From Gemmatimonadaceae bacterium (lineage in GTDB: Bacteria; Gemmatimonadota; Gemmatimonadetes; Gemmatimonadales; Gemmatimonadaceae), in NCBI GenBank assembly GCA_011525845.1, contig WYBP01000003.1, forward strand, positions 1 to 64,000: a DNA stretch of 64,000 nt, read 5' to 3'. This document shows positions 1 through 64,000 of this stretch, in pieces. Under the pieces are notes generated by a model. The model did no database searches. It was not told where the DNA came from and saw nothing but the letters and a program-made list of their open reading frames with translations. The translations under genes and the position numbers were made by a program. Within the stretch, counting starts at the first letter, position 1; the number at the start of each line of letters is the position of its first letter.

Positions 1-1283
1 ACGCGAACGGCAACCCGATCTCGGGCCTGGCGGCGACCTTCACGGTGAGCGGCACCGGGAACTCGCTGACGCAGCCGGTGGGGACGACGAACGCCTCGGG
101 GGTGATCACCGGTTCGTTCACGTCGACCGTCGCGGAATCCAAGACCGTCGTGGTGACGATCGGCGGCGCGACCGTCCTCACGGTGCAGCCGTCGGTGGTC
201 GTGAATCCGGCGGCGGTCTCGGCCTCGACGTCGACGGTGACCGCGGCGCCGAGCTCGATCGAGGCGGGCGGGCCGGCCAGCACGATCACGGTCACCGCGC
301 GTGATGCGTTCAGCAACCTGATCAGCGGCGCGCCGGTCGTGCTCGCCTCGACCGGCACGGGGAACACGCTCGGCCAGCCCGCGGCGACCAATGGCAGCGG
401 TGTCACCACGGGCACGGTCGCGTCGACGGTGGCCGAGGCGAAGACGATCTCGGCGACGATCGACGGGACCGCGATCACGCAGACCGCGACGGTCACGGTC
501 GCGGCGGGCGCCGTCTCCGCGAGCCAGTCGACCGCGACCGCCTCGGGTCCGATCAGCGCGGACGGGACCGCGAGCACGGTCACGATCACCGCGCGGAACC
601 AGTATGGCATCGCGATCTCCGGCCTGACGGCGAGCTTCACCGTGAGCGGCACGGGGAACACGCTGGTGCAACCGGCCGGCACCACCAGCGCGTCGGGCGT
701 GATCACGGGCTCCTTCACGTCGACGGTGGCCGAATCCAAGACCGTCGTCGTGACGATCGGGGTGACGCCGATCACGACGCAGCCGGTGGTGGTCGTGAAT
801 CCGGGCGCCGTCTCGGCCGCGAACTCCACGATCGCCGCCTCGCCGACGAGCATCGCGGCCGGCGGACCGACCAGCACCATCACGGTCACGGCCCGCGACC
901 AGAACAACAACGTCATCCCGGGGCTCGCGGTCGTGCTCGCCGCCACGGGCTCCGGCAACACCCTCACGCAACCCGCCGCGGTGACCGATGCTGGTGGGCA
1001 GGCGGCGGGGTCGCTCTCGTCCACGGACGTGGAGGTGAAGACGGTCTCCGCCACCATCGGCGGCGTGCCGATCACGCAGACGGCGGATGTGACCGTCACG
1101 GCGCTCGATTTCGCTTCAGCGGGACCGGTCTCGCCGGAGGGCTGGGTGCCGTCGCCCAAGCCCCGGGCGCGCCCCGCCGTGCTGCCCGCCGGGACTCCCA
1201 CCGGGTCTCCCACCGGGACTCCCACCGGGACTCCCGCCGTGACCCGGACCCTGGTCTCGGCCGTCACGGTATTACGTGACTGA
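1..1283 (+). CDS. Ig-like (invasin/Big_1-type) repeat surface protein, 3' part
   Basis: The reading frame is open from base 3, so the true start lies left of the window. What remains is a chain of roughly 97-100 residue beta-sandwich repeats of two alternating kinds. One carries a TFTVSGTGN block and the other a VVLASTGTGN block, both followed by a GVxTGxxxSTVAExKT block. This is the pattern of bacterial Ig-like/invasin domains that form rods on the cell surface. The tail is different: a Pro-rich stretch, then TPTG tetrapeptides, with no visible anchor motif. Its last 8 bases overlap the next gene, so the two are probably co-translated. The function (adhesion or cell-surface scaffold) is inferred from fold class only. 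Domain number and N-terminal export signal cannot be seen here. Confidence 0.85.
   Translation, partial: ANGNPISGLAATFTVSGTGNSLTQPVGTTNASGVITGSFTSTVAESKTVVVTIGGATVLTVQPSVVVNPAAVSASTSTVTAAPSSIEAGGPASTITVTARDAFSNLISGAPVVLASTGTGNTLGQPAATNGSGVTTGTVASTVAEAKTISATIDGTAITQTATVTVAAGAVSASQSTATASGPISADGTASTVTITARNQYGIAISGLTASFTVSGTGNTLVQPAGTTSASGVITGSFTSTVAESKTVVVTIGVTPITTQPVVVVNPGAVSAANSTIAASPTSIAAGGPTSTITVTARDQNNNVIPGLAVVLAATGSGNTLTQPAAVTDAGGQAAGSLSSTDVEVKTVSATIGGVPITQTADVTVTALDFASAGPVSPEGWVPSPKPRARPAVLPAGTPTGSPTGTPTGTPAVTRTLVSAVTVLRD
1191..1238 (+). repeat. 12-bp tandem repeat, four copies
   Basis: Four head-to-tail copies of GGGACTCCCACC, with single-base variants in copies 2 and 4. They encode a Thr-Pro-Thr-Gly type linker at the C-terminus of the Ig-repeat protein. 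The unit is a multiple of three, so copy-number change would keep the frame. Confidence 0.9.
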
Positions 1284-2940
1284 CCCCCGGGAACCGTTAT
1301 CCTTCAAGGGCGCGCCCGTCGCGCCCCCTTCGTCCGCCACCCGCATGACCTGTCCCCGCTGCTCAGTCGCCGAGCTCTCGCCCCTCACGGGGATCTGTGA
1401 GCTGTGCGGATTCGCGCCGGAGGCCTCCGTGGCGGTCGAGCCGGCCGATGCGACGATCGAGCTCGCCCGGCGCCAGCTGGCGCACGAGTTCGAGTTCGAG
1501 GAGCCGATCGGACGGGGCGAACGTTCGCACGTCTTCCGCGCCCGCGAGAAGAGCTCGAAGCGCTCCGTCATCCTCAAGGTGCTCCCTCGCGGCGCCGACC
1601 AGCCCGACGCCGAGGAGAGTTTCCGCGCCACCCTCGGCGCGTTCTCCGGACTCGACCATCCGCACCTGGTGCCCGTGCTCCGCCACGGCAGCACGGACAG
1701 CCTCTTCTGGTATGCGATGGAGCCGCTCGACTCCACCTCGCTGCGGGAGCTCCTGCGCGAGCGGAAGCGCATGGGACCGCGTTCCTGCCGGCGCATCATC
1801 ACGCAGGTGGTGAGTGCGCTCGAGTACCTGCACCGGCGCGGCGTGGTGCACGGGGCGATCAAGCCGGAGAACGTCTTCGTCGACAAGGAAGGGTGGGTGC
1901 ACCTCTGCGACCCGACCTTCGCCCGTCCGACCGGCACCTCGCGGCGCGCGACGCCCGCGCTCGGGAGCGGCGCGGTGCGCCCGCCGGCGACACCGGCGAC
2001 GCCGGCGAGACGCCAGCCCTGGGTCGCTCCGGAGGTCCGCGCGGGAGGAGAGCCGCTGCCCGCGGCCGACCAGTTCGCGCTCGCGGCCCTCACGTACGAA
2101 TGCCTGGCGGGGAAGCCGCCGGCGGAGCCCCCCGAGCCGCTGCACCGCGTGCGCTCGGACATCTCGCCGGCGATCGCCCGCGCCGTGGACCGCGCGCTCG
2201 ACCCGGATCCCTGGCGGCGATTCCCGTCGTGCGCCGACTTCCTGTGGGCGCTCGAGGAGAACGCGGTGGTCGTGCCGGACGCGCAGCCGACGGGGGCGAT
2301 CAAGCAGGGCGTCGTCCTCATCGATCACTGGGAGCCGCCGGAGGATCCCTGGCGCCCCGTCACGGCCCTCGTGCGGATCGGCGTGGGGATCGCGGTGGCC
2401 GCCGTGCTCTGGTTCAGCGTTCCCTACGTGTGGGAGCTCCTGCGGCCGGCGCCGATCTCCGGCGTGAGCGTGGCGAACACGGCCCCCGCAGCTCCCGCGC
2501 CGACGGGTGAAGTGCCCGCGTCCGCGGCCGCGGTGCAGGGAACGACCCCGGGTGCGGCCACGGGCGTGGCCACGGGCGTGGGCGGGTCCGCACCGGATCG
2601 ACGCCCCGCGGTGGCCGGTCCCACCTCGACGCTCCCTCCCTCGCCCATCGTGGAGCGGCAGCCCGCCACCGCGCCTCCTCCGCGGCCGCGTCCCGCCACC
2701 GGCGCGGCGGCCAGCGCCGGGAGCGCGCGCCTCTTCGTCAGCTCGACGCCGTGGGGCCAGCTTTACATCGACGGGGTGCTGGTCGGCAACACGCCGAAGG
2801 CCGACCTCGAGGTGAGCGCGGGGACGCGCGTGCTGCGCGTCGTGCGCCAGGGATTCACGCCCTTCGAACGCACGGTTCAGTTGGCGCCCGGCGAGACGCT
2901 CCGCCTGACGGACATCGAGCTCGAACCCCGCCGCCCATGA
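1276..2940 (+). CDS. Predicted pseudokinase: Zn-ribbon, Ser/Thr-kinase fold, TM helix, PEGA domain
   Basis: The 554-residue protein starts at GTG, overlapping the upstream gene by 8 bases. Order: CxxC pairs at 26/29 and 41/44 (zinc-ribbon-like), kinase fold about 75-330, one membrane helix about 365-386, Pro/Ala-rich linker, PEGA domain about 484-554. The Gly-rich loop (IGRGERSHV) and ATP-anchoring lysine K101 are present. The catalytic loop reads HGAIKPEN, so the HRD aspartate is Ala194. The DFG motif reads DPT at 212. The PP2C-like Hanks kinases of this class need both motifs, so I predict a pseudokinase: a sensor or scaffold with the kinase domain in the cytoplasm and PEGA outside. The stop overlaps the next start (ATGA). 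Low activity by a non-canonical mechanism cannot be excluded. Confidence 0.85.
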   Translation: MTDPREPLSFKGAPVAPPSSATRMTCPRCSVAELSPLTGICELCGFAPEASVAVEPADATIELARRQLAHEFEFEEPIGRGERSHVFRAREKSSKRSVILKVLPRGADQPDAEESFRATLGAFSGLDHPHLVPVLRHGSTDSLFWYAMEPLDSTSLRELLRERKRMGPRSCRRIITQVVSALEYLHRRGVVHGAIKPENVFVDKEGWVHLCDPTFARPTGTSRRATPALGSGAVRPPATPATPARRQPWVAPEVRAGGEPLPAADQFALAALTYECLAGKPPAEPPEPLHRVRSDISPAIARAVDRALDPDPWRRFPSCADFLWALEENAVVVPDAQPTGAIKQGVVLIDHWEPPEDPWRPVTALVRIGVGIAVAAVLWFSVPYVWELLRPAPISGVSVANTAPAAPAPTGEVPASAAAVQGTTPGAATGVATGVGGSAPDRRPAVAGPTSTLPPSPIVERQPATAPPPRPRPATGAAASAGSARLFVSSTPWGQLYIDGVLVGNTPKADLEVSAGTRVLRVVRQGFTPFERTVQLAPGETLRLTDIELEPRRP

Positions 2941-4001
2941 GTCGTCGGTCCCCCGTCGTCGTGCTCTTCGCGCTCCTGCTCCTCGCGTCCGCCGGCACGC
3001 CCGCGGGGCTTCGCGGCCAGGCGACCGACCCGCTGGACCGCGCGTTCACGGCCTATCGGAACCTCGAGTACGATGACGCGGCGGCGCGCCTGCGCGCGGC
3101 CCTCGCGGCGACGGGCGCGGCGCGACTCTCCGACGCGGACCGCACGCGGGCCCTCATGTACCTCGCGGCCTCCGAGCTCTTTCGCGGACGCCGCGACGTG
3201 GCGACCGAGTCCATCCGCACGCTCCTGCTCGGCGACCCGCGCTACCGTCCGGACGACCTGATCTTCCCGCCGGAGGTGACCGCCCTCTTCCAGGAGGCAC
3301 GCCTCGGCGTGCGCGCCGTGAGCGTGGTCGTCCCGCCGGTGAGCGAGATCCAGTCCACCGCCGAGCGCTTCCCGGTGCGGGTGTACGCATCGACGCTGCA
3401 CGACATCCGGGCGCAGATCACCGATGCGTTCGGGTCCCCGGAGCGCACGCTGCATGAAGGGGCCGTGGGGGACAGCCTGCAGCTCCTCTGGAACGGGCGC
3501 GACGGGATCGGCCGGCTCCGCGAACCGGGCCGCTACCTGCTGCGCGTCACGTCGCGCTCACCGGCCGGGCGCGACGAACGCGAGGTGGAGATCCCGCTCG
3601 ACATCGAACGGATCGTGCTCGACACGCTCCCGACGCCGGCGCCGCTCGATCCCGCGATCTTCCGGCCGGAGACCGAGGTGCGGTCACGCGGCGTGCGGCC
3701 CCTGCTCGCGGGCCTCTTCACGGCGGCGGCGGTCGTCGCACTCCCCTCGATCGTCGGGAGCGGCGATGGCGGGATGCCGCTGCGCTTCGGCGTCGCCGGC
3801 GCCCTCGGCGTCTCGGCCGTCATCGGCATGACCACCGCCTCCCGCCCCCGCGTGCTCCGCGACAACGTCGCGTGGAACCGCCGCCAGCGCGAGGAGTGGG
3901 ACCGCGAGTTCGAGCGGGTGCGCGCGGAGAACGACGCCCGTCGCGCGGCCACGCGCATCCGCATCCGGGCCGGCAAGGCGACCACGGTGGAGATCAAGTG
4001 A
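2937..4001 (+). CDS. Secreted/membrane TPR-like protein of the surface cassette
   Basis: A 354-residue protein. The ATG at 2937 is chosen because it overlaps the kinase stop (ATGA) and is followed at once by a signal peptide (RRSP, then a Leu/Ala run, about residues 2-30). Residues 35-120 form helical TPR-like pairs around a YRPDDLIFPPEV segment common in outer-membrane-associated TPR proteins. Residues about 140-230 resemble a FlgD-type beta module ending in GRYLLRVTSRSP. Two hydrophobic segments follow at about 255-310, and the tail is highly charged and helical. No enzyme motif is visible. Position between the PEGA pseudokinase and a beta-barrel suggests a periplasmic or envelope adaptor. 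That role is inference from context. Confidence 0.75.
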   Translation: MSRRSPVVVLFALLLLASAGTPAGLRGQATDPLDRAFTAYRNLEYDDAAARLRAALAATGAARLSDADRTRALMYLAASELFRGRRDVATESIRTLLLGDPRYRPDDLIFPPEVTALFQEARLGVRAVSVVVPPVSEIQSTAERFPVRVYASTLHDIRAQITDAFGSPERTLHEGAVGDSLQLLWNGRDGIGRLREPGRYLLRVTSRSPAGRDEREVEIPLDIERIVLDTLPTPAPLDPAIFRPETEVRSRGVRPLLAGLFTAAAVVALPSIVGSGDGGMPLRFGVAGALGVSAVIGMTTASRPRVLRDNVAWNRRQREEWDREFERVRAENDARRAATRIRIRAGKATTVEIK

Positions 4002-4666
4002 CGCGCGCGGTGTCACGGGCACGCACGCTCCTGGCGGCGGCGTGCGCGCTGGTCGCGGTCACGATCACCACGCCCACGGCGCGCGCGCAGCGGCCCCTGT
4101 CGGTCTCGGGGGGCGCGGGGATCACCTCGGCCCGCCTCTCCCGCGAGGGTACGCTCGACCGCGCCTGGACGGGGGCGATCATGGGCGCGGGCGGCACCCT
4201 CCGGCTGAATCGTTTCCTCCTCGATGCCCAGTACGCACAGGGGACGCTGACGCCGGAGGCCGGCACGCTCGGTGACGGCGAGGACTTCGTGGATGGCGCC
4301 CTCCAGCTGCGCTTCCAGGTGCTCCCCTGGCTCACGGTCGGCGCCGGCCCGCACATCCGCGCCTTCATCACGCCCGCGGGCACCTCGCGCTGGACACGGT
4401 TCGAGGGGCGGGTCCGCGCCGAGGGCGAGCTGATCAACAGCATCGTGTTCGCGCACTTCGAGGGGTGGTTCGCCGCCGCCGTCGACGCGAACGTCCAGGG
4501 CGGCGGGAGTGGTGCGCAGGGAGGGGAGGCGGGCGTGCTGGTGCGGCTCCCGCGGACGCCGCTCGCGCTGCAACTCACCTATCTCGCCGACCGGGCGGAG
4601 TTCGCGAACGGCGCCTCCGAGTTCCTGGAGGGAGTCCGCTTCACCGTGCTCTTCGACCGGTACTGA
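3998..4666 (+). CDS. Outer-membrane beta-barrel protein
   Basis: A 222-residue protein starting at GTG 3998, which overlaps the preceding stop (GTGA). A signal peptide runs to about residue 30 (cleavage after ARA). The mature part is made of alternating hydrophobic/polar strands such as GGTLRLNRFLLDAQYAQG and LQLTYLADRAEF, and it ends in FDRY with a terminal aromatic residue, the usual C-terminal signal for outer-membrane assembly. No specific family recognised. As the last gene of the four-gene overlapping set it probably supplies the outer-membrane part of that cassette. Confidence 0.75.
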   Translation: MTRAVSRARTLLAAACALVAVTITTPTARAQRPLSVSGGAGITSARLSREGTLDRAWTGAIMGAGGTLRLNRFLLDAQYAQGTLTPEAGTLGDGEDFVDGALQLRFQVLPWLTVGAGPHIRAFITPAGTSRWTRFEGRVRAEGELINSIVFAHFEGWFAAAVDANVQGGGSGAQGGEAGVLVRLPRTPLALQLTYLADRAEFANGASEFLEGVRFTVLFDRY

Positions 4667-4727
4667 GGCCCGTCCTGATGCGCGGTGCCGACGGCGCGTC
4701 CCGGGCGGTCGTTCCCCCGAGTCCCTG

Positions 4728-5408
4728 ATGGCCCGCGTGAGCCGTCACCCGCTCAACGCGCGCCGCATCGCGGTGCTGGTCGTGGCCCTCCTGGTGGTGC
4801 TCGGCGTGCTCAGCTCGGAGCCGCTGCACCGCGCACTCCTCGACCTGCTCGCCGCCGCCGAGCAGGTGATGCGGGCATACCCGCGGCTCGGGATGGCCCT
4901 CTTCTTCGCGCTCGCGGGCTTCTCGGCCATGCTCTCGTTCTTCTCGAGTGCCGCCCTGGTGCCCGTGGGGGTGTTCGTCTGGGGACCGACGGTCACGATG
5001 CTCCTCCTCTGGTCGGGCGGCACGGTGGGCGGGATCCTGGGCTACTGGTTCGCCCGCACGCTGGGCCGGCGCGCGGTCAAGCGGATGTTCCCGGACGCCC
5101 CGCTGCGGAAGTACGAGACGTTCTTCTCTACGCGGGCGGACTGGCGCACGATCCTCCTCTTCCGGCTGGCGCTCCAGTCCGAGCTGCCGAGCTACGTCCT
5201 GGGGCTCGTGCGCTATCCGCTCCCGCGGTACCTCCCCATCATCCTGGTGGCGGAGGCGCTCTTCGTGCTGCTCGAGATCTATCTCGGCGCCGCCTTCCTG
5301 GAGCGGAGCGCCGCGACCTTCATCGGCGCGCTGGTGGTCGCCGCGGTGCTCATGGCATGGGCGTGGCGGCGGCTCCAGCGTGCGATGGCCGAGGCACCCG
5401 CCCCCTGA
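4728..5408 (+). CDS. DedA/VTT-domain (TVP38/TMEM64-like) membrane protein
   Basis: A 226-residue integral membrane protein. It has an N-terminal helix (about 12-30), a re-entrant region with FFSSAALVPVGVFVWGP, a GGTVGGILGYWFARTLGRR motif, then a FRLALQSELPSYVLGLVRYP segment and further helices. This matches the VTT family linked to lipid scrambling and undecaprenyl-phosphate recycling. In this family the residues after the re-entrant loop and the Arg-containing helix are functional; the canonical polar residues look present. It is 61 bases after the surface cassette and 63 bases before the ATP-grasp pair, so operon membership is unclear. Confidence 0.8.
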   Translation: MARVSRHPLNARRIAVLVVALLVVLGVLSSEPLHRALLDLLAAAEQVMRAYPRLGMALFFALAGFSAMLSFFSSAALVPVGVFVWGPTVTMLLLWSGGTVGGILGYWFARTLGRRAVKRMFPDAPLRKYETFFSTRADWRTILLFRLALQSELPSYVLGLVRYPLPRYLPIILVAEALFVLLEIYLGAAFLERSAATFIGALVVAAVLMAWAWRRLQRAMAEAPAP

Positions 5409-5435
5409 CCCCATTGCGCGGCGCACCGGATATCG

Positions 5436-5462
5436 TTTCAATACTCCGCTAATGCTCATAAT
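5436..5462 (+). promoter_or_regulatory. Candidate promoter of the ATP-grasp operon (leaderless)
   Basis: In a locally AT-rich gap, CATAAT (5457-5462) lies 9 bases before the GTG start at 5472. A TTTCAA (5436-5441) stands 15 bases upstream of it, a short spacer. If used, transcription would begin at or next to the start codon. No Shine-Dalgarno sequence is present, which fits a leaderless mRNA. Confidence 0.4.
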
Positions 5463-5471
5463 GCCGACCCG

Positions 5472-6623
5472 GTGACTGCGGCACCGATCGCGCTTCGCGC
5501 AGTCGCCGACGCACCGTTACTGGTGTGGGTGCTCGCGCCGCTGGTGGAGACGTCGGATCCGGACATCGCGTGGTACAGTGATCATGCTCAGGGGCGCGCC
5601 GAGTACGAGCGCGCCTTTGCCGCACTCGGGCATGCGTGGCGCTGGCAGGAGGTGACGCTCGCGGACCATCGCGAGGTGATCGCGCGGATCGTGCGCGAGT
5701 CCGCCGGGCACCGGCCGGTCGTCTTCAACCTCTGCGACGGCGACGAGACGAACGGCGCGCCGGGCGTGAGCGTGATCCGGTGCCTGAAGGAGCATGGCCT
5801 GCGTTTCACGGGATCCGACGAGCGCTTCTACGACGCGACCACGTCGAAGATCACGATGAAGGAGGCGTTCGACCGCAGCGGGGTGCCGACCGCGCCCTGG
5901 GCCACGCTGCGCCGTGACGGGAGCGATGCGGCGGACGCCTGCGCGCGACTCGGCGCGCCCCTGATCCTCAAGCCGGCCGTCTCGGCCGGCAGCATGGGGA
6001 TCACCACCAAGTCCGTGGTCCGCACGCCGCGCGCGCTGCGGGCACAGCTCCGGGTGCTCTCGAAGGGCTACCACGGGTGGGACCTCGCAGGCGGCGGCGT
6101 CTTCGTCGAGCGCTTCGTGACCGGCCCCGAGTTCACCACCTTCATCGTGGGGTCGTGTGAGTCGCGCTCCCGCGCCACCGTCTATCCTCCCGTGGAGCGT
6201 GCGTTCAACGCCGGACTCCCGCCCGAGGAACGCTTCCTCTCGTTCGAGCGGCTCTGGGGACTGTACGCGGAGGAGGAGCGCGTCACGGTGGGCGACGGCG
6301 AGCTCTGGCAGTACCGCAAGGTGCCGCGCGCGCTCGCCAAGCGGGTGAAGGAGATCAGCTGGGCGGCGTACCAGGCGGTGGGCGGCCGCGGCTACGGGCG
6401 CGTGGACCTGCGGCAGGATGCCGAGACCGGCGAGATCCTCGTGCTCGAGGTGAACGCCCAGTGCGGGCTCTCGGAGGACGAGGCGTACACCTCCATCGGG
6501 GCGATCCTGCGCTTCGCGGGCGCCCCGTTCAGCCAGGCCGTCGGCCAGATCATCGCGGCGTCGGTCGGCCGTGCGTCGTCGCGTGGCCGGCTCGCCCGCA
6601 TGCGCCGCGTCGTGACCACGTGA
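5472..6623 (+). CDS. ATP-grasp ligase, D-Ala-D-Ala-ligase-like (stand-alone partner)
   Basis: A 383-residue ATP-grasp enzyme. The N-terminal lobe holds NLCDG (86-90) and a GSDERFYDATTSK segment at about 114-126. ATP-binding residues include K167 (LILKPAV) and E213 (FVERFV). Mg ligands are D312, E326 and N328 (the last two in LEVNAQCG). The overall pattern is that of the D-Ala-D-Ala ligase branch, which joins an amino or carboxylate acceptor through an acylphosphate. The substrate is unlikely to be cell-wall D-Ala: a dedicated Ddl partner context (mur genes) is absent, and a second divergent copy lies immediately downstream with an overlapping start (GTGA). A role in a peptide or small amide product is inferred. 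Confidence 0.85.
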   Translation: MTAAPIALRAVADAPLLVWVLAPLVETSDPDIAWYSDHAQGRAEYERAFAALGHAWRWQEVTLADHREVIARIVRESAGHRPVVFNLCDGDETNGAPGVSVIRCLKEHGLRFTGSDERFYDATTSKITMKEAFDRSGVPTAPWATLRRDGSDAADACARLGAPLILKPAVSAGSMGITTKSVVRTPRALRAQLRVLSKGYHGWDLAGGGVFVERFVTGPEFTTFIVGSCESRSRATVYPPVERAFNAGLPPEERFLSFERLWGLYAEEERVTVGDGELWQYRKVPRALAKRVKEISWAAYQAVGGRGYGRVDLRQDAETGEILVLEVNAQCGLSEDEAYTSIGAILRFAGAPFSQAVGQIIAASVGRASSRGRLARMRRVVTT

Positions 6624-8101
6624 GGGTCTGCGTCCTCCAGCCGGACTACTCCCACTCCGGCGTCGACTACCGGCACTACGATCCCGCGCGCGACCTCACG
6701 GCCCTGCTCCCCGGGCACGAGGTGCACCACGAGGCGCTCGACAAGCGCACGACCTACCGGCAGTTGCGCGCGCTCGCGCTCCGGGAGTTCGACGTCTTCG
6801 TGAACCTCTGCGAGGGATACCTCGAGTGGGACGTGCCGTCGATCGACGTGATCCACGCACTCGACGCGCTCAACCTGCCATACACCGGCCCCTCGGCGCA
6901 GCTCTATGACCCGCCGAAGCCGCTGATGAAGTACGTCGCGCACACGGTCGGCATCCCGACGCCGCTGCACGCCCTGGTGGATGCGCATCACGTGCGGGTG
7001 GCGCACGAGGCCGAGGGAGCGGAACGCGCCGACGAGCTGCTCGCCCGCGCCACGCGGCACCTCGCGTTCCCCCTCTTCGTGAAGCCGTCGAAGGCCGGGG
7101 ACAGTCTCGGCGTCGACGAGCACGCGATCGTGCGGGACCTCCGTGCCCTGCGCGCCCAGGTGCTGGCGCTCGTGCCGGAGTACCGCGAGCTGCTCGTGGA
7201 GGAGTACGTTGACGGCCGCGAGTTCACGGTGCTGGTCGTCGGCGACCCGGCGGGGGCGGGGATGGGGAAGGCGCTCGCGCCGATCGAGTATGTCTTCCCG
7301 GCGGGCCACCGCTACAAGAGCTACGCGCTCAAGACGCGGGAACTGCACCCCGAGTCGAACATCGCGGTCGCGGACCCGGCGCTCGCAGAGGAGCTCCGCC
7401 GCACCGCCGAGCACCTCTTCCGGGGGTTCGCGGGGATCGGGTACGCGCGCATGGACTTCCGCATGGACGCGCGCGGGATGATCCACTTCCTCGAGGTGAA
7501 CTTCACCTGCTCGGTGTTCTATCCGAAGGGGTCGGAAGGGTCCGCGGACCACATCCTCGCACTCGACGGCCTGGGGCAGGCGGGGTTCCTCGAGCGGATC
7601 ATCGCCGAGGGGATCGCCCGGCATCGCCGTCGGCAGCGCCCGTTCGAGATCCGCGGGGACTCGATCGCGGGGTACGGCATCCGCGCCATCCGGCCCCTCG
7701 CCGAGGGGGAGGTGGTCTTCCGCGGCGAGGAGCGCAGCCACCGGCTCGTCACGCGCCGGCACGTGGAGGGGACCTGGAGCGCGGCCGACCGGGAACTGTT
7801 CGCGCAGTACGCCTATCCGATCAGCGACGAGGTCTTCGCGCTCTGGGACAGCGACCCGATGGCGTGGGCCCCGCAGAACCACTCGTGTGAGGCGAACACC
7901 ACGTACTCCGGACTGAACGTGGTGGCGAGGCGTGCGATCGCGGTGGGCGAGGAGCTCACCCTGGACTACGCCGAGCTGGTCGGGGAGGACGCCGCGCCCT
8001 TCGAGTGCCGCTGCGGCGCACCCTCCTGCCGGGGGCTGGTCCGGGGCACCCGGGGGAACTCCGTGACCGCCCGGGAGCGTCAGGCGGTGATGCCGCGCTA
8101 A
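6620..8101 (+). CDS. ATP-grasp ligase fused to a SET-domain methyltransferase
   Basis: A 493-residue fusion starting at GTG 6620, inside the stop of the first ligase. Residues 1-333 form a second D-Ala-D-Ala-ligase-like ATP-grasp unit, with K155 (FVKPSKAGDS), the acidic VEEYVDG segment near 195 and metal ligands D279, E292 and N294. Residues about 340-473 form a complete SET domain: GYG (351-353), the knot motif NHSCEANT (420-427), GEELTLDY (443-450) and a post-SET CxC...C zinc site (463, 465, 470). Stand-alone bacterial SET proteins methylate lysines. Joining SET to a ligase suggests methylation of the ligation substrate or product, or of a carrier peptide. Both active sites look intact. The fusion is read in one frame with no sign of assembly error. 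Confidence 0.88.
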   Translation: MRVCVLQPDYSHSGVDYRHYDPARDLTALLPGHEVHHEALDKRTTYRQLRALALREFDVFVNLCEGYLEWDVPSIDVIHALDALNLPYTGPSAQLYDPPKPLMKYVAHTVGIPTPLHALVDAHHVRVAHEAEGAERADELLARATRHLAFPLFVKPSKAGDSLGVDEHAIVRDLRALRAQVLALVPEYRELLVEEYVDGREFTVLVVGDPAGAGMGKALAPIEYVFPAGHRYKSYALKTRELHPESNIAVADPALAEELRRTAEHLFRGFAGIGYARMDFRMDARGMIHFLEVNFTCSVFYPKGSEGSADHILALDGLGQAGFLERIIAEGIARHRRRQRPFEIRGDSIAGYGIRAIRPLAEGEVVFRGEERSHRLVTRRHVEGTWSAADRELFAQYAYPISDEVFALWDSDPMAWAPQNHSCEANTTYSGLNVVARRAIAVGEELTLDYAELVGEDAAPFECRCGAPSCRGLVRGTRGNSVTARERQAVMPR

Positions 8102-8285
8102 AGTCGGGCGCGGGGCGGTCGAAGCTGAATTCCGGGGCCTCCCCGGCCTGATGGAACCAGGGCACTGGCCGGGGTAGGACTTGGGGAATCGTTGCGATGG
8201 CGGCGCATGGGGCGTCCCGGGAATGAGGGGCGCACGAACCGAGCGGCGGCAACGCAGTGGGTTCACGACGCAGACCGGAGGCACC

Positions 8286-8456
8286 GTGCAGTCTTACGTC
8301 ATGGGTATGAACGTCCTCGTGTTCTGCGTGGCGTTCTGGACCGCGCTGATCTACGGCGCGATGACCCGGGACTGGCTGGGCTCGGTGCTCTGGCTCACCC
8401 TCGGCTTCGCCGCCCTCACGGCGCGGCGCCTGACGCCGCAGCGGGACGAGGAGTAG
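8286..8456 (+). CDS. Small membrane protein (56 aa)
   Basis: A short coding region with GTG at 8286, preceded by GGAGG at 8277-8281 (4-base spacing); ATG codons at 8301 and 8307 are alternatives. The product has two hydrophobic segments (VLVFCVAFWTALIYG and WLGSVLWLTLGFAALTA) separated by a short polar turn, and a charged tail. It ends just before a strong terminator. It could be an independent small gene or the tail of the ATP-grasp operon, 184 bases upstream. No family recognised. Confidence 0.5.
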   Translation: MQSYVMGMNVLVFCVAFWTALIYGAMTRDWLGSVLWLTLGFAALTARRLTPQRDEE

Positions 8457-8464
8457 GACGACCG

Positions 8465-8502
8465 GACGCCCCGACGCGCGCAGGTGCGCGCGCCGGGGCG
8501 TC
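8465..8502. terminator. Bidirectional hairpin terminator
   Basis: A 16-bp inverted repeat with one mismatch and a 4-base loop, between the plus-strand small gene and the convergent fasciclin gene. Confidence 0.75.
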
Positions 8503-8504
8503 GT

Positions 8505-9056
8505 TCACTTGGCGGCTGGCAGGAGCACCGCGTCGACCACGTGGACCCATCCGTTCGACGCGCGCACCGACGCCACCACCTTCGCGCCGCCGATCCAGAA
8601 GGCGCCGTCCTTCTTGGTGATCGTCTCGCGTCCGCCGTCCACCATCCCGACCGACTGGCCGTCCTGGAAGAACTCGACGTCGAGTGCCGAGGTCGTCACG
8701 TGATGGTGCAGGATCGTCTTGAGCTTGCTCTTGTTCTCGGGCTTGAGCAGGTCCTCCACCGTGCCGGCGGGGAGCTTCTCGAACGCCGCGTTCGTGGGCG
8801 CGAAGACCGTGAACGGTCCGGCGTTCGCGAGCGAGTTCACGAGGTCGGCGGCCTTGAGGGCCGTCACCAGCGTCGTGTGGTCCTTCGACCCGACGGCGAC
8901 CTTCACGACATCGGGCTGGGAGACGTCGTCCTGCACGGACGCCTGGTCGCCCTGCGGTGGGAGCTCGCCGGCCTCGCCACCCCCGCCGCCGTCGGCGGGG
9001 GCGCAGGCGAGCAGGGCGAGGACGGTGAATGCGGCGAAGTGTCGGAGAGCGGGCAT
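8505..9056 (-). CDS. Fasciclin-domain lipoprotein
   Basis: A 183-residue protein with a lipoprotein signal (ALLAC, Cys at about 17), a Gly/Glu-rich linker and one fasciclin (FAS1) domain from about residue 50. Diagnostic stretches are TTLVTALKAADLV, GPFTVFAPTNAAFEKLP, LLKPENKSKLKTIL, HHHVT and the closing NGWVHVVDAVLLP. FAS1 domains mediate adhesion to surfaces or carbohydrates. The protein is expected on the outer side of the envelope as a single-domain lipoprotein. The gene is transcribed alone, between two hairpins. Confidence 0.9.
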   Translation of the reverse strand: MPALRHFAAFTVLALLACAPADGGGGGEAGELPPQGDQASVQDDVSQPDVVKVAVGSKDHTTLVTALKAADLVNSLANAGPFTVFAPTNAAFEKLPAGTVEDLLKPENKSKLKTILHHHVTTSALDVEFFQDGQSVGMVDGGRETITKKDGAFWIGGAKVVASVRASNGWVHVVDAVLLPAAK

Positions 9057-9212
9057 GGCGGGCCTCGAGTGGTAAAGGTGCAGGTTGTGCGCACCTTATG
9101 GTGCCCCCGCCGGCCGCTTCCCGCAGTCGGGACTCCCCATCGGCTGCGTAGGAGATTCGACTAGGGGAATCGCGAAGTTCGCACCGCAGGCCGCGAACGC
9201 GGGACGACGAAA

Positions 9213-9242
9213 AGGGCCCGGTCCATCGCTGGACCGGGCCCT
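9213..9242 (-). terminator. Rho-independent terminator of the M14/penicillin acylase operon
   Basis: A perfect 12-bp stem (AGGGCCCGGTCC and its complement) with a 6-base loop. Read on the minus strand it is followed by TTTT (bases 9213-9210). It lies 58 bases beyond the M14 stop. Confidence 0.85.
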
Positions 9243-9300
9243 CTCCGCGCCTGGGGCGCGCCCTCCGTCGGCGTCCCGTCGGCGGCTCGTCGGCGGTTCG

Positions 9301-12300
9301 TCAGCGCCCCACGCCGAGGTCGTTCCAGTGCAGGATGCTGTTGAAGCCGAGGAAGAAGGTGCCGTGCGTCTGCCACCGCCAGAACGGACGGATACCGAAC
9401 ATCACGACATGCCCCGCCCCCACCGGAGCGTCCACCACCTGGGCGCGGCTGGCGAGACCCTCGCCGCCGGCGAGCGTGCCCGAGAGCAGGATCTCCGCCG
9501 GGTTGGAGGGGAAGCTGAGGACGACGCGCGGGCGGTCCGCGAGCGCGCCGCCGGCACCGGGCCCACCGGCTCCGCCAGGGCCACCGCCCGGACCCGCACC
9601 TTCGCCCGCGGCCTCACCGGCCGCAGCCGCCGGCGCGGCACCCGCGGCACCCGCGGCGCCGCGACCGCCGGCCGCCGCTCCTCGACCACCGGCGGGTGCT
9701 CCGGCCGCAGCGGCAGCCGGACGACCGCCCGCTGCGGCGGCCCCTGTCGCGGCAGCGGTTCCCTCGACCGCGTTCCAGTCCCAGGCCGAGATCGTGAGCT
9801 TGTTCGCCATCGGCGTCGTCTGCTGTGCCGTGCTCGACCCACCGCCGCCGAAGCCGCCGAACCCGCCGCCCGCGATGCCTCCCGCGTTGATCACGGGCGC
9901 CTGGTTGAAGTAGACCGGCACCTGCCCCTGGAACCCGTACGTGATCGGGCTCCGCTTGTCGGCCACGATGCCGCGCATCACGGAGCCGCGCGCGAAGAGG
10001 CCGGCCGGCTCCTCGATGGTGATCCCGGTCGTGAGCTTGTACTCCGGGAAGATCGTCGACGTGGAGCCCTCGACGATGAGCGTCCCGCCGGCCTGCACGA
10101 ACTTGTAGAGCTCCTGCAGCCCCTCGTAGCCCATGCCACCGCGGATGTCATCCGTCTCGTCGATCCCGCCGAGGTTCGGCGTCTCCGCCGACTTCTTGTA
10201 CGGCACCGGGGTCTTCCCCGTCATCGCGATCCCCTGCACCTGCGAGGTCGCCGAGCCGCCCACGTGCGGGAAGATCAGCACGTCGTACTTCGCGCGCAGG
10301 TTCCCCTCGCGGAGCTTCTGGTCCGAGAAGTAGGTGTACGGCACGCCATAGGTGTCGAACGCTGCACGCACCCACCCCTCGTCCTGCGTGCGCTGCCAGC
10401 TGTGGATGTAGCCGATGCGCGGCACGTCGAGGTCGTGCTGCTTGACCGTCGGTGCGGTCGCCATCGCGACACCGGTGAGGCCGAGCTCGGTGAGCACCGG
10501 ACCGACGACGGCGGCGTTGGCATTCGGGATGATGAACGCGCCGGCGCGGAACTTCCGCCCCGCCGCCTCGAAATCCTCCTGCGCGGCGGACATCTGCACG
10601 TCCTTCAGCCGGAACCGCATCGTGACGAGGTTGTTGTCGGTGGTGTGGTCAACCACCACCACGTTCCCGCTGCCCACGATCCCGCCCGGCGCCTTCGTCA
10701 GGCCGGTCATCTTCGTCATCTTCTGGCCGAAGACGCTCGTGTCCGTCACCGGGGAGATGACGACGTTGCGCATCAGCTGGAAGGTCCACCCCGTGTCGTC
10801 ATAGGGACGCGGGTTGGACGGGGAGAAGTTCTGGATGGAGAAGTACATGTCCGCGAGCGTGCGGTAGGGCTGGTCGCCGCGCACGATGTAGTCCCCCTTC
10901 TCCACGCGCATGCTCCCCACCGTGAAGCTCGCGTCCGCCACGTGGATCTCGAGGCCCTGGCGGTAGAGCTCGTTCACCGCATCCACCGCGTCCGCCTTCC
11001 GGCGCTGGCCGGCGGGGATCACCCAGGCGTACGTCGGGCCCGCGCGGCCCTTCTCGATGGACCGCTTGTTCTTGAGCCAGTAGTTCTCGAGGTAGAGCTT
11101 GCGGTTCTTGGCGAAATGGTCGAGCGAGTAGAGCACGCCCGACTGGCCGATGTTCACCGAGTTGCGCGGGCCCCACTTGATCGAGGGGAGCGGCGGGTTC
11201 GGGCGGAACCACTCCTTGCTCGTCGTGGTCGCGCCGACGCGGAGGTTGGCGTTGTTGTCGGGGCCGTAGCTCTGCACCTCGTAGAAGCGCCCGATCGCGT
11301 TGTGCGCGTGGGCGGCGAAGAAGAGGTAGTTCGGGGTCCAGCCATCATAGAAGCCGTAGGTCCAGACACCGGGCACGCCGCGCTTGGTCAGCTCCATCAC
11401 GTCGGCCTGCGCCATCGTCCACCACTCGGTCACCGTGATCGGGTCGAGCCACTCGTTGTACGGGCCCGTGCCCGTGGACGAGTAGAGGTACGACACCGAC
11501 TCGTGCAGGTCGTGCATCACCTGCGGCGTCCAGTGCAGGAAGGTCTTGTTGACGCTCCGGGTCAGGGTGAGGAACTGCCCCATCCCGTCGCGGTTGTTGT
11601 CGTGCGCGACGTACTTGCCCCAGTACATCAGCGGGAGGCGGGCCTCGCCGGTGGGGCGCTTCTTGTTCCAGTAGTAGGTGTCCACCTGCTTCTCGCGCCC
11701 GTCCACCTCGAGCACGGGCGTGATGAAGGTGATGACATTCTTGCGGATGTTGTCGTAGAAGGGCGTCTCGGTGACGGCCAGCCGGTAGGCCAGCTCCATC
11801 AGCATCTCCGGTCCGCCGGTCTCCGTGGAATGGAGGCCGCTGGTGAGCCAGTAGATCGGCTTCGCGGTGTTGAGCAGCTCCTGCGCCTTCGCCTCCGACG
11901 TCCGGCGCGGATCGGTGAGCTCGTTGAGCATCCCGCGATAGCGGTCGAGGTCCCGGATCGTCTCGGCGTCCGCGACCGCGAGCACGTACATGTCGCGCCC
12001 CTCCTCGGAGGTCCCGATCTTCCAGACCTTCACGCGGTCGGAGGCGGCGTCGAGCGCCTCGTAGTAGCGGTGGATGTCCTTCGCGTAGGTGAGCTCCCCC
12101 GGCGTGCCGACGATGCGGCCATGGAACTTGAGGGGGGAGGGTACCGTCTCGGACGCCGGCAGGTGGTCGACGAGATCCGTCGTGATGCGCGCGTCCTGGA
12201 GGTGTTCCTTGATCTTCGCGGTGTACTCCTTGTCGATCGCCTGGGTGCCCTGCGCACGGGCCGTGGTCGCGACGATCGCGAGGCCGGCGACGAGGGCGGC

Positions 12301-12339
12301 GCCAAGGCCGAGGGTCCTGCTGGCACGAACGAATGACAT
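9301..12339 (-). CDS. Secreted M14-family zinc carboxypeptidase-like protein
   Basis: A 1012-residue protein whose start at 12339 gives a clean signal peptide (about 1-29, cleavage after ARA). The frame is open well upstream, but that part overlaps the neighbouring gene. The M14 domain shows HSTE (H170, E173) and a second zinc histidine in MHDLHES (276-280), plus HDNNRDGMG. A long C-terminal half resembles a class-I glutamine-amidotransferase-like fold (DVLIFPHVGG, GGTLIVEGS). It contains an Ala/Gly-rich low-complexity insert of about 100 residues before the conserved end. Substrate is probably peptides outside the cell. It lies 83 bases downstream of penicillin acylase on the same strand and likely shares its transcript. 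Confidence 0.88.
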   Translation of the reverse strand: MSFVRASRTLGLGAALVAGLAIVATTARAQGTQAIDKEYTAKIKEHLQDARITTDLVDHLPASETVPSPLKFHGRIVGTPGELTYAKDIHRYYEALDAASDRVKVWKIGTSEEGRDMYVLAVADAETIRDLDRYRGMLNELTDPRRTSEAKAQELLNTAKPIYWLTSGLHSTETGGPEMLMELAYRLAVTETPFYDNIRKNVITFITPVLEVDGREKQVDTYYWNKKRPTGEARLPLMYWGKYVAHDNNRDGMGQFLTLTRSVNKTFLHWTPQVMHDLHESVSYLYSSTGTGPYNEWLDPITVTEWWTMAQADVMELTKRGVPGVWTYGFYDGWTPNYLFFAAHAHNAIGRFYEVQSYGPDNNANLRVGATTTSKEWFRPNPPLPSIKWGPRNSVNIGQSGVLYSLDHFAKNRKLYLENYWLKNKRSIEKGRAGPTYAWVIPAGQRRKADAVDAVNELYRQGLEIHVADASFTVGSMRVEKGDYIVRGDQPYRTLADMYFSIQNFSPSNPRPYDDTGWTFQLMRNVVISPVTDTSVFGQKMTKMTGLTKAPGGIVGSGNVVVVDHTTDNNLVTMRFRLKDVQMSAAQEDFEAAGRKFRAGAFIIPNANAAVVGPVLTELGLTGVAMATAPTVKQHDLDVPRIGYIHSWQRTQDEGWVRAAFDTYGVPYTYFSDQKLREGNLRAKYDVLIFPHVGGSATSQVQGIAMTGKTPVPYKKSAETPNLGGIDETDDIRGGMGYEGLQELYKFVQAGGTLIVEGSTSTIFPEYKLTTGITIEEPAGLFARGSVMRGIVADKRSPITYGFQGQVPVYFNQAPVINAGGIAGGGFGGFGGGGSSTAQQTTPMANKLTISAWDWNAVEGTAAATGAAAAGGRPAAAAAGAPAGGRGAAAGGRGAAGAAGAAPAAAAGEAAGEGAGPGGGPGGAGGPGAGGALADRPRVVLSFPSNPAEILLSGTLAGGEGLASRAQVVDAPVGAGHVVMFGIRPFWRWQTHGTFFLGFNSILHWNDLGVGR

Positions 12340-12422
12340 GCGGTCTCCGTCAGGTGGGACTGCGGTGATGGCTGCAGGTGCAACGGCTACATGATCGTCT
12401 ACGCGCGCCGACGGCCGAGTGC

Positions 12423-14972
12423 TCACCGGGGGACTCCCGTGCGCTCGGCCCCTCCGCGAACGGCCGGGCCCGGGGTGAGCCGCAGGCGCGATTCGGTGGC
12501 GGATTCCACGGCGGAGCGGGAATAGAAGACCGGGAAGTACCGGTCGTTCGCCCAGGCGGTGAAGAGATCCCGGTAGTGCGGGCTCGCCGGATCGCCACTC
12601 TGGCCCGGCGTGTTGGTCCCCACCGCGGAATCCCAGTCGGCGAGGTCCACCACGATCCGGAACGACGCGCCGCTCGTCTGGTTGTCGCCGTTCCCCGTGG
12701 CGTTGAGCGTCACCCCGTAACCCCCGCGCGGGGCCGGCCCCACGTCGATCTGGCGCCGTACCTCTGCATTCACGGCACCGCTCAGCGGGTGCCGTATCAG
12801 GGCGTGCTTGTACCCGGGCTGGCCATAGCGCCAGGCCGCGGGGTCCGCGCCGAAGCGCTCCGTGAGCGCGGCGACCGAGGCGGCGAGGGTGCGGACGAGC
12901 ATCGAGTCGCGCGCCGCCACGGGATCCGCGCCGAACTCCCCCGGCGGCGCGATGAGCCACCCCACGGTGCGGCGGAGCGCGACCGAGCGCACGAGCGCGC
13001 GTTCCGCGGGCCTCACCATCCTCTCGTACGTCGCCGCCTTGAGCCGCGACTCCCATTCCACGTAGAGGCCCGCCTCCGCCGACTCGCGCGCGAGCACGCG
13101 ATCCCAGGCGAGCAGCCGGCGGCGGAGGGAGTCCAAGCGCGCGTCGGCGACACGCAGGTCGCGGAGCAGCGGCACGAGCTGCCGCGCGGGGATGGAGAGC
13201 TCGTCCGTCTGGAGGCGCATCATGTCGGCCACCGAGTGCTGCCGGCCGCCGCCCAGGACCTCGTTGGCCCGCGCCCAGCGATACGGGTCGGCCCACGAGA
13301 AGCCGATCGCATCCATGTGGGGATATCCCGGCGGGATCAGCTCGTTGTTCGCGGTCGCGAAGAAGCCTGCGTCCGGGTTCACGACGTGCGGCTTCTCGAG
13401 GATGTCGAGATAGCCATCCCACTCGAAGCGTCCATCGCCCGGCACGGGCACGAGCCCACTGAAGTTCCGGCGACGTGGTGCGATCCCCACCGACTGCCAA
13501 CCGATCGTGCCGGTGCGGTCGGCCCAGATCATGTTCTCGCCCGGGATGTGCGAGTAGCGATTCGCCTCGCGGAACTCCGCCCAGGTGCGCGCCTGGTCCA
13601 TCCGCAGGCTGCTCAGGTACGGTGCGCCGCCGATCTCCATCCAAGCGGCGCGCACCGCGAAGGCGCGGTTCCGCGCGCGGTTCTCCGAGACCACGGGCCC
13701 GTGGCGCGTGTAGCGGTGGCGGACGATGGTGTCCGCGCGTCCCTTCACGCGGATCGTGTCCACGATGCTGCGCATCCGTTCCCACTCGCCGCGGAACCGA
13801 TAGCGATCCGGATCGGCGGGGTCGGTCTCGTAGACGAGCAGGTCCTCGCCGTCGGTGGAGAAGATCGTGAGGCCCCACGCGCCGTGCTCGTTGTGCCCGA
13901 TGCTGATCCCCGGGAGCACCGGCTCCCCACCACCGATCACGTTCCAGCCCGGCCCCACGAGGTGCACCCAGTAGCGCAGCGAGGGCGCGGAGTGCGCGCG
14001 GTGCGGGTCGTTCGCCATGATCGGGGAGCGGCTCTCGGTGCGCGCGCCCGAGACCACCCAGTTGTTGCTGCCGATGTCGAACGCATCGTGCGTCCAGCTC
14101 TCTGAGGTCGGGGACTCGCGGACGGGGAGCGCCTCCGGATCCTGCGACGGACGTGCGGGTGCGCTCGCGCGCGCCGACGGGATCACATCCTCCGGCATGA
14201 AGCGCAGCGGCGCGCGGAAGGCGTCGTACGTCGCGAGGATGTTGGGTGCGAGCAGCGCCGCGTCGATCCCCTCGGCGAGCGTGAGGTCGGGATCACCCGG
14301 GCCGTACGAGCCGAGGAACTTCACGCGCGCCGCGCCGTGTGCGGCGACGGCGCGGCCCGTGCTGAGCTCCTCGCCGATGTTCCCGAGCAGCCCCTGGTGG
14401 CGGGAGATCACGTCCGCGGTGGTCCAGTGCTGCGGTCGCGTGCCGAGGAGCCGGAACTCGAGGGGGAGGGACGCGGGGTCGGCGTTCGCCTGGTCGATGT
14501 ACGCATTCACGCCGGCGACGAAGGCGCCGATGATCGCACCACCGCGCGGATGGTAGTGGTCGAGCTCGCGCGCGAGGTCGCCGCGGAACTTGAAGAGCCT
14601 CGCCCCGATGTCACGCGCGAGCTCGCGCGGCCCGAGCCACTCGGCCACCGTTCCCGTCGCCTGCCGGCGCCAGACCTCGAACTGGAAGAGCCGGTCGCGT
14701 GCGGCGGCCCATCCCTGCGCGAAGAAGAGGTCGTGCTCGGTGCTCGCGTAGATGTGGTTGATGCCCCAGCGGTCGCGGAGGATCTCCACGGGCTGTTCGA
14801 GGCCCCGGATCGCGAGCCGCGTGCTGTCCTGCGCGCCGGCCGCGGCTGGGGCGATGGCGGATGCCGCGACCACGAGGGCGAGCGCCGCGACGAGCGTCGT
14901 GGCCAGCCGTACCGTGCGTGGCGCGCTAGGAGTCGTGAACGTCCGGCACGAGAATCCAGGGAAGATGGGCAT
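12423..14972 (-). CDS. Penicillin acylase family amidohydrolase (Ntn hydrolase)
   Basis: An 849-residue secreted precursor, start at 14972 chosen because a Tat/Sec-like signal (basic stretch, hydrophobic run about 25-45, AGA cleavage) follows. The family is self-cleaving: the nucleophile Ser302 begins GSNNWVVSG, giving alpha and beta chains. The beta chain carries NDPHRAHSAPS, HNEHGAWGLTI and an RHGPV motif typical of the fold. Members hydrolyse N-acyl groups of beta-lactams, acyl-homoserine lactones or acylated amino acids, so quorum quenching is possible. The actual substrate cannot be told from sequence. It is followed by the M14 peptidase gene, suggesting extracellular amide/peptide scavenging. 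Confidence 0.9.
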   Translation of the reverse strand: MPIFPGFSCRTFTTPSAPRTVRLATTLVAALALVVAASAIAPAAAGAQDSTRLAIRGLEQPVEILRDRWGINHIYASTEHDLFFAQGWAAARDRLFQFEVWRRQATGTVAEWLGPRELARDIGARLFKFRGDLARELDHYHPRGGAIIGAFVAGVNAYIDQANADPASLPLEFRLLGTRPQHWTTADVISRHQGLLGNIGEELSTGRAVAAHGAARVKFLGSYGPGDPDLTLAEGIDAALLAPNILATYDAFRAPLRFMPEDVIPSARASAPARPSQDPEALPVRESPTSESWTHDAFDIGSNNWVVSGARTESRSPIMANDPHRAHSAPSLRYWVHLVGPGWNVIGGGEPVLPGISIGHNEHGAWGLTIFSTDGEDLLVYETDPADPDRYRFRGEWERMRSIVDTIRVKGRADTIVRHRYTRHGPVVSENRARNRAFAVRAAWMEIGGAPYLSSLRMDQARTWAEFREANRYSHIPGENMIWADRTGTIGWQSVGIAPRRRNFSGLVPVPGDGRFEWDGYLDILEKPHVVNPDAGFFATANNELIPPGYPHMDAIGFSWADPYRWARANEVLGGGRQHSVADMMRLQTDELSIPARQLVPLLRDLRVADARLDSLRRRLLAWDRVLARESAEAGLYVEWESRLKAATYERMVRPAERALVRSVALRRTVGWLIAPPGEFGADPVAARDSMLVRTLAASVAALTERFGADPAAWRYGQPGYKHALIRHPLSGAVNAEVRRQIDVGPAPRGGYGVTLNATGNGDNQTSGASFRIVVDLADWDSAVGTNTPGQSGDPASPHYRDLFTAWANDRYFPVFYSRSAVESATESRLRLTPGPAVRGGAERTGVPR

Positions 14973-15081
14973 CAGCGTCGGGTGGGGGAGGGGCTGCGAA
15001 CATGCGTCGCGCGTGCGCCGATGGCAACGCGCCGATGCCGGCGCGCCGATGGCACCGCGCTCCGTGATGCATATTCCGTCC

Positions 15082-15447
15082 ATGCCCCCGGACCCGCTCG
15101 CCCGGCTGCGCAAGATCTGCCTCGCCCTCCCCCAGGCGAAGGAGGTGCCCGCGTGGGGCACCTCCACCTTCCGCTGCGGGAAGATCTTCGCGATGTACGC
15201 CCATCCGGACGACCATCACGGCGGCGGTCGCCACGGCGTCTGGCTCAAGGCGGCGCCCGGGAACCAGCGCCTGATGGTCGCCGACCGCCCGGACCGGTTC
15301 TTCGTGCCGCCCTACGTGGGCCCCAGCGGGTGGATCGGCGTCTGGATCGACAAGCGACCCTCCTGGAAGGAGGTGGCGATGCTGGTCGAGGAGTCGTGGC
15401 GGCTCGTGGCGCCGAAGAAGGTGCTCAAGGCGTACGACGCTGAATGA
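15082..15447 (+). CDS. MmcQ/YjbR-family protein
   Basis: About 121 residues. It starts with MPPDPLARLRKICLALPQAKE, has the family's WGxxTFR-type segment (AWGTSTFRCGKIFAMY), a VWLKAAPGNQRLMVADRPDRFFVPPYVG stretch and the ending WRLVAPKKVLKAY. The fold is a CyaY-like DNA-binding-type domain, but the cell role of the family is not established. ATG 15082 is preferred; an in-frame ATG at 15067 would add five residues, and neither has a Shine-Dalgarno sequence. It is divergent from penicillin acylase and closed by a strong terminator. Confidence 0.85.
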   Translation: MPPDPLARLRKICLALPQAKEVPAWGTSTFRCGKIFAMYAHPDDHHGGGRHGVWLKAAPGNQRLMVADRPDRFFVPPYVGPSGWIGVWIDKRPSWKEVAMLVEESWRLVAPKKVLKAYDAE

Positions 15448-15448
15448 C

Positions 15449-15480
15449 GAGCGGGGCGGCCCGGATGGGCCGCCCCGCTC
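15449..15480. terminator. Bidirectional hairpin terminator
   Basis: A perfect 14-bp stem (GAGCGGGGCGGCCC and complement) with a GGAT loop, directly after the YjbR-like stop and 27 bases from the convergent TonB-receptor stop. Confidence 0.85.
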
Positions 15481-15507
15481 GCTTCCTGCCTGTGCGATCT
15501 CAGACCA

Positions 15508-18500
15508 TCAGAACGCGTACCGCAGCCCCGCCTGGATCTGGCGCGGGTCGCCGAGCCCGCTGCGGATCGTCCCGTCGAAGTTGAAGAGGAGCGACCCGAA
15601 CGCCGGGTCGCGGAAGTTGTTCCGGCCGAGGACGTTGAACACCTCGACGATCGCCTCGATCGTCTGCCCGTTCCCCAGCATGAAGGGACGGCCGAGCCGG
15701 AGGTCCCAGCTCGCGTACTCGTTGGCCCGGCGCAGCGTGTTGCGCTCGAGGATGGTGCCGTTCGCGCAGATGCGGTCCCCGGCGGTCGCCGCGCGCATCC
15801 CCGACGGGGCGTTCGCCACGCACGACTCGCTCATCGGCTGCGCCGAGGCGTACGAGAACCGGTTGTTGAGCAGGAACCCGTACGGGAGGCGCGAGAGCAG
15901 GTAGCCGTTCAGCCGGTGCCGCTGGTCGCGGTCACTGTACCCCCACTCCGCGTCGAGCCGGTCCGCGCGTGCGTAGCGGAAGGTGAAGGGGTCGCGCTCG
16001 TTGTCGTCGTCCGACTTGTCCGTGGCGTAGGTGTAGTTGATCTCGAACTGGTTGTTCGCGCTCGCCTTCCGCGCGAGGCCGATCGTCACGCCGCGGTACT
16101 GGCTGCTGGCGCTGCTCTCCACCGTGGTGAGCGTCGAGATGCCGTTGCCGCCGGGGAGGCCGGTGCTCCATGGATTGCCGAACACGCCGTCGTTCCGGTT
16201 CACGAAGCGCGTGAGCCGGTCCGTGTTGGCGAAGGTCACGGCGATCGAGCCGGTGAGTCCGGTGCCGCCGAGCGCGCGCTCGTACGCGGCCGTCGCGCTC
16301 ATCGTGCGCGGATTCCGGAAATCCTTGTCCACGATGAAGATGTCCGGCAGGAAGGGCACGCCGGCGGGGGCCGGGAGCAGCTGGTCGATGTTCGGCGGCG
16401 CGCCGAGCACACCGGTGAGCGCCGAGTTCCGGAACATCGTCTGCCCCACCGAGCCGTTGTTGTTGCGGACCGACGCGAAGTTGAGCGCCGCGATGCGCGC
16501 GTTGTAGATGCCGGCGCTCAGGCGCACCACCTCGGTGCCGTTCCCCGAGCGGTCCCAGGCCAGGCCGAGGCGCGGCTGGATCATCGCCATGTCCGACGGG
16601 ATCTTGCCGTCCGAGGGGAACTCGTACGTCCCCGTCCCGTTCGTGACGCTCTGGCCGATGAACGGGGAGAAGAACACGGTCGAGGGGGGCGTGATCATGC
16701 CCGGCTGCTTCTGTCCCTCGAGCCGGACGCCGTAGTTGAGCGTCAGGTTCGACGTCGGCTTCCAGGTGTCCTGGATGAAGACGCCGAGGTCCATCTGCTT
16801 GAGCTCCTGCGTGCCCGACTCCTCGACGGTGAGCCCGCCGACGCCGGCCTGCTGGAGGTAGAGGAGCACGGGACCGGTGATCGTCTGTCCGCCGGGGCAT
16901 GAGCCGGTGAGGCTGCTCCCCGGGAGGCCAGAGCACTCGACGTACCCGTTGCCGTTGTTCGCGTAGTTGATGAAGCCGTTCACGCTCGAGAAGATGAACC
17001 GGCCGTTCGCGAACCCGATGAAGGTCTGCACGGAGTTCACCATGTTCACCTCGGCGCCCACCTTGATGAGGTGGTTCCCCTTCACGATGCTCACGTTGTT
17101 GAGCAGCTGGAGGCGGGTGTCGTAGTACTTCACCGGGATGAAGAAGGGACGCCCGATGCGGAAGGCGTTCCCGAAGTCCATGGCGATGTCCGGGAAGTCG
17201 CGGCCGCTCGGGAGCGTGGGCGCGTCGTAGTCGCGCGGGCGGTCCTCACGGGCCACCTGGAAGCGGAACTCGTTGGCGACCGTGTTGGAGAGCTGGCTCG
17301 TGAGCTGGCCGCTGAGCGCGTTGCTGGAGCCCTTCTCGATCGCGTTCGCGCTGCGTCCCCAGGTGTCGACGTCGAAGGTGCCGTTGGTCTGCTGGTTGTT
17401 CGTGTAGTTGTACTTGAACGAGGCGAGGTGCCGGTCGTTCAGGCGCCAGTCGACCTTGGCGAGGAAGACCTGCGCGTCGTTGGTGCGGGCGATCGGCCCG
17501 AAGTCGTTGGCGAGCGCGCCGCCGAACGCGGTGGAGAGGTAGTTGGTGAGCGCCGTGAACTCCGCGCTCGCCGGCCGGCTCTTCTGCTTGGTCTCCTTGA
17601 ACGCCTGCTGGTCGTAGGCGGTGAAGAAGAAGACCTTGTCCTTGATGATCGGGCCGCCGAGGGTGAAGCCGAACTGGTGCTGGCTGAAGTCGGGGGTGAG
17701 GCTGAGTCCGTTCCCCTTCAGGTCGCTGGAGAGGGCGCCGTCCTTGCCGAAGTAGTGCACGGTGCCCTTGAGCGTGTTCGTGCCGCTCTTGGTGATCACG
17801 TTCACGAACCCGCCCGCCGAGCGCCCGAACTCCGCGTTCGCACCCTGGCTCGTCACGACCATCTCCTGCACCGCGTCGAGGTTGAAGGTGAAGGCCGGCC
17901 GCTGGCCGCCGCGCTGCTCGCCGAAGAAGGGGTTGTTGTAGTCGGCGCCGTCGACGCTGACGTTGTTGAAGATCCCGCGCTGGCCGGCGACGGAGAGCAC
18001 GTCGCCGTCGGGGCCCTGCGTGACCGCGACGTTCGGCGTGACGAGCGTGAGCGCGAGGTAGTTGCGCCCGTTGTTCGGGATCCCGGCCACGGCCGCCTCG
18101 GCAACGGTCGTCGCATTCACGGTCTTGGACGCGTCCACCGGGGTCGTCACGGTCTGGTCGATGCGCACCGCGTCGAGCTGCTGCGCCGTGCGCTTGAGCG
18201 CGAAGGGCGCGGCCTCGAACACCTGGCCCACCCGCACGATGATGTCGCGCTGGGCGGCGCCCTCATAGCCGAGTGCCCGCACCGTCACCTCGTAGCGGCC
18301 GAGGGGGAGGAGGGTGCCCACGTAGAGCCCGGTCGCCGTGGTGCGCACCGTGCGCGTCACGTTCGTCTCGGCGTTCCGCATGGTGACCGTCGCGTCGGCG
18401 ACGGGGGCACCGGCCTCATCGGTCACCATCCCGCGGATGATGCCGGTGGTGGCCTGCGCCTGCGCCTGGAGCATCGCGGGCAGCAGGAGCGCGAGCGCGA

Positions 18501-18570
18501 GCATGACGATCGTGCGCGGGAGTGCGCGGAGTGCGCGGAGTGCGCGGGTGGAGCGGCGTGGGGTTCCCAT
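15508..18570 (-). CDS. TonB-dependent receptor, Oar-like, with carboxypeptidase-regulatory domain
   Basis: A 1020-residue outer-membrane protein. It has a signal peptide (about 1-37), a CarboxypepD_reg-like Ig module about 43-125 (GIIRGMVTDEAGAPVADATV), a plug with NGRNYLALTLVTPNV and SVDGADYNNPFFGEQRGGQRPAF, then a 22-strand-type barrel ending in the terminal aromatic AGLRYAF. The Oar/OmpA-like receptors take up peptides, proteins or glycans with TonB energy. No TonB box could be picked out with confidence. Downstream gene content (peptidases, glycosidases) fits uptake of polymer fragments. The signal region contains a 9-bp tandem repeat. Confidence 0.92.
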   Translation of the reverse strand: MGTPRRSTRALRALRALPRTIVMLALALLLPAMLQAQAQATTGIIRGMVTDEAGAPVADATVTMRNAETNVTRTVRTTATGLYVGTLLPLGRYEVTVRALGYEGAAQRDIIVRVGQVFEAAPFALKRTAQQLDAVRIDQTVTTPVDASKTVNATTVAEAAVAGIPNNGRNYLALTLVTPNVAVTQGPDGDVLSVAGQRGIFNNVSVDGADYNNPFFGEQRGGQRPAFTFNLDAVQEMVVTSQGANAEFGRSAGGFVNVITKSGTNTLKGTVHYFGKDGALSSDLKGNGLSLTPDFSQHQFGFTLGGPIIKDKVFFFTAYDQQAFKETKQKSRPASAEFTALTNYLSTAFGGALANDFGPIARTNDAQVFLAKVDWRLNDRHLASFKYNYTNNQQTNGTFDVDTWGRSANAIEKGSSNALSGQLTSQLSNTVANEFRFQVAREDRPRDYDAPTLPSGRDFPDIAMDFGNAFRIGRPFFIPVKYYDTRLQLLNNVSIVKGNHLIKVGAEVNMVNSVQTFIGFANGRFIFSSVNGFINYANNGNGYVECSGLPGSSLTGSCPGGQTITGPVLLYLQQAGVGGLTVEESGTQELKQMDLGVFIQDTWKPTSNLTLNYGVRLEGQKQPGMITPPSTVFFSPFIGQSVTNGTGTYEFPSDGKIPSDMAMIQPRLGLAWDRSGNGTEVVRLSAGIYNARIAALNFASVRNNNGSVGQTMFRNSALTGVLGAPPNIDQLLPAPAGVPFLPDIFIVDKDFRNPRTMSATAAYERALGGTGLTGSIAVTFANTDRLTRFVNRNDGVFGNPWSTGLPGGNGISTLTTVESSASSQYRGVTIGLARKASANNQFEINYTYATDKSDDDNERDPFTFRYARADRLDAEWGYSDRDQRHRLNGYLLSRLPYGFLLNNRFSYASAQPMSESCVANAPSGMRAATAGDRICANGTILERNTLRRANEYASWDLRLGRPFMLGNGQTIEAIVEVFNVLGRNNFRDPAFGSLLFNFDGTIRSGLGDPRQIQAGLRYAF
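18521..18547 (-). repeat. 9-bp tandem repeat, three copies
   Basis: Three copies of AGTGCGCGG (plus strand) inside the signal-peptide region of the TonB receptor gene, encoding repeated Arg-Ala-Leu. The unit keeps the frame. Confidence 0.85.
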
Positions 18571-18684
18571 GTTCTCCTCGGCGGTTGGGGCGGCGCGGAG
18601 CGATCCCGGTGTCGCGGTGCGGCGTCCGGTTGCGCCCTAAGATGCCTGCCGCGCCGCCGAGCGCCAGCGGTGCGTTCGGCAGAC

Positions 18685-18726
18685 GCACGGGCGGGGCGAT
18701 CCGTCGCCGGACCGCCCCGCCCGTGC
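18685..18726 (-). terminator. Hairpin terminator after glnN
   Basis: A 14-bp perfect GC stem extended by four more pairs after one A/C mismatch, with a TCGC loop. It starts 25 bases past the glutamine synthetase stop and precedes the TonB-receptor promoter region. Confidence 0.75.
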
Positions 18727-18751
18727 TGCGTCCCCTCGCGCCCGCCGCAGG

Positions 18752-20971
18752 TCAGACCGGGAAGAGGATCTCCCGGTAGCGCGGCAGCGGCCAGAACTCG
18801 TCGCCCATCGAGAGCTCGAGCTTGTCGGAGACCGCGCGCGCGGCGTCCATCGCCCCGGCGCCGGTGCTCGTGAGGAACTGCGCGCACTTGGCCGGCGTGT
18901 CGTGCAGGGTGCCTGCCTTGGTGATCGCCGCCTTGAGCGCCGCCGACTTCGCCTGCAGTTGCGTGACGAGCTTGCCCACCGCCTCCGCCGCCGCCACCTG
19001 CGGGATCACCTTGATCCCCGCCTGCTTCGACTTGGCCGCGCCCTCGGCCAGCACACCGAGGTAGCGGTACGCCGCCGGGAGGACCTGCGTGTCGAGCATC
19101 TCGGCCATCGTCTCCATCTCGATCAGCACGTCCTTCAGGTAGCGCTCCACGCGGATGTGGTACCGGCTCTCGAGCTCGGCCGCGGTGAGGATCCTCGTGG
19201 TGGTGAAGAGCTTCTTCGCGTGCGGCGTCTCGAGCTGCGCGAGCGCCTCGGGGGCGCGGCGCAGGTTGAGCAGGCCCCGCTTCTTGGCCTCCTTCACCCA
19301 GGCCTCGCTGTACCCGTTCCCCTCGAAGCGGATCGCGCTCGTCTCCTTGAACGCCGCGCGCACCACCTTGAGCGCCGCGTCGTCCACCGAGGGCGTCTTC
19401 TTGAGCTCGGCCTCGAGCGCCTTGGTGAGCTCGCCGATCGCCTCGGCCACCACCGCGTTCAGCAGCATCACCGGGAAGGCGATGCTCTGCGAGCTGCCCA
19501 CCGCGCGGAACTCGAACTTCGAGCCCGTGAACGCGAAGGGCGAGGTGCGGTTGCGGTCGGTGTTGTCCTGCTCAATCTCGGGGAGCTTGGCCACGCCGAG
19601 CTTGAGCATCGCCTGCTCGGCCGAGGTGCCCGCGCGGCCGGCGATGATGTCCTCGATCATCTTCGTGAGCGCGGCGCCCATGAAGACGGAGATGATCGCC
19701 GGGGGCGCCTCATTGGCGCCGAGCCGGTGCTCGTTGCCGCTCGTGCCGATGCCGGCGCGGAGCAGCCCCTGGTGCTTGTGCACGCCCTTGAGGATGGCGG
19801 CGAGGAACAGCAGGAAGCGCAGGTTCTGGTGCGGCGTCTTCCCCGGCTTGAGGAGGTTGATGCCGTTGAGCGCGTTGTCGGAGGCGATCGAGAGCGACCA
19901 GTTGCAGTGCTTCCCCGAGCCGTTGATGCCGGCGAAGGGCTTCTCGTGGAGGAGCGCCTGCAGCCCGTGCCGGAGCGCGACGTCCTTGAGCACGGACATC
20001 ACGAGCTGGTTGTGGTCGGTCGCGATGTCCGTCTCCTCGTACATCGGCGCCATCTCGAACTGGCAGGGCGCCACTTCGTTGTGCCGCGTGACGATCGGGA
20101 CCGCGAGCTTGTAGAGCTCGTACTCCACCTCGGCCATGCAGGCCTGCACCCGCTCGGGGATGCCGCCGAAGTAGTGGTCCTCGAGCTGCTGGCCGCGCGG
20201 CGGCGGCGCGCCGAGGAGCGTGCGGCCCCCCATCACGAGGTCTGGGCGCATCGCGAAATGCGTGCGGTCGATCATGAAGAACTCCTGCTCCGTGCCCATC
20301 GTGGTGTAGACGCGGAGCGCGCCCTTGTCGCCGATCAGGTCGAGCAGGCCGCGCGCGGCGTCGGAGAGGACCTCGCTCGAGCGGAAGAGCGGGGTGACCT
20401 CGTCGAGCGCCTCGCCGTTGTAGCCGATGAACACCGACGGGATGCAGAGCGTCTTGGTGCCGGCGGCTTCCATGATGAAGAGCGGGGAGGCCGGGTTCCA
20501 CGCCGTGTAGCCGCGCGCCTCCCAGGTCGCGCGCAGTCCGCCGGAGGGGAAGGACGACGCGTCGGGCTCCGACTGGATCAGCTGCTCCGCGGTGAACGAC
20601 TCCACCGCCCCCTTGCTGCCGTCGAGCGTGAGGAAGGCGTCGTGCTTCTCCGCGGTGAGCCCCGTCTGCGGCTGGAACCAGTGGCAGAAGTGCGTGACGC
20701 CTCGCGAGAGCGCCCACTCCTTCACCACCTTCGCGACGGTCGGTGCGATCTCGCGGTCGAGCTTCTGCCCGAGGCGGATCGACTCGGTGAGCTTCTCGTA
20801 GACGTCCTTCGGCAGCTTGTCGCGCATCTGGCGCGCGCCGAAGGTGTTGATGCCGAAGTACGCGGAGGTGGGGATGGGATCCTTGGCCATCGCGGGCACG
20901 TCGGGTGTCACGAGCACACGCGTGGCGATCGCGCGGAGGGCCTCCGAGCGGGGGGTGCTGGTCGCGGTCAT
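18752..20971 (-). CDS. glnN: Glutamine synthetase type III
   Basis: A 739-residue enzyme, the size of GSIII rather than the ~470 of GSI. It makes glutamine from glutamate, ammonia and ATP in the cytoplasm. Signature segments are YFGINTFGARQMRDKLP near the start, THFCHWFQPQTGLTAEKHDAF, FMIDRTHFAMRPDL, RHNEVAPCQFEMAP and the nucleotide/glutamate loop FAGINGSGKHCNWSLS. The start at 20971 is preferred over further upstream codons because conserved sequence begins about 40 residues later and the upstream DNA is a palindrome-rich control region. No PII gene or second GS is nearby. It is transcribed singly and closed by a hairpin. Confidence 0.95.
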   Translation of the reverse strand: MTATSTPRSEALRAIATRVLVTPDVPAMAKDPIPTSAYFGINTFGARQMRDKLPKDVYEKLTESIRLGQKLDREIAPTVAKVVKEWALSRGVTHFCHWFQPQTGLTAEKHDAFLTLDGSKGAVESFTAEQLIQSEPDASSFPSGGLRATWEARGYTAWNPASPLFIMEAAGTKTLCIPSVFIGYNGEALDEVTPLFRSSEVLSDAARGLLDLIGDKGALRVYTTMGTEQEFFMIDRTHFAMRPDLVMGGRTLLGAPPPRGQQLEDHYFGGIPERVQACMAEVEYELYKLAVPIVTRHNEVAPCQFEMAPMYEETDIATDHNQLVMSVLKDVALRHGLQALLHEKPFAGINGSGKHCNWSLSIASDNALNGINLLKPGKTPHQNLRFLLFLAAILKGVHKHQGLLRAGIGTSGNEHRLGANEAPPAIISVFMGAALTKMIEDIIAGRAGTSAEQAMLKLGVAKLPEIEQDNTDRNRTSPFAFTGSKFEFRAVGSSQSIAFPVMLLNAVVAEAIGELTKALEAELKKTPSVDDAALKVVRAAFKETSAIRFEGNGYSEAWVKEAKKRGLLNLRRAPEALAQLETPHAKKLFTTTRILTAAELESRYHIRVERYLKDVLIEMETMAEMLDTQVLPAAYRYLGVLAEGAAKSKQAGIKVIPQVAAAEAVGKLVTQLQAKSAALKAAITKAGTLHDTPAKCAQFLTSTGAGAMDAARAVSDKLELSMGDEFWPLPRYREILFPV

Positions 20972-21003
20972 GTAGGGAGGGGGGAGGTCGGCGTGGATGT
21001 GGT

Positions 21004-21024
21004 GATCTGCGAGAAATGCAGATC
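21004..21024 (-). promoter_or_regulatory. Inverted repeat in the glnN leader
   Basis: Perfect arms GATCTGC and GCAGATC around a 7-base loop, 32 bases upstream of the glnN start codon. It would form a stem-loop in the mRNA leader or serve as an operator. Confidence 0.6.
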
Positions 21025-21096
21025 GTGCAAACTTATTGGGACGTTTTGCACGAAACAAGCCAGAAATCGACCGAAACGCGATGGTCTTGTGCACAA
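21025..21096 (-). promoter_or_regulatory. Palindromic operator candidates upstream of glnN
   Basis: Three related words lie within 72 bases: GTGCAAA (21025-21031) facing TTTGCAC (21045-21051) across 13 bases, and the perfect palindrome TTGTGCACAA (21087-21096). The region is markedly AT-richer than its surroundings. NtrC sites in other bacteria contain TGCAC/GTGCA half-sites, so nitrogen control is plausible but unproven. Confidence 0.5.
21047..21062 (-). promoter_or_regulatory. Candidate sigma-54 (-24/-12) promoter of glnN
   Basis: On the minus strand TGGCTTGTTTCGTGCA has the sigma-54 signature GG, ten bases, GC, with TGGC and TGCA intact. It would start transcription about 65 bases upstream of the glnN ATG. 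The match is not complete at the AC after TGGC. Confidence 0.45.
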
Positions 21097-21192
21097 ATCG
21101 CACAGACCGCCGCTCGGCCCAAGTGGCGGCGAACGCCGCGACGATCGCGCCGGGCCTGGCCTGTACACTTCAACTCGTTGCGGTGAAACGGC

Positions 21193-21567
21193 TTACGGGA
21201 GGCGAACGGTAAGCTCTCCCCGCATCCGCGGGTGGATCGTGCACCGGTAGCGAACGGTGCCGGTGTCCCCGGGAGCCCAGGCGAAGGTCTCGCCGGACGA
21301 GAGTTCGGCCGAGGCGAAGAGCTCGCCGCTCACGACGTTGTGCCGCACGATGTCGGCGTTCCGCCACACGACCGTGTCGCCCAGCTGAACGACCAGGGAC
21401 GTCGGGTTGAACGCCACGGCCTTGATCCGCACCTCGTGGCGACCCTCGCCCGACCCTCGCTCGCGCCCGTCCTGCGGCGTCTGGCCGCGGGCCGCCGCGA
21501 ACGCGGCCCCCCCCGCGCCGCCCAGGCCGACGACGAGCGCGAGGGTCGCGAGCGTCGCGGGCCTCAT
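21193..21567 (-). CDS. Secreted plastocyanin-like cupredoxin
   Basis: A 124-residue protein with a hydrophobic signal (about 5-26) and a single cupredoxin domain. Type-1 copper ligands are visible: His in IVRHNVVSGE, then Cys, His and Met in YRCTIHPRMRG. The VVWRNADIVRHN strand is typical of plastocyanin/amicyanin. It would carry electrons in the periplasm. The start overlaps the stop of the upstream DUF4142 gene by 4 bases, so the two are coupled. Partner oxidoreductase not in the window. Confidence 0.9.
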   Translation of the reverse strand: MRPATLATLALVVGLGGAGGAAFAAARGQTPQDGRERGSGEGRHEVRIKAVAFNPTSLVVQLGDTVVWRNADIVRHNVVSGELFASAELSSGETFAWAPGDTGTVRYRCTIHPRMRGELTVRLP

Positions 21568-22136
21568 CGCCGCCGGGCGCCCTGTTTCGCCACGAGGGCG
21601 ACCGCGTGCTCGAGGTGCGCGGCCACCGCGGGACGCACCTGCACGAGCAGCGCCTTCAGCTCGGCGTTCGATGCCGAGGGGATGAGTGCGCGGTCGATCG
21701 TCCCCAGGACGGAGCGATGGTAGGAGACCTCGTTCGCGCTGTACGCGCTGTCGAACGCGAAATCCTCGAGCTCCCGGAGGATCAGCCGCTTGGTCTCGGC
21801 GTCGTCGCGCAGGTCGAACGAGGCCTCGTTGTCCACGGGCGTCACCTTCAGCCGCGTCACGAGCGCGACCGCCGCCTGGTTCACCGCCTCGTGGTCCTTC
21901 TTCACCATGGTGGCGAAGGCGCGGATGTCCGCGTCCCGGCTCTTCGCCAGCGCGAGGTCGGCGTAGAGGATGTCCGCGTTGTTCGCCGCCACCACGATGG
22001 CGGCGATGTTCGCGTCCGAGAGCGCCGGACCCGACGCGGGCGTTCCCACACCGGGAGCAGAGCGCGTGAGCCCGCATCCGCTGGCGAACGCCGCCGCGAG
22101 GAGGAGAGCGCCGAGGCTGGAGGTGAAGCGCGTCAT
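21564..22136 (-). CDS. DUF4142 family lipoprotein
   Basis: A 190-residue protein with a lipobox ASGC (Cys at about 21) and a four-helix, ferritin-like DUF4142 domain. Typical stretches are ALSDANIAAIVVAANNADILYADLAL, IRAFATMVKKDHEAVNQ and SYHRSVLGTIDRALIP, with the HEAV histidine and SYHRSVL histidine in the usual places. Family function is not known; the fold could bind metal. It is upstream of and overlaps the cupredoxin gene, suggesting a joint envelope redox or metal role. Confidence 0.85.
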   Translation of the reverse strand: MTRFTSSLGALLLAAAFASGCGLTRSAPGVGTPASGPALSDANIAAIVVAANNADILYADLALAKSRDADIRAFATMVKKDHEAVNQAAVALVTRLKVTPVDNEASFDLRDDAETKRLILRELEDFAFDSAYSANEVSYHRSVLGTIDRALIPSASNAELKALLVQVRPAVAAHLEHAVALVAKQGARRR

Positions 22137-22303
22137 GGCCGGGAAGTTAGGGTTGGGCGGAGGGGGTGGCGAGCGGAAAGCTGCCCCACCGCGCCCCGCC
22201 GTGCCGTGACGGCTGGCACATCGGCGGCGGTGCGCGTTCCCACAGATACGCCGGCCCACCCTCGGTGGATTTCGCCCCCCGCCCCGGCTAGCTTCCACCC
22301 CAA

Positions 22304-22375
22304 GGCGCCGTGGCCAAGTGGTAAGGCGGCAGACTGCAAATCTGCTATTCGTCGGTTCGATTCCGACCGGCGCCT
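22304..22375 (+). tRNA. tRNA-Cys (anticodon GCA)
   Basis: The acceptor arms GGCGCCG (22304-22310) and CGGCGCC (22368-22374) pair fully, followed by discriminator U. The anticodon loop CTGCAAA holds GCA at 22336-22338, and the T arm GTCGG-TTCGATT-CCGAC is canonical. CCA is not encoded. Confidence 0.97.
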
Positions 22376-22439
22376 CTGCACCACCCTCGCGTCCGCGCGC
22401 GCCGCGCGCGCCGTGCGCGCACGGCCGCGGCCCCCGGGG

Positions 22440-22774
22440 TCACCGCGCCAGCTTCAGCGCCGCCCGCCGCTCCCGCTGCTCGGCCTCGATCCGGCCGCAC
22501 ATCAGGTCGCAGAGCTGGAAGACCCGGTCGTCCGCCAGTGAGTAGTAGGCGAACGTGCCGTCCTTGCGCCGCGCGAGGAACCCCGCGGCGGTGAGCTGCT
22601 GCAGGTGCTTCGAGACGTTCGCCTGCCCGAGCCCCGTCACGGCCACCAGATCGGACACACTCCGCTCTCCGCCCCGCAGCGCCGTGAGCAGCTGCAACCG
22701 GGCGGGCTCGGCCAGCGCCTTGAAGCGCTCCGAGAGCTCCGCGAGCAGCGCAGGACTCATCTCGCGGGCGGCCA

Positions 22775-22775
<1 letters not shown>
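22440..22775 (-). CDS. ArsR/SmtB-family repressor of the sulfur operon
   Basis: A 111-residue winged-helix protein. Its start ATG shares one base with the stop of the upstream rhodanese gene (TGATG), so translation is coupled. The recognition helix is VTGLGQANVSKHLQQL (about 46-61), the wing RRKDGTFAYYSL. The only cysteines are C89 and C93 (LCDLMC) in the last helix. Persulfide sensors BigR/SqrR instead use one N-terminal and one C-terminal cysteine, so this would be a CxxxC variant that could sense persulfide or metal. A palindrome at the operon front is its likely site. Confidence 0.9.
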
Positions 22776-24217
<1,442 letters not shown>

Positions 24218-24241
24218 CGGGTCTCCGTGAAGGAAAGGAGG

Positions 24242-24994
24242 TCAGAGCAGTGAGAGGATCTGCCAGAGGATGCTGGCGCCGATCACGAGGAGGAACAGGG
24301 CGAACCCGCGCTTGAGCTGCCGGGTGGGAACGCGCGAGACGAGCGCACTCCCCACGACGATGCCGACGCCGGCCACCGCCGCGAAGCCGGCGACGATCCC
24401 CCAATCGACGTCGACCGCCCCGCGGTACCCCGCGAATCCGGCGGCGGTGTTCATGGAGATCACGAGCAGGGAGGTGCCGATCGCCTTCCGGATGGGGACG
24501 CGGCCGAGCAGCACCAGCGCGGGGACGATCAGGAACCCCCCGCCCGCTCCCACCAGCCCGGTGACCGCGCCGACGCCGACACCGATCGGGAGGAGCGTCC
24601 CCCACGAGGGTGCGCGGCCCGGGTCGTGGCCCTCGGGCAACTGGGCATCCCGCAACATCGATACCGCCGCGGCGAGCATCACCAGGGCGAAGAGCCCCAG
24701 TTGCACCGGGCCCGCGAGGAACTGGGCGAGCCGGGCACCGCCATAGGCGCCGGCCATCGCCGCCACGCCGAACTGGAGTGCCGTGCGCGCGTCCACGTTC
24801 CCGAGCCGCCAGTGGCGGGTCACCCCGACGAGGGCCGCGAGCCCGACCACCGGGAGGCTCATCGCGATGGCGCGCTTGGACTCGAGGCCGAGCACGTACA
24901 CGAACACGGGCACGGTGAGGATCGACCCGCCCCCTCCGAGCAGGCCGAGCGTGACGCCGATTAGCAGAGCGAGGGCGGCCGCGAGGAGGGTCAT
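24242..24994 (-). CDS. TauE/SafE-family sulfite/sulfonate exporter
   Basis: A 250-residue membrane protein starting at 24994, where MTLLAAALALLIG opens the first helix. The two TauE half-repeats are visible: GVTLGLLGGGGSILTVPVFVYVLG and GAVTGLVGAGGGFLIVPALVLLG, each followed by a conserved AI(A/G)xSL segment. The likely job is export of sulfite made by the downstream persulfide dioxygenase. It is first in the operon, 24 bases before the next gene. The start codon sits inside a palindrome and 7 bases after a TATACT, suggesting a leaderless transcript. Confidence 0.9.
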   Translation of the reverse strand: MTLLAAALALLIGVTLGLLGGGGSILTVPVFVYVLGLESKRAIAMSLPVVGLAALVGVTRHWRLGNVDARTALQFGVAAMAGAYGGARLAQFLAGPVQLGLFALVMLAAAVSMLRDAQLPEGHDPGRAPSWGTLLPIGVGVGAVTGLVGAGGGFLIVPALVLLGRVPIRKAIGTSLLVISMNTAAGFAGYRGAVDVDWGIVAGFAAVAGVGIVVGSALVSRVPTRQLKRGFALFLLVIGASILWQILSLL

Positions 24995-25016
24995 ATATTC
25001 GAGTATAGTAATATAT
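24993..25016. promoter_or_regulatory. ArsR-type operator over the TauE start
   Basis: Inverted repeat ATATATT (24993-24999) and AATATAT (25010-25016) with a 10-base centre, the usual layout of ArsR-family sites. It overlaps the TauE start and its -10 (TATACT on the minus strand, 25007-25002) and lies 57 bases before the divergent Sco1 gene. Confidence 0.65.
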
Positions 25017-25073
25017 GCAGATGGTCCCCACAAGAGGCCGCCGGGAAGCGCCCCCTGCGGGGTATCTTCAAGG

Positions 25074-25649
25074 ATGCCCGTCCCTCGCCTTTCGCTCATC
25101 GCGTTCGCCTGCGCCGCGCTCATGGCCGCCGGATGTGACGGGCCGCAGCACGGCGCCGTCATCGAGCGTCCGGCAGCGGCTCCCCCGCTCGAACTCCAGA
25201 CACTCGACGGCGGCTCCTTCCGCCTGGCGGACCAGGCGGGGGACGTGGTGCTGCTCTACTTCGGGTACACGCACTGCCCCGATGTCTGCCCCACCGTGCT
25301 CGCCGACTGGGCGCGCGCCCGCAGGCTGCTGGGCGCGAAGGCGGCGGACGTGAAGTTCGTGTTCGTGAGCGTGGACCCGGCGCGCGATTCGCCGGAGGTC
25401 GCGCATGCGTATGCGATGCAATTCGACAGCTCGTTCGTCGGTCTATCGGGGCCCGAGGCCGCGATCGACCGGATCAAGCGCGACTGGGGCTTCGCGGCGT
25501 TCCCCGAGGGGGACACCCGCGCCAACGACTACGGCGTCGCCCATCCCGCGTCCACCTACGTGGTGGACCGGCAGGGGCGGCTCCGCGTGCTCTACCATCC
25601 CGGAGTGATAGTTGAGGACCTGGCAAGCGATCTGCGGAAGCTTCTGTAG
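25074..25649 (+). CDS. Sco1/SenC copper chaperone lipoprotein
   Basis: A 191-residue thioredoxin-fold protein anchored as a lipoprotein (MAAGC, Cys21). The copper ligands of Sco are all present: C68 and C72 in THCPDVCP, and H157 in DYGVAHPAS. Sco1 delivers copper to the CuA site of cytochrome c oxidase in the periplasm. It overlaps the next gene, a PCuAC chaperone, the usual partner. No oxidase gene lies in the window. Confidence 0.93.
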   Translation: MPVPRLSLIAFACAALMAAGCDGPQHGAVIERPAAAPPLELQTLDGGSFRLADQAGDVVLLYFGYTHCPDVCPTVLADWARARRLLGAKAADVKFVFVSVDPARDSPEVAHAYAMQFDSSFVGLSGPEAAIDRIKRDWGFAAFPEGDTRANDYGVAHPASTYVVDRQGRLRVLYHPGVIVEDLASDLRKLL

Positions 25650-26061
25650 CATGACCCTCCTCGCGGCCTGCGGTCGCGTGGCGGCCGACGCGCCCGGGGA
25701 CAACCCGCTGGCGAGCCACGCCGGCTGGACCCGCACGGCGGACAGCGGCGCGACGGCCGCCGTCTACTTCATGCTCACGAACCGCGGGAGCGTCGCCGAT
25801 ACCCTGAAGGGGGTCTCGAGCGCCGAGGCGAACACCGTGGGGATGCATGTCTCGATGCAGCAGGGGAGGATGATGCAGATGGCGCCCGTGACCGCGCTCC
25901 CCGTGCCGGCCGAGGACAGCGTCGCGTTCCAGCCCCTCGGCGCACACGTCATGCTCACCGGCCTCAGGCGGCCGCTCGTCGAAGGGGACACGATCGCGGT
26001 GAAGCTGGAGTTCGGTTCCGGAAGGACGCTCGAGGTCCGCGCCGGTGTGCGGCGTCCCTGA
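25612..26061 (+). CDS. PCuAC (DUF461) copper chaperone lipoprotein
   Basis: The protein fits the PCuAC copper motif exactly: H79, ten residues, M90, twenty-one residues, H112, x, M114. I choose TTG 25612: GGAG lies 6 bases upstream, and the first 20 residues then form a lipoprotein signal ending in LLAAC. The ATG at 25651 would leave only six residues before that cysteine, too short for export. The chosen start overlaps the Sco1 gene by 38 bases. PCuAC passes Cu(I) to Sco1 or directly to oxidase. Confidence 0.88.
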   Translation: MRTWQAICGSFCSMTLLAACGRVAADAPGDNPLASHAGWTRTADSGATAAVYFMLTNRGSVADTLKGVSSAEANTVGMHVSMQQGRMMQMAPVTALPVPAEDSVAFQPLGAHVMLTGLRRPLVEGDTIAVKLEFGSGRTLEVRAGVRRP

Positions 26062-26062
26062 C

Positions 26063-27652
26063 ATGATGCGCACCGCCTTTCTCGTGACGGCGAGCCTTGT
26101 GCTCGTCTCAGCGGCGCCCGCACGGGCGTCCGCGCAGGCGTCGACGGACGCCACGCCCCCGGCCGCGCCACCGACCGCATCGGAGGCCCTCCGCTACCCC
26201 GGCCCCTGCGACCTGGGTGATGCCACCTGCCTGCCGCCGAACCCGGCGCGCGAGTTCCGCGGGGTCTGGATCGCCTCGGTCGCGAACATCGACTGGCCCT
26301 CGAAGCCCGGGCTCTCCCCGGCCGAGGCGCAGCGGGAGCTCCGCACCCTCCTCGACCGCGCGAAGTCCAGCGGACTCAACGCGGTGATCCTGCAGGTGCG
26401 GCCGAGCGCGGACGCGCTCTACGCCTCCGAGCTCGAACCCTGGTCCGAGTTCCTCACTGGCCAGCAGGGGCGCGCGCCCTCGCCCTGGTGGGACCCGCTC
26501 AAGTACGCGGTGGACGAGGCGCACCGGCGCGGCATCGAACTGCACGCCTGGTTCAACCCGTACCGCGCGCGGCACCCCTCGGCGAAGGGGCCGCTCGCGC
26601 CGAGTCATGTGGCGAACCGGATGGGGAAGCAGGTGAAGCGCTACGGCACGCACCTCTGGATGGATCCGGGGGAGCCGGCGGTGCGCGAGCACACCCTGAA
26701 GGTGATCCTCGATGTCGTGCGCCGGTACGACATCGACGGCGTGCACCTCGACGACTACTTCTATCCGTACAAGGAGCGCGACCGACAGGGGCGCACGATC
26801 GAGTTCCCCGATGCCGACAGCTACTCGCGCTACCGCTTCGGCGGCGGGATCCTCAGCCGCGAGGACTGGCGGCGCGAGAACGTCGACAACCTCGTGCAGG
26901 ACCTCTACACGCGGATCCACCAGGAGAAGCCCTGGGTGAAGTTCGGCGTGAGCCCGTTCGGCATCTGGCGTCCGGGCTTCCCGGCGCAGATCACGGGGTT
27001 CGACGCGTACTCGGAGCTCTACGCCGACGCGCGGAAGTGGCTGCGCGAGGGGTGGGTGGACTACTTCGCGCCGCAGCTCTACTGGCCGGTGCTCCAGGTG
27101 GGGCAGTCGTACCCGGTGCTGCTCCGGTGGTGGGCCGAGCAGAACGCGTTCGGCCGCCACCTCTGGCCGGGGAACTACTCGAGCAAGGTGGGCGAGGGCA
27201 CGCGCGCCGCCTGGCGCACCGGGGAGATCGTGGACCAGGTGCACGCGACGCGCGCCGAGGCGGGGGCGTCGGGGAACATCCATTTCTCCGCGAACGTCTT
27301 CCTCGAGGACCGCGACTCGCTCGCCACGCGGCTCGGGCGGCAGGTCTACAACGCGCTCGCGCTCGTCCCGCCCTCTCCCTGGCTCGCCGTGGAGCCGCAG
27401 GGGGAGCCACGCGTGGACATCCGCCGGAACTCGGCCGGTGCGCTGAGTGCGCTCCTCACGCCGAGCGGGGCGGAGCGTCCGCACTGGTGGCTGGTGCAGA
27501 CGCGCGTGGGAGGCGGGGAGTGGCGCACGGCGGTCTTCCGCGGCACGGTGCGCGAGATTCCGATCTCGGCGACGGCGGACCGGGTGGCGGTGCGCGCGGT
27601 GGATCGCGCATCGCTGGAGAGTCCGATGAGCGTGATCAAGCTGCGCGACTGA
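26063..27652 (+). CDS. Secreted GHL10 (DUF187/YngK-like) glycoside hydrolase
   Basis: A 529-residue protein with a signal peptide (about 1-26, cleavage at ASAQA). The TIM-barrel family signature begins EFRGVWIASVANIDWPSK, with GLNAVILQVRPSADALYASELEPWS, HAWFNPYRARH, DGVHLDDYFYPY and YFAPQLYWPV. Homologs (UPF0748, GHL10) hydrolyse peptidoglycan-derived or other glycans; the acidic pair in HLDDYF is the likely catalytic region. A beta-rich C-terminal module of about 100 residues follows. It begins one base after the PCuAC stop but has an unrelated role; a perfect terminator follows. Confidence 0.88.
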   Translation: MMRTAFLVTASLVLVSAAPARASAQASTDATPPAAPPTASEALRYPGPCDLGDATCLPPNPAREFRGVWIASVANIDWPSKPGLSPAEAQRELRTLLDRAKSSGLNAVILQVRPSADALYASELEPWSEFLTGQQGRAPSPWWDPLKYAVDEAHRRGIELHAWFNPYRARHPSAKGPLAPSHVANRMGKQVKRYGTHLWMDPGEPAVREHTLKVILDVVRRYDIDGVHLDDYFYPYKERDRQGRTIEFPDADSYSRYRFGGGILSREDWRRENVDNLVQDLYTRIHQEKPWVKFGVSPFGIWRPGFPAQITGFDAYSELYADARKWLREGWVDYFAPQLYWPVLQVGQSYPVLLRWWAEQNAFGRHLWPGNYSSKVGEGTRAAWRTGEIVDQVHATRAEAGASGNIHFSANVFLEDRDSLATRLGRQVYNALALVPPSPWLAVEPQGEPRVDIRRNSAGALSALLTPSGAERPHWWLVQTRVGGGEWRTAVFRGTVREIPISATADRVAVRAVDRASLESPMSVIKLRD

Positions 27653-27673
27653 GGCGTCCACCGTACGGGAACG

Positions 27674-27714
27674 TGAAGAGGGCGCATCCGCTGCTCGCGG
27701 ATGCGCCCTCTTCA
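27674..27714. terminator. Bidirectional terminator
   Basis: A perfect 17-bp stem (TGAAGAGGGCGCATCCG and complement) with a 7-base loop, lying between convergent genes and giving A/T-rich ends on both strands. Confidence 0.9.
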
Positions 27715-27751
27715 GCGGCCGGGAATCGACCCGGCGTTGATCCTGCGTGGG

Positions 27752-30700
27752 CTAGTGCTTGTCGCGCGCCCAGCGCTCGTACGCCTTGAACATCTCCTCG
27801 ACCTCGAACGGGAAGCCGCTCTGGTTGCCCCCCGCTCGCTGTTCGACGCGGAGCGTCTGCTTGTACGTCTGGCCGTCGACGGTCATCGAGACGAGGTAGT
27901 CCCCCGACTCGACGATGGAGGCGCCACCGCCTCCGAAGCCGCCCCCGCCGCCCCCGCCGCCGCCCGTGACGCCGATCGCGCGCATCACGTCGAAGAGCGC
28001 GGCCTGGTCGAGGCCCCCCGCACCGGCCTGGCCTCCGGCACCGCCGGCGCCGCCACGGCCGCCGCCACCCGCGACGACCTGCTCACCGGGGCGCTCCACC
28101 CAGCGTCCCGCGGCGGCACCGCCGAATCCGCCACCGCCGCCCCCGCCCCCGCCGAACCCGAAGGCGCGCGCCATCGCCTGCATCCCCTGCGTGCCGCCCT
28201 CGATGTTGCGGCGGATCATGTCGAGCGCCGGCTTGGGCACCGTGCCCGCCTTCTCGATCGAGTCGAGTGCCGTCGCAATGCGCCGTGCCTGCAGGATCGA
28301 GTCGCGCAGCGCCGCACCGGTGAGCGCCGCCCGCACCGGCGGACGTCCGTTGAAGTTCCAGCTCACGCGGTGGATGCCCGCCGAACCGAGCCCGGTGAGT
28401 GTCTGGAGCGTGTCACCCTTGGCGTCCTGGATCACGATGCGCGTCGCACCGCCGGCCTTGGTCAGGCGGTACCAGATGTCGGCCCCGTACTGCGGGCTCG
28501 GCGACTGGAAGATCTGGTGGCCGGTCGACCCGCCCTCGATGGGCGGCTCGCCCCACTGGAACGCGGTCCGCGGCGCGAAGAGATAGGCCGGCATCGCGGC
28601 CACCGTCCGCGTGAGCTGCTGGAGCGGCGCGACGTCCACGATCCAGAACCCGCGCCCGTGCGTCGCGGCGATGAGCTCCGCGTCGCGCGGGTGGATCTTG
28701 AGGTCGTGCACGGGCACGTTCGGCAGCCCGGTCATGAACTTCTGCCAGGTCGCCCCGCGGTCGCCCGAGATGTAGGCGCCCACGTCGGTGCCCACGTAGA
28801 GCAGGTCCTGGTTCTTCGGGTCCTCGCGCACCACGTGCACGAAGTCCGGCCCGCCGCGCGGCAGGCCGCCGGCGAGGGAGCGGAAGGAACGGCCACCGTC
28901 GTTGGTCACGAACAGGTAGGGCGTGAAGTCGCCGCGCCGGTGGTTGTCGTACGAGACGTAGAAGGTGTTGAGGTCGAACTGCGACGGCTCGATCCGCGAG
29001 ACGTAGGTGCCCGCGGGTACGCCCGTCACGCGCGCGGTGAGTTCCTCCCAGCTGCCGCCGTCGTTCGCGGTCATCCAGAGGCGCCCGTCATCGGTGCCGG
29101 CGTAGAGGTGGCCCGGCTTGATCGTCGACTCGTTGAGCGAGACGATCGTGCCGAAGGTCTCCGCGCCCGTCGCGTCGGTCGTGATGCCGCCCGTCGTGCG
29201 CGTCGAGATGCGGATCTTCGTCGTGTCGCCGTAGGTGAGGTCGGGGGAGATGGGGTACATCTCGTCCCCGCGCTTCACGCTCTTCATCACGCGGTTCGCC
29301 CCGGCGTAGAACACGCTCTGGTTGTGCGGGGAGAGGTGGAAGGGCGTGTTCCAGTTCCAGCGCAGCTGCATCTCCGACGAGTCCTTCTTCTGCTTCGTGC
29401 GGAGGTCGGCGATCGCGCGGCGCATCGCGGGGGTCTCCGGGCGCGTGGTGTCGCCGCGGATGACCATGATGCTGTCCTCCCACGCCATGTACTGCGGGCG
29501 GTAGTTCGGCTTCTGGAGCCCGGTGCGGCGCCCCTCGGAGACGATGTAGCGGCCCATGTTGCCGCCCTGCGACGTGCCGTAGATGATGTTCGGGTCGGTC
29601 TGGTCCTGCTGCGTGACGAAGCCGTCGCCGCCGTTGAACGTGAACCACATCGCGTTCGTGATCGGACCCTGCCGGCGCCGGCTGGGGCCGCACCAGGAGC
29701 CGTTGTCCTGCAACCCGCCGCAGACGCGGTACGGGACCGCCATGTCGAACGAGACGTTGTAGGGCTGCGCGAGCACGAAGGTGTTCGGGAAGATGTAGTT
29801 CCCGCCGTTGTCGTTCGAGATGCCGATGCCGCCGTCGTTGCCGACGATGTGGCGCTGCGGGTCCACCGGGTCGATCCAGTGCGCGTGGTGGTCGACGTGC
29901 AGGCCGACCGTCGCGTTCATGGCGTTCCGGCCGCCCTCATTGGAGACCTTCACCGGCGTCGACGAGAACCAGACACGATCCGGGTTCGTCGGGTGGACGC
30001 GCACCTGCGAGTAGTAGAACGGGCGCACGTTGTCGTCGGCGCGCTTCTCCCAGGTCCTGCCGCCATCCGCCGAGCGATAGAGCCCGCTCGGCCGCGTCTG
30101 CGCCCTGGAGCCGGCGGCCGGCCGCGGGTTCGGCATCGTGTCCGCCTCGACCATCGCGTACATGATGTCGGGGTTGGAGCGCGAGATGTCGACCTCGATG
30201 CGCCCCTTCATCGTCTCGGGGAAGCCGCCCCCGGTCACCTCGGTCCAGGTCTCGCCGCCGTCCGTGGACTTCCAGAGCGCCGAGCCCTTGCCGCCGGAGT
30301 ACATGAAGTAGGGGCCGCGGATCCGCTGGTAGCTCGCGGCGAAGAGCACGTTCGGGTCGCGCGGGTGGATGTCCACGTCGATGAAGCCCGTGGAGTCGTT
30401 GATGTACTTCTTGTTCACCCAGGTCTTGCCGCCGTCGGTGGTCTTGTAGAGTCCGCGCTCGCGGTTCGCCGTCCAGAGCGCGCCCACCGCGGCCACCCAG
30501 GCCACGTTCGGGTTCGTGGGGTGCACGATGATGCGGCCGATGTGCTGCGTCTCCTTGAGGCCGGAGAAGGCCCAGGTGAGGCCGCCGTCGGTCGACTTGA
30601 AGACGCCGCCGCCGGGGGAGACGGAGTTGCGCCCGTTCGGCTCACCCGTGCCCAGGTAGAGGACGTTCGTGTCGCTCGGCGCGATCGCGATGTCGCCCAT

Positions 30701-30970
30701 CGCGGCGACCCCGTAGTTGTCGAAGACGGGGCGGAAGGTCACGCCGTTGTTGGTCGTCTTCCAGACGCCACCCGCGGCCGCGGCCACGAAGAAGGTCCTG
30801 GACGGGGACGGGATGCCCTCCACGTCGGTGATGCGGCCGCTCATGTTGGCGGGGCCGATGTTGCGCCAGCGGAGCGCGTCGATCGCGGCCTGGCTGACCG
30901 TCTGGGCGGGGAGCTGCGCGGCGGCGAGCGCCGCCGCGCCGCAGAGCGACAGGATTCGGTGCAGTCGCAT
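27752..30970 (-). CDS. Sortilin/VPS10-like beta-propeller protein (BNR repeats)
   Basis: A 1072-residue secreted protein, start at 30970 giving a short signal (about 1-23). Many Asp-box repeats are visible, e.g. GVWKTTNNGVTF, GVFKSTDGGLTWAF, GLYKTTDGGKTW, ALWKSTDGGETWTE and GLYRSADGGRTWEK, each a propeller blade edge. Annotated homologs are called glycosyl hydrolases, but no catalytic residues are defined, and the fold may only bind ligands. The C-terminal third holds two Gly-rich runs (near residues 930 and 1000) around a conserved helical and beta segment. Such large proteins are common in Gemmatimonadota and relatives. Transcribed alone. Confidence 0.88.
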   Translation of the reverse strand: MRLHRILSLCGAAALAAAQLPAQTVSQAAIDALRWRNIGPANMSGRITDVEGIPSPSRTFFVAAAAGGVWKTTNNGVTFRPVFDNYGVAAMGDIAIAPSDTNVLYLGTGEPNGRNSVSPGGGVFKSTDGGLTWAFSGLKETQHIGRIIVHPTNPNVAWVAAVGALWTANRERGLYKTTDGGKTWVNKKYINDSTGFIDVDIHPRDPNVLFAASYQRIRGPYFMYSGGKGSALWKSTDGGETWTEVTGGGFPETMKGRIEVDISRSNPDIMYAMVEADTMPNPRPAAGSRAQTRPSGLYRSADGGRTWEKRADDNVRPFYYSQVRVHPTNPDRVWFSSTPVKVSNEGGRNAMNATVGLHVDHHAHWIDPVDPQRHIVGNDGGIGISNDNGGNYIFPNTFVLAQPYNVSFDMAVPYRVCGGLQDNGSWCGPSRRRQGPITNAMWFTFNGGDGFVTQQDQTDPNIIYGTSQGGNMGRYIVSEGRRTGLQKPNYRPQYMAWEDSIMVIRGDTTRPETPAMRRAIADLRTKQKKDSSEMQLRWNWNTPFHLSPHNQSVFYAGANRVMKSVKRGDEMYPISPDLTYGDTTKIRISTRTTGGITTDATGAETFGTIVSLNESTIKPGHLYAGTDDGRLWMTANDGGSWEELTARVTGVPAGTYVSRIEPSQFDLNTFYVSYDNHRRGDFTPYLFVTNDGGRSFRSLAGGLPRGGPDFVHVVREDPKNQDLLYVGTDVGAYISGDRGATWQKFMTGLPNVPVHDLKIHPRDAELIAATHGRGFWIVDVAPLQQLTRTVAAMPAYLFAPRTAFQWGEPPIEGGSTGHQIFQSPSPQYGADIWYRLTKAGGATRIVIQDAKGDTLQTLTGLGSAGIHRVSWNFNGRPPVRAALTGAALRDSILQARRIATALDSIEKAGTVPKPALDMIRRNIEGGTQGMQAMARAFGFGGGGGGGGGFGGAAAGRWVERPGEQVVAGGGGRGGAGGAGGQAGAGGLDQAALFDVMRAIGVTGGGGGGGGGFGGGGASIVESGDYLVSMTVDGQTYKQTLRVEQRAGGNQSGFPFEVEEMFKAYERWARDKH

Positions 30971-31186
30971 ACGTGGGGATGGGTCGGGGGTGGGACGAAC
31001 GGGCGGATGGGACCAACCCATAGATACGACGCGCGCGGCGGGAGCGTTGGGAGGCGGGCGCCCACCGCGTCATGTCGCCGCGCCTGCGGGGCTCCCCTAC
31101 GGCCGTGAGGGAGTCACCCTGATTGGAGTTGGGCGGTCCATGAGCGATGTTCAGTACAAGAGCACAGACCGACCAGACATCGACAC

Positions 31187-31192
31187 GGAGGG
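31187..31192 (+). promoter_or_regulatory. Strong Shine-Dalgarno of the hibernation factor gene
   Basis: GGAGGG, 6 bases before the ATG at 31199. Stands out because most starts here have no such sequence. Confidence 0.8.
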
Positions 31193-31198
31193 AAGCCC

Positions 31199-31618
31199 AT
31201 GCCGCACCGCAAGAACGGCACGACCCGCCGCGCCCCGATGGGGACCGCAGCGAACCTCGAGCCGCGGACCGTTCGCGGCCGCACCGACTCCCCCCGCACG
31301 CCCGTGGCCATCCGCGCCCGCGGCATCGAAGTGGACGAGGCCCTGGACCGCTACATCCGCGAGCGCTGCGGCTTCAAGCTCGGCAAGTTCGCCAAGTCCA
31401 TCGACCGCATCAGTGTGCGGCTCGAGGATGTCGGGGGGCCCAAGGGCGCGCCATCGATGCGCTGCGCCGTGAAGGTGGTCCTCTCGCGGCACGAGAGCAT
31501 CGTCGTCGAGGTGGTGGAAGGGGACCATCGCTCCGCGTTCGACCACGCGATCGATGCGGCGGAGCGCGCGGTCAAGCGCACCCGTGACCGGAGCCGGGAG
31601 AAGGCCCGCCGCATCTGA
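31199..31618 (+). CDS. hpf: Ribosome hibernation factor, HPF/RaiA (S30AE) family
   Basis: A 139-residue basic protein. After a 35-residue polar, Arg-rich extension comes the S30AE domain: VAIRARGIEVDEALDRYIRERCGF, then a strand with ISVRLEDV, and SAFDHAIDAAERAVKRTRDRSREKARR at the end. Such proteins bind the 30S decoding region and hold ribosomes idle in stationary phase. It is the short form, lacking the C-terminal dimerisation domain of long HPF. The N-terminal extension is longer than usual. Followed by a response regulator 81 bases on. Confidence 0.8.
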   Translation: MPHRKNGTTRRAPMGTAANLEPRTVRGRTDSPRTPVAIRARGIEVDEALDRYIRERCGFKLGKFAKSIDRISVRLEDVGGPKGAPSMRCAVKVVLSRHESIVVEVVEGDHRSAFDHAIDAAERAVKRTRDRSREKARRI

Positions 31619-31699
31619 CGCCGCCGGGTGGCGGTCGCGCTCAAGTGCGGCCCCGCGAGGACGATACTCCAGGGACGAACCCTCGTGCGCCGCCCTGCG

Positions 31700-32851
31700 A
31701 TGAAGAGCCACCTCCCCGCGATCCTCTGCGTCGACGACGACGCCAGCATCCTCAGCCTGCTCCAGCGCGTGCTCGGCACGCGCTACGAGCTGACCACCGT
31801 GCGCTCGGGTGCGGACGCCATCGCCGCGCTCCAGTACAAGCCGGGGTTCGCCGCGGTGATGAGCGACCTGCACCTCCCGGACCTGGACGGCATCGCCGTC
31901 CTCTGCGAGGCGGAGCAGATCGCCCCGAATGCGGTGCGCCTCCTCCTCTCCGGCGCCGCGGACCTCGAGGACGCGATCAGCGCCATCAACAAGGGGCATG
32001 TCTTCCGCTACGTGTCGAAGCCGATGGACGCGTCCACGCTCCTCGAGCAGGTCGGCGCCGCCGTCGCACAGCACCAGCTCCTCGTGGCCGAGCAGCAGCT
32101 GCTCGAGCAGACCGTGCAGGGCGCCGTGCGCGCGATGACCGAGCTCGTCGCGCTCACCTGCCCCGCCGCCCATGGCCGCGGCACGCGACTGCAGCGCCTC
32201 GTCGCGGACCTCGCCGCCATCGCGAAGATGCCGTCCCGCTGGGAGGTCGAGGTCGCGGCGCTCCTCTCCTCGCTCGGCTTCGTCTCGCTTCCGGCCCGTC
32301 TCGTCCAGCGCTACCTCGCCGGTGACGAGCTCGACGGACCCGAGCAGGCGATGATCGACCGACTCCCTTCGATCACCGAGGGCCTGCTCTCCGCCATCCC
32401 GCGCTTCGAGGGGGTGCGGGCGATCCTCCAGCAGCAGTTCCTCCGCTTCGACGGCGTCGGCGCACCCCGGGCGCCCAAGAAGGCGGAGATCCCGCTCGGC
32501 GCCCGCATCCTGCACATCGCCTCCGACTTCGACCTCCTCCAGTGCCGCGGACTCGAGACCGCGGCCGCGCTGGCCGAGATGCGCGCGCGCCCCGGCCAGT
32601 ACGACCCGATCCTCCTGCGGCAGTTCGAGGAGACGGTCGGCTATCTCGGCCCGGGGATCCGCTCGGTGGACCTGCTCCTCCAGGAGGTCGAGCTCGGGAT
32701 GGTCTTCGGCCAGGACGTCGTGACGCCGGGCGGGGTGTTGCTGATCGCGCGGGGCCAGGACGTGACGAACGCGCTGCTGGAGCGGATCCACGGCCACTGG
32801 GCGGAGTTCGCCTCGGGCAACCGCCTGCGGATGATCGTCGCCGCCGCGTAG
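31700..32851 (+). CDS. Response regulator with degenerate HD-GYP-like output domain
   Basis: A 383-residue protein. Receiver domain 5-120: acidic pocket VDDD (11-14), phospho-acceptor D56 (MSDLHLPDLDG), conserved Thr/Ser position LLLSGAAD and lysine in YVSKPMD. A helix links to an HD-GYP-sized domain of the RpfG type, but catalytic motifs are gone: where HDIGK is expected it reads LLSSLGFVSLP, and the HHE/GYP loop reads LRFDGVGAPRAP. So cyclic-di-GMP hydrolysis is unlikely; a binding or adaptor role is inferred. The start was chosen at the ATG just before the receiver fold. No kinase gene adjacent. Confidence 0.85.
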   Translation: MKSHLPAILCVDDDASILSLLQRVLGTRYELTTVRSGADAIAALQYKPGFAAVMSDLHLPDLDGIAVLCEAEQIAPNAVRLLLSGAADLEDAISAINKGHVFRYVSKPMDASTLLEQVGAAVAQHQLLVAEQQLLEQTVQGAVRAMTELVALTCPAAHGRGTRLQRLVADLAAIAKMPSRWEVEVAALLSSLGFVSLPARLVQRYLAGDELDGPEQAMIDRLPSITEGLLSAIPRFEGVRAILQQQFLRFDGVGAPRAPKKAEIPLGARILHIASDFDLLQCRGLETAAALAEMRARPGQYDPILLRQFEETVGYLGPGIRSVDLLLQEVELGMVFGQDVVTPGGVLLIARGQDVTNALLERIHGHWAEFASGNRLRMIVAAA

Positions 32852-32880
32852 CGCGCCCGGGCCGGGCCGCCGCGCGCGCC

Positions 32881-35079
32881 CTACTTCCGCTGGCCGTTCC
32901 CGGCGCGCACCTGGGCCGCGAGGAGCGAAGCGGGGATCCCCAGTTCCTGCGCGGTCGGCAGCCGCCGCTCGCGCGCGTGCCGCCGGCGGGCGCGGTCCAT
33001 CGCGTTGATGCGCTGCACCCAGGTCGCGATCTCCACGTCGTAGCGCGCCAGGTTGTTCTGCAGCCAGTAGGGCCGGTTCTCGGCGCGCCAGGAGCGCTCG
33101 AAGAGCTCGCGCGTGAGCACGTAGCCGTCGCGGAGGTCCTGCAGCTTGCCGTTGATCCCCGAGAGGTCGGCGAGGTCCACCCAGGTCACGGGGGTGGTGC
33201 GGGTGGGGTCCTGCGTGCGCGCGAAGCTCTGCGCGATCTCGTCCGCGAACTGGAACTTCGCGCCGATCCAGTCGATGCGGCGGGCGCCGAGCGCCATCGC
33301 GTCGAGCGCGTCGCGCTCGCGGAGGTGGCGCTGCGCGCGCGCCTGCGCGATGAACACGAGCGCGGACTCCGCGTGGATGCGCACGCGGGAGAGCACGGGG
33401 CGGAGCCGGAGGAGGTCCACCACTCCCTCCTCCGTGTACGGATCGACGAAGAAGAGGTAGCTCGACGCGTCACCCGCGCGCGACTCCTGCAGCGCGGCCT
33501 GCGCGGCATCGAGGTGCCGGTGCGCGGCGTCGACCAGGCCCGCGGTGTCGCCGTGGAACTGGAGCCCGAAGCTGCGCTGGAACTGCGGGATGCTCGACTC
33601 CCCCGGCTGCCAGGAGGCCGCCGCGCCGAAGAGCACGCCCACCCAGGTCTGGTTGAAGATCGCGTCCCCGTTGTCGTCCCAGGTCGTGTTCAGCATGCCG
33701 GTGGAGCCGCCGGCCTGCCCCTCGCGCACGAAGCCCTGGATGTTCGCGAGCGCCACCGGGAAGTTCGGCCAGACGCGGTTCCAGCTGCTCACGCCGGGGG
33801 CGACCCAGGTCTCCATGCCGGCGTCACGGAAGGGCTTGAGGTAGCGGTCGAAGCCCGAGCGCATCCCGTACTCCCAGCCGATCGCGATCATGTCCTTCGG
33901 CAGCGACTTCACGAGCGCCGGGTGGTTCATCGCGATGTCCCCCCAGAACAGGAAGCGCTTCCCGTCGCGGCGGAGGGTGCGCTCGATGTCCCGCAGGTAC
34001 GCGACGTAGACCGGACCGATGGTCTGCGAGTCCACCGCCGGCTTCGTCTGGCCCTTCCCGAGCTCGAAGGTCTCGTCCGCCCCGATGTGCACGAAGGGGG
34101 CGGGGAAGACGGAGTCGATCTCCGCGAAGAGCGCGCGCGTCAGCTCGAGCGAGCCGCGCTGGCCGGGCGCCAGCACATGGCCGTGCGGCGTCTCGGCCAG
34201 GGGCGCGTAGAGCTCCTGCTTGAGCACGTGGTGCAGGTGCCCGAACGCCTGCTGTTGGGGGATCACCATCACGTGGTAGCGCGCCGCGTAGGCGACGAGC
34301 TCCTTCACGTCGGCCTGGCTCATCGCGCCGTAGGGCGGGGCGATGAGCGGGTGCGAAGTGAACTCGAGCGTGTGCTCGAAGTAGGGCGAGAAGACGTTGA
34401 GCTTGTACGCGGCGAGCGTGCGGATCTGCCGCTTCTGGAATTCGAGTGTCGGCACCGGGCCGCGCGAGAGGTCGTCCTGCAGGCCGCGCCACCGCATCGC
34501 GGGCCAGTCGCGGAGCACCACGGGCTGCAGCATGGCCCGGTCGCCGCTGCCGGTGAGGAGCTGCTTGAGCGTCTGGAGGCCGTAGAACTCCCCGGCGTCG
34601 GTGGCCGCGATCACGTGCGCGCCGCGCCGGTCGGCGATGAGCACATACCCCTCCGCCTGCATCGCGTCGTCGAAGGCGAGGTGCCGCTCGGCGAGGAGGT
34701 CCTGCGCGGCGGGGCTGCCGAGGCGGTGGCGCTCGACGTGCCAGCCACGGGCGACAGGGCCGAGCTCCGTCCGGAAGCCCCGCTCCCGCATCGCGTCGAT
34801 GAAGTCGCGCGTGGCGAAGTCGCGCGCGGCCGCGCGGTCGTCGGCCCCGGCGTCGATGGTGATCACGCCGCGGAACGCGATCGGCGCGTCGGCATCGACC
34901 ACCTCGCGGGGCATCGGGATCAGGCGGAGGTCGGCGGCCCGGCGCACCGGGGGAGCGGCGGCGGACGCACCTTCCGCGAGGGAGTCCTGCAGGATCGTCG
35001 CGGCGGACACCGCGCCGGGCATCGCGAGGGAGGGCAGCGCGAGGGCCAGCAGCAGCGCCGGGCGGCGGAGGCTTCGCAT
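32881..35079 (-). CDS. Secreted GH20 beta-N-acetylhexosaminidase-like enzyme
   Basis: A 732-residue protein with a signal peptide (about 1-27). A GH20b-type N-terminal domain (LRLIPMPREVVDADAPIAFRG) precedes the catalytic barrel: RGLQDDLSRGP, KLNVFSPYFEHT, GHLHHVLK and the catalytic pair in HIGADETFELG (Asp-Glu acts in substrate-assisted hydrolysis). A helical C-terminal domain of about 250 residues is longer than in minimal GH20 enzymes. Likely substrates are chitin or peptidoglycan amino sugars outside the cell. Convergent with the response regulator gene. Confidence 0.88.
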   Translation of the reverse strand: MRSLRRPALLLALALPSLAMPGAVSAATILQDSLAEGASAAAPPVRRAADLRLIPMPREVVDADAPIAFRGVITIDAGADDRAAARDFATRDFIDAMRERGFRTELGPVARGWHVERHRLGSPAAQDLLAERHLAFDDAMQAEGYVLIADRRGAHVIAATDAGEFYGLQTLKQLLTGSGDRAMLQPVVLRDWPAMRWRGLQDDLSRGPVPTLEFQKRQIRTLAAYKLNVFSPYFEHTLEFTSHPLIAPPYGAMSQADVKELVAYAARYHVMVIPQQQAFGHLHHVLKQELYAPLAETPHGHVLAPGQRGSLELTRALFAEIDSVFPAPFVHIGADETFELGKGQTKPAVDSQTIGPVYVAYLRDIERTLRRDGKRFLFWGDIAMNHPALVKSLPKDMIAIGWEYGMRSGFDRYLKPFRDAGMETWVAPGVSSWNRVWPNFPVALANIQGFVREGQAGGSTGMLNTTWDDNGDAIFNQTWVGVLFGAAASWQPGESSIPQFQRSFGLQFHGDTAGLVDAAHRHLDAAQAALQESRAGDASSYLFFVDPYTEEGVVDLLRLRPVLSRVRIHAESALVFIAQARAQRHLRERDALDAMALGARRIDWIGAKFQFADEIAQSFARTQDPTRTTPVTWVDLADLSGINGKLQDLRDGYVLTRELFERSWRAENRPYWLQNNLARYDVEIATWVQRINAMDRARRRHARERRLPTAQELGIPASLLAAQVRAGNGQRK

Positions 35080-35204
35080 GCAGCAATGTCGCCCGCGGGA
35101 CGGACGCGGACAAGCGCGCGCTCCGGCCCCACCGCCTCCCGCACCTTCCACGAGGGGGGGCCGGGCGAGTGGATGCGCGCGCGCGCCTCCGGTAGCTTCC
35201 GCGC

Positions 35205-36044
35205 GTGACCACCACGCCGAACCGGACCGCCCGCGAGCGCTGGCGCCGGATCATCTTCGACCACGACACGGCCGCCGGACGGGCGTTCGACGTCGCGCTG
35301 ATCGTCGCGATCCTCAGCAGCGTCGTGGTCATGATGTTCGACAGCCTCCCCGGGCTCTCGCCCCAGGCGCACGCGCTGCTCCGGCGGCTGGAGTGGTTCT
35401 TCACCATCCTGTTCACGGTGGAGTACCTGATGCGCCTCTGGTGCGCGGTCCACCCCGCCCAGTACGCGCGCAGCTTCTTCGGGATCGTCGACCTGCTGGC
35501 GACCCTCCCCACCTACGTCAGCCTCCTCTTCCCCGGCGGACGCTTCCTCGCGCTCGTGCGCGTGCTCCGCGTGATGCGGGTGTTCCGGATCCTCAAGCTG
35601 ACCGAGTATGTGGAGGGCGCTGGGATCCTGATGCAGGCGCTCAAGGCCAGCCGGCACAAGATCACGGTGTTCATCTTCACCGTGATCACCCTCGTGGCGG
35701 TGGTCGGCTCCCTGATGTTCCTGGTGGAGGGGCCGGAAGCGGGATTCACGAGCATCCCGATGTCGATGTACTGGGCGATCGTGACCCTGACGACCGTGGG
35801 GTACGGCGACATCGCGCCGGTGACGGTCGCCGGACGGCTCCTGGCGAGCGTGCTGATGGTGCTGGGCTACGGGATCATCGCCGTGCCGACCGGGATCATG
35901 ACGATCGAGATCCAGAAGGCCACGAACGCGATGTCGCTGCCGCGGGCGGTCACCTGCGCCGGGTGCGGGCGTGCGGACCATGACCGGGACGCCGAGTTCT
36001 GCAAGCGCTGCGGGCAGCACCTGCCGCCGCGAGACGCGCTCTGA
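35205..36044 (+). CDS. Voltage-gated K+ channel with C-terminal zinc ribbon
   Basis: A 279-residue six-helix channel. S1 about 28-46, S3 about 92-110, and the voltage-sensor S4 with regularly spaced arginines (RFLALVRVLRVMRVFRILKL, 113-132). The pore loop has the selectivity filter TVGYGD (197-202) followed by S6 with GYGIIAVPTGI. After S6 comes a four-cysteine knuckle: C251, C254, C266 and C269 (CAGC and CKRC), a likely zinc ribbon. Such a cytoplasmic tail is not part of the basic KvAP-type design and may tetramerise or sense metal/redox state. Start GTG; the alternative codons would cut the first helix. Confidence 0.92.
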   Translation: MTTTPNRTARERWRRIIFDHDTAAGRAFDVALIVAILSSVVVMMFDSLPGLSPQAHALLRRLEWFFTILFTVEYLMRLWCAVHPAQYARSFFGIVDLLATLPTYVSLLFPGGRFLALVRVLRVMRVFRILKLTEYVEGAGILMQALKASRHKITVFIFTVITLVAVVGSLMFLVEGPEAGFTSIPMSMYWAIVTLTTVGYGDIAPVTVAGRLLASVLMVLGYGIIAVPTGIMTIEIQKATNAMSLPRAVTCAGCGRADHDRDAEFCKRCGQHLPPRDAL

Positions 36045-36077
36045 CGGGACCGCGGCTGGCCGTATCGAACCGGTCTC

Positions 36078-36099
36078 ATTATCTTACTCCTGAGATGAA
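36078..36099 (+). promoter_or_regulatory. MarR-type operator over the marR start
   Basis: ATTATCTTA, four bases, TGAGATGAA: an imperfect copy of the perfect palindrome in front of yceI. It covers the ATG at 36095 and a candidate -10 TATCTT (36080-36085) lying 9 bases before that ATG. Suggests autorepression of a leaderless message. Confidence 0.6.
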
Positions 36100-36694
36100 A
36101 TCGTCCACGAAGCGCATGCGGCGTTCCGCCGGTCGCGCGGCCGCCCAGGGCCCGGCCGGGGACGCGGCGGCGCACACCGAGTCGCACGCCATGGCGGACA
36201 CCCCTGCCTCCGTCCCGCTCGCGACGCCGATCGCGGACGTCCCCACCGCCACCGCCCTCCGGCTCTACGTGACCCTGATGCGCGCCGCGAACGCCGTGAA
36301 CCGGCACGCAGAGGCCAACATCGCATCGCACGGGATGTCGTCGGGGGAGTTCGCGATCCTCGAGGCGCTCTACCACAAGGGGCCGATGCTGCTGGGCGAG
36401 GTCCAGCGCCGAATCCTCGCCTCGAGCGGGGGGATCACCTTCCTCGTGGACCGGCTCGTGCGGCGGGGCCTGGTGAAGCGGCTCGCCTGCCCGAGCGACC
36501 GCCGGGCGCGCTTCGCGGCGCTCACTCCGAAGGGGAAGGCGCTGATGGACCGGATCTTCCCCCCGCACGCGGAGGCGATCCGCCGGGCGGTGAGCGGGCT
36601 CGGGCTCCCGGACCAGCGTGCGGCGAGCGCGCTGCTCAAGGTCCTCGGGACCGAGGCGGCGGCGCTCCCGATCGCGGCGCCGGACGCGGGATAG
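36095..36694 (+). CDS. MarR-family transcriptional regulator
   Basis: A 199-residue protein. An N-terminal extension of about 50 residues precedes the winged helix: LRLYVTLMRAANAVNRHAEANIASHGMSSGEFAILEALYHKGPMLLGEVQRRILASSGGITFLVDRLVRRGLVKR is the MarR pattern seen in pieces (dimer helix, recognition helix near GGITFLVDRL, wing with SDRRARFAALT). ATG 36191 would drop the extension and is an alternative start. The palindromes at its own start and before yceI, 100 bases downstream, point to a local regulon. Ligand unknown; the wing and helix lack reactive cysteines of OhrR except one in LACPSD. Confidence 0.85.
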   Translation: MKSSTKRMRRSAGRAAAQGPAGDAAAHTESHAMADTPASVPLATPIADVPTATALRLYVTLMRAANAVNRHAEANIASHGMSSGEFAILEALYHKGPMLLGEVQRRILASSGGITFLVDRLVRRGLVKRLACPSDRRARFAALTPKGKALMDRIFPPHAEAIRRAVSGLGLPDQRAASALLKVLGTEAAALPIAAPDAG

Positions 36695-36726
36695 CGGGCG
36701 GGATAGCGGGCGGGATAGCGGGCGGG
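36691..36726 (+). repeat. 12-bp tandem repeat, three copies
   Basis: Three exact copies of ATAGCGGGCGGG. The first contains the marR stop codon (TAG). Further G-rich near-repeats follow for about 20 bases. Confidence 0.9.
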
Positions 36727-36766
36727 GCGTGGGGCGGGGCAGGGGCCCCGCGGGCAATCGGGGGGG

Positions 36767-36795
36767 TTGACGGCCCGCTTCGGTCGATGTAATAT
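36767..36795 (+). promoter_or_regulatory. Near-consensus sigma-70 promoter of yceI
   Basis: TTGACG (36767-36772), exactly 17 bases, TAATAT (36790-36795). The best housekeeping-type promoter seen in the window; the -10 is overlapped by the MarR operator. Confidence 0.8.
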
Positions 36796-36812
36796 CTTAG
36801 CAGTAAGATATT
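36791..36812 (+). promoter_or_regulatory. Perfect MarR-type operator of yceI
   Basis: AATATCTTA (36791-36799), four bases, TAAGATATT (36804-36812): perfect 9-base arms. It overlaps the -10 and start region, so bound repressor would block RNA polymerase. Confidence 0.8.
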
Positions 36813-36847
36813 CACCTGTCGTTCACATCCTCCGAGGACCCCCCCCC

Positions 36848-37396
36848 ATGCTCTGGACCATCGATCCCTCCCACGCCGTCGTCGAGTTCTCCGTCAAGCA
36901 CATGGCCATCTCCACCGTGAAGGGCGCCTTCCGCTCCTTCACCGCCACCGGCGAGACGGACAAGGACGGGATGCCCACCGCGCTCTCCATGGAGATCGCC
37001 GCGGACAGCATCTCCACCAACAACGACCAGCGCGACGCCCACCTCCGGTCGCCCGACTTCTTCGACGTCGCGAACCACCCGACCCTCACCTTCCGCTCCA
37101 CGAAGGTCTCGGGGAACCCCGACGACCTCACCATCGTGGGCGACCTCACGATCCGTGGCGTCACCAGGCCCGTGACCCTCAGCGGTGAGATGTCCGGCGT
37201 GGTGACCGACCCCTGGAACAACCAGCGCACCTCGCTCGCCGTGCGCGGCAGGATCTCGCGCAAGGAGTGGGGCCTCACCTGGAACCAGGCGCTGGAGTTC
37301 GGCGGCGTCCTCGTCTCGGACGAAGTGAAGCTCGAGATCGAGGCGCAGGCGGTGGCCCAGGCGCCGGCCGAGGCCGAGGAACTCGCGGGGGTCTGA
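36848..37396 (+). CDS. yceI: YceI-family lipid-binding lipocalin-like protein
   Basis: A 182-residue protein starting MLWTIDPSHAVVEFSVKHMAIS, with GDLTIRGVTRPVTL and the closing RISRKEWGL. These are hallmarks of YceI beta-barrels that bind polyprenoid or fatty-acid ligands. No signal peptide, so this copy is cytoplasmic, unlike E. coli YceI. GAGG lies 10 bases before the ATG. It has a strong promoter under a MarR operator, so it should be induced when the MarR ligand, perhaps a lipid or oxidant, appears. Confidence 0.92.
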   Translation: MLWTIDPSHAVVEFSVKHMAISTVKGAFRSFTATGETDKDGMPTALSMEIAADSISTNNDQRDAHLRSPDFFDVANHPTLTFRSTKVSGNPDDLTIVGDLTIRGVTRPVTLSGEMSGVVTDPWNNQRTSLAVRGRISRKEWGLTWNQALEFGGVLVSDEVKLEIEAQAVAQAPAEAEELAGV

Positions 37397-37406
37397 CACC
37401 CGCGAG
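37382..37406 (+). terminator. Hairpin over the yceI stop
   Basis: CTCGCGGG and CCCGCGAG around a 9-base loop holding the stop codon. Weaker of two hairpins after yceI. Confidence 0.4.
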
Positions 37407-37471
37407 GCGCGGCCACGCGCCGGACGGTCGCGCCTTCACGGCACAGCTCGGCTCCCGCTGGACAGGTTCGA

Positions 37472-37500
37472 GGGGGCGGTCCCAACTTGGGGCCGCCCCC
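37472..37500 (+). terminator. Rho-independent-type terminator after yceI
   Basis: A 12-bp stem (one G-T pair) from GGGGGCGGTCCC with loop AACTT, followed by TTCTCC. It separates yceI from the hydrolase gene. Confidence 0.7.
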
Positions 37501-37520
37501 TTCTCCGTCGAGGCTCCACC

Positions 37521-39446
37521 GTGTCCGCTCCTGCGCGCCGCACGCTCCCGGCCGCCCTCCCGGCCGCCCTTCGGGCCGCACTTCGGGCCGCACTCCCCGC
37601 CGTCGCAATCCTGGCCGCGGTGGCCGCGCTCCAGATCGCACTCCCCGCAGCACCACTCGGCGCGCAGCAGCGCTTCACCCGCGCCGACTACGTGCAGAGC
37701 TCGCACGACATCCCCATGCGGGACGGCGTCCTCCTCCACCTCGAGGTCTTCGCGCCACGCTCCTCCACGGAGCCCCTGCCATTCCTCCTCCAGCGCACGC
37801 CCTACGGCGTCGGCGCCGCGGGGAACCGGCTCGACGGGAGCTACAAGGAGCTCGCGGAGGAGGGGTACATCTTCGTCTTCCAGGACATCCGCGGGCGCTA
37901 CAAGTCGGGGGGCACCTTCGAGATGCAGCGCCCGCCCCGCCTCCGCGACGGCCCGCGCGACGCGATCGACGAGAGCACCGACACCTACGACTCCATCGAG
38001 TGGATGCTCCGGAACATCCCGCGCAACAACGGCCGCGTCGGGATGCTCGGCGTCTCCTACGACGGCTGGACCGCCGCGATGGGGATGCTCGATCCTCATC
38101 CCGCCCTCAAGGCGGTCAGCCCCCAGGCCTCGCCGGCCGACATGTTCATCGGCGACGACTTCCACCACAATGGCGCCTTTCGCCTGAGCTACGGCTTCGA
38201 GTACGCCTTCCTCACCGAGGCGAGCAAGGAGAACTCGAACTTCACCTTCGACCGGTACGACACCTACGACTGGTACCTCGCGCTCGGGCCGCTCTCCAAC
38301 GTGCAGGCGCGCTACCTCAAGGACCGCACCCTCCCCACCTGGACCGATTTCGCCGAGCACCCGAACTACGACGCCTTCTGGCAGCGGCAGGCGATGAAGC
38401 CCTACCTCACGCGCGTCACGATGCCGACGCTCAACGTCGCCGGATGGTGGGACCAGGAGGACTTCTACGGCCCGCTCACGATCTATCGCACGCTCGAGCA
38501 GCACGACACGCGCGGCGAGAACGTGCTCGTGGTCGGCCCCTGGTGGCACGGCGGGTGGAGCAACGGGCCGGGGCAGAGGATCGACGCGATCGACTTCGGC
38601 TCCGCCACGGGGGAGCATTACCGCCAGCGGATCCAGGCGCCCTTCTTCGCGAGGCACCTGAAGGACCGCGGCGACTTCAAGGCGGCGGAGGCCACGGTCT
38701 TCGAATCGGGGAGCAACCAGTGGCGCACCTTCACCGCGTGGCCGCCGGCCGAGGCGGTGACGCGGTCGCTCTACTTCCATGAGGGCGGGCGACTCTCGTT
38801 CACGCCCCCGGCCGCGCGCGACTCCTCCGGCGTCGACCGCTACGTGAGCGACCCCGCGAAGCCGGTGCCCTACCGCCGCCGCCCGATCGAGCCGACCTAC
38901 TTCCCCAAGGGTTCCAAGTGGCGCACCTGGCTCCTCCAGGACCAGCGCTTCGTGGACGGCCGCCCGGACGTGCTCACCTACCAGACGGAGCCGCTCACCG
39001 AGGATGTCGTGCTCGCGGGGGAGATCACGGCGAAGCTCTTCGCGAGCACCACCGGGCAGGACGCGGACTGGGTGGTGAAGCTCATCGACGTCTATCCCGA
39101 CGAGGTCGCCTCCGACCACACCCTCGGCGGCTACCAGCTGATGGTGGCGAACGAGGTCTTCCGCGGGCGCTTCCGCGAGTCGTTCGAGAAGCCCGTGCCG
39201 CTCGTGCCCGGGCGTGTGACGCCCTTCACGATCGACCTCCACACGCAGAGCTACCGCTTCCTCAAGGGACACCGGATCATGGTGCAGGTGCAGAGCACCT
39301 GGTTCCCGATCATCGACCGCAACCCGCAGACCTGGGTGGAGAACATCTTCAAGGCGACGGCCGCGGATTACGTTGCACAGACGCATTCCATCTGGCGGAC
39401 GCCCGCGGCGCCCTCCCGCGTGGAGATCCAGACCGTCTCGCCCTGA
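37521..39446 (+). CDS. Secreted CocE/NonD-type alpha/beta hydrolase (X-Pro dipeptidyl-peptidase-like)
   Basis: A 641-residue protein, GTG start, signal peptide with an AALP/AALR repeat (about 10-45). The S15/CocE pattern is clear: HDIPMRDGVLLHLEVFAP, FQDIRGRYKSGG, nucleophile S179 in GVSYDGW, NVAGWWDQEDFYGP, GPWWHGGW (catalytic His region), then a jelly-roll C-terminal domain typical of the family (EDVVLAGEITAKLFAST). Such enzymes cleave esters or amides, including proline dipeptides and beta-lactam side chains. Substrate unknown. It stands between terminator and the fatty-acid genes, 16 bases before the dienoyl-CoA reductase. Confidence 0.9.
   Translation: MSAPARRTLPAALPAALRAALRAALPAVAILAAVAALQIALPAAPLGAQQRFTRADYVQSSHDIPMRDGVLLHLEVFAPRSSTEPLPFLLQRTPYGVGAAGNRLDGSYKELAEEGYIFVFQDIRGRYKSGGTFEMQRPPRLRDGPRDAIDESTDTYDSIEWMLRNIPRNNGRVGMLGVSYDGWTAAMGMLDPHPALKAVSPQASPADMFIGDDFHHNGAFRLSYGFEYAFLTEASKENSNFTFDRYDTYDWYLALGPLSNVQARYLKDRTLPTWTDFAEHPNYDAFWQRQAMKPYLTRVTMPTLNVAGWWDQEDFYGPLTIYRTLEQHDTRGENVLVVGPWWHGGWSNGPGQRIDAIDFGSATGEHYRQRIQAPFFARHLKDRGDFKAAEATVFESGSNQWRTFTAWPPAEAVTRSLYFHEGGRLSFTPPAARDSSGVDRYVSDPAKPVPYRRRPIEPTYFPKGSKWRTWLLQDQRFVDGRPDVLTYQTEPLTEDVVLAGEITAKLFASTTGQDADWVVKLIDVYPDEVASDHTLGGYQLMVANEVFRGRFRESFEKPVPLVPGRVTPFTIDLHTQSYRFLKGHRIMVQVQSTWFPIIDRNPQTWVENIFKATAADYVAQTHSIWRTPAAPSRVEIQTVSP
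37551..37598 (+). repeat. 12-bp tandem repeat, four copies
   Basis: Four imperfect copies of GCCGCCCTCCCG encoding Ala-Ala-Leu-Pro/Arg in the signal peptide of the hydrolase. Copy-number change would lengthen or shorten the hydrophobic core in frame. Confidence 0.85.
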
Positions 39447-39462
39447 CCGTTCCTTCTCCGCC

Positions 39463-40322
39463 ATGACCGCGACCTTCGCGCACGACCTCCTGCAGGACCG
39501 TGTCATCCTCATCACCGGCGGGGGCACGGGGCTCGGGCGTGCGATGGGGGAGCGCTTCCTCCAGCTCGGTGCGAAGGTGGTGATCGCCTCGCGCCGCGAG
39601 GCGCTGCTCCGCACCGCCGCGGACGAGATGATGGCGGCCCACGGGGGCGAGGTGCTCCCGATCGCCTGCGACGTGCGCGACCCGGAGGCGGTGGACCAAA
39701 TGATCGACGCGGCGTGGAATCACTTCGGCGCGGTGGACGCGCTGGTGAACAACGCGGCGGGGAACATCGCCGCCCCCACGGAGCGGCTCTCGCATCGCGC
39801 GGTGGACTCGGTGCTCGGCATCGTGCTCCACGGGTCCTTCTACTGCACCCTCGCGCTCGGGAAGCGCTGGCTCACGGCGGGGCGCGGCGGGCGCGTGCTC
39901 AGCATCGTCACCACCTACGCGGAGGGCGGCTCCGCCTACGTGGTGCCCTCGGCGGCCGCGAAGGCGGGAGTGCTCGCGATGACGCGCTCGCTCGCCGTGG
40001 AGTGGGGGCCGCGCGGCATCACCTGCAATGCGATCGCGCCGGGACCCTTCCCGACCAAAGGCGCGTGGGACCGCCTCCTCCCGGATCCCGCGCTGCTCGA
40101 GGAGGCGATCGACCGCATCCCGCTCCGCCGCGCCGGCGAGCCGGTCGAGCTCGCCAACCTCGCGGCCTTCCTGCTCTCGGACGCGGCCGCGTACATCAAT
40201 GGCGACTGCATCACGATCGACGGGGGCGAGAAGCTCAAGGGCGCGGGGCAGTTCGCCTGGATGGGAGACCTCACGGCGGAGCAGTGGGCCGCGCTCGAGG
40301 CCTCCGCGCGCGGGACCAAGTC

Positions 40323-40326
<4 letters not shown>
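39463..40326 (+). CDS. 2,4-dienoyl-CoA reductase-like short-chain dehydrogenase
   Basis: A 287-residue SDR. Cofactor loop TGGGTGLG (18-25) and NNAAG (96-100). The catalytic set matches mitochondrial-type dienoyl-CoA reductase, not the plain YxxxK: Y152 (TTYAEGG), S163 and K167 (VVPSAAAKAG). Also PGPFPTKGAW and ANLAAFLLSD as in that enzyme. It reduces dienoyl-CoA intermediates of unsaturated fatty acid breakdown with NADPH. Its stop overlaps the acyl-CoA dehydrogenase start (GTGA). Confidence 0.9.
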
Positions 40327-41518
<1,192 letters not shown>

Positions 41519-41522
<4 letters not shown>

Positions 41523-42640
41523 GCGGCGGCGCGAGCAGCGGCGCGAGCAGCGGCGCGAGCGGCGGCGCGACCGGTTACAAGAGCGGCGATGCGTCTGACG
41601 CTCCGGGCCCAGTCCGCGCGGGCGAGGAGCTCCCGCTCCCCGCGTTGAACGCCTGGCTGGCCGAGGCGGCGCCGCAGCTCGGGGCGGTGAAGTCGGTCGC
41701 GCAGTTCCCGGGTGGCTTCTCCAACCTGACCTACCTCCTCACCACCGAGAAAGGCGAGGCCGTGCTGCGCCGCCCACCGCTCGGCGTCGAGGGAGGGCGC
41801 GCGCACGACATGCCGCGCGAGGCGCGGATCCTCTCGGTGCTCGAGTTGCGCGGCGTGCCCGCGCCGCGCGCGATCGCCACCTGTGAGGATCCCGCGGTGA
41901 TCGGCGCGCCCTTCTATGTGATGCAGCGCGTGCAGGGGCTGATCCTCCGCGGCTCGCGCGCCCCCAAGGGTTTCGACGCGGCGACCTTCGCGCGACTCGG
42001 CGAGGCGTTCATCGACACGCTCGTCGCGATCCATGGCGCGACGCCAAGCGACCCCGTGATCGGCGGGCTGGGGAAGCCCATGGGATATGTCGCACGGCAG
42101 GTGGAGGGGTGGACGAATCGATGGGCCGATGCGCGCACGGACGATGTGCCGGTGATCGAGTCGCTCGCACGGTGGCTCGACGAGCACCAGCCGGGCGAGT
42201 CGGGCGCCTGCCTGGTGCACAACGACTACAAGTATGACAACCTCGTGCTCGACCCCGCGAATCCGACGCGGATCGTGGCCGTGCTCGACTGGGAGATGGC
42301 GACGCTGGGCGATCCGCTGCTCGACATCGGGACGACGCTCGGCTACTGGATGGAGCCGGGGGACGATCCGGTGTTCAGCGCGCTCGGGCTAGGCATCACG
42401 ACGCTCCCCGGGAACGCGACGCGCGCCGAGCTCTGGGCGCGCTACCTCGAGCGCGCGGGGCGCGCGATGCGGCCGCGCACGTTCTATGAGGCGTTCGGGA
42501 CGTTCAAGATCGCGGTGATCGCGCAGCAGATCTTCGCGCGTTACCGGCGCGGGGTGACGAGCGACGAGCGGTTCGCGCGGTTGGGGGAGGCGGTGCGGTT
42601 GCTGGGGGAGCATGGCGCCCGGGTGGTCGCGCAGGGCTAG
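41519..42640 (+). CDS. APH-like phosphotransferase partner of the acyl-CoA dehydrogenase
   Basis: A 373-residue protein. A Ser/Gly/Ala-repeat N-terminus (about 1-20) precedes an aminoglycoside-phosphotransferase fold: GGFSNLTYLL, PPLGVEGGRAHDMPREARIL, catalytic loop LVHNDYKYDNLVLD and metal motif VLDWEMATLGDPLLDIG. In animals the same domain is fused to dehydrogenase ACAD10/11, where it phosphorylates 4-hydroxyacyl-CoA so that the partner dehydrogenase can remove the phosphate. The overlap with the dehydrogenase gene here supports the same team role. It converges on the MarR gene, and both stop codons share one CTAG. Confidence 0.9.
41528..41571 (+). repeat. 12-bp tandem repeat, about four copies
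   Basis: About 3.7 copies of GGCGCGAGCAGC coding for Gly-Ala-Ser-Ser near the N-terminus of the APH-like protein; the later copies carry substitutions. Confidence 0.8.
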
Positions 42641-43179
42641 TCGATGCGGCGGCGCCCCTGACGCGGCGTTGGCTTCTTCGCGAGGCGCTTCCTGCTGCCG
42701 GCCGACGCCGCGCGAGCGAGCGAGGCGATGACAGACTCCAGGGCTGGCATCGCGTCGACGAGCGCCTTGTGGCGTGGTGTGCCCTTGGCGGGGAGGCTGC
42801 GCGAGAGGAGCTGGAGCCGGCGCAGCCGGCCCTCGGTGAGTTTCCGTGCCGCCTTCGGCGTGGCGATGACGAGCGAGACGCGCCGGTCGTGCGGGGCGGG
42901 GGTGCGGCGCACCCAGGCGCCGCGTTCGAGGCCACGGACGAGCTTGGTCATCGTGGGCCCGCTCACCCGTTCCGCCTTGGCGAGTTCACCGAGCGTGCAC
43001 GGCCCCCCGAAGACGAGCACGGAGAGCGCCGAGAGCCGGGCCGCGCTCAGTCCACTGGCGTCGTCCGCGCGGCGCACGAAGCGCAGCAGGTGGAGGGCGC
43101 AGCGGTGGAGCGGCTCGGCGAGCGGGTCGACCCCCGCCGAGGGCGGCGGGGAGGCGGGTCTTGCGCGCGGAAGGGGCAT
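42637..43179 (-). CDS. MarR-family regulator of the beta-oxidation island
   Basis: A 180-residue protein. Winged-helix core: LHRCALHLLRFVRRADDASGLSAARLSALSVLVFGGPCTLGELAKAERVSGPTMTKLVRGLERGAWVRRTPAPHDRRVSLV seen as dimer helix, recognition helix (SGPTMTKLVRGL) and wing (HDRRVSL). A basic Lys/Arg tail follows. Start at 43179 (ATG) lies 7 bases after a CATATT -10. A palindrome in its promoter suggests autorepression. It lies between the dehydrogenase and thiolase groups, so control of fatty-acid breakdown is inferred. Confidence 0.85.
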   Translation of the reverse strand: MPLPRARPASPPPSAGVDPLAEPLHRCALHLLRFVRRADDASGLSAARLSALSVLVFGGPCTLGELAKAERVSGPTMTKLVRGLERGAWVRRTPAPHDRRVSLVIATPKAARKLTEGRLRRLQLLSRSLPAKGTPRHKALVDAMPALESVIASLARAASAGSRKRLAKKPTPRQGRRRID

Positions 43180-43186
43180 GATCGAG

Positions 43187-43215
43187 AATATGTAGCAAAG
43201 CTACGTATCCAGCAA
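43187..43215 (-). promoter_or_regulatory. Promoter and MarR-type palindrome
   Basis: Minus strand: TTGCTG (43215-43210), exactly 17 bases, CATATT (43192-43187), 7 bases before the ATG. Between the two lies ATACGTAGC, three bases, GCTACATAT (43208-43188), a palindrome with one mismatch. A repressor there would cover the spacer and -10. Confidence 0.7.
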
Positions 43216-43262
43216 TCGCCGCGAATGGGGCGAGCGGTGCGAGCGCATCGACAGGGGGAGAC

Positions 43263-43649
43263 GTGGACGGGATCCGGCTGGGGAAGCTGCAGCAGATCGC
43301 GCTGGTGCAGCACGACGTGGCGAAGGCGGTGCCGTTCTACCGCGATGGGCTCGGACTGCCGTTGCAGTTCGAGATGGACGGACTCGCCTTCTTCGACGCG
43401 GGCGGGGTGCGGCTGATGCTCAGCAAGCCGAGCCACGCGGAGTTCGACCACGCGAACTCGATCCTCTACTTCGACGTCCCCGACTGCGCGGCCGCCTACG
43501 CGGACCTCAAGAAGCGCGGCGTGCCCTTCGACGACGAGCCGCACCTCGTAGGGAAGACGGCCACGCACGAGATCTGGATGTGCTTCTGCCGCGATCCCGA
43601 GCGGAACATGATCGGGATCGCGGAGCAGCGGCCGCTCAAGAAGGGCTAG
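43263..43649 (+). CDS. VOC-family (glyoxalase-like) protein
   Basis: A 128-residue single-chain vicinal-oxygen-chelate domain pair. IALVQHDVAKAVPFYRDGLGLPLQFEMDGLAFFDAGGVRLMLS is the first beta-alpha-beta-beta-beta unit and HANSILYFDVPDCAAAYADLKKRG the second, with FCRDPERNMIGIAE at the end. Metal-ligand candidates are His (VQHD) and Glu (IAEQ). Reaction unknown; relatives include methylmalonyl-CoA epimerase and glyoxalases. The start is GTG. It is divergent from the MarR gene. Confidence 0.88.
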   Translation: MDGIRLGKLQQIALVQHDVAKAVPFYRDGLGLPLQFEMDGLAFFDAGGVRLMLSKPSHAEFDHANSILYFDVPDCAAAYADLKKRGVPFDDEPHLVGKTATHEIWMCFCRDPERNMIGIAEQRPLKKG

Positions 43650-43661
43650 CCCGGCGCCGGG

Positions 43662-44834
43662 TTAGGCGGCGTAGACCTCGAAGATGCCGGCGGCGCCCAT
43701 CCCGCCGCCGATGCACATCGTCACCATCCCCATGCCGCCGCCGCGCGCGGCGAGCTCGTGCACGAGCTGCACGGTGAGCTTGGCGCCCGTGGCGCCCAAG
43801 GGGTGGCCGAGCGCGATCGCGCCGCCATTCACGTTCACGCGCGACGTGTCCATCTCGAGGTCCTTGATCACCGCGAGCGCCTGCGCCGCGAACGCCTCGT
43901 TGAACTCGATGAGCTTGAGGTCGCCGAGCGTCATCCCCGCCCTCTCGAGTGCCTTGGGCACGGCCTTCACGGGCCCGATCCCCATCACGTCCGGCTCGAC
44001 GCCGGCGGTCGCGAAGGTCACGAAGCGCGCGAGCGGCTTGAGGCCGAACTCCTCCGCCTTCGCGCGGGTCATCAGGAGTACGCCGGCCGCGCCATCCGAG
44101 AGCGGCGACGCGTTCCCCGCGGTGACGGTGCCCCCCGGCTTGAAGGCCGGCGGGATCTTCGCGAGTCCCTCCATCGTGGTACCGGCGCGCACGAGCTCAT
44201 CCGTCGCGAAAGGCATGGTGGTGACGGTCTTCCTCGCACCTTCCCAGGCGACCTGCTCCACGGGGACGGGCACGACCTGCGCGTCGAACTTGCGCGCCTT
44301 GAGCGCGGCGGCGGCCTTCTGCTGCGAGCCGAGCGCGAAGGCGTCCTGCATCTCCCGCGTGATCCCCCAGCGCTTCGCGACGCGCTCGGCGGTGAAGCCC
44401 ATCCCGATGTTCTCCTCCGTCATGTCCGGATGGAGGCGCGTGTAGAAGCCGGACATCGGGACGGCGCTCATCATCTCCACGCCGCCGGCGAGGATCACGT
44501 CGTTCATCCCGCTCAGGATCGCCTGCGCGCCGAGCGCGATGGTCTGGAGTCCGCTGGAGCAGAAGCGGTTCACCGTCATCGCGCTCACCTCCACGGGGAA
44601 CCCCGCGCGCAGCATCGCGAGGCGCGCGTGGTTGAGCCCCTGGCCCGCCTCGGGCATCGCGCACCCCCAGATGACGTCGTCGATCCGTGCGGCGTCGAAC
44701 TTCACGCGGTCGGCCACGGCGCGCATCACGGTGGCCGAGAGGTCGATCGGGTGCACCGACGCGAGCGCGCCGTCCTTCTTCCCTCGAGCGACCGCGCTGC
44801 GGGCGGCGCTCACGATCACGACTTCGTTCTTCAT
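43662..44834 (-). CDS. fadA: Acetyl-CoA acyltransferase (thiolase)
   Basis: A 390-residue thiolase. The three catalytic residues are C92 (NRFCSSGLQT), H344 (ALGHPLGATG) and C374 (MCIGGGMG). It carries out the last step of beta-oxidation, splitting 3-ketoacyl-CoA. It lies 31 bases after the multienzyme gene on the same strand, the usual FadN/FadA pairing. Confidence 0.95.
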   Translation of the reverse strand: MKNEVVIVSAARSAVARGKKDGALASVHPIDLSATVMRAVADRVKFDAARIDDVIWGCAMPEAGQGLNHARLAMLRAGFPVEVSAMTVNRFCSSGLQTIALGAQAILSGMNDVILAGGVEMMSAVPMSGFYTRLHPDMTEENIGMGFTAERVAKRWGITREMQDAFALGSQQKAAAALKARKFDAQVVPVPVEQVAWEGARKTVTTMPFATDELVRAGTTMEGLAKIPPAFKPGGTVTAGNASPLSDGAAGVLLMTRAKAEEFGLKPLARFVTFATAGVEPDVMGIGPVKAVPKALERAGMTLGDLKLIEFNEAFAAQALAVIKDLEMDTSRVNVNGGAIALGHPLGATGAKLTVQLVHELAARGGGMGMVTMCIGGGMGAAGIFEVYAA

Positions 44835-44865
44835 CTCAGGGCCCCGTGATGTGATCGACCGTCGC

Positions 44866-47190
44866 TCAGTTGCGGAGCGGCTTGCCGGTGGTGAGCATGT
44901 GCGCGATCCGCTCCTGCGTCGGCGTGGTGCCGAGCAACCGCAGGAAGGCGTCGCGTTCGAGGTCGAGGAGGTCCTGCTCCGTGACCTCGCGCGCGGGTCC
45001 GTCGCCCCCCGAGAGGATGACGGCGATCTCGTGCCCGATGCGGACGTCGTGGTCCGAGGCCTGCCCGGCCTCCTTGAACGACCAGAGCGCGTAGTCGAGG
45101 TTCGCGACCCCCGCCTTGCCCAGCGCGGTCATCCGGCGCGGGAGCGGCGCCACGTAGTCCGGCGCGAGGTCGAGCACGCGCGCCTTGGCGTCGGCGAGGA
45201 GTGTGTCGCGGTTCATCGAGATGCGGTCGGCGACGGGGCGCAGGAAGCCCATCGAGCGCGCCTCGTGCGCGGAGGTGCTCACCTGCGCGAGCGCGATGAG
45301 CTTGAAGGCGCGCTTGATCCCCTCGAAGGGGTCGGCCTCCTCGTACGGCGCGAGCGCCTTGGTGAAGCGGAACGCCATCTCCTTGGTGCCGCAGCCGCCG
45401 GGGATGAGCCCGACCCCCACCTCGACGAGCCCCATGTAGAGCTCGGCGTGCGCCTGGATCCGGTCGCAGTGGAGCGAGATCTCGGTGCCGCCGCCGAGGG
45501 TGAGGCCGAAGGGCGCGGCCACCACGGGGAAGGGCGCGAAGCGGAAGGACATCACGGTGTCCTGGAAGCGCTTCACCATCCCCTCCAGAGACTTCCAGTC
45601 GCCGGCCTGCACGAGCTGGCCCACGCCCGCGAGGTTCGCGCCGGCGGTGAAGGTGCGCGCGTCGTCGTTCCCGACCACGAGGCCGTGGTGCGCGCCGCGC
45701 GAGATGGTGTCGATCGCCGTCGCGACCATGTCCATCACGCCCGTGCCCAGCGTGTTCATCTTGCCGCAGAACTCGAGGCAGAGCACACCATCGCCGAGGT
45801 CCACGAGTCGCGCCTCGGGGTTCTCGTGCACCACCTGCTGCTGACGGCGAAGCATGGCGAGGGAGATCTGACCGGGCACCGGCGGCACCGGCACGCGCTT
45901 GCCGCCGTCGAGCGCGGGGATGACCTCGCCCTTGGCGCGCATCGCGTAGAACGCGCGCCCTGCATCGGCGAGCAGTGCCGGCACCTCGCGCCCCGCCTGC
46001 GCGATGAGCTTCCGCAGGCGGCCGAGCCCGATCGCGTCCATCGCGCGGAAGGGGCCGAGCTCCCACCCGTAGCCCCACTCCATCGCGCGGTCGATCGCGG
46101 CGATGTCCTCCGCGAGCGTGGGCGCGAGCGTGCAGGCGTAGGTGAACTGCTCGACGAGGAGATCGCGAACGAAGGCGCCGTGCTTGCCGCGCAGCTTGCT
46201 CGCGGCGGCGACGCGCGCCTCCGCGGGCAGCCGGCCGATCTCGTCGATCTTCGGCGTGCTGAAGCGCCCCATGTCCTTGTACTCGAGCGTCTTCCAGTCG
46301 AGTGCGAGGATGGCCTTGCCGTCCTTCTTGTAGAAGCCGGCCTTGGTCTTGTCGCCGAGCCGGCCGGACTTCACGAGCTCGTGCACGAAGGGCGCGAGCG
46401 CGAGGTCCTCGCCCGTGGTCTCGGAGAGGCCGGCGGTGACATGCACGAGCACGTCGAGTCCCGAGAGGTCGCCGGTGCGGAAGGTGGCGGTCTTCGCGCG
46501 CCCGATGAGCGCGCCGGTGAGCGTGTCGACCTCGGGGATCGTGAGGTCGTGCTTCATCATGAGCCGTCCCGCGACCACCATGCCGTGCACGCCGAGCCGG
46601 TTGGCGACGAACCCCGGGACGTCCTTCGCGATCACGATGCCCTTGCCGAGGATCCGCTCCGAGAAGTGCCGGAGGCCCGCGAGCGCCTCCGCCGAGGTCT
46701 CCGGCGTGGGGATCAGCTCCAACAGGTGCATGTAACGCGGCGGATTGAAGTAGTGCGTGCCGAGGAAGCGCTCGCGGAAGCGCTTGCCGCGCCCCTCGAG
46801 CAGGATCGACATCGGGATGCCCGAGGTGTTCGACGTGACGATCGCGTCCGGCGCGATGGTCTCGAGCTTCGCGAAGAGCTCCTGCTTGGGCTTCGGTTTC
46901 TCGATGATGGCCTCGACGATCCAGGAGCAGTCCGCGAGGAGCCCCAGGTGGTCCGCCGTGTTCCCGGTGGTGATGCGCGCCACCGCGGAGACGTCGAGGA
47001 AGGCGGCGGGCTTCGCCTTCCGCGCACGCTCCAGCCCGTCGCGCGCCGGCTTGGAGCGATCGGGCGACTTCACGTCGTCCGCGCCCGGGATGTCGAGCAG
47101 CACGACCGGGAGGCCGGCCGAGGCTGCGAGGGCGGCGATCCCGGCGCCCATCGCGCCTGCGCCGATGACTCCCACTTTGGTGATCCGCAT
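44866..47190 (-). CDS. fadN: 3-hydroxyacyl-CoA dehydrogenase / enoyl-CoA hydratase (FadN type)
   Basis: A 774-residue bifunctional enzyme with the dehydrogenase first: Rossmann loop GAGAMGAG (9-16), HYFNPPRYMHLLE (catalytic His) and DVPGFVANRLG. The enoyl-CoA hydratase domain comes after, about 440-660, with FGLTLGGGTEISLHCDRI and MGLVEVGVGLIPGGCG holding the two catalytic glutamates. This order is reversed from E. coli FadB and is the FadN arrangement. It hydrates and oxidises in beta-oxidation. Pairs with the downstream thiolase. Confidence 0.93.
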   Translation of the reverse strand: MRITKVGVIGAGAMGAGIAALAASAGLPVVLLDIPGADDVKSPDRSKPARDGLERARKAKPAAFLDVSAVARITTGNTADHLGLLADCSWIVEAIIEKPKPKQELFAKLETIAPDAIVTSNTSGIPMSILLEGRGKRFRERFLGTHYFNPPRYMHLLELIPTPETSAEALAGLRHFSERILGKGIVIAKDVPGFVANRLGVHGMVVAGRLMMKHDLTIPEVDTLTGALIGRAKTATFRTGDLSGLDVLVHVTAGLSETTGEDLALAPFVHELVKSGRLGDKTKAGFYKKDGKAILALDWKTLEYKDMGRFSTPKIDEIGRLPAEARVAAASKLRGKHGAFVRDLLVEQFTYACTLAPTLAEDIAAIDRAMEWGYGWELGPFRAMDAIGLGRLRKLIAQAGREVPALLADAGRAFYAMRAKGEVIPALDGGKRVPVPPVPGQISLAMLRRQQQVVHENPEARLVDLGDGVLCLEFCGKMNTLGTGVMDMVATAIDTISRGAHHGLVVGNDDARTFTAGANLAGVGQLVQAGDWKSLEGMVKRFQDTVMSFRFAPFPVVAAPFGLTLGGGTEISLHCDRIQAHAELYMGLVEVGVGLIPGGCGTKEMAFRFTKALAPYEEADPFEGIKRAFKLIALAQVSTSAHEARSMGFLRPVADRISMNRDTLLADAKARVLDLAPDYVAPLPRRMTALGKAGVANLDYALWSFKEAGQASDHDVRIGHEIAVILSGGDGPAREVTEQDLLDLERDAFLRLLGTTPTQERIAHMLTTGKPLRN

Positions 47191-47271
47191 ATACGGAAAC
47201 TAGCGTCTGGTCCGCGCCGTGCCCGAGGGCTAGGTTGGCGCGGCGCCCCTCGTCCTCCCGATCCCGCCGTC

Positions 47272-48231
47272 ATGCTCCGTGATCCGGCCCCCCACCTCAG
47301 CGTCCTAGACCGCGCCCGCGGCTCCCTGCTCGGGCTGGCGGCGGGGGATGCGCTGGGCACGGCCGTGGAGTTCCAGGCGCCGGGCACCTTCGCGCCGGTG
47401 ACGGGGATGCGTGCCGGGGGTGCGCTCGGGCTCGAGGCGGGGGAGTGGACCGACGACACCTCGATGGCGCTCTGCCTCGCCGAGTCGCTCGTGACCTGCG
47501 GCCGCTTCGATGCGCGCGACCAGATGGAGCGCTACCTGCGCTGGTATCGACAGGGCCACCTGGGGAGCAATGGCCACTGCGTGGACATCGGCGGCACGGT
47601 GCGGGAGGCGCTGGAACGCTACGAACGCACCGGCGAACCGATGGCCGGCTCGACCGACCCGCGCACGGCGGGGAACGGCTCGTTGATGCGGCTCGCGCCG
47701 GTGGTGATCTGGTACGCGGCCACGCCGGCGGAGGCGATCGCGCGCGCCGGGGAGAGCTCGCGCACCACGCACGGGACCGCCGCCTGCGTCGACGCCTGCC
47801 GGTACTTCGCGGGTCTCCTCCTAGGCGCACTCGACGGCGTGCCGAAGGACGTGCTCCTCTCCTCGTTCTGGTCGCCGGCGCCGGAGGTGCTGGAGGCGGA
47901 GCCGCTCTGCGGCGCGGTGGCGGCGGTGGCGGAGGGGTCGTTCGCGGTCCGCTTTCCGCCGGAGATCCGGGGCCGGGGATACGTGGTGGAGTCGCTCGAA
48001 GCCGCGCTCTGGGCGTTCTGCTCCACGGAGACCTTCACGGAGGGCGCGCTCGCCGCGGTGAACCTCGGCGACGATGCGGACACCACGGCGGCGATCTATG
48101 GCCAGCTGGCGGGCGCCTTCTATGGGACGACCGCGATCCCGGCGGAGTGGCGGATGCGCCTCGCGAAGCGCGCGCTCATCGAGGAACTGGCCGAGCGGCT
48201 CGTCATCGAGCGTCCGCGGGGGGTGCGATGA
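47272..48231 (+). CDS. ADP-ribosylglycohydrolase (DraG/ARH-like)
   Basis: A 319-residue enzyme. It begins LDRARGSLLGLAAGDALGTAVEF and has both binuclear metal motifs of the family: EWTDDTSMALCLAES (the TDDT near residue 62) and GDDADTTAAIYGQLAGAFYG near the end. The enzyme removes ADP-ribose from proteins or nucleic acids, or hydrolyses related nucleotides. Its stop overlaps the start of a DNA adenine methylase (ATGA), a suggestive partner. Confidence 0.93.
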   Translation: MLRDPAPHLSVLDRARGSLLGLAAGDALGTAVEFQAPGTFAPVTGMRAGGALGLEAGEWTDDTSMALCLAESLVTCGRFDARDQMERYLRWYRQGHLGSNGHCVDIGGTVREALERYERTGEPMAGSTDPRTAGNGSLMRLAPVVIWYAATPAEAIARAGESSRTTHGTAACVDACRYFAGLLLGALDGVPKDVLLSSFWSPAPEVLEAEPLCGAVAAVAEGSFAVRFPPEIRGRGYVVESLEAALWAFCSTETFTEGALAAVNLGDDADTTAAIYGQLAGAFYGTTAIPAEWRMRLAKRALIEELAERLVIERPRGVR

Positions 48232-49307
48232 TCAAGTACCTCGGGTCGAAGCGGCGGCTGGTGCCGCGGATCGTCGCGCTGGTCTCGGCGATCCCCGGTG
48301 CGCGCACGGTGCTCGACCTCTTCACCGGGTCGACGCGCGTGGCGCAGGGGCTCAAGGGGGCGGGGTTCCACGTCACGGCGAACGACCTCGCGAGCTACAG
48401 CGAGGTGCTCGCCACCGCGTACATCGCGACGGATGCGGCGCGCGCGCCGGTCGCCGACTGGGCCGCGAAGCTCGAGGTGCTGGACCGGCTGCCGGACGTG
48501 CGCGGCTACGTGACGCGCACCTTCTGCGAGGAGGCGCGCTACTTTCAGCCCGCGAATGGGCAGCGGATCGACGCGATCCGCGCGGGCATCGATCGGGTGG
48601 CCGAGTCGCCCGCGGAGCGCGCCGTGCTGCTGACCGCGCTGCTGGAGGCAGCGGACCGCGTGGACTCGACCACGGGGCTGCAGATGGCGTACCTGAAGTC
48701 GTGGGCGCCGCGGAGCCACCGGCCACTCGTGCTGCGGATGCCGGAGCTGCTGCGCGGTCCGGGCGTGGCGACACGGGCGGACGCGGGCGAGTTCGTCGCC
48801 GCTGCCGGCCCGTTCGACGTGGCATATCTCGACCCTCCGTACAACCAGCACTCGTACTATTCCAACTACCATATCTGGGAGACGCTGGTGCGCGGGGATG
48901 CGCCGGAGGCCTACGGGATCGCCCGCAAGCGGGAGGACTGCCGCTCGACGAAGAGCGCCTTCAACCAGCGTCCGCGCGCCTGGGATGCGCTGCGCGCGGT
49001 GGTGGAAGGGGTGAATGCGCGGCACCTGCTGCTCTCGTTCTCCAATGAGGGATTCTTCACGGATGCGGAGATCCGACGCTTGCTCGATGACCGCTTCGGC
49101 GAGGTGGCCGTGATCCCCGTGGACTCGCCGCGGTACGTCGGCGCGCGCATCGGGATCCACAATCCGAAGGGGGAGCGGGTGGGCGCGGTGAGCCATGTGC
49201 GGAACACGGAGCTCCTCTTCCTCGCCGGCCCCGACGCGCAGGAGATCGCCGACGCCTCGGGCGCGCGCAAGATGGGCGCCGCGCTCACCGCGAGCGGGGG
49301 ACGCTGA
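48228..49307 (+). CDS. DNA adenine N6-methyltransferase (D12/Dam type)
   Basis: A 359-residue protein. It starts MIKYLGSKRRLVPRI, the D12-class opening, followed by the SAM-binding motif DLFTGSTRVAQGLK and catalytic DPPY at about residue 202 (YLDPPYNQHSYY). Typical class members methylate adenine at GATC or similar sites. No restriction gene is adjacent, so it looks like an orphan. Overlaps on both sides (ATGA and TGATG) tie it to the ADP-ribosylglycohydrolase and the DNA glycosylase. Confidence 0.92.
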   Translation: MIKYLGSKRRLVPRIVALVSAIPGARTVLDLFTGSTRVAQGLKGAGFHVTANDLASYSEVLATAYIATDAARAPVADWAAKLEVLDRLPDVRGYVTRTFCEEARYFQPANGQRIDAIRAGIDRVAESPAERAVLLTALLEAADRVDSTTGLQMAYLKSWAPRSHRPLVLRMPELLRGPGVATRADAGEFVAAAGPFDVAYLDPPYNQHSYYSNYHIWETLVRGDAPEAYGIARKREDCRSTKSAFNQRPRAWDALRAVVEGVNARHLLLSFSNEGFFTDAEIRRLLDDRFGEVAVIPVDSPRYVGARIGIHNPKGERVGAVSHVRNTELLFLAGPDAQEIADASGARKMGAALTASGGR

Positions 49308-49923
49308 TGGCACCGCGTCACGCTGCCGCGCTCCGTCACCTGCGCTCGGCGGACCCGAAGCTCGGCGCCTGGATCGACGAGGTGGGCCCCTGTGGGTGGC
49401 GTCGCAACACCGAGGGCACGCACTTCGAGCACATCGCGCGGGCGATCGTGTACCAGCAGCTCTCCGGCGCGGCGGCGGGGACGATCCATGGCCGGATGCT
49501 GGCGCTCTTCGGTGGGCGCTCGCCGACACCCGCGGAGCTGGCGCGGATCCCGGACGCGAAGCTCCGCGCCGTGGGCCTCTCCGGCCGGAAGACGGAGTAC
49601 CTGAAGGACCTCGCGCGCCGCTCGCGGGACGGCGAGCTGCCGGTGGAGTCGCTCCACGAGCTCGAGAACGACGCGGTGCTCGAGGCGCTCACGGCGGTGC
49701 GGGGCATCGGCGAGTGGACGGCGCAGATGTTCCTCATGTTCCGGCTCGCGCGCCCCGACGTGCTCCCCGTGCTCGACCTCGGCGTGCAGAAGGCGGTGAA
49801 GCTCATCTACGGCCTGCGCACGCACCCCTCGCCGAAGCGCGTGGCGAGGATCGGGGCGTGCTGGGCGCCGTACCGGACCGTGGCCTCGTGGTACCTCTGG
49901 CGTCGCGTGGACGACCCGCCGCA

Positions 49924-49927
<4 letters not shown>
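49307..49927 (+). CDS. DNA-3-methyladenine glycosylase II-like HhH enzyme
   Basis: A 206-residue HhH-GPD protein. Seen: YQQLSGAAAGTIHGRML, the hairpin-helix-hairpin LTAVRGIGEWTAQMFLMF and catalytic aspartate in VLPVLDLGVQKAV. It lacks the four-Cys iron-sulfur tail of MutY/Nth enzymes, as expected for AlkA-like glycosylases that remove alkylated bases. Adjacent to an adenine methylase by TGATG overlap and followed by the epimerase (ATGA). Confidence 0.9.
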
Positions 49928-52573
<2,646 letters not shown>

Positions 52574-52588
52574 CGGAGCCGGGCGCGC

Positions 52589-53725
52589 CTAGCGGCGCAG
52601 CCCGCGCAGCTGCAGCTCGAAGTCGAGCGAGTTGGTGGCGAGCGTGACGGCCACCTCGAACGAGACCTGGCCCGCGATCACGCGGTCCGCGAGGTGCTGG
52701 TCGAAGGTCTGCGTGCCGTACTGGGCGCGCCCCTCGGAGATGGTGTGCCGCAGCTCCCCGAGCCGCCCCGCGTCGGTCATCACGTCGCGCACGAGCGGGG
52801 TCATCAGCAGCACCTCGGCGGCGGCGACGCGCCCGCGGCTGTCGGCACGGGGGAGGAGGCGCTGGGCCACCACGCCGCGCAGGAGCTCGGAGAGCTGGAG
52901 TCGCGCGGAGTCCTGCAGGTCGACGGGGAAGTTCGCGAGGAGGGAGCGCACCGCGCTCGTGGTGTCGAGCGCGCGGATCTTCGCGATCACGAGCCGCCCC
53001 TGCTCGGCCGCGCGCACGGCGATCTCGACCAGCTCCGGGGAGCTCAGGTCGCCGATCACGATCACGTCCGCGTCCTGCTCGAGCGCCGCCTTGACGCCGG
53101 TGAGGTAGGAGTCGGTGTCGATCCCCACCTCGCGCTGCGTGACGGCGCAGACGTTGTTGCGGTGGAGGTAGCGGATGGCCGAGTCCACGGAGACGATGTG
53201 CCGGCGCCGCGCGCTCTTGGTGTTCAGCTGGTTGATGAACGCGGCCACGGTGCTGGAGCGCCCGGAGCCGGTGGTGCCCGCCACGAGGATCAGCCCGAAC
53301 TCGGAGAGCGAGATCGAGGTGAGCGAGGAGGGGAGGCCGAGCGACTCGAAGGTGGGGAGCACGTCGGGGATGACGCGCATCACGATCATGAAGCTCGAGC
53401 GCTGCTTGAGCAGGCTCAGCCGGAAGCGGCCGATCCCCGGCGCGCTCCAGGGCCCCGAGTAGTCGTGCACCGCGTCGATGTCCGGCGCCGTCGGCGAGGT
53501 GGCGAGGATGTGCATCGTCATCTCGTACGTGCTGAGCGCCGTGAGCACCGTGGGCCCGAGCGAGACGAGCTCGCCATCCACGCGCACGTAGACCACGTCG
53601 CCGGCGCGGATGTGGATGTCGGTGGCGTTGCGCGCCACGGCCTCCGAGAGGATGCTGCGCAGCCGCTCCACTTCCGCGGGCGACGCGCTCACTCCGGGAT
53701 CGATGGCCGTCGGCGGCTGGGGCAC
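52589..53725 (-). CDS. Degenerate PilT-like secretion/pilus ATPase
   Basis: A 378-residue RecA-like protein with PilT family layout (N-terminal PAS-like domain with ATDIHIRAGDVVYVRVDGELV, then the ATPase core and a long C-terminal half). Its active site is altered throughout: Walker A is GTTGSGRSS (Lys replaced by Arg156), the Asp box VDSAIRYLH, Walker B IGDLSSPE instead of a Glu motif, and the His box GRLVIAKIRA lacks histidine. I predict it does not hydrolyse ATP and acts as a partner or regulator. GTG 53725 is tentative; a longer frame would run into the capsule promoter. Convergent with cpsB, divergent from the initiating transferase. Confidence 0.85.
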   Translation of the reverse strand: MPQPPTAIDPGVSASPAEVERLRSILSEAVARNATDIHIRAGDVVYVRVDGELVSLGPTVLTALSTYEMTMHILATSPTAPDIDAVHDYSGPWSAPGIGRFRLSLLKQRSSFMIVMRVIPDVLPTFESLGLPSSLTSISLSEFGLILVAGTTGSGRSSTVAAFINQLNTKSARRRHIVSVDSAIRYLHRNNVCAVTQREVGIDTDSYLTGVKAALEQDADVIVIGDLSSPELVEIAVRAAEQGRLVIAKIRALDTTSAVRSLLANFPVDLQDSARLQLSELLRGVVAQRLLPRADSRGRVAAAEVLLMTPLVRDVMTDAGRLGELRHTISEGRAQYGTQTFDQHLADRVIAGQVSFEVAVTLATNSLDFELQLRGLRR

Positions 53726-53829
53726 GTGAGTGACGGGGTCCTCAGGGCGAAGAGCGGGGGGATCGCAAGAAGGTAAACACTGGACGGGAATTATCCAGAG
53801 ACCTAGCTTGTGCAGAACCTGCCGAGTGG

Positions 53830-55332
53830 ATGACCACACCCGCCGCGAACGAGAGCACGCCCCATATCGCGCGACTCGGTGCACGCCAACGGGCGGTGCG
53901 CCTGCAGCGGCGTCGCTTCTGGCGGGAGGTGGGGTACGGCGTGCTGATGGTCCTCGCGGACCTCGTGACGCTCGCGACCGCGTTCAGCCTGCTCGCCGCA
54001 CTCCCCGTCGCCTGGCTCGGCGGATGGCTCGGGCCGGACGGCCCGCAGTTCCTCGGCTTCCTGCTCCCGAGCGATCCCATCGCGCTCCTGCGCCGTCTCT
54101 CGGCGCTCATCTTCTGCCTCGTCGCGACGCGCAGCTACTCGTACACGGAGCGCGAGTTCCACAGCGGGCGGATCATGGCGGCGCTCCTGCTGGGGCTCGC
54201 GCTCCCGCGCTGGACCGAGATCTGGACCGCCTACTTCCCGGAGCGCGCGACCGCCCTCGGCCTGGTGCTGCTGATCCTCTGGGCGGCGCTGGTGCTGCAG
54301 CGGCGCGTCCTGATCCACGCGCTGCGCTCGCTCGACCCGCGCGCGCTCGAGCCGGCGCGGACGCTGGTGGTGGGGCCCTCGGGGGTGATCGCCGGGGTCC
54401 GTGAGCACTGGGAGCGCCGCGTGCAGGAGACCGACGGGGACGCCGTGGCACCCGCCTTCTTCGAGCTCACCGTGGACTGGCCCGGCGAGACGCAGGCCGG
54501 GGCCGGCGACCTGTACGAGGCGCTGACCGTCTCGCGCGCGGACGCGATCCTCCTCGTGGGTCCGGTGGACGATGGCGCGCTGCAGAGCCTCATGATCGCG
54601 TCGTCGAGCGCCGGGTGCCGGGTGTTCGCCACGCGACGGCGCGCCTTCCAGCGCCTCGACGAGCCCAGCTTCCTCCTCCGGCGCGCGGAGCCGCTCGCGC
54701 TCCTCAGCCGCCCCGCGCTCGTCGGCGTGCAGCTCGTGCTCAAGCGCTCGGTGGACATCGTCGGCGCGCTGGTGGGCCTGGTGCTCGGCGCGCCCATCTG
54801 GCTCCTCGTCGCGCTGGGGATCCGCGTCTCGTCCAAGGGCCCCGTGCTCTTCCGCCAGACGCGCGTGGGGCTGGGGGGTGACCCGTTCACCCTCCTCAAG
54901 TTCCGCACGATGGTCGAGGACGCGGAGGCACGGCTCGCGGCGCTCAGCGCGCAGAACGAGTACGCGTCGGACCCGCTCTTCAAGCTCAAGGGCGACCCGC
55001 GGCTGACGACCTTCGGGCGGTTCCTCCGGCGCTCGAGCCTGGACGAGCTGCCGCAGCTCCTGAACGTGATCCGGGGGGAGATGTCCCTCGTGGGGCCGCG
55101 GCCGGCGCTTCCGGCGGAGGTGGCGCGCTACCGGCCGCACCATTTCGTGCGCTTCGAGGTGCTCCCCGGGATCACGGGTCCGTGGCAGGTCGGGGGGCGC
55201 AACGTGATCACGGATTTCGAGGCCGTGGTGCAGCTCGAGGCGAGTTACATCAGGGGCTGGACCGTCTGGCGCGACCTCGTGATCCTGGCCCGGACCGTGC
55301 CGGCCGTGCTGAGCATGAAGGGGGCGTATTGA
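53830..55332 (+). CDS. wbaP: WbaP-like initiating sugar-1-phosphate transferase
   Basis: A 500-residue protein: four or five N-terminal membrane helices, a central Rossmann-like region about 180-260, then the sugar transferase domain from about 302. That domain has KRSVDIVGALVGLVL, SKGPVLFRQTRVGLGGDPFTLLKFRTM, RFLRRSSLDELPQLLNVIRGEMSLVGPRPALP. It attaches the first hexose-1-P (commonly Gal or Glc) to undecaprenyl phosphate and starts the repeat unit. Precedes the export gene by 85 bases. Confidence 0.92.
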   Translation: MTTPAANESTPHIARLGARQRAVRLQRRRFWREVGYGVLMVLADLVTLATAFSLLAALPVAWLGGWLGPDGPQFLGFLLPSDPIALLRRLSALIFCLVATRSYSYTEREFHSGRIMAALLLGLALPRWTEIWTAYFPERATALGLVLLILWAALVLQRRVLIHALRSLDPRALEPARTLVVGPSGVIAGVREHWERRVQETDGDAVAPAFFELTVDWPGETQAGAGDLYEALTVSRADAILLVGPVDDGALQSLMIASSSAGCRVFATRRRAFQRLDEPSFLLRRAEPLALLSRPALVGVQLVLKRSVDIVGALVGLVLGAPIWLLVALGIRVSSKGPVLFRQTRVGLGGDPFTLLKFRTMVEDAEARLAALSAQNEYASDPLFKLKGDPRLTTFGRFLRRSSLDELPQLLNVIRGEMSLVGPRPALPAEVARYRPHHFVRFEVLPGITGPWQVGGRNVITDFEAVVQLEASYIRGWTVWRDLVILARTVPAVLSMKGAY

Positions 55333-55417
55333 CCTCCATCCATATTCCATCGTCCTGCTAGAGCGAGTATCCTCCCTGATGCCGCCGCGCCACGCCGCAC
55401 CCCACCACCCCCTCGTC

Positions 55418-56065
55418 ATGAGCTTGAACGTCCGCCGACTCGTCGCGGTCCTCGGACTCGCGCTGGTCGCCTGTGCCCCGCGCGGCCGCCCCGCGGGCCC
55501 GCTCCCGCCCGAAGTGCTGGAGCCCTGGACGACGCAACCCGGTGACATGGTGCGCATCTCCGTCTGGCGCGAGCCCGAGCTCTCGGGCGAGGTGTTCGTC
55601 CAGAGCGACGGCACGGCGATCTTCCCGGCCCTCGGCCGGATGCAGGTGGCCGGGCTCACGGCGGACTCGCTCAACTCCCTGCTCGTCTCCCGCTTCCGCG
55701 ACCGCATCGTGAACACGCCCGTGGACGCGACGCTGATCAGGCCCCTCCCGGTGATCGGGAGCGTCCGCTCCCCCGGTGTCTATCCCGTGGACCCGACCGC
55801 CTCGGCGATCCAGGTGATCGCGCGCGCCGGGGGCACCATCGGGGGGGAGCGCCAGCCGCGCGTGCAGCTCCTCCGGCACGACGGCACCCGGCTCGACCTG
55901 ACCGTGGAGCAGTCGCTCGGCGGGTTCAACCTCCGCAACGGGGACGCGCTCTTCGTGGAGGACAACTCCTGGTGGCTGCGCAACCAGCGGCAGATCACGG
56001 TCGCGGCGGCGGTCTCGACGTTCGTGGCGTCGGTGGTCTCCGTCGTCATCCTGCTCACGAAATAA
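55418..56065 (+). CDS. Wza-like polysaccharide export lipoprotein
   Basis: A protein of about 215 residues. ATG 55418 makes a proper lipobox (LVAC at 16-19); the upstream ATG 55379 gives an overlong n-region. Export domain TQPGDMVRISVWREPELSGEVFVQSDGTAIFPALGRMQVAGLT and an SLBB domain VIGSVRSPGVYPVDPTASAIQVIARAGGTIGG. The C-terminal tail is a hydrophobic helix, ITVAAAVSTFVASVVSVVILLTK, which differs from the amphipathic helix that lets Wza cross the outer membrane. Nine bases before the Wzc-like gene. Confidence 0.9.
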   Translation: MSLNVRRLVAVLGLALVACAPRGRPAGPLPPEVLEPWTTQPGDMVRISVWREPELSGEVFVQSDGTAIFPALGRMQVAGLTADSLNSLLVSRFRDRIVNTPVDATLIRPLPVIGSVRSPGVYPVDPTASAIQVIARAGGTIGGERQPRVQLLRHDGTRLDLTVEQSLGGFNLRNGDALFVEDNSWWLRNQRQITVAAAVSTFVASVVSVVILLTK

Positions 56066-56074
56066 CGGCGCCCG

Positions 56075-58426
56075 ATGACCAACCTTCCCGTCCCGGTCGC
56101 TCCCGAGCCGAACACCCCGCTGGACCTGCGCCGCGCCTGGGCGACGATCGCCCGCAGCGCCTGGATCATCGTGGCCGCCGTCGGGCTCGCGGTCGCCGCC
56201 GGCGTGATCGCCGCGCGTCAGGTGGAGCCCACCTACCTCTCCGAGGTGACGCTGCGGATCGATGAGCAGCGGCCGAGCACGCTCAACGCGCAGTACTACT
56301 TCGGCCCGGACTACCAGCAGCTGCTCGCGACCTCCACCGAGATCCTGACCAGCCGCAACCTGGCGCTCGAGGTGGTCGACTCGCTGGGCCTCCGGCTCGG
56401 CGTGCTGCAGCCACCGCGCACGACGCGCAGCGCGCTCGTGGCCTGGGCGGTGGTCGACGCGGCCACGCCGGACGCCGAGTACCGCTTCACCCGCGTGCCG
56501 GGCGGGTTCGAGGTGCGGGACCTGCCGAGCGAGAGCGTGCTCGGGGTCTTCCCGGACACCGGCGAGTTCATCCTGCCGGGGGTGCGCCTGCGGCTCACCC
56601 AGCTGGCGCGCGAGACGGACCGGATGCGCTTCGTCCTCGTGAGCCGGCTCGACGTGGCGAACGCGCTCCGCAGCCAGCTGGAGGTCGTGCAGACCAACCG
56701 GAACGCGAACGTGCTCCGCGTGATCTTCCGCGGGCCCGACCCGGAGCTCACGCGCGAGATCCCGAACGTGACCGCGCAGCGCTTCGTCCGCCGCAAGATG
56801 GACCTCGAGCGGGTGAGCGCCCGCTCGACGGTGAGCTACCTGCAGACGCAGCTGGTCGCCCTCAACGCACAGCTCCTGGACGCCGAGGCGGAGATCCGGG
56901 ATTACCTGCTGAACCAGGGCATCACCACGCCGACGGACCAGGCGCAGTACTTCTTCAGCGAGATCAACAACCTGAAGGACGGCGCGGCGTCGCTGCGCGG
57001 CATCCGCGAGCAGATCTCCTCCGCGCTCGCCGGCCCCGTGGACATGGACTCCACCACACGGCGGCGCGCCCGGCTCGAGCGCATCCTGGCCACGCACGCG
57101 TTCAGCGACGCGCGGATCGCCGAGTCCGAGGTGGGACGCCTGGAGCTCCTCGTGGACGAGCGGAACGCGCTCCTGCAGCGGCGCATGCCGTCGGACCCCG
57201 ACGTGCGGGCGCTCGACCGCCGGATCGACGCCGTGCAGGACGTGATCGAGGACCGGGCGCGCCGTTTCCTCGGGAGCGTGAACGCGCAGATCACGGTGCT
57301 GGAGAACCGGATCGCCTCGCTCGACGAGGCGCGCCGCCGGATCCCGGAGCAGCAGCTGACCTTCGACCGCCTCGAGCGGAACCGGAGCGTGCTCGAGGAC
57401 CTGTCGATGATGGTGCAGTCGCGGCTCAAGGAGGCGGAGATCACGGCGGCGGTGCAGGACTCCACCGCGCAGGTGCTCGACGAGGCCGTGGGCGCGCCGC
57501 TCAACATCTCGCAGTCCAAGGCGATCATCTTCTTCATCGCGGTGCTCTCGGGACTGGTGGTGGGTGTGAGCATCGCCTTCCTCCGCGACTGGCTCGACAC
57601 CACGATCCGCACCGAGGCCGACCTCGCGTCGATCGTCGGCGTGGCGGTGGTCGGCATCATCCCCAACCTGCAGCAGCAGGCGCGGACCGGGGCCTACCGG
57701 CTCGGACCCCCGTCCGCGGTGACGGCGAACGGCGGGAAGGCGGCACCCCCGGGGCGCGACCCGCACACGCCGGCGGCCGAGGCGTACCGCTCGCTGCGCA
57801 CGAACCTGAACTACCTGACGCCGCCACGGCCGCCGCGCGTGATCGTGATGTCGAGCGCGCTCCCGGGGGACGGCAAGACGACGACCGCGGTGAACCTCGC
57901 GGTGACGCTCGCGCACCAGGGGCAGCGCGTGATCCTGATCGACGCCGAGACGCGGCGCGGCACCGTGCACGACGTGTTCGGCATCCCGCCGGCCCCCGGC
58001 TTCCTCGACCTGATGTACGGCCACGCGACGCCGGGCGAGTGCATCCGGCGCGTGGCCATGGAGGGGGGTGGGACGATCGACGTCCTCCCGCTCGGCAGCG
58101 CGCCGACCTCCAACCCGGCGGACCTGCTCGTGTCGCAGCGCCTGCAGCCGCTCTTCGAGCGGCTCCGGCAGCAGTACGACTACGTGCTGCTCGACACGCC
58201 GCCGCTCAACCTCTTCACCGACGCCGCGCTGATCGGCGCACAGGCGGACGCGCTGCTGCTCGTGGCCCGTGCGGACCGCACCGACCGCGAGGAGCTCCGC
58301 TTCGCGGTGGCGCAGTTGCGCAACGTGCAGGTGAACCTCGCCGGCGCGGTGCTGAACGACGTCGAGTTCCGGCGCAGCTCCCGCTACCGGCTGGGGCAGA
58401 GCTACTACTACGACTACGGGCGATGA
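56075..58426 (+). CDS. Wzc-like polysaccharide co-polymerase and tyrosine autokinase
   Basis: A 783-residue protein: a Wzz domain with two membrane helices (about 28-45 and 480-500) bracketing a long periplasmic coiled coil, then a cytoplasmic kinase. Walker A SALPGDGKTTT with K601, Walker A' ILIDAETRRG, and Walker B LLDTPPLN. A terminal Tyr cluster (Y777-Y779, Y781 in SYYYDYGR) is the phosphorylation tail. It sets chain length with the exporter. Overlaps the next gene (ATGA). Confidence 0.95.
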   Translation: MTNLPVPVAPEPNTPLDLRRAWATIARSAWIIVAAVGLAVAAGVIAARQVEPTYLSEVTLRIDEQRPSTLNAQYYFGPDYQQLLATSTEILTSRNLALEVVDSLGLRLGVLQPPRTTRSALVAWAVVDAATPDAEYRFTRVPGGFEVRDLPSESVLGVFPDTGEFILPGVRLRLTQLARETDRMRFVLVSRLDVANALRSQLEVVQTNRNANVLRVIFRGPDPELTREIPNVTAQRFVRRKMDLERVSARSTVSYLQTQLVALNAQLLDAEAEIRDYLLNQGITTPTDQAQYFFSEINNLKDGAASLRGIREQISSALAGPVDMDSTTRRRARLERILATHAFSDARIAESEVGRLELLVDERNALLQRRMPSDPDVRALDRRIDAVQDVIEDRARRFLGSVNAQITVLENRIASLDEARRRIPEQQLTFDRLERNRSVLEDLSMMVQSRLKEAEITAAVQDSTAQVLDEAVGAPLNISQSKAIIFFIAVLSGLVVGVSIAFLRDWLDTTIRTEADLASIVGVAVVGIIPNLQQQARTGAYRLGPPSAVTANGGKAAPPGRDPHTPAAEAYRSLRTNLNYLTPPRPPRVIVMSSALPGDGKTTTAVNLAVTLAHQGQRVILIDAETRRGTVHDVFGIPPAPGFLDLMYGHATPGECIRRVAMEGGGTIDVLPLGSAPTSNPADLLVSQRLQPLFERLRQQYDYVLLDTPPLNLFTDAALIGAQADALLLVARADRTDREELRFAVAQLRNVQVNLAGAVLNDVEFRRSSRYRLGQSYYYDYGR

Positions 58427-59055
58427 CTCGCGACCGCAGCGGTCCTCCGGAGCTCGCGCCGGAACTCTTCGGCGTGGACAAGGAGCGGGCGCAGACCTCG
58501 GGCCAGTTCAGCGCCGCGGCGATCGCGGGGCTCGTGCTCCTCGTGGTCGAGCTCTTCGCGGCGCCGCTCGTCCTCGGCATCAGCCTCGCCGCGTCGCTGG
58601 CCACCTGGTGGCTGCTCGACGCGCCCTGGTCGGGGCACCGCCGCCATGCCCGGCGCCGCGGCATCACGACGCGCCTGCTCTACCTGAGCACCCTCATGCT
58701 CGTGGGACTCTGGCTCGGCGTGATGTTCATCTTCCGCGCGAGTGATCCCGCACTGTCGTCGGGGTTCACAACCACGCTCCCCGTGATGGTGTGGGGCGTG
58801 GACGTCTCGCTCCTCGAGAGCCTGAACGGGATGGAGCGTTCCACGCCGCAGGGGACGCTCCCGCTCACCGTCGGGGACCGGGGGTTCGCCCCCTTCTCGC
58901 TCTTCGTGCATGGCGCCGCCTCCACGATCGCCGTGGCGCTGGTGGCGTACGCGGTGTCGTCCGCGCGGCGGCGCGTGCGGCGCGTGCTGCGCGACAAGGG
59001 CATGGGGACCCGGCGCGACTCGCGCCAGACGAAGGTGCCGCCGCGGGTGCGCTGA
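58423..59055 (+). CDS. Unknown membrane protein of the polysaccharide locus
   Basis: A 210-residue protein with about four membrane segments (about 30-48, 50-67, 84-104 and 162-180) and an external loop between the third and fourth containing VWGVDVSLLESLNGMERS. The C-terminus is strongly basic and cytoplasmic by the positive-inside rule. No family recognised. Overlaps the Wzc-like gene by 4 bases, so it likely has a part in assembly or in regulating the co-polymerase. I give no function. Confidence 0.75.
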   Translation: MTRDRSGPPELAPELFGVDKERAQTSGQFSAAAIAGLVLLVVELFAAPLVLGISLAASLATWWLLDAPWSGHRRHARRRGITTRLLYLSTLMLVGLWLGVMFIFRASDPALSSGFTTTLPVMVWGVDVSLLESLNGMERSTPQGTLPLTVGDRGFAPFSLFVHGAASTIAVALVAYAVSSARRRVRRVLRDKGMGTRRDSRQTKVPPRVR

Positions 59056-59061
59056 GGCCGG

Positions 59062-60507
59062 GTGACGACCTCCCCGGTCCCCGTCGCCGCGGCGACCTCG
59101 TCGTCCGCCGTCCCCTCGCTGCAGAGCGCGATCGTCGTCGGGTTCATCCTGATGACGATCGCCGGCCTGGCCGGCGTCGGGGGCCAGCTGTTCGCCCCCG
59201 CCTGGTCGATCGCGGCGGCGCTCACGGCCTTCGCGCTGGTGATCCGCGCGCCGGCGGGCTTCCTCGCCTTCGTCGTCTCGCTCTGGTTCTACACCCCGCT
59301 CCTCCGGCGCGTGCTCGACCTGCACCACGGGTTCGTGCCCGCCAACCTGGCGCTCGCGGCCCCGGTGCTCGCGTCCTCGGTGGCGGTGCTGACGGTGCTC
59401 AAGTCGGCCCGCGAGCTGCGCGGGAACCTCTTCGCGCCCGTGCTCCTCGTGATCGCGGCCATCACGTACGGCTTCCTCGTCGGGGTGCTGCGCAACGGCG
59501 TGGTCCCGGCGTTCTACGCGTACCTCACCTGGCTCTCGCCGGCGCTCGTGGGGCTGCACACGGCGATGCACTGGCGCCGCTATCCCGAGATGCGCGACGT
59601 CTTCCTCAAGACGCTCGCCTGGAGCATCGGGCCCGCGGCGCTCTACGGGATCGTCCAGTTCGTGCTCCTCCCGCCCTGGGACTTCGCGTGGATGGTCGCC
59701 ACCGACCTCAAGTCGATCGGCGAGCCGCAGCCCTTCTCGGTGCGCGTCTTCGGCTCGATGACGATGCCCGGCACCTTCGCGGTGGTGATGGAGGTGGGGC
59801 TCCTCCTCCTGCTCTCCGCCCGCGTGCGCGGACGCCTCCCCTCGCTCGTGCTCGGCTTCATCGGCCTCCTCCTCTCGCGCATCCGCACCGCCTGGATGGG
59901 CTTCGTCTTCGGTCTCGTGCTCCAGCTCATCACGCAGCCGGTGCGCAAGCTGCCGCGGAACTGGATCACGCTGCTCGTGGTGGGTATCCTCTCGCTCCCC
60001 GTCATCACGCTCCCGCGCTTCCGCGAGGGGATCGCGCAGCGCATCTCCTCCTTCACCACCGTGCGCGACGACATCTCGGTGCGGAGCCGGGTGATGGTCG
60101 CGCGGGCGAGCTACGACCTGGTGCTCGACTACGCCGAGGGCGCGGGGCTTGGCGCCACGGGGAGCGCGACGGTCGCCGGCGGCGGCGCGGGGATCCGCAA
60201 CTTCGAGAACGGGCTGCTGGAGGTGTTCTACCTCTTCGGCTGGCCGGGCGGCCTCCTCTTCTTCCTCGGGGTCACCGGGATCGTCGCCCAGGGCATGCGG
60301 CTCGCGGACGCGAGGTTCGATGAGTTCGCCAACGCGGTCAGGTCGGGCGCGGCGGCGCTGCTCGCGAGCCTGCTCATCTCGGAGATCTTCACCGGCGCGC
60401 CCGGCACCCTCTTCTGGGTGCTGATCGGGTTCGGCGTCGCCGCGCACGCGCACAACCTCGCATCGGGAGCGACGATGGCGTACCGGGCTTCCCTGCACAC
60501 GCGGTGA
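59062..60507 (+). CDS. O-antigen ligase/polymerase-like protein
   Basis: A 481-residue polytopic membrane protein with about ten to twelve helices. A long loop at about 345-390 (TVRDDISVRSRVMVARASYDLVLDYAEGAGLGATGSATVAGGGAGIRNFENGLLEVFYLFGWPGG) carries the family's RxxM and E-N-GLLEVFYLFG patterns seen in WaaL/Wzy-like enzymes. It would polymerise or transfer the lipid-linked repeat. Start GTG; it is preceded by an unknown membrane protein and overlaps a glycosyltransferase. Confidence 0.88.
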   Translation: MTTSPVPVAAATSSSAVPSLQSAIVVGFILMTIAGLAGVGGQLFAPAWSIAAALTAFALVIRAPAGFLAFVVSLWFYTPLLRRVLDLHHGFVPANLALAAPVLASSVAVLTVLKSARELRGNLFAPVLLVIAAITYGFLVGVLRNGVVPAFYAYLTWLSPALVGLHTAMHWRRYPEMRDVFLKTLAWSIGPAALYGIVQFVLLPPWDFAWMVATDLKSIGEPQPFSVRVFGSMTMPGTFAVVMEVGLLLLLSARVRGRLPSLVLGFIGLLLSRIRTAWMGFVFGLVLQLITQPVRKLPRNWITLLVVGILSLPVITLPRFREGIAQRISSFTTVRDDISVRSRVMVARASYDLVLDYAEGAGLGATGSATVAGGGAGIRNFENGLLEVFYLFGWPGGLLFFLGVTGIVAQGMRLADARFDEFANAVRSGAAALLASLLISEIFTGAPGTLFWVLIGFGVAAHAHNLASGATMAYRASLHTR

Positions 60508-61427
60508 CGCCGACCCTGAGCGTCATCACGCCCTCGTACAACCAGGGCGCGTACCTCGAGGAGACGATCGACTCCGTGCTCTCGCAGGGGATCCCGGGGC
60601 TCGAGTACATCATCGTGGACGGCGGGAGCACCGACGAGAGCGTCGAGGTGATCAAGCGCCACGAGCGGCACCTCGCCTGGTGGGTCTCCGAGAAGGACCG
60701 GGGGCAGTCGCACGCGATCAACAAGGGACTCGCGCGCGCCACCGGGCGATGGGCGGCGTACCTCAACAGCGACGACGTCTACCTCCCCGGCGCGCTGCGC
60801 GCCCTCCTCGACGCGCTCGACCAGGCACCGGGGGCGCGCTGGATCGTGGGCGGCGTCCTCTGCTTCGGCACGCCCGAGGCGCCGGTGCACGACTGGCACC
60901 TCCCCGCCGTGCCGCGCACGATGCTCGACCTCCTCTCCGCGCGCTTCCAGATCTCGCAGCCGGGGAACATCTGGGATCGCGCGCTGCTCGCCTCCGTCGG
61001 CGGGTTCGACGAGTCGCTCCGCTACCTCTTCGACATCAACCTCTACGCGGCCTTCCTCGCGCGCGGCGAGCGCTGCCACGCGCTCAAGCGGCCCGTCGCG
61101 GCCTACCGCTTCCACGAGACGAGCAAGACGGTCGCGGAAGGGATGAAGTTCGAGACGGAGTGGGACATCATCCGCGCGCGCTACGTGACCTCCCTGCCGC
61201 GCACCACGCGCTGGCGCGCGGCGCACCGGATCGGCCTCCTCAAGGCGCAGGCGATGGTGGTGGACGCGGCGGTGCACGCCGAGGCCGGTGACATGGCGGC
61301 GGCGCGTGCGGGGTACTTCGCTGGGCTGCGCCGGCATCCGGGCGTGGCACTCACGCGCGCCGGGTTGGGATGCGTGCGGCGCATGCTCTTCCCGCGACCG
61401 GCGGGCGGACCGTCGCGCGGCCGATGA
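60504..61427 (+). CDS. Family 2 glycosyltransferase
   Basis: A 307-residue GT-A enzyme. LSVITPSYNQGAYLEETIDSVLSQ binds the nucleotide; YIIVDGGSTDES, GQSHAINKGLARATGRWAAYLNSDDVYLPGAL carries the NSDD metal site, and SQPGNIWDRALLASVGGFDESL is the acceptor side. No membrane helix. Cytoplasmic addition of a sugar to the lipid-linked repeat is inferred. Overlaps both neighbours. Confidence 0.92.
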   Translation: MTPTLSVITPSYNQGAYLEETIDSVLSQGIPGLEYIIVDGGSTDESVEVIKRHERHLAWWVSEKDRGQSHAINKGLARATGRWAAYLNSDDVYLPGALRALLDALDQAPGARWIVGGVLCFGTPEAPVHDWHLPAVPRTMLDLLSARFQISQPGNIWDRALLASVGGFDESLRYLFDINLYAAFLARGERCHALKRPVAAYRFHETSKTVAEGMKFETEWDIIRARYVTSLPRTTRWRAAHRIGLLKAQAMVVDAAVHAEAGDMAAARAGYFAGLRRHPGVALTRAGLGCVRRMLFPRPAGGPSRGR

Positions 61428-62557
61428 CGCCCGCCCCACCGGTCCGGGTCCACCTCGTCTGCACCGGACTCGGCCATGAGCGGCGCGGGTTCGAGGCGTT
61501 CACCCGCGCCTGCGCGGCAGCGCTCGCCGCCGAACCCGCGGTGCAGCTCGAGGTCTTCGCGGGCGGGCGCGACGGAGCGGTGGCGGGGGAGGAGGTGGTG
61601 GCCAACCTGCCGCGCGCCTCGCGGCGCGCCCGCTGGCTGGGCGGACTCCTCCGGCGGGACCCGTACTTCATCGAACAGGGCTCGTTCTTCCTCGGCTACC
61701 TCCCCACGCTCGTGCGTCGGCCCCCGGACGTGCTCTACTTCGCGGACCTGAACTTCGGGAACGTCTGCTGGCACTGGCGCCGCCGCACCGGCGCGCGATT
61801 CCGGATGCTCTTCAACAACAGCGGCCCGACGACGATGCCGTTCACCCGCACGGACCACGTGCAGCAGGTGACGCCCGCGGCCCTCGAGGCGGCGATCGCG
61901 CGCGGCGAGAGCGCCGACCGCCAGACGCTCCTCCCGTTCGGGATCGCGCTGCCGCCCACCTTCGTGCCCACGGATGCCGCGAGGCGACGGCGCGCGCGGG
62001 AGGCACTCCAGCTCCCCGTGGACGGGGAGATCGTGCTCTGCGTCGCGAAGCTCGATCGGTCGTACAAGCGCGTGGACCTGCTGGTCGAGGCCGTGGCCGC
62101 GCTGCCCGAGCCGCGCCCCTTCCTGCTCCTCGTGGGCGCCGACGGCCCCGACGGCGCGGGACTGCGGGAGCTCGCGCGCGCACGCTGTGGCGACCGCTGG
62201 GCCTGGCGCTCGCTCGCGAGCGATGCGATGGGCGACGCGTACGCGGCCGCGGACCGGTTCGCACTCCTCTCGCACAACGAGGGATTCGGCCTCGCGTACC
62301 TGGAGGCGCTCGCGGCGGGACTCCCCGTGGTCGCGAACGACGACCCGACCACGCGCTATGTGATCGGCGATGCCGGCACTCTACGCGCGATCGCCGATGT
62401 GGCGACGGCGCGCGCGGCGCTCGAGGCGCTGCGCGCCCTGCCCACGGACCCGCGCACGGCGCGGACGCGGCACGAGTCGGTGCGCGCGCGCTTCTCCTGG
62501 GAGGCGCTGAGCCCCGCGTACGTCGCGCTCCTGCGCCACGTGGCGGCGGCCGCGTGA
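61424..62557 (+). CDS. Family 4-like glycosyltransferase (GT-B)
   Basis: A 377-residue GT-B enzyme. VHLVCTGLGHERRGFEAFTRACAAAL is an N-lobe start, LCVAKLDRSYKRVDLLVEAVAAL and LLVGADGPDG the donor side, and the family motif is HNEGFGLAYLEALAAGLPVVANDDP. It uses a nucleotide-sugar donor to extend the chain. ATG 61424 overlaps the GT2 stop (ATGA). Confidence 0.92.
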   Translation: MTPAPPVRVHLVCTGLGHERRGFEAFTRACAAALAAEPAVQLEVFAGGRDGAVAGEEVVANLPRASRRARWLGGLLRRDPYFIEQGSFFLGYLPTLVRRPPDVLYFADLNFGNVCWHWRRRTGARFRMLFNNSGPTTMPFTRTDHVQQVTPAALEAAIARGESADRQTLLPFGIALPPTFVPTDAARRRRAREALQLPVDGEIVLCVAKLDRSYKRVDLLVEAVAALPEPRPFLLLVGADGPDGAGLRELARARCGDRWAWRSLASDAMGDAYAAADRFALLSHNEGFGLAYLEALAAGLPVVANDDPTTRYVIGDAGTLRAIADVATARAALEALRALPTDPRTARTRHESVRARFSWEALSPAYVALLRHVAAAA

Positions 62558-63495
62558 CGGGGGGCCGCGTGACCGTGCCCCGCTGGTCGGTGGTGGTGCC
62601 GACCTTCCGCCGCCACGCGACGCTGGCCGAGTGCCTCGCGCGACTCGCGCCCGGCGCACAGCGGCTGCCCGCCGATCGGTACGAGGTGGTGGTGACCGAC
62701 GACGCGCGGAGCGACGAGACGTGCGCCTTCCTCGCGGACCGCTTCCCCTGGGCGCGCTGGACGGCGGGTCCCGCGCGCGGGCCGGCGGCCAACCGCAACC
62801 ACGGCGCGCGAGAGGCGCGCGGCGCGTGGATCGCCTTCACCGACGACGACACCCTTCCGGCGCCCGGGTGGCTCGAGGCGTTCGATGCGGCGTCGCGCGC
62901 GGCAGACGGTCGGGGCGGAGCGGAGGAGCCAGAAGCGCTCGAGGGGCGCACGACCTGCGCAGCCGGCTTCGGGACGCCGATGCACTACGCCCCCGTGAAC
63001 GAGACCGGCGGGTGGTTCTGGTCGTGCAACGTCGCGGTGCGCGCGGACCGCTTCCGCGCGGTCGGCGGGTTCGACGAGGGCTTCACCGTGGCGCACATGG
63101 AGGACCAGGACCTGCGCGTGCGACTGGTCGCCGCGGGCGTCGACATCCGGTGGGTGCCCGGCGCCGTGGTGGACCACCCACCCCGACGGCAGCCCTCCGG
63201 GCGGGCGCTCGGCCTGCTGCGCGCCGCCGAGGTCCGCTACCTGGTGAAGCACGGTGCGCCCGGGCCGCTCCGCTGGAGGCTCCTCCGCGGGATCGCGTCG
63301 CTCCGCGTGGGCATCATCCGCGGGCTCCCGTGGAGCCTCGACTCGCTGCGCGCCCTCGGTTCGCTCGCCAGCGAGCTCTGGACGGTGCAACGGCATCTCG
63401 GGCGCTGGGAGCGGGACGCACGCCGCGAGTTCGCGGGCGCGGGTAGCGGCGCGGGCGGTGGTGCGGGCGGCCGTTCCCTTGGACGGCACGCGTGA
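62554..63495 (+). CDS. Family 2 glycosyltransferase
   Basis: A 313-residue GT-A protein. WSVVVPTFRRHATLAECLARL opens the fold, GPAANRNHGAREARGAWIAFTDDDTLPAPGWLEAF gives the TDDD metal site, and GGFDEGFTVAHMEDQDLRVRL gives the ED acceptor motif. The donor is unknown. GTG 62554 overlaps the upstream stop; GTG 62569 is an in-frame alternative. Confidence 0.92.
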   Translation: MTGGRVTVPRWSVVVPTFRRHATLAECLARLAPGAQRLPADRYEVVVTDDARSDETCAFLADRFPWARWTAGPARGPAANRNHGAREARGAWIAFTDDDTLPAPGWLEAFDAASRAADGRGGAEEPEALEGRTTCAAGFGTPMHYAPVNETGGWFWSCNVAVRADRFRAVGGFDEGFTVAHMEDQDLRVRLVAAGVDIRWVPGAVVDHPPRRQPSGRALGLLRAAEVRYLVKHGAPGPLRWRLLRGIASLRVGIIRGLPWSLDSLRALGSLASELWTVQRHLGRWERDARREFAGAGSGAGGGAGGRSLGRHA

Positions 63496-64000
63496 GCGAG
63501 ACGCTCTCCGTGATCGTGCCCACGCTCGCGCGCCCGGACTCGCTCGCGCGTTGCCTGCGCGCGCTCGCCGCGCAGGAGCGGCCACCGGAGGAGGTGCTCG
63601 TCGTGACGCGCGCGGACGATGAGCCCTCGCGCGCCGCGGCGCGCGCCGTCCCGCTCCCCGCCACGACCCGCCTCGTCCTCCCGGAGGTATCTGCTCCGGG
63701 GGTGATCGTGGCCATGCAGGCCGGCCTCGATGCGGCCACCGGTTCCATCATCGCCCTCACCGACGACGACGCCGAGCCTGCGCCGGAGTGGGCACGACGA
63801 CTCCTCGCACACTTCGCAGCGGACGCGGCCCAGGACGCGCGCGTGGGGGGCGTCGGCGGGCTCGACCGTCAACCGCACGAGCGGGGGAGTGCGGCGATCG
63901 TGGGCCGCGTGCAGTGGTTCGGCCGCGTGATCGGGCGCCACCACCTCGGTACGGGCGAGGCACGGCCCGTGGACCTCCTCAAGGGAGTGAACTGCGCGTT
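63492..64000 (+). CDS. Family 2 glycosyltransferase, 5' part
   Basis: GTG 63492 overlaps the preceding stop, and the frame is open to the window edge (169 residues seen). The N-terminus LSVIVPTLARPDSLARCLRALAAQ and metal motif ALTDDDAEPAPEWARRLLAHF identify GT2. It ends off the window. Part of the same polysaccharide operon. Confidence 0.9.
   Translation, partial: MSETLSVIVPTLARPDSLARCLRALAAQERPPEEVLVVTRADDEPSRAAARAVPLPATTRLVLPEVSAPGVIVAMQAGLDAATGSIIALTDDDAEPAPEWARRLLAHFAADAAQDARVGGVGGLDRQPHERGSAAIVGRVQWFGRVIGRHHLGTGEARPVDLLKGVNCA

Follow-up and report, generated by a model that had tools for sequence, protein, structure and literature searches.

A gene in a Gemmatimonadaceae contig encodes an ATP-grasp ligase and a SET methyltransferase in a single chain, and on balance we favour the view that its locus forms the core of a so far undescribed pathway, independent of NRPS, whose product would be a methylated amino-acid conjugate or short peptide. 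The window, ie the whole stretch of 64,000 nucleotides that was analysed, carries this fusion directly behind a second ATP-grasp gene. The features are as follows.

5472..6623, forward strand: AG1, partner ATP-grasp ligase of 383 amino acids with R-x-D-x-R and E-V-N-x-x-C signatures (Pfam, profile survey)
6620..6623, forward strand: GTGA overlap between the stop of AG1 (TGA) and the GTG start of the fusion (sequence)
6620..8101, forward strand: fusion of an ATP-grasp ligase with SET and post-SET, 493 amino acids, GTG start (Pfam, homologue alignment, AlphaFold)
6620..7636, forward strand: ATP-grasp domain, residues 1-339 (Pfam, conservation, Ddl fold match)
7670..7969, forward strand: SET domain, residues 351-450, with N420, H421, C423, E445 and Y450 (Pfam, conservation, fold)
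8006..8029, forward strand: post-SET cysteines C463, C465 and C470, predicted zinc site (sequence, conservation)

The fusion protein, its conservation and its spread

A single open ORF encodes the fusion, running on the forward strand from a GTG at 6620 as far as 8101. That GTG was accepted as the start because the homologues begin at the same residue, with M/V-K-I-C-V-L-Q-P. The ATP-grasp part takes up roughly residues 1-339 and the SET and post-SET part roughly 340-480. Pfam matched Dala_Dala_lig_C to residues 131-294 (8.8e-18) and SET to residues 351-450 (3.6e-7, 31.0 bits against a cut-off of 22.4); scores of 31.0 and 34.7 bits exceeded the gathering score of PF00856 (22.4). The SET part contains the N-H-x-C motif (in NHSCEANT, 420-427), the catalytic tyrosine (in GEELTLDY, 443-450) and the post-SET cysteine cluster. 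The presence of both enzymes in one protein, as originally predicted, is thus confirmed by the open reading frame, by Pfam and by more than 100 homologous loci.

The residues that had been named as the two active sites (K155, D279, E292 and N294, the two SET motifs and the three post-SET cysteines) were all in place and nearly invariant in 107 aligned fused homologues, in which the catalytic residues of the two domains were 94-100% conserved. In the ATP-grasp domain D279 and N294 were present in all 107 sequences and K155 and E292 in 106, with K104, E194, E201 and R277 likewise conserved; the cysteine of the E-V-N-x-x-C signature, C297 in the fusion, was kept in 106 of the 107. H421 and C423 of the SET domain were invariant, as were C463 and C465; Y450 was found in 101 (the others have Phe) and C470 in 105.

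AlphaFold2, run with 59 homologues, predicted one compact protein (pLDDT 94, pTM 0.90), and the SET part modelled alone reached a pLDDT of 90.5. Residues 1-339 of the predicted model matched D-Ala-D-Ala ligases with Z scores of 27-31, the best being 30.8, and the SET part matched human ASH1L (Z 11.5) and the bacterial enzyme BurB (Z 11.2) about equally. The model supports the assignment of the folds, and it bears on fold rather than on function. The description of the SET domain as eukaryote-like was too strong, the nearest solved sequence being bacterial BurB and the fold comparison tying BurB with ASH1L.

More than 100 loci in other genomes carry the same fusion, among them isolate records of Lacibacter cauensis, L. 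luteus and Terrimonas ginsenosidimutans, and an assembly error or chance joining could be ruled out. When 298 Gemmatimonadota genomes were searched with the window protein, full-length fusions were 58-74% identical in close relatives and 36-41% identical in other families; in the genus of the window a fusion was present in 11 of the 12 members sampled. Relatives were encoded at 249 places in the GTDB contig set, from which 80 loci were kept. For the distribution of the fusion we relied on three phyla, Gemmatimonadota, Bacteroidota and Acidobacteriota. The occurrence in Cyanobacteriota is a single Brasilonema genome, with no other found among 146 Cyanobacteria sampled, and the records from 'Deltaproteobacteria' and Planctomycetota are MAGs. 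Two further records, 'Streptomyces griseus' (L073, 35% G+C) and 'Kuenenia' (L088, 65.5% G+C), have a base composition at odds with their titles and group with other phyla in the tree; they are probably mislabelled MAGs. No plasmid record covered 80% of the query.

The junction between the domains was 48 residues long in 54 of 59 sequences and 47 in the other five, and the identities of the ATP-grasp and SET domains to the window protein co-varied (r = 0.83). Judged from these matching identities and the near-fixed junction, the fusion is ancient and evolves as a single unit. Two deep clades appear in a maximum-likelihood tree.

Partner genes at the fusion loci

The original prediction did not include AG1, a second ATP-grasp of the same broad family as the ligase of the fusion, which overlaps the fusion by 4 bp. 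The GTGA overlap makes translational coupling of the two genes probable. The proposed mapping of neighbours was carried out by clustering the ORFs at 81 loci and then searching with profiles of the key families, and three kinds of partner were found to recur beside the fusion: AG1, a small SET protein some 164 amino acids long, and ABC-type genes. Among the 79 loci with enough flanking sequence, AG1 lay on the same strand at 66, the small SET gene adjoined the fusion at 43 and an ABC-type gene at 26. After thinning at 80% identity AG1 was present at 35 of 37 loci and the small SET gene at 23. In phyla other than that of the window the two ligases are accompanied by the small SET, and in a subset also by ABC-transporter proteins. 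The gap between AG1 and the fusion had a median of 3 bp, and was 50 bp or less in 84 of the 97 cases measured.

The order of the genes varied. Two of the layouts were small SET-AG1-fusion, with or without a following ABC gene, and AG1-fusion-ABC-small SET. Three loci (L132, L133 and L135) have no AG1 and read small SET-fusion-ABC exporter-second small SET, and the Brasilonema locus reads fusion-small SET-FemAB/GNAT-AG1. The components are spread over separate genes at L123 (4062-10335), where a GNAT gene, three ATP-grasps, a small SET gene and a complete ABC exporter are found, the counterpart of the fusion having no SET domain. At the other extreme, L170 of Acidobacteriota (5683-7605, reverse strand) unites all three domains, ATP-grasp, SET and small SET, in a single polypeptide of 640 amino acids; by eye, genes resembling pqqB, pqqC and pqqE adjoin it on the opposite strand. 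The partners are not obligatory. The fusion is solitary in eight further Gemmatimonadota genomes, and neither a small SET gene nor an exporter gene adjoins the fusion in the window.

The commonest ABC-type partner was a membrane-only protein of PF13748 (ABC_membrane_3), without an ATPase domain, found in Chitinophagaceae and some Gemmatimonadaceae; at L054 (9566-10456) it is about 296 amino acids long, and it is kept beside the operon in many Bacteroidota. The exporters of L132, L133 and L135 were assigned by similarity; Pfam confirmed their relatives at L104 and L123. L104 also has an alanine-dehydrogenase/PNT-like gene (9435-10436, PF05222/PF01262) between the fusion and the small SET gene, with short gaps, which is a possible additional tailoring step. 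In the window a VTT/DedA-type membrane protein is encoded directly upstream of the ligase pair (4509-5408, forward strand); the survey found this gene at only four loci, all in Gemmatimonadota, and it was set aside as incidental. Downstream, on the other strand, are an M14 carboxypeptidase (9301-12333) and an acylase of the penicillin-amidase family (12423-15167). In one Bacteroidota clade (L081 and relatives) the fusion locus likewise has penicillin amidases at its flanks, possibly by chance.

A profile of the small SET family gave BurB 92.5 bits and the highest-scoring histone methyltransferase 51.8, and the small SET and BurB share the motifs Y-x-S-T-E and G-A-K-E-L. Several side chains that contact SAM in BurB differ in the small SET, R133 and H138 among them, and we therefore do not claim methionine as its substrate. 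The fusion and the small SET were each found in eight of 198 Bacteroidota genomes, the identical eight, and neither in the other 190, the eight co-occurrences not being independent in that one is the chosen centre, some are close kin and several feed the small-SET profile. The small SET accompanies the fusion in both deep clades of the tree, which suggests that the association is ancestral. A strict pairing was not seen within Gemmatimonas: a more distant small-SET homologue lies away from the fusion in 10 of 17 genomes of that genus, its neighbours having no biosynthetic look, and one genome of the genus has this homologue and no fusion. Neither a close homologue nor the distant Gemmatimonas version was found in the genome of the window. 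At L148-L154 this distant small-SET or BurB-like gene of Gemmatimonas lies near 5896-7106, in several cases beside conserved genes that include, by eye, those for an FtsY-type GTPase and a RecG-like helicase.

A proposed pathway and its alternatives

Because both active sites of the fusion are conserved together across phyla, coupled amide ligation and methylation is the natural reading of the protein. As is usual for the family, each ATP-grasp enzyme would spend ATP to activate a carboxylate as its acyl phosphate and then join this to an amine in an amide bond; the chemistry would be that of D-Ala-D-Ala ligase with other substrates. The SET domain of the fusion would methylate, with SAM as donor, a nitrogen or sulfur in a side chain of the substrate or product, so that ligation and methylation would be held on one rigid protein. 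A further unit would be added by AG1; a second methylation may be performed by the BurB-like small SET at loci that have it, and the ABC-type partners, where they occur, may export the product. We infer that both domains of the fusion are active, that the substrate is a small molecule and that the ABC partners serve export.

The points for this pathway are the conservation of the sites, the coupling to AG1, the co-occurrence with the small SET and its likeness to BurB, the triple fusion of L170, the exporters and the FemAB/GNAT gene. Against it are the absence of a small SET and an exporter beside the fusion in the window, the solitary fusions, and the presence of ABC genes at only a third of the loci. 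The two-step ligation and methylation foreseen in the original prediction stands in outline, both sites being conserved across phyla, without the parts concerning lysine and a protein tag. It had been reasoned there that SET enzymes act on lysine side chains. This is not general, since BurB methylates free methionine on sulfur, and a SET domain therefore need not act on a protein lysine. Similarly, an amino-acid conjugate and a peptide tag had both been offered as products; two or three ligases per locus and the ABC-transporter partners favour the conjugate over a tag on a protein.

We regard it as unlikely that the fusion modifies a protein, with an amino acid or peptide ligated on by the ATP-grasp domain and a lysine, either in that tag or in the protein itself, methylated by the SET domain. 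The majority of SET enzymes that have been characterised methylate lysines in proteins, the SET fold here fits ASH1L as well as it does BurB, and solitary fusions with neither partners nor exporter would suit such a role. However, what recurs at the loci is two or three ligases together with genes for ABC transporters and for a BurB-like SET, and no candidate target gene. The ATP-grasp, moreover, belongs to the D-Ala-D-Ala-ligase type, in which the enzymes characterised link free amino acids.

The D-Ala-D-Ala-ligase fold would also suit an enzyme of the cell envelope; the ligases would make an amino-acid or dipeptide unit that, once methylated, would become part of peptidoglycan, of a lipid or of a surface polymer. 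The FemAB_like gene of Brasilonema, the VTT protein directly upstream in the window and the membrane-only ABC protein at many loci point in this direction. Yet FemAB was seen at one locus and the VTT gene at four in the survey, and no envelope-synthesis enzyme was recognised among the identified recurrent neighbours; we give this reading slightly less credit than modification of a protein.

Tailoring of a ribosomal precursor peptide by the ATP-grasp and SET domains, with export by the ABC transporter, is improbable. ATP-grasp enzymes do make graspetides, and some loci have exporters, but graspetide ligases are of the RimK/MdnC type, unlike the D-Ala-D-Ala-ligase type found here. A comparison of short ORFs around the operons gave no precursor; each conserved one was confined to a single clade or genus and lay within a neighbouring gene or antisense to it. 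It is more improbable still that one domain is non-catalytic and regulatory, eg with the SET domain sensing SAM, a possibility for human TTLL12, which joins SET-like and TTL-like domains and is inactive in both (PMC3520985), since both sites of the fusion, unlike those of TTLL12, are conserved over phyla.

We return to the proposed pathway to a methylated conjugate or short peptide. SET methyltransferases have almost always been treated as enzymes of chromatin or of protein lysines, BurB being the described natural-product exception. If the proposal is true, SET chemistry would be a regular part of bacterial small-molecule biosynthesis, given the spread of the fusion over Gemmatimonadota, Bacteroidota and Acidobacteriota and its dedicated BurB-like partner in Bacteroidota. 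A system of three or four genes, present in named isolates, would then offer a simple genetic handle for finding the product.

Comparison with known systems

The C-terminal motif of D-Ala-D-Ala ligases, EVNTxPGxT, is absent from the fusion, which has EVNFTCSVFY in its place. The fusion shares the whole ATP-grasp fold of the Ddl/VanA family (TIGR01205, PF07478; Z about 30 over residues 1-339), with the ATP-binding lysine and the metal-binding Asp, Glu and Asn (K104, K155, D279, E292 and N294). Both ligases of the window fell short of the TIGR01205 cut-off of 245.65 bits, scoring 68.4 and 64.9, and the genome has a separate true D-Ala-D-Ala ligase (303.5 bits); a cell-wall identity for the two was therefore rejected.

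BurB is a SET-type enzyme that methylates free methionine on sulfur in a natural-product (DMSP) pathway (PMC7496086, PMC12542666). Like the fusion it combines SET and post-SET in a bacterial biosynthetic context (PDB 9l4t, 9l4v), and among SET proteins of known structure it is the nearest in sequence to the fusion as well as to the small SET. Unlike the fusion, it is a standalone protein of 172 amino acids, encoded beside NRPS-PKS genes and with no ATP-grasp. The profile of the fusion's SET family scored BurB and MLL1 nearly alike (55.8 and 53.5 bits), and with the tie in fold between BurB and ASH1L a particular kinship of that SET to BurB is not apparent.

The loci resemble the NRPS-independent ATP-grasp peptide operons (PMC2922099) in combining one or more ligases with modifying enzymes; the marker enzymes of those operons were not among the neighbours identified at the fusion loci, and the term 'SET domain' is absent from the paper. 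In the open-access literature, the 2009 amidoligase survey of Iyer and colleagues excepted, where an earlier mention is possible, no description of an ATP-grasp-SET fusion was found, nor any described pathway or substrate for this architecture, in line with the original prediction. The relevant literature on ATP-grasp or Ddl proteins with SET came down to TTLL12 and BurB. The further idea that this is the first bifunctional ATP-grasp-SET enzyme with both sites functional, and the signature of a new and widespread natural-product pathway to the methylated conjugate or short peptide that would carry bacterial SET chemistry well beyond BurB, is put forward tentatively, at slightly under an even chance. 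TTLL12, a eukaryotic protein, also has SET-like and ATP-grasp-type ligase domains in one chain, with the SET-like domain N-terminal and a ligase of the TTL type; the fusion has the ATP-grasp first, of the Ddl type, followed by SET. The critical residues of both domains have been lost from TTLL12, whereas in the fusion both sites are intact.
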